NCBI GenBank assembly: GCA_031255615.1
Contig: JAIRSD010000016.1
Location: 1-10,656 of the forward strand
Length of the DNA stretch: 10,656 nt
Direction: 5' to 3'
Source: Treponema sp.
Lineage (GTDB): Bacteria; Spirochaetota; Spirochaetia; Treponematales; Breznakiellaceae
Each line of letters begins with the position of its first letter. Within the stretch, counting starts at the first letter, position 1. The translations under genes were made by a program, and so were the position numbers. Shown piece by piece: positions 1 through 10,656 of this stretch. The notes under the pieces are model-generated. The model searched no databases. It was not told the DNA's origin and worked only from the letters and a program-made list of their open reading frames with translations.

Positions 1-555
1 CCCAGCGGTTCGGGAAAAACCACCATGATGAATATTATCGGCTGCATGGATAAGCCTTCCGCCGGGTCGGTGATTCTGGACGGTATCAATATCTCCAAAG
101 AGAGCGCCAGGAACCTTACTACGATCCGGCGGGACAAGATCGGGCTTATCTTCCAGCAGTTCCATCTGGTGAATTATTTGACCGCCCTGGAAAATGTGAT
201 GGTGGCCCAGTACTACCACAGCATGCCCGATGAAAAGGAAGCCATGACGGCGCTGGAGCGGGTCGGCCTGACGGCCAGGGCGAAGCACCTGCCCAGCCAG
301 CTTTCCGGCGGGGAACAGCAGCGGGTCTGCATTGCCCGTGCGCTGATCAACTACCCCATGCTGATTCTGGCGGACGAACCCACGGGGAACCTGGACGAGG
401 CGAATGAAAAAATCGTCATTGATATTTTTAAACAGCTCCACGCCGAGGGCAGTACGATCATCGTGGTTACCCATGATCCGGAGGTGGCCGAAGACGCGGA
501 ACGGACCGTGGTTTTGGAGCATGGCAGAATTTCGCGGATAGTGGGGAGTGAGTAA
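1..555 (+). CDS. ABC transporter ATP-binding protein, MacB/LolD type (5' partial)
   Basis: This is the ATPase subunit of an ABC transporter. The reading frame is open from base 1, which falls inside the Walker A motif (visible PSGSGKTT), so the true start lies outside the window and 184 residues are visible. In order come the Q-loop (IFQQFHL, around visible residues 50-56), the ABC signature LSGGEQQR (101-108), Walker B with catalytic Glu ([12 protein letters not shown], Asp125/Glu126) and the switch His of VTHD (158). The LSGGEQQR and DEPTGNLD wording and the short C-terminus fit the LolD/MacB/FtsE branch, which pairs with FtsX-like permeases rather than solute importers (family knowledge). 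A permease gene would be expected upstream. The next gene on the same strand is an FMN-binding lipoprotein, suggesting a shared extracytoplasmic function (inference). Substrate unknown. Confidence 0.95.
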
Positions 556-602
556 GGAGTGAGAAGTTAGGAGTGAGGAGTGAGTGAATAGTGCGGAGTG
601 AG
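545..602 (+). repeat. GGAGTGAG short-repeat cluster
   Basis: The octamer GGAGTGAG occurs five times, at 545-552, 556-563, 570-577, 577-584 and 595-602, with irregular spacers such as AAGTTA and TGAATAGTGC. The first copy lies in the last codons of the ABC ATPase and the rest fill the gap before the FMN-binding lipoprotein gene. Each unit resembles a Shine-Dalgarno core. The pattern looks like a degenerate short tandem repeat, prone to copy-number change by slippage (inference). Confidence 0.7.
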
Positions 603-623
603 AAATACGGGGGTTAGGAGTTG

Positions 624-1046
624 ATGGTGAGGAATGGATTTGCGGGATTGGTGGGCACAATTTTGCTGGGCGCGGTTCTGCTGGCCGGATGTGAAAAGGC
701 CGCCTATAGGGACGGGATCTACACGGGGCGGAGCGGCGAGGACGACACCGGCGCCTGGGGGGAAGTGACCCTTAGCATCGGCGGGGGGAAGATAAACGGC
801 TGCGAATTTGTTACCCGGCAAAAGGACGGGACCGTAAAAGATGAAAACTACGGGAAGACTCACGGGGAAATTTCCAACCGGGATTTCTACAACAAGGCCC
901 AGCTTGCGGTGGAGGCGATGAAGCAATACGCCGCCGCATACCTTAAGGCAGGGAATTTAAACGATGTAGAGGCCGTAAGCGGCGCGACGATTGCCTATAA
1001 CCAGTTCCGCGAGGCGGTGGAACAGGCCCTGGAAGGGGCAAAATAG
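624..1046 (+). CDS. FMN-binding domain lipoprotein
   Basis: This is a small exported lipoprotein of 140 aa. Residues 1-22 form a lipoprotein signal peptide: a hydrophobic stretch ending in LLAG before Cys23, the expected lipidation site. After a short linker comes an FMN_bind-type domain (about residues 28-137) with DGIYTG near its start and EAVSGATIAYNQF near its end. In this family the Thr of SGAT (Thr122 here) is the residue to which the flavin transferase ApbE attaches FMN covalently (family knowledge). A redox role outside the cytoplasmic membrane is therefore likely. ATG 624 is chosen because AGGAG (616-620) lies 3 nt upstream; TTG 621 would touch the ribosome site, while GTG 627 has better spacing and is also possible. 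The gene follows an ABC ATPase by about 68 nt on the same strand. The electron donor and acceptor are not shown. Confidence 0.88.
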   Translation: MVRNGFAGLVGTILLGAVLLAGCEKAAYRDGIYTGRSGEDDTGAWGEVTLSIGGGKINGCEFVTRQKDGTVKDENYGKTHGEISNRDFYNKAQLAVEAMKQYAAAYLKAGNLNDVEAVSGATIAYNQFREAVEQALEGAK

Positions 1047-1260
1047 CCGCCTAGTAGGCTGCTTAGTCTAAAAAATCGGATATGTAGACAGAAGAAATTT
1101 ACTACAAAGGCGAAGAAGGCGCGCGAAGGGCGGGGATCGAAGGTGCTTTTTCATTCCTTCGTGTTCCTGGCGAGCCGTAGTTCGCTTTTGTGCGCCCTTG
1201 TGGTTAACATTCCTGTTCCCGGTTCTTTCGCTTATCCGGTGGTTTAGTGTAATCACGGTA
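1047..1260. other. Convergent intergenic spacer with degenerate inverted repeat
   Basis: This spacer lies between the 3' ends of the FMN-binding gene (plus) and the CBS-domain membrane protein gene (minus). Outer arms at 1098-1112 (TTTACTACAAAGGCG) and 1193-1207 (reverse complement TTAACCACAAGGGCG) match at 12 of 15 positions. Inner arms CGAAGG (1138-1143) and CCTTCG (1156-1161) enclose a 12-nt loop containing CTTTTT. I recall similar ACCACAAAGG...CACGAAGG motifs as dispersed intergenic repeats in several bacteria, but cannot verify this. The fold could help end both converging transcripts (inference). I see no convincing gene here. Confidence 0.5.
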
Positions 1261-2571
1261 CTAGATCAGGGTAACCAGGGCTTCTTCTAGGCGGCGGTCT
1301 TTGATACGGATTACCCGGATCTTCAGGCCCGAATCTTCAATTTCGGTCTGCTCCCCATCCGGCGGGACCCGGCCCAGGACGCTGAACACGAAGCCCCCGA
1401 AGGTATCGTACTGGTCCAGGGGCAGGCTGCGGCCGGTTTCCCGGGCCACCCGGTCCAGGAAGACCGCGCCGTTGATCCGCCAGGTTCCGGGGCCCAGGCT
1501 TTCGATTACCGGCTTTTCCACCGGGGAAACGCTGTAGTCCAGATCCCCCACTAACAGTTCCAACAGATCGTTCATCGTAACAACGCCAAGCATACTCCCG
1601 TATTCGTCAATGACCAGGGCAAAGTGGTCATGTTTTTTCTTCATGTTCCTGAAAAGATGATCCGCTTTCACCGTGGCGGGCACCAGTTGATGCGGCCTGA
1701 TCGCCCGGTCCAGCACGGTCCGCCGATCCCGCCGGTCAAGCCGGAAGTAGTCCCCGGCGCTGAGTACCCCGGTAATACGGTCCGGGTCCCCATCGCAGAG
1801 GGGATAAAAATCGTGCCGGTTCTCCCTGATGGTCTTTTCCCAGTCTTCGTCGCCGTCCCGCAGATCCAAAAAGGTAACGTAGCGGCGGTGGGTCATGATC
1901 TCCGCCGCGCTGATGTCGTCAAACTCAAAAACGTTGTGGATAATCTCCTTTTCGCTGGCGTTGATGGCTCCCCGTGCGCTGCCCGCGTCGATCATCAGCC
2001 GGATCTCCTCTTCGGTGATGATGGAGTCCTCCGTTTCCGGGTCAATCCGCAGCAGCCGGAGGATTCCGTTGGTGGAGCGGGTCAGAAGCCAGACCACCGG
2101 CGCGAAGATCCGGGAGATGCCGAGGATGAGGCCCGATATGGCCAGGGCCAGGGTGTCGGCCTTTTTCATGGCGATTCGCTTGGGGACCAGTTCCCCCAGC
2201 ACCAGGGTAAAAAACGAGAGGATGATAGTGATGATGACCACCGAAAGTACGTCAATGGTGGCGGCGGGGAGGGGGGCCCCCCAGGATAGCGCCCAGCGGG
2301 TGATTTTTTCCGAAAAATTATCCGCCGCGAAGGCGCTGCCCAAAAAGCCCGCCAGGGTGATGCCTACCTGGATGGTGGCCAGAAATTTCGCGGGCTGTTT
2401 GGTCAGGGTGAGGAGCCGGGCGGCCCGCCTGTCCCCGGCGGCGGACATTTTTTCCAGCCGTGTATCGCTGATGGAAATAAGGGCGATCTCTGCGCAGGCG
2501 AAGACCGCGTTCACCATGATGAGACAGAATTGCAGAAGGAGCTGCCAGAAAATAGAGTCCGTTTCATCCAT
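1261..2571 (-). CDS. CNNM/CorC (HlyC-type) membrane protein with CBS pair
   Basis: This is a 436-aa inner-membrane protein of the family variously called hemolysin C, TlyC, CorC or PaeA, proposed to take part in divalent-cation efflux or tolerance (family knowledge; the hemolysin label is historical). The DUF21/CNNM transmembrane domain covers about residues 8-165, with hydrophobic stretches near 8-34, 65-82, 104-126 and 139-165 and the family motif GELVPKRIA at 126-134. Two CBS domains follow (about 220-275 and 288-345; the second carries FALVIDEYGSMLGVVTMNDLLE), then a CorC_HlyC domain (about 360-430; DTFGGFVFSVLGRVP). The start is ATG 2571, because the conserved first membrane segment begins there and GGAGG (2581-2585) sits 9 nt upstream. 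The frame is open further upstream, but that part overlaps purD and looks non-biological. The start overlaps the purD stop by 8 nt, so translation is probably coupled. Confidence 0.93.
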   Translation of the reverse strand: MDETDSIFWQLLLQFCLIMVNAVFACAEIALISISDTRLEKMSAAGDRRAARLLTLTKQPAKFLATIQVGITLAGFLGSAFAADNFSEKITRWALSWGAPLPAATIDVLSVVIITIILSFFTLVLGELVPKRIAMKKADTLALAISGLILGISRIFAPVVWLLTRSTNGILRLLRIDPETEDSIITEEEIRLMIDAGSARGAINASEKEIIHNVFEFDDISAAEIMTHRRYVTFLDLRDGDEDWEKTIRENRHDFYPLCDGDPDRITGVLSAGDYFRLDRRDRRTVLDRAIRPHQLVPATVKADHLFRNMKKKHDHFALVIDEYGSMLGVVTMNDLLELLVGDLDYSVSPVEKPVIESLGPGTWRINGAVFLDRVARETGRSLPLDQYDTFGGFVFSVLGRVPPDGEQTEIEDSGLKIRVIRIKDRRLEEALVTLI

Positions 2572-4024
2572 GGCGGTCCGCCTCCGCCGAAGATGCCGCC
2601 TCCCGGCGGCTCCGGTCTTCCCCCGGCATCGGGGCCGGGCCGTCGAGGCCAATGTCCCGGCGGAATCCCATGCCGGTAAAGTGGATGGCCTCCATGGCAG
2701 CGTAGGCCCGGGTCCGGGCTTCCTCCGGGTTCCGGCCCAGGGCGGAGAGGACCAATACCCGTCCGCCGTTGGTATAAAGCCCCGCAGCCTCCCTGCCGTC
2801 CTCCCCCTGCCGCGCGCCGGCGGCAAAGAGCGCGGCCCCGGTTTCCGCCAGGCGACGGCGGTCGATGCTGATGGGGTCCCCCCTGCGGTAGGGGCCGGGG
2901 TAGCCCTCCGCCACGGCTGCCGGGGCGCAGACCGCACCGGGCTTCCAGACGAGGGGAATGTCCTGAAGGCCGGGGACCGGCGGCCCGGACGGGGAGGGCA
3001 GCCCCCCCAGGGCGACGGCCTGACAGAGTTCGAAAAAGTCCGAATCCAGCAGCGGCAGCACCGCCTGGGTCTCCGGATCCCCCAAGCGTACATTGTACTC
3101 CAGAAGGTAGCAGCGCCCCCCAGAGATCATAAGGCCGAAAAAGAGGAAACCCCGGTAGTCCAGGCCCTCCGCCTCCAGCCCCCGGAGCGTGGGTTCCAGG
3201 ACGGCGGCGGTAAAATCCCGGCGGCAGGATTCGGTAAAGTCCGGCGCCGGGGCGATAGCGCCCATGCCGCCGGTATTGGGGCCCTTGCCGTTCTCAAAAC
3301 GGCTCTTGTGATCCCTGGCGGCAATAAAGGGCCTTATCAGGCCCCTCCGTCCGGGCCCCGCATCCACAGCGGCCAGGATCGAAATTTCCCTTCCCGCAAG
3401 GAAGTCCTCGATAAGCACCGTATCCCCCGCCCCGCCCAGGGTCCGGTCCCGCATAAAGGCGTTGATCGCCCCTGCCGCCGCGTCGAAGGAAGGGGCCACC
3501 ACTACCCCCTTTCCGGCGGCCAGACCGTCGGCCTTGATCACCAGGGGCGGCGGCGCGGCCCCGCCGGAATCGGCGGCGCGGCGGGAGGGGGCGAAATGCT
3601 CCCCGGCATAGTCCAGGGCGTCGCGGGGATCGCTGAACTCCCGGCTTGCGGGGGCCCGGACGCCGTACTTTTTCATAAATTCCTTGGCAAAGGCCTTGCT
3701 CGCCTCCAGCCGGGCGGCATCTCTGCCGGGCCCCGCCACGGCAAGTCCCGCCGCGCGAAAACAGTCCGCAAGCCCCGCCGCCAGGGGCTCCTCGGGCCCC
3801 ACCACGGTCAGTCCAATATTCCGCTCCCGGACAAAGGCGATGATCGCCTCCTGCCCTTCCGGCCCGGAAAGGCTCGCGTCCAGGGGCACATTCTCACACT
3901 TGGCCTCCATGGCGGTGCCGCCATTTCCGGGAACCACATAGACCCGTTCCACCCGCTCCGACTGGGCAAGTTTCCAGGCGATGGCGTGTTCCCTGCCGCC
4001 CGAACCGATGACCGCTACCCGCAT
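2564..4024 (-). CDS. purD: Phosphoribosylamine-glycine ligase (GARS)
   Basis: This enzyme makes glycinamide ribonucleotide from phosphoribosylamine, glycine and ATP, the second step of de novo purine synthesis in the cytoplasm. The 486-aa protein shows the N-terminal motif VIGSGGREHAIAWKLA (5-20), VVGPEEPLAAGL (74-85), the ATP-grasp segment LVIKADGLAAGKGVVVA (161-177), GPNTGGMGA (248-256) and the metal/ATP-binding stretch EYNVRLGDPETQ (309-320). The end of the recognisable fold is near residue 460 (FRRDIGL). It is longer than the usual roughly 420-430 aa because of an Ala/Pro-rich insertion around 146-160, a looser region around 340-412 and a charged 26-residue tail whose gene segment holds the ribosome site and start of the downstream gene. 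ATG 4024 fits the family N-terminus; GGGA (complement of 4032-4035) lies 7 nt upstream. No other pur gene is in the window, so purD is detached from any pur cluster on its downstream side. Confidence 0.96.
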   Translation of the reverse strand: MRVAVIGSGGREHAIAWKLAQSERVERVYVVPGNGGTAMEAKCENVPLDASLSGPEGQEAIIAFVRERNIGLTVVGPEEPLAAGLADCFRAAGLAVAGPGRDAARLEASKAFAKEFMKKYGVRAPASREFSDPRDALDYAGEHFAPSRRAADSGGAAPPPLVIKADGLAAGKGVVVAPSFDAAAGAINAFMRDRTLGGAGDTVLIEDFLAGREISILAAVDAGPGRRGLIRPFIAARDHKSRFENGKGPNTGGMGAIAPAPDFTESCRRDFTAAVLEPTLRGLEAEGLDYRGFLFFGLMISGGRCYLLEYNVRLGDPETQAVLPLLDSDFFELCQAVALGGLPSPSGPPVPGLQDIPLVWKPGAVCAPAAVAEGYPGPYRRGDPISIDRRRLAETGAALFAAGARQGEDGREAAGLYTNGGRVLVLSALGRNPEEARTRAYAAMEAIHFTGMGFRRDIGLDGPAPMPGEDRSRREAASSAEADRHG

Positions 4025-4132
4025 GTCCTATTCCCGTTTTAGCATTGCTGCCAAGTTAGCACCCCAAACCGCCGGCCTGAGGTTATCCAGTCCGCCCTTA
4101 TGCAGGCGCGGACGGATTTTAATTACCGTGGA

Positions 4133-4165
4133 CTTGTTCAGTAACCCGGTTGGTTATTGAACAAG
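4133..4165. promoter_or_regulatory. Stem-loop in the purD upstream region
   Basis: Arms CTTGTTCAGTAACC (4133-4146) and GGTTATTGAACAAG (4152-4165) pair over 14 bp with one wobble and a 5-nt loop. It lies about 110 nt upstream of the purD start. Neither side is followed by a T-run, so it is unlikely to be an intrinsic terminator. It could be a leader RNA structure or a protein-binding site (inference). Confidence 0.55.
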
Positions 4166-4225
4166 CCTTGCGAAAAATATGGGTTTCCCGGGGGAATCCA
4201 TGTTTTTCTTCTTTGAAAAGCAGTT

Positions 4226-4255
4226 GTTGTTCAGAAACTGAAGTTTCTAAACAAC
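4226..4255. promoter_or_regulatory. Stem-loop or operator-like inverted repeat near a possible purD promoter
   Basis: Arms GTTGTTCAGAAAC (4226-4238) and GTTTCTAAACAAC (4243-4255) pair over 13 positions with a single mismatch and a TGAA loop. It lies just downstream, on the minus strand, of the TATACT box at 4259-4264. It would therefore overlap the start of a purD transcript made from that box. It could be an operator or a 5' stabilising hairpin (inference). Confidence 0.5.
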
Positions 4256-4258
4256 TTT

Positions 4259-4264
4259 AGTATA
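4259..4264 (-). promoter_or_regulatory. Possible -10 box for purD (TATACT)
   Basis: Read on the minus strand, this is TATACT, a 5 of 6 match to the sigma-70 -10 consensus. No good -35 element stands 16-18 bp upstream; the sequence there reads about TGTCTT. If used, the purD leader would be about 230 nt and contain both stem-loops at 4133-4165 and 4226-4255. Confidence 0.35.
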
Positions 4265-4265
4265 G

Positions 4266-4433
4266 CAAAAGGGCGGCGGAAAAGACAGGCGAGCGCGGAA
4301 GTCCGCGGGCTGTTCCCGGTTTGGCTTCGGCCCGTTTTACACTGGGGATCTATGGCGCACTGAGCTATGCCGGAGCATGCGCGCCGCCCCCGGCGGCAGC
4401 CCGCTAAAGGGGGTGGAACACGGCGAAGGCCGG
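4266..4433. other. Gene-free spacer beside element A
   Basis: GC-rich spacer with no recognisable gene. Short open frames exist on both strands, but they run on into the hairpin array and show no family motifs, so I treat them as spurious. It contains GCCGCCCCCGGCGGC (4383-4397), a short GC palindrome that may be the outer edge of element A. I see nothing else supportable. Confidence 0.5.
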
Positions 4434-4702
4434 GCCGGCAGGGAGGCCGGACCCAGGGGCCGGGCCTTTTGGTTTTGGCGGAGTTTCGCGGCAGCCGCGA
4501 AACTCCGCATTGGGATGACTCCGCCGGGTTGCTGCGCCGTGGGCGCGGCAACTGGGAAGGCGGACATCCGCAGGGATGCGGATGTCCGCCCGCGCAAGGG
4601 ATAGGAGGGGTGCGGAGCAGACCCGGCGCGGAGCGCCGGGGCCGGAGCGCAGCGGAGCCCCGGATAGCCCGGTCCCCGGCCCGCAGGGCCGGGGATGCGC
4701 CC
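4434..4702 (-). repeat. Modular hairpin repeat element, copy A
   Basis: This non-coding array of hairpins reads in the minus direction and shares ordered blocks with copy B (9983-10203). Blocks: ATGCGCCC (4695-4702), CGGATAGCCCGGT (4661-4673), a 21-nt core at 4587-4607 (includes GCGCAAGGGATAGGAG) and a 17-nt hairpin at 4434-4450. Between them lie hairpins: CCCCGGCCC/GGGCCGGGG (4674-4694), CCCGGCGC/GCGCCGGG (4622-4640), GGCGGACATCCGC/GCGGATGTCCGCC (4559-4590), GTTGCTGCGCC/GGCGCGGCAAC (4528-4552, one wobble) and GCGGAGTTTCGCGGC/GCCGCGAAACTCCGC (4478-4508). The stems are mostly unrelated to those of copy B although the joints are identical. The edges are set by the outermost shared blocks and could extend further. 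Function unknown: it could be a mobile repeat, a DNA fold or a structured RNA. Confidence 0.85.
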
Positions 4703-4760
4703 AACCCACAATTTATATGCGGCATGTCCTAAACCGAGAGTTGCCGCAGTTCCCGCGGCA

Positions 4761-4799
4761 TTGTAGTAATTTTTTGTTCTTCCGGTATAATTAAAAGGA
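4761..4799 (+). promoter_or_regulatory. Promoter-like sequence and AAAAGGA just before the helicase gene
   Basis: A perfect TATAAT (4786-4791) lies 9 nt before ATG 4801, with a weak TTGTAG (4761-4766) 19 bp upstream of it. A transcript from this box would start near 4798 and be nearly leaderless. AAAAGGA (4793-4799) could instead be a ribosome site, but it is only 1 nt from the ATG, which is unusually close. Local base composition turns AT-rich here after the GC-rich array. Confidence 0.5.
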
Positions 4800-4800
4800 T

Positions 4801-6576
4801 ATGTTTACGGAAAAATCCTCGGAAGGGATTGACCAGGGCTCCGGCGCTGTGAAGCCTTTAATCGTGCAGAGCGATCGTACCCTGCTTCTTGATGTACATG
4901 CCGATGCCGCCGGGGAGGCGCGGGCCGCGATTTTGCCCTTTGCGGAACTGGAAAAATCTCCGGAACATATCCATACTTACCGGATTACCCCCCTGTCCCT
5001 CTGGAACGCCGCCAGCGCGGGGCTTTCTCCCGCCGATATTATGAAGGTCATCGGCGCATACAGCCGCTATGCCGTGCCTTCCGGAATTTTGGAAGCCTTT
5101 GCCGACACCATGTCCAGGTATGGGAAAATCAGGATGGTCTCCTCCGGGGCGGCGGCGGGGAAGATCGGCGACACCCTGTTCCTTTGCTGCGAAAACGAGG
5201 TGATCGCCAGGGAGATTGGGGCCGCCAAGTCTTTGGAGAAATACCTACAGCCCGCCGGACTGTCCTCCCTGCCCGACGGTTCCCCGCTGGATGACGTGCC
5301 GGATAACGTGCCGGGGGGGGCCTTTCTCCTGCGCTTGATTGACCGGGGCACGGTCAAACGGGAGCTTATCCGTCTGGGCTGGCCGGTCAAGGACGAGGCC
5401 CCCTTTGTGGAGGGCGAGGAACTGCGGATGGAACTGCTGCAGACCAGCCGTTCCGGCCGTCCCTTCGCCCCCCGGGACTATCAGTGGGACGCGGCCCGCT
5501 CGGTATGCGGGGACGGGGGCCCCGGCACGGGCTACGGGGTGGTGGTGCTGCCCTGCGGGTCGGGGAAGACCGTGGTGGGGATGACCGTCATGTCCCTTTT
5601 GAAGACCAATACCCTGGTGCTTACCACCAACGTGGCCGCCGTGCATCAGTGGATCGAGGAATTGCTGGACAAGACCGATCTAAAGCCGGAGGATATTGCC
5701 GAATATACCGGGGATTCCAAATCGGTGGCCCCTGTTACCATCGCAACCTATCAAATTGTTACCTGGCGGCCGGATCGGGGGGGGGATTTTCCCCATTTCC
5801 GCCTGTTCCGGGAACGGTCCTGGGGGCTTATCGTCTATGATGAGGTGCATCTCCTTCCCGCGCCGGTGTTCCGGGTAACCGCGGAACTCCAGGCGGTCCG
5901 GCGGCTGGGGCTTACCGCTACGCTGATTCGGGAAGACGGCGCCGAGGACGCGGTGTTCAGCCTGGTGGGGCCCAAGCGCTGCGACGTGCCCTGGAAGGAT
6001 CTGGAGGTTCAGGGCTGGATCGCGGAGGCCATCTGCACGGAGATCCGCCTGGATCTCCCCGAAAATATGAAGATACCCTATGCGGTCGCATCTCCCCGGG
6101 AGAAGTACCGAATCGCCAGCGAAAATCCCCTCAAGGGGGACGCGGTCCGGCAGCTAGTAGAAAATCATCCGGAAGACCAAATTCTCGTCATCGGCCAATA
6201 CATATCCCAGTTGGAAGCCATGGCCCGGATCCTTAACGCCCCCCTAATCACCGGAAAAATGGCGAACCCGGAGCGGGAGCGGATCTACGCCGCCTTTAAA
6301 CGGGGGGAACTGCGGGTAATTGTGGTGTCCCGGGTGGCCAACTTCGCCATCGATCTACCCGACGCTTCCTGCGCGGTGCAGATTTCCGGATCCTTCGGGT
6401 CCCGGCAGGAGGAAGCCCAGCGGCTGGGGCGGATCCTGCGGCCCAAGGGCGGGAAAAACGCATGGTTCTACACCCTGGTATCTCATCGGACGGTGGAGGA
6501 AGATTTTGCCGGCAACCGGCAGAAGTTCCTCGCCGAACAGGGTTACAAGTACACTATTCAGCATTGGACGGCCTAA
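4801..6576 (+). CDS. XPB/ERCC3-family superfamily 2 DNA helicase
   Basis: This is a 591-aa ATP-dependent 3'-5' DNA helicase/translocase like eukaryotic XPB. Bacterial members unwind DNA and are assigned to repair, though their cellular role is poorly defined (family knowledge). Residues 1 to about 215 form the XPB-type N-terminal region, with KPLIVQSDRTLLLDVHADA (18-36) as a probable conserved start. Motifs: FAPRDYQWDAA (Q-like), Walker A LPCGSGKT (Lys256), DEVH box (347-350), LGLTATLIREDG (motif III plus the RED-like segment typical of XPB), VVSRVANFAIDLPDA (motif V) and QRLGR (motif VI, 540-544). Length and motif order fit an intact protein. ATG 4801 is the first start; GTG 4849, just before KPLIVQ, is an alternative with no better ribosome site. 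G8 (5313-5320) and G9 (5777-5785) tracts lie inside the gene. The next gene starts with no gap, so the two are almost certainly cotranscribed. Confidence 0.95.
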   Translation: MFTEKSSEGIDQGSGAVKPLIVQSDRTLLLDVHADAAGEARAAILPFAELEKSPEHIHTYRITPLSLWNAASAGLSPADIMKVIGAYSRYAVPSGILEAFADTMSRYGKIRMVSSGAAAGKIGDTLFLCCENEVIAREIGAAKSLEKYLQPAGLSSLPDGSPLDDVPDNVPGGAFLLRLIDRGTVKRELIRLGWPVKDEAPFVEGEELRMELLQTSRSGRPFAPRDYQWDAARSVCGDGGPGTGYGVVVLPCGSGKTVVGMTVMSLLKTNTLVLTTNVAAVHQWIEELLDKTDLKPEDIAEYTGDSKSVAPVTIATYQIVTWRPDRGGDFPHFRLFRERSWGLIVYDEVHLLPAPVFRVTAELQAVRRLGLTATLIREDGAEDAVFSLVGPKRCDVPWKDLEVQGWIAEAICTEIRLDLPENMKIPYAVASPREKYRIASENPLKGDAVRQLVENHPEDQILVIGQYISQLEAMARILNAPLITGKMANPERERIYAAFKRGELRVIVVSRVANFAIDLPDASCAVQISGSFGSRQEEAQRLGRILRPKGGKNAWFYTLVSHRTVEEDFAGNRQKFLAEQGYKYTIQHWTA

Positions 6577-8781
6577 ATGGAAACTATATTCCATAGTCAG
6601 GATCAGTGGAAATCCGCCATGATGACCCTGCCGGATGATGTCTTTTTTGATCTTCTCCGCAGTGTGTTTGGCCCCATCAAGACCCCCTTCAACAAACAGA
6701 ACCTTCTGGCGGAATTGGCGGCCTTTCTTTCCCGTGACGATATCCGGCGGAACCTGGCGGCCTATATTAACGAGGCGGATGCCCAGGTGATAGCGGCGGT
6801 GGCGGCGCTGGGCAGGCCCACGGCGGGGGAACTGGAACAGTTCTTCGACAACGATGGAGAATTCTCCGCCCTTCTTCTCAACCTGGAGGAAAGACTCATC
6901 CTTTACCGTTTCCGGGAGGGGGAGATTTTTCGGCTGGCCTTGAATCCGGTGCTGGCCCCGGTATTGCGGCCCATCGTGGAGGATCCCCGCTGGCTTTTCC
7001 CCTCCTTCCCCTTGCCGGAGGATTCGCCGAATTGGGCGGCTCCGAAGGATCCGGCGGCTCCTTCGGAGCCGATGAATCCTCCCCCACACATGGCGGAATC
7101 CGGGTGGAGGGACGACCGGATGTTCGCGGCCCTGCTCTCCTTTTTTTTGGAGGAGGGCGGTTTCTCTGATCCGGGAAGCCGGCGCCGCAAAAAGGTGCTG
7201 GACATGGGGAAACGAATATTCCCCGGCCTGGATCTGGAAGCGGCCTTTCACTGTTTTCTCCGCCTGGGGTTAATCCGCGGCGCCGCCGGTCCGGAGGGGG
7301 AAACGCTGATCCCGGAAAAACACGCCCTGGAGGATTTTCGGGATCTTGATCCCCGCAGCCGCTCTGTGTACTGGACCGCGGGGCTGGTCGAGGCGGGGGA
7401 CAATGGGGATTCCCCCTCCGGTGAAAGCTCCGCGCTCCCCCTGCTGCGGGGCCGGATCCGCCGGCTGGCCAAGATTATCGACGGCGTAGTAAGTCTTTTG
7501 GAGGAGGGCCGGGTTTACCCCGTTGAAACCCTGGGCCGCCTCCTGTTCATCCTGGTCAGGAAAGAGAACGGCGCGTCTCTGGCGCCGCCTATGGATTTTC
7601 CGGATATTACCGGCCTCTGCGGGGCCCTGGTTAAGGCGGGATTGCTGTGCCGGGTTTCCCAGGGTTACCGCCTTCCCGGCGAATCCTCCGAAGAGCGGAC
7701 GACGCCGGTCTTGACGATGGACGCCCCCCTCTTTTGCCTGCTGTACCCCGGCGTCGATTTCGCCGACGTCCTGGCCCTGGCTTCCTTTACCGCGGTGCGG
7801 GAAACCGGATCGGTCTTTCGCTTTGAATTGACCCGGGAATCCTGCCTGAGGGGTTTCGAGCGGGGCATAAGCGCCGGGGAAATGGGGGAACTGTTAACCC
7901 GGCTTTCGGGGGACCGGGTCGAATCGGCGGTGTTCTGGACCCTTGCGGATTGGGAAAAGCGCAGCAGAGAGGTGGCCCTTTTTGAGGGGACCATTCTCGC
8001 CCTCTCCCCGGAGCGCCGGTATTTGGCGGAGACGGAGGCCCTGGCGGTGCTGATTCGGCGGGAATTGGCTCCGGGGCTCTACCTGCTCGTCCCGGAGGCC
8101 AGGGCAGTGGAAGTCTTGCGGAAGGCGGGGATAGAGGTGATTTCACATTCCCCCGGGCCGGAGGGGGAGAATTTTTTTGCGGACGGATCCAGCGGGGCGA
8201 GGGAAAGGGGACCCGTCCAACGGGCTCAAGGATCCCGCCGTCTTTTCTCCTCCCTGGAGGGGGGGCCGGATATTCCGGGAAAGGGGGCCGAAGGGATTAC
8301 CCCCGCGGCCCCGGAGGAACCCGCCGCCCTGGGCCGGGACGGGGAGGCGCTCAAGGACGCTTTCCGCAAAACCCTGGCGGCCCGTTCCCTTTCCCTTAAC
8401 GATCGGAACGAATTGGCCGCCCGGATTGAGCGGCGGCTGGTGCTTACCGAATCCCAGCTTAACGCCGATTCGCTGCGGGCGGAAAAACTTGAAGCCCGGG
8501 GCCTGGATTATGTGGGAAAGGCCTCCATCGCCCGGCAAGCCATTAGTTCACATTCCCTCCTGGAGGTAGTATGGTCCTCGCAGGAGGGGGGGGAGCGGCG
8601 GATTCTGGCCTTTCCCCTCAATCTGGAAAAGTCCGGAGGGGACAGCATTCTGGTGATTGGAGATTCACAGAATCCCGGAAATGTCCGGCCCGCGCTTCGT
8701 ACTCCCGGAGACACTATTCGTATTCCCCTGGGGAAGATAAGTCTTTTACGCCGAATAAAAAAATCAATATTCGAGATGTAG
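6577..8781 (+). CDS. XPB helicase-associated protein with WYL-like C-terminus
   Basis: This 734-aa protein has its ATG immediately after the helicase TAA, so translation is probably coupled. Residues 1-147 are a helical region with repeated short helices. A Pro-rich linker (about 148-172) follows, then winged-helix-like segments. Around 499-520, GLYLLVPEARAVEVLRKAGI resembles the XPB/Ssl2 N-terminal-like (Helicase_C_3) domain found in stand-alone helicase partners. A Gly/Pro-rich disordered linker spans about 520-590. The C-terminus (about 655-731; SLLEVVW, RRILAFPLNL, GDSILVIGDS, IRIPLGKISLLRR) has the strand pattern of a WYL-like barrel. From memory, mycobacterial genomes carry a comparable large protein beside their XPB gene; I could not check homology. 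Likely role: DNA- or nucleotide-binding partner that loads or controls the helicase (inference). Archaeal Bax1 is an analogous partner but is a nuclease, and I see no Bax1 nuclease motif here. Domain calls are tentative; the gene itself is certain. Confidence 0.85.
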   Translation: METIFHSQDQWKSAMMTLPDDVFFDLLRSVFGPIKTPFNKQNLLAELAAFLSRDDIRRNLAAYINEADAQVIAAVAALGRPTAGELEQFFDNDGEFSALLLNLEERLILYRFREGEIFRLALNPVLAPVLRPIVEDPRWLFPSFPLPEDSPNWAAPKDPAAPSEPMNPPPHMAESGWRDDRMFAALLSFFLEEGGFSDPGSRRRKKVLDMGKRIFPGLDLEAAFHCFLRLGLIRGAAGPEGETLIPEKHALEDFRDLDPRSRSVYWTAGLVEAGDNGDSPSGESSALPLLRGRIRRLAKIIDGVVSLLEEGRVYPVETLGRLLFILVRKENGASLAPPMDFPDITGLCGALVKAGLLCRVSQGYRLPGESSEERTTPVLTMDAPLFCLLYPGVDFADVLALASFTAVRETGSVFRFELTRESCLRGFERGISAGEMGELLTRLSGDRVESAVFWTLADWEKRSREVALFEGTILALSPERRYLAETEALAVLIRRELAPGLYLLVPEARAVEVLRKAGIEVISHSPGPEGENFFADGSSGARERGPVQRAQGSRRLFSSLEGGPDIPGKGAEGITPAAPEEPAALGRDGEALKDAFRKTLAARSLSLNDRNELAARIERRLVLTESQLNADSLRAEKLEARGLDYVGKASIARQAISSHSLLEVVWSSQEGGERRILAFPLNLEKSGGDSILVIGDSQNPGNVRPALRTPGDTIRIPLGKISLLRRIKKSIFEM
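7038..7070. repeat. Perfect 12-bp inverted repeat inside the helicase-partner gene
   Basis: GGCTCCGAAGGA (7038-7049) and TCCTTCGGAGCC (7059-7070) are exact reverse complements with a 9-nt loop. The DNA encodes the Pro/Ala-rich linker (APKDPAAPSEP) between two domains, where a small insertion would be tolerated. Confidence 0.6.
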
Positions 8782-8966
8782 GGGGTTCGCGAAATATCTC
8801 TCCGGCGGGGAAGGGCGGACAGCCCCTGTTTTCCACGGCCGCGTCCCGGTTTGCCGGGCCTTCCGCGGGGCCGCAAGGCAGCCGCCGGCGCACCGTACTG
8901 TCCCGTCCGCTTACGCGCGGGCAGCCGGTCCCTTGCATTTTTAAGGCGGTCTGTCCATATATGTGC
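8782..8966. other. GC-rich intergenic spacer, first part
   Basis: Between the helicase-partner stop and the NYN leader I see no credible gene, RNA gene or intrinsic terminator. It holds the first copy of a 14-nt direct repeat, CGCCGGCGCACCGT (8883-8896); the second copy is at 8987-9000. A weak promoter-like pair TTGCAT (8933-8938) and TATATG (8958-8963) could serve the NYN gene, but the spacing (19 bp) and match are poor. Confidence 0.4.
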
Positions 8967-9021
8967 GGCTGTCCCAAAACCCTGCGCGCCGGCGCACCGT
9001 GAATGAGTTTTGGAACAGGCC
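8967..9021. promoter_or_regulatory. Inverted repeat in the leader of the NYN gene
   Basis: CTGTCCCAAAAC (8969-8980) and GTTTTGGAACAG (9007-9018) are complementary at 11 of 12 positions, extended by GG/CC if one G is bulged. The 26-nt loop contains the palindrome GCGCCGGCGC (8986-8995). It ends about 56 nt before the NYN start. It could be an RNA leader structure or a protein-binding site. No T-run follows, so it is not a typical terminator. Confidence 0.5.
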
Positions 9022-9064
9022 CATGTATCCATGTTCATGGACTTTACGGACAGATTTTGTTTGT

Positions 9065-9070
9065 AAGGAG
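9065..9070 (+). promoter_or_regulatory. Ribosome binding site fixing the NYN start
   Basis: AAGGAG stands 6 nt before ATG 9077. This near-ideal site favours this start over in-frame starts up to 114 nt upstream. Confidence 0.8.
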
Positions 9071-9076
9071 AAGAAT

Positions 9077-9862
9077 ATGCCATTATTGCCATTTTCCAGC
9101 ATCAGCCAACAGACGGATCTGGGTCAGGAAAAATTGGCGGTTTTGATCGACGCGGACAACACCCAGGCGTCGATCATCGAGGGGCTTCTGGACGAAGTCG
9201 CCAAATACGGGGTGGCCAGCGTCAAACGGATCTACGGCGACTGGACCAGCACTCATCTGCGATCCTGGAAGGACAAACTCCTGGAATACGCGATACAGCC
9301 GATACAGCAGTTTTCCTATACCAGCGGAAAAAACGCCACCGATTCCGCCATGATTATTGATGCCATGGATTTGCTTTACAGCGAAAAATTAGACGGCTTC
9401 TGCATCGTTTCCAGCGATTCGGATTTTACCCGCCTGGCGGCCCGGCTGCGGGAAAGCGGTCGCACGGTCTACGGTTTTGGGGAAAAGAAAACTCCCCGGG
9501 CCTTCGTGTCGGTCTGCGACAAATTTATCTATACGGAAATACTGCGGGACAATCAGGAGGAGGCCGAGGAGGATGACGGCAAACCCGCCGCCCGGCTGCG
9601 GAAAGAGTTTAAGCCGGACCGGCGGCTCCTCAAGCTGCTGCGCGACGTGGTGGACGATCTGGCCGACGAGTCGGGCTGGGCCTACCTAGGGGCGGTGGGC
9701 CAAAAAATAAGCCTGCGCTCCGCGGATTTCGATCCCCGGAACTACGGATTCAGGAAACTGGGGGACCTCTTCCGCGCCGCCCCCCAATTTGAGACCGAGG
9801 AGCGGCCCCAGGAAAACGGTACGGGCCGGCAGGTCTACATCCGGTGGAAAAAACGAAAATAG
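9077..9862 (+). CDS. NYN-domain putative ribonuclease with C-terminal LOTUS/OST-HTH domain
   Basis: This is a 261-aa protein. Residues about 19-157 form a NYN (LabA/DUF88, PIN-like) domain. Acidic motifs: LIDADN (Asp25, Asp27), TDSAMIIDAMDLL (Asp89, Asp95) and SSDSDFTRLA (Asp114, Asp116), which together form the metal-binding site expected of a NYN RNase. VYGFGEKKTPRAFVSVCDKFIY is the usual closing segment. An acidic linker (QEEAEEDDGK) leads to a C-terminal region (about 178-258; LLKLLRDVVDDL, WAYLGAVGQKI, FDPRNYGFRKLGDLF) matching the LOTUS/OST-HTH winged helix, an RNA-binding module (family knowledge). RNA cleavage or processing is the likely activity; the substrate is unknown. ATG 9077 is chosen because AAGGAG (9065-9070) lies 6 nt upstream and homology begins soon after. 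The upstream extension of the frame runs through the leader hairpin and is not coding. It lies 295 nt after the helicase pair on the same strand, so a functional link is possible but not shown. Confidence 0.92.
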   Translation: MPLLPFSSISQQTDLGQEKLAVLIDADNTQASIIEGLLDEVAKYGVASVKRIYGDWTSTHLRSWKDKLLEYAIQPIQQFSYTSGKNATDSAMIIDAMDLLYSEKLDGFCIVSSDSDFTRLAARLRESGRTVYGFGEKKTPRAFVSVCDKFIYTEILRDNQEEAEEDDGKPAARLRKEFKPDRRLLKLLRDVVDDLADESGWAYLGAVGQKISLRSADFDPRNYGFRKLGDLFRAAPQFETEERPQENGTGRQVYIRWKKRK

Positions 9863-9982
9863 GCGCCCTTCCGCGGTCTTTGCCGCCGTCGTCCCCCTCG
9901 ATTGGGATGATCCGGTAACGGCGGTGGATTCCCGCGATCGCCGGTAAGCGTCAGCAGGGGATACGCCAGGTGTCGAGTATAT
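9863..9982. other. Gene-free spacer before element B
   Basis: Spacer between the NYN stop and the first shared block of element B. CCGGTAA occurs twice, near 9912 and near 9941, in a GC-rich context. No terminator with a T-run and no open frame with a recognisable product is visible. Confidence 0.4.
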
Positions 9983-10203
9983 GGGCGCATTTTTTGCGGC
10001 TCCGCCGCAAAAAACCGGGCTATCCGCTCTAACAAAAACCCTGCGGGTTTTTGTTCCGCTCCTATCCCTTGCGCGGGCGAAAGCCGTGCCCGGCACGGCT
10101 TTCGCCTTCCGAAAATCCGCGTCCCTGCGGATTTTCGGATTCCCGGTTTTTGCCCCGCAAAAACCCGGCGCATGAACCGGCATCCGCCGGCCTCCCTGCC
10201 GGC
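9983..10203 (+). repeat. Modular hairpin repeat element, copy B
   Basis: This is the plus-oriented partner of copy A. Shared blocks in order: GGGCGCAT (9983-9990), ACCGGGCTATCCG (10014-10026), a 21-nt core at 10059-10079 (starts CTCCTATCCCTTGCGC) and a 17-nt hairpin CCGGCCTCCCTGCCGGC (10187-10203). Hairpins between and around them: TTTTTTGCGGC/GCCGCAAAAAA (9990-10014), AACAAAAACCC/GGGTTTTTGTT (10031-10055), GGCGAAAGCCGTGC/GCACGGCTTTCGCC (10076-10106), TCCGAAAATCCGC/GCGGATTTTCGGA (10108-10139), GGTTTTTGC/GCAAAAACC (10145-10165) and CCGCCGGC/GCCGGCGG (10184-10205). All these arms are perfectly paired. Stems here are rich in A/T runs, whereas the matching stems in copy A are GC-only. The second hairpin, ending in GGGTTTTTGTT, could act as a weak terminator (inference). 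Confidence 0.87.
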
Positions 10204-10455
10204 GGTCCCGCAGGCGGCGCGGCCGGAGCCTGGCGGAGGGAACCGCAACGGCCCCGCGGCGCGGCTGCGCGAAGCCTCGTCCCCGGCCCCCAGCGTTTGC
10301 CCCGCGCTGTCACCGTCATTGGACCCGCGCCGCATTATCCATCCCCACATTCACCGCTTCCCGTGCATGCAGGGCGGACAACCGGCTCCCTCGCCTTCGG
10401 CAAGATCCGCGTTGTCCGCGGGATTCAATACCGGCTTTTTGGAATTAACAAGGTA
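10204..10455. other. Gene-free spacer between element B and ftsK
   Basis: GC-rich then mixed sequence downstream of the ftsK stop (minus strand) and beyond element B. Short open frames cross it on both strands but carry no motifs and overlap the repeat array, so I reject them. The one structure I can support is the 9-bp inverted repeat at 10374-10419. Confidence 0.45.
10374..10419. repeat. 9-bp inverted repeat downstream of ftsK
   Basis: GCGGACAAC (10374-10382) and GTTGTCCGC (10411-10419) are perfect reverse complements around a 28-nt loop, which itself contains GCCTTCGGC (10393-10401), able to form a small tetraloop-like hairpin. It lies 37 nt past the ftsK stop. No T-run follows on either strand, so a Rho-independent terminator is not supported. 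Confidence 0.4.
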
Positions 10456-10656
10456 TCAGGAACTAAAGGCCCGCAGTAATTCCCGGGGCCGGGAGCCCTG
10501 GGCGGGGCCGACAACGCCGTTTTGCTCCATAAGTTCCACCAGACGGGCGGCGCGGTTGTAGCCGATTTTAAGGCGGCGCTGGATGTAGCTGGCGCTGGCC
10601 TTGCCCTGTTGCAGGACGATTTCCAGGGCCTTGTCGTAGAGGGGGTCCTCGCCGTC
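10456..10656 (-). CDS. ftsK: FtsK/SpoIIIE-type DNA translocase, C-terminal gamma domain (5' partial)
   Basis: Only the last 66 residues are in the window; the gene continues beyond base 10656. The minus-strand frame reads DPLYDKALEIVLQQGKAS, then YIQRRLKIGYNRAARLVELM, then ENGVVGPAQGSRPREL-type sequence (here EQNGVVGP...RPRELL) before the TGA at 10456-10458. This is the winged-helix gamma domain of FtsK/SpoIIIE, which recognises the polar KOPS/SRS DNA motifs and directs the hexameric pump that moves chromosome ends through the division septum (family knowledge). The tail after RPRELL is short (RAFSS), as is common. The product is a septal membrane-anchored ATPase in the full-length protein. 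It is convergent with the NYN gene, with 593 nt of repeat-bearing non-coding DNA between them. Whether it is FtsK or a SpoIIIE paralogue cannot be told from this part. Confidence 0.93.
   Translation of the reverse strand, partial: DGEDPLYDKALEIVLQQGKASASYIQRRLKIGYNRAARLVELMEQNGVVGPAQGSRPRELLRAFSS

Follow-up and report, generated by a model that had tools for sequence, protein, structure and literature searches.

Two copies of a repeat in a Treponema contig

The window (the whole stretch of DNA analysed, 10,656 nucleotides long) contains genes for an ABC transporter ATPase, an FMN-binding protein, a CNNM/CorC-type protein, a purD-type enzyme, an XPB-like helicase and an NYN-LOTUS protein. Within one spirochaete family, 193 of 195 genomes contain matches to these genes, with 70–89% identity among the matches listed and Treponema sp. 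Cd354_bin128 among the best. Between the first two genes, at 541-602, lies a short degenerate direct repeat of GGAGTGAG units. Copy A of the repeat described here is located between the divergent purD and helicase genes, and copy B downstream of the NYN gene (Table 1). No element is present near the homologues of the purD, helicase and NYN genes fetched from relatives; the gene order differs there, so these element-free loci do not constitute an empty site for A or B.

The original prediction held that A and B share a terminus, a joint and a core in the same order, and that their first hairpins are unrelated in sequence yet paired. Both observations are confirmed. The window has two exact occurrences of the 13-nt joint ACCGGGCTATCCG, and two matches, with one mismatch tolerated, are found in none of 200 shuffles. 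The 21-nt core CTCCTATCCCTTGCGCGGGCG, exact in A and at 10059-10079 (plus strand) in B, has no match in any shuffle with three mismatches tolerated; this exactness of joint and core rules out chance similarity of the two copies. The 8-nt terminus GGGCGCAT is at 4695-4702 (minus strand) and 9983-9990 (plus strand). The first hairpin is perfectly paired in each copy, with arms TCCCCGGCCC and GGGCCGGGGA around TGC in A and the unrelated arms TTTTTTGCGGC and GCCGCAAAAAA around TCC in B. Both copies fold far more stably than their shuffles (z −7.28 for A and −10.73 for B). The further statement that the hairpins are perfectly or almost perfectly paired is correct for the first hairpins but not for the middle of A, which is of a GGGG...CACCCC subtype and not a single perfect hairpin.

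Because conservation across copies ends at CGC, the core is delimited there, and the further hairpins of A and B form a variable tail on one side of it. A tail of the type GGGCG, hairpin, CGCCTTCC is present in three of 92 copies: the two in the window and one other (L097).

Table 1. Positions of the parts of copies A and B in the window
Feature	Position	Strand
Copy B conserved core, GGGCG to CGC	9983-10074	+
Copy B hairpin H1, 11 bp, loop TCC (GGA on minus strand)	9990-10014	+
Copy B joint J1, ACCGGGCTATCCG	10014-10026	+
Copy B hairpin H2, 11 bp, loop TGC (GCA on minus strand)	10031-10055	+
Copy B joint J2, CCGCTCCTATCCCTTGCGC	10056-10074	+
Flavo-1 (RF01705) match in copy B, full model, 30.1 bits (cut-off 42)	10009-10083	-
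Copy B variable tail, further hairpins	10075-10203	+
Copy A conserved core	4592-4702	-
Copy A hairpin H1, 10 bp, loop TGC (GCA on other strand)	4673-4695	-
Copy A joint J1	4661-4673	-
Copy A middle part, GGGG...CACCCC subtype	4611-4660	-
Copy A joint J2 and shared core, CTCCTATCCCTTGCGCGGGCG	4587-4607	-
Copy A variable tail, further hairpins	4434-4591	-

Architecture of the repeat family

The unit has the layout TTnGGGCGnn-H1-CGGGCTATCC..H2..CTATCCCTnnCGC, with TTnGGGCGnn-H1-(A/T)CGGGCTATCCnnT..-H2-..nnTnCTATCCCTnnCGC as a fuller consensus. Beyond its ends conservation drops to about zero in 94 mainly spirochaete copies, 22 copies from one genome (G020) and 55 others, in a profile for which only copies with matching terminal pairs were taken. 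The sets richest in spirochaetes, selected on locus number and motif, also contain a small number of other hosts (e.g. L016, L037, L091 and L118). A terminator was considered and rejected, as the boundary profile contains no T-run after the unit in either direction and the orientation to genes is mixed.

The dinucleotide following GCG is paired with the one preceding CGC, completely in 139 of 151 copies (six of 157 were left out because their 5' terminus was not recognised), while the best of 1000 shuffles has 93 fully paired. These pairs occur as CA/TG, TT/AA, TG/CA, CT/AG, CC/GG and GC/GC. The two bases between the purine loops form middle pairs, fully paired in 135 of 157 copies (best of 1000 shuffles, 96), in the combinations GC/GC, GT/AC, AC/GT, AT/AT, AA/TT, TT/AA and GG/CC. 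Covariation of the stems, by which the original prediction could be probed, thus goes beyond shuffles at both the terminal and the middle pairs.

Four of 138 copies in the comparison of hairpins and subtypes had too little flank. Among 92 copies, extra hairpins number 0.83 per 150 nt downstream of the unit and 0.05 upstream, compared with 0.17 at random places. Downstream of the element in L028, tandem units of GGGCGAGCAGCAA, hairpin and TTGCGACCAGCCAGGACGCAT contain varying hairpins, and a similar stretch is present in L104.

Distribution and copy number

Eight loci were obtained from a scan of viral contigs and at least 120 from a scan of genomes, mostly spirochaete MAGs with some clostridial MAGs and flavobacteria; the JAI-series MAGs are presumably of termite-gut origin. 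The genome scan required TTGCGC, so its loci are a biased sample, and the terminal-pair evidence rests on later, unrestricted loci. A fixed pattern matches 21 of the 23 genomes reached via the loci, and the reversed pattern none. Many further copies with the same joints exist, contrary to the outcome that would have spoken against the original prediction. Plain decay of an ordinary repeat was rejected as an explanation, as the joints are more conserved than the flanks.

The distribution is patchy and the copy number can be high, ranging from 0 to 361 per genome. The maximum is reached in one 4.8-Mb Aquimarina genome; it is among the 24 of 52 sampled Aquimarina genomes with a match, the other carriers having one to three each. 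With the Rfam model RF01705, for which the best 150 candidates per genome were scored, 11–13 copies are found in each of five Aquimarina genomes with few fixed-pattern matches, and at least 150 in one Treponema MAG. A clostridial MAG (G013) contains 43 copies, 28 of them of the GGGG...CACCCC kind seen in copy A, and is the sole carrier among 249 genomes sampled from its phylum; a second clostridial MAG with the element, of the Oscillospiraceae (L103), comes from the genome scan. Horizontal arrival followed by amplification is the simplest reading of the 43-copy MAG. Misbinning is possible, but would leave its richness in a single subtype unaccounted for.

A cassette-like insertion beside the copy in L173 was rejected: the additional 2 kb in G020 is an insertion that contains a single element and is not flanked by two. 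Elsewhere, in L020 (3309-4268), two inverted copies with their CGC ends facing surround about 0.85 kb that resembles, by eye, a small insertion sequence, and in L159 (positions 5084 and 6329; G074) two inverted copies lie on either side of a dus-like gene.

Relation to Flavo-1

Flavo-1 has been on record since 2010 as an RNA without a known function. The joint, hairpin and core of copy B match its Rfam model (RF01705) on the minus strand, aligning to positions 1-76 with the consensus pairs kept, at a sub-threshold score; copy A has no match to it at E values up to 5. In relative genomes the model exceeds its cut-off in 11 of 12, and in control genomes in none of 14. By score the window copies thus do not belong to Flavo-1 but are related to it. 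These matches also give a name to the Bacteroidetes repeats with GGGCTATCCGCT-like joints that the original prediction mentioned and left unnamed.

Joints and internal loops are common to the element and Flavo-1, on the same strand. Beyond the 76 nt of the Rfam model lie H1, a terminal stem that covaries and, for the spirochaete set, tails; the element is also dispersed in high copy, with stems exchanged at fixed loci. According to PMC9723704, Flavobacterium psychrophilum Flavo-1 hits are sense or antisense, with no consistent strand, and many are untranscribed. Searches of open-licence papers yielded no account of the whole unit, of its dispersal or of stems being rewritten at fixed places, and among the listed matches to the joint sequences as text strings in that literature none is related, judging by titles and the start of abstracts. 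The family is widespread and only partly known, with a Flavo-1-like core.

Fate of copies at fixed loci

A gap between two genes that we take, from their sequences, to be lepA and dus contains the element in 34 of the 41 Aquimarina genomes examined (of 52); the seven without it include the 361-copy genome. The H2 modules at this place are short in 12 genomes, of type I in 13 and of type II in nine (L240, L247 and L270 were assigned by eye), and in eight of the 13 type I genomes the terminal stem is altered to CGGGC/GCCCG. On a tree of the flanking genes the module types are interspersed. The sisters L261 and L262 carry different types and also differ in the leader flanks, so that whole leaders seem to have been exchanged between species as well.

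In five close Aquimarina species, 92–94% identical at lepA-dus, 30 loci resolve into eight orthologous groups and one singleton. Over 42 orthologous pairs, which are not independent of one another, the median identity is 0.972 for the joints, 0.938 and 0.915 for the flanks and 0.789 for the inner hairpin. Hairpin tips are thus replaced at shared loci: between L334 and L352 the inner stem is only 0.66 identical, next to flanks of 0.92 and 0.94, and in an Algibacter pair the joints are kept and the inner stem is swapped. In five of the 42 pairs the tip aligns better as its reverse complement than forward, clearly so in two groups (0.84 versus 0.72 for L342/L349 and 0.97 versus 0.91 for L348/L354), where the tip has apparently been inverted. 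A decayed copy, L360, differs from its orthologue L346 by three T-A to C-G pairs, with pairing still perfect. Pairing is not preserved everywhere, as some tips of old copies fold weakly (−1.1 kcal/mol for L343). At the L346 site the element is present in G024 and G025 and missing from G043, G050 and G053; no target duplication is seen at this single presence/absence site, the junctions of which are not alignable.

Within one MAG (Nm470_bin15), a family of seven copies of an H2 stem has one pair that appears as A-T, G-C, T-A and C-G, the rest being nearly constant. Among similar stems, two-sided differences number 497 against 78 others in H1 and 141 against 48 in H2, counts that are biased since only paired hairpins were collected.

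Other palindromes occur in the same sequences. At L346 (1453-1490) and many other Aquimarina places there is a second dispersed, near-perfect palindrome, GACCTCACAGGTTT...AAACCTGTGAGGTC, with many copies per genome. Another (CCTTCGACT..GCTCAGG and CTTCGACAAGCTCAG) is found within H1 or H2 tips in L209, L211, L336, L342 and L353, and looks as if hairpins were nested in hairpins.

The original prediction offered two explanations for stems that change in sequence and stay paired, and both are supported. Selection on structure agrees with joints conserved beyond the flanks and with the covariation of paired positions. A mechanism that rewrites palindromes is favoured by the two-sided tip changes and the apparent spacer inversion. 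Some tips are poorly paired, several of them folding weakly.

Strand and nature of the folded molecule

Read on the plus strand, the mispaired middle pairs include 13 A.C and no G.T (10 of the 13 come from one combination), which points to the minus strand as the one that folds; in the terminal pairs the mispairs are opposite, with small numbers (four G.T and no A.C). By RNA folding energy the minus strand is the favoured one in 145 of 171 copies and the plus strand in 25. Among the unique hairpins of the mainly spirochaete set (113 copies), plus-strand TNC loops, equal to GNA on the minus strand, predominate by 49 to 10 (24 to 7 in H1, 25 to 3 in H2). The bias is weaker in tail hairpins (21 to 8), and unoriented hairpins elsewhere in these loci give 17 to 15. 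Outside this set it is absent, with one TNC and no GNA loop among 36 unique hairpins, so it is not a general rule. GNA loops form unusually stable mini-hairpins in DNA, according to PMC6479982 and PMC4686876. In the element, RNA-type GNRA or UNCG tetraloops are not preferred, making up 8 of 63 tetraloops in either sense.

Flanking genes, called with a simple ORF finder after 52 copies at contig edges were left out, are found in all orientations, and orthologous copies in operon gaps have either strand sense (two versus four of six groups). This mixture makes a single cis-acting RNA role unlikely. We judge folded DNA more likely than folded RNA.

Candidate mobilising enzyme

Matches to PF01797 (Y1_Tnp) are present in 14 of 19 genomes, and none was found in G013, G014, G016, G017 and G022, MAGs that may be incomplete. 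In G010, a Y1-transposase-like gene occurs in about ten copies (L367-L376) that are 85–93% alike. Five of the 11 Y1-like copies fetched from this genome have an exact J2 word within 1.1 kb: five words in 19,365 flank bases against three in 88,761 control bases, with 0.65 expected (Poisson P 0.0006). In all five the CGC end faces the gene, and the association may be inflated by repeat-rich contig ends. An HUH histidine motif is expected of such proteins, and the two from G010 examined by eye are without these histidines. In G012, one complete copy adjoins a Y1 fragment. The fetched Y1 genes of G001, G005, G011 and G020 have no J words nearby (none at five loci). No mobilising enzyme, target duplication or clean empty site was found.

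Discussion

An explanation to which we give an even chance is that A and B are copies of a dispersed DNA element with a Flavo-1 core, which acts as folded DNA and has its stems rewritten by template switching. The element would be about 90–110 nt long, its core being what Rfam calls Flavo-1. Its minus strand is predicted to form a junction in which the conserved joints hold together a short terminal stem (GCGnn/nnCGC), H1 and H2. It would move between hosts and multiply in some genomes, with an enzyme acting in trans that presumably recognises the folded strand through the joints and the ends. The hairpin arms would not be read by sequence, and template switching during replication could copy one arm onto the other or flip the spacer, so that stems stay paired as their sequence is replaced. 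Such switching accounts for stems that are new yet paired, and for flipped tips, without many lucky double mutations. According to PMC8604942, polymerase switching between the arms of inverted repeats results in arm homogenisation and spacer inversion, and PMC8794818 proposes that hairpins arise and are maintained through template switching. In favour of the explanation are the covariation, the uneven copy number, the lone carrier in the clostridial sample, the joints conserved beyond the flanks, the apparent tip inversions, the pairing kept in L360, the mixed gene orientation and the GNA loops of the mainly spirochaete set. Several observations weigh against it: no target duplication, clean junction or mobilising enzyme was found, the loop bias is absent outside the mainly spirochaete set, and the middle and terminal mispairs conflict on which strand folds. 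The persistence of the element at lepA-dus in most of the Aquimarina genomes examined looks more like retained function than recent movement, and the RNA energies that favour the minus strand may fit a folded RNA too. In a bolder version, which we put forward as a doubtful possibility, the Flavo-1 'sRNA' forms the core of an element that moves horizontally and acts as folded single-stranded DNA, tuned in one host group to DNA-specific GNA loops. Its enzyme would read only fold and joints, so that every stem could be rewritten at no cost.

Alternatively, the stems may be kept by ordinary selection, with point mutation and recombination between copies or species and no template switching, an account that we consider somewhat unlikely. 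Constrained joints, leader alleles seemingly exchanged between species (L261 versus L262) and gradual divergence in several groups all agree with it, and gene conversion from other copies could give the tip swaps; it is harder to reconcile with the divergent inner stem of L334/L352 beside similar flanks, the apparent tip inversions, the pairing retained in a copy with decayed joints (L360) and the excess of two-sided differences, for all the bias of that collection. It is rather improbable that Flavo-1 is a structured RNA that acts once transcribed, as a leader, an intercistronic or a small RNA, and that its compensatory changes come from selection for pairing in the RNA. In Rfam it is modelled as an sRNA, its minus-strand RNA folds are the more stable, the internal loops are purine-rich on that strand, the joints are conserved over a genus and, at lepA-dus, the minus strand would fall in the lepA leader on our reading of promoter motifs. 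The orientations of neighbouring genes and operon-gap copies, the antisense and untranscribed hits in F. psychrophilum and the lack of preference for GNRA or UNCG tetraloops argue otherwise.

A REP/RAYT-type system, in which the Y1 transposase-like protein of some hosts mobilises the repeats, is less probable still. The frequency of PF01797, the J2 association in G010 with CGC ends facing the gene and the copy beside a Y1 fragment in G012 are in its favour, against which stand the five genomes without PF01797, among them the 43-copy G013, the Y1 genes of four genomes without J words nearby, the two G010 proteins without the expected histidines and the possible effect of contig ends. Chance resemblance, or decay of ordinary repeats, has a negligible probability: the palindrome-rich, high-GC character of the region is all that suggests it, and the exact joints compared with shuffles, the covariation and the many further copies contradict it.

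If the bolder version is correct, the repeats are a widespread family of bacterial elements recognised by shape, with a partner that may be a degenerate Y1-like protein. Seen as one portion of a larger element that is dispersed and spreads horizontally, Flavo-1 would direct the search to a protein that reads the joints, not to a regulon, and cautions that covariation in a dispersed repeat need not signify a functional RNA. In addition, the family provides numerous natural experiments on how bacterial palindromes arise, stay perfect and invert, in which template switching can be tested against selection.

Comparison with known systems

Like REPs and BIMEs with their RAYTs (TnpA-REP), the repeats are short, intergenic, palindromic and present in high copy, with a possible Y1-like link in one genome. 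They are set apart by description: a three-way-junction design, two joints, exchangeable stems and no consistent Y1 gene. PMC3733652 describes a tag, GTAG or CGTC, at the base of the REP palindrome, and CGTC-tagged repeats have been reported from Bacteroidetes and Spirochaetes. As regards a classical insertion sequence or MITE, the comparison is confined to the one presence/absence site, with no duplication seen and junctions that are not alignable.

In integrons, attC sites serve in recombination and are recognised in the form of a folded single strand; the sequence of their stems is poorly conserved. The element may resemble them in both respects; unlike them, its copies are dispersed and, as far as their coordinates show, not set in arrays beside an integrase. 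With quasipalindrome or template-switch mutation, as described in PMC8604942 and PMC8794818, the family shares apparent arm homogenisation and spacer inversion; those cases concern yeast coding DNA and RNA genes, whereas here the changes affect a dispersed bacterial repeat with fixed joints.
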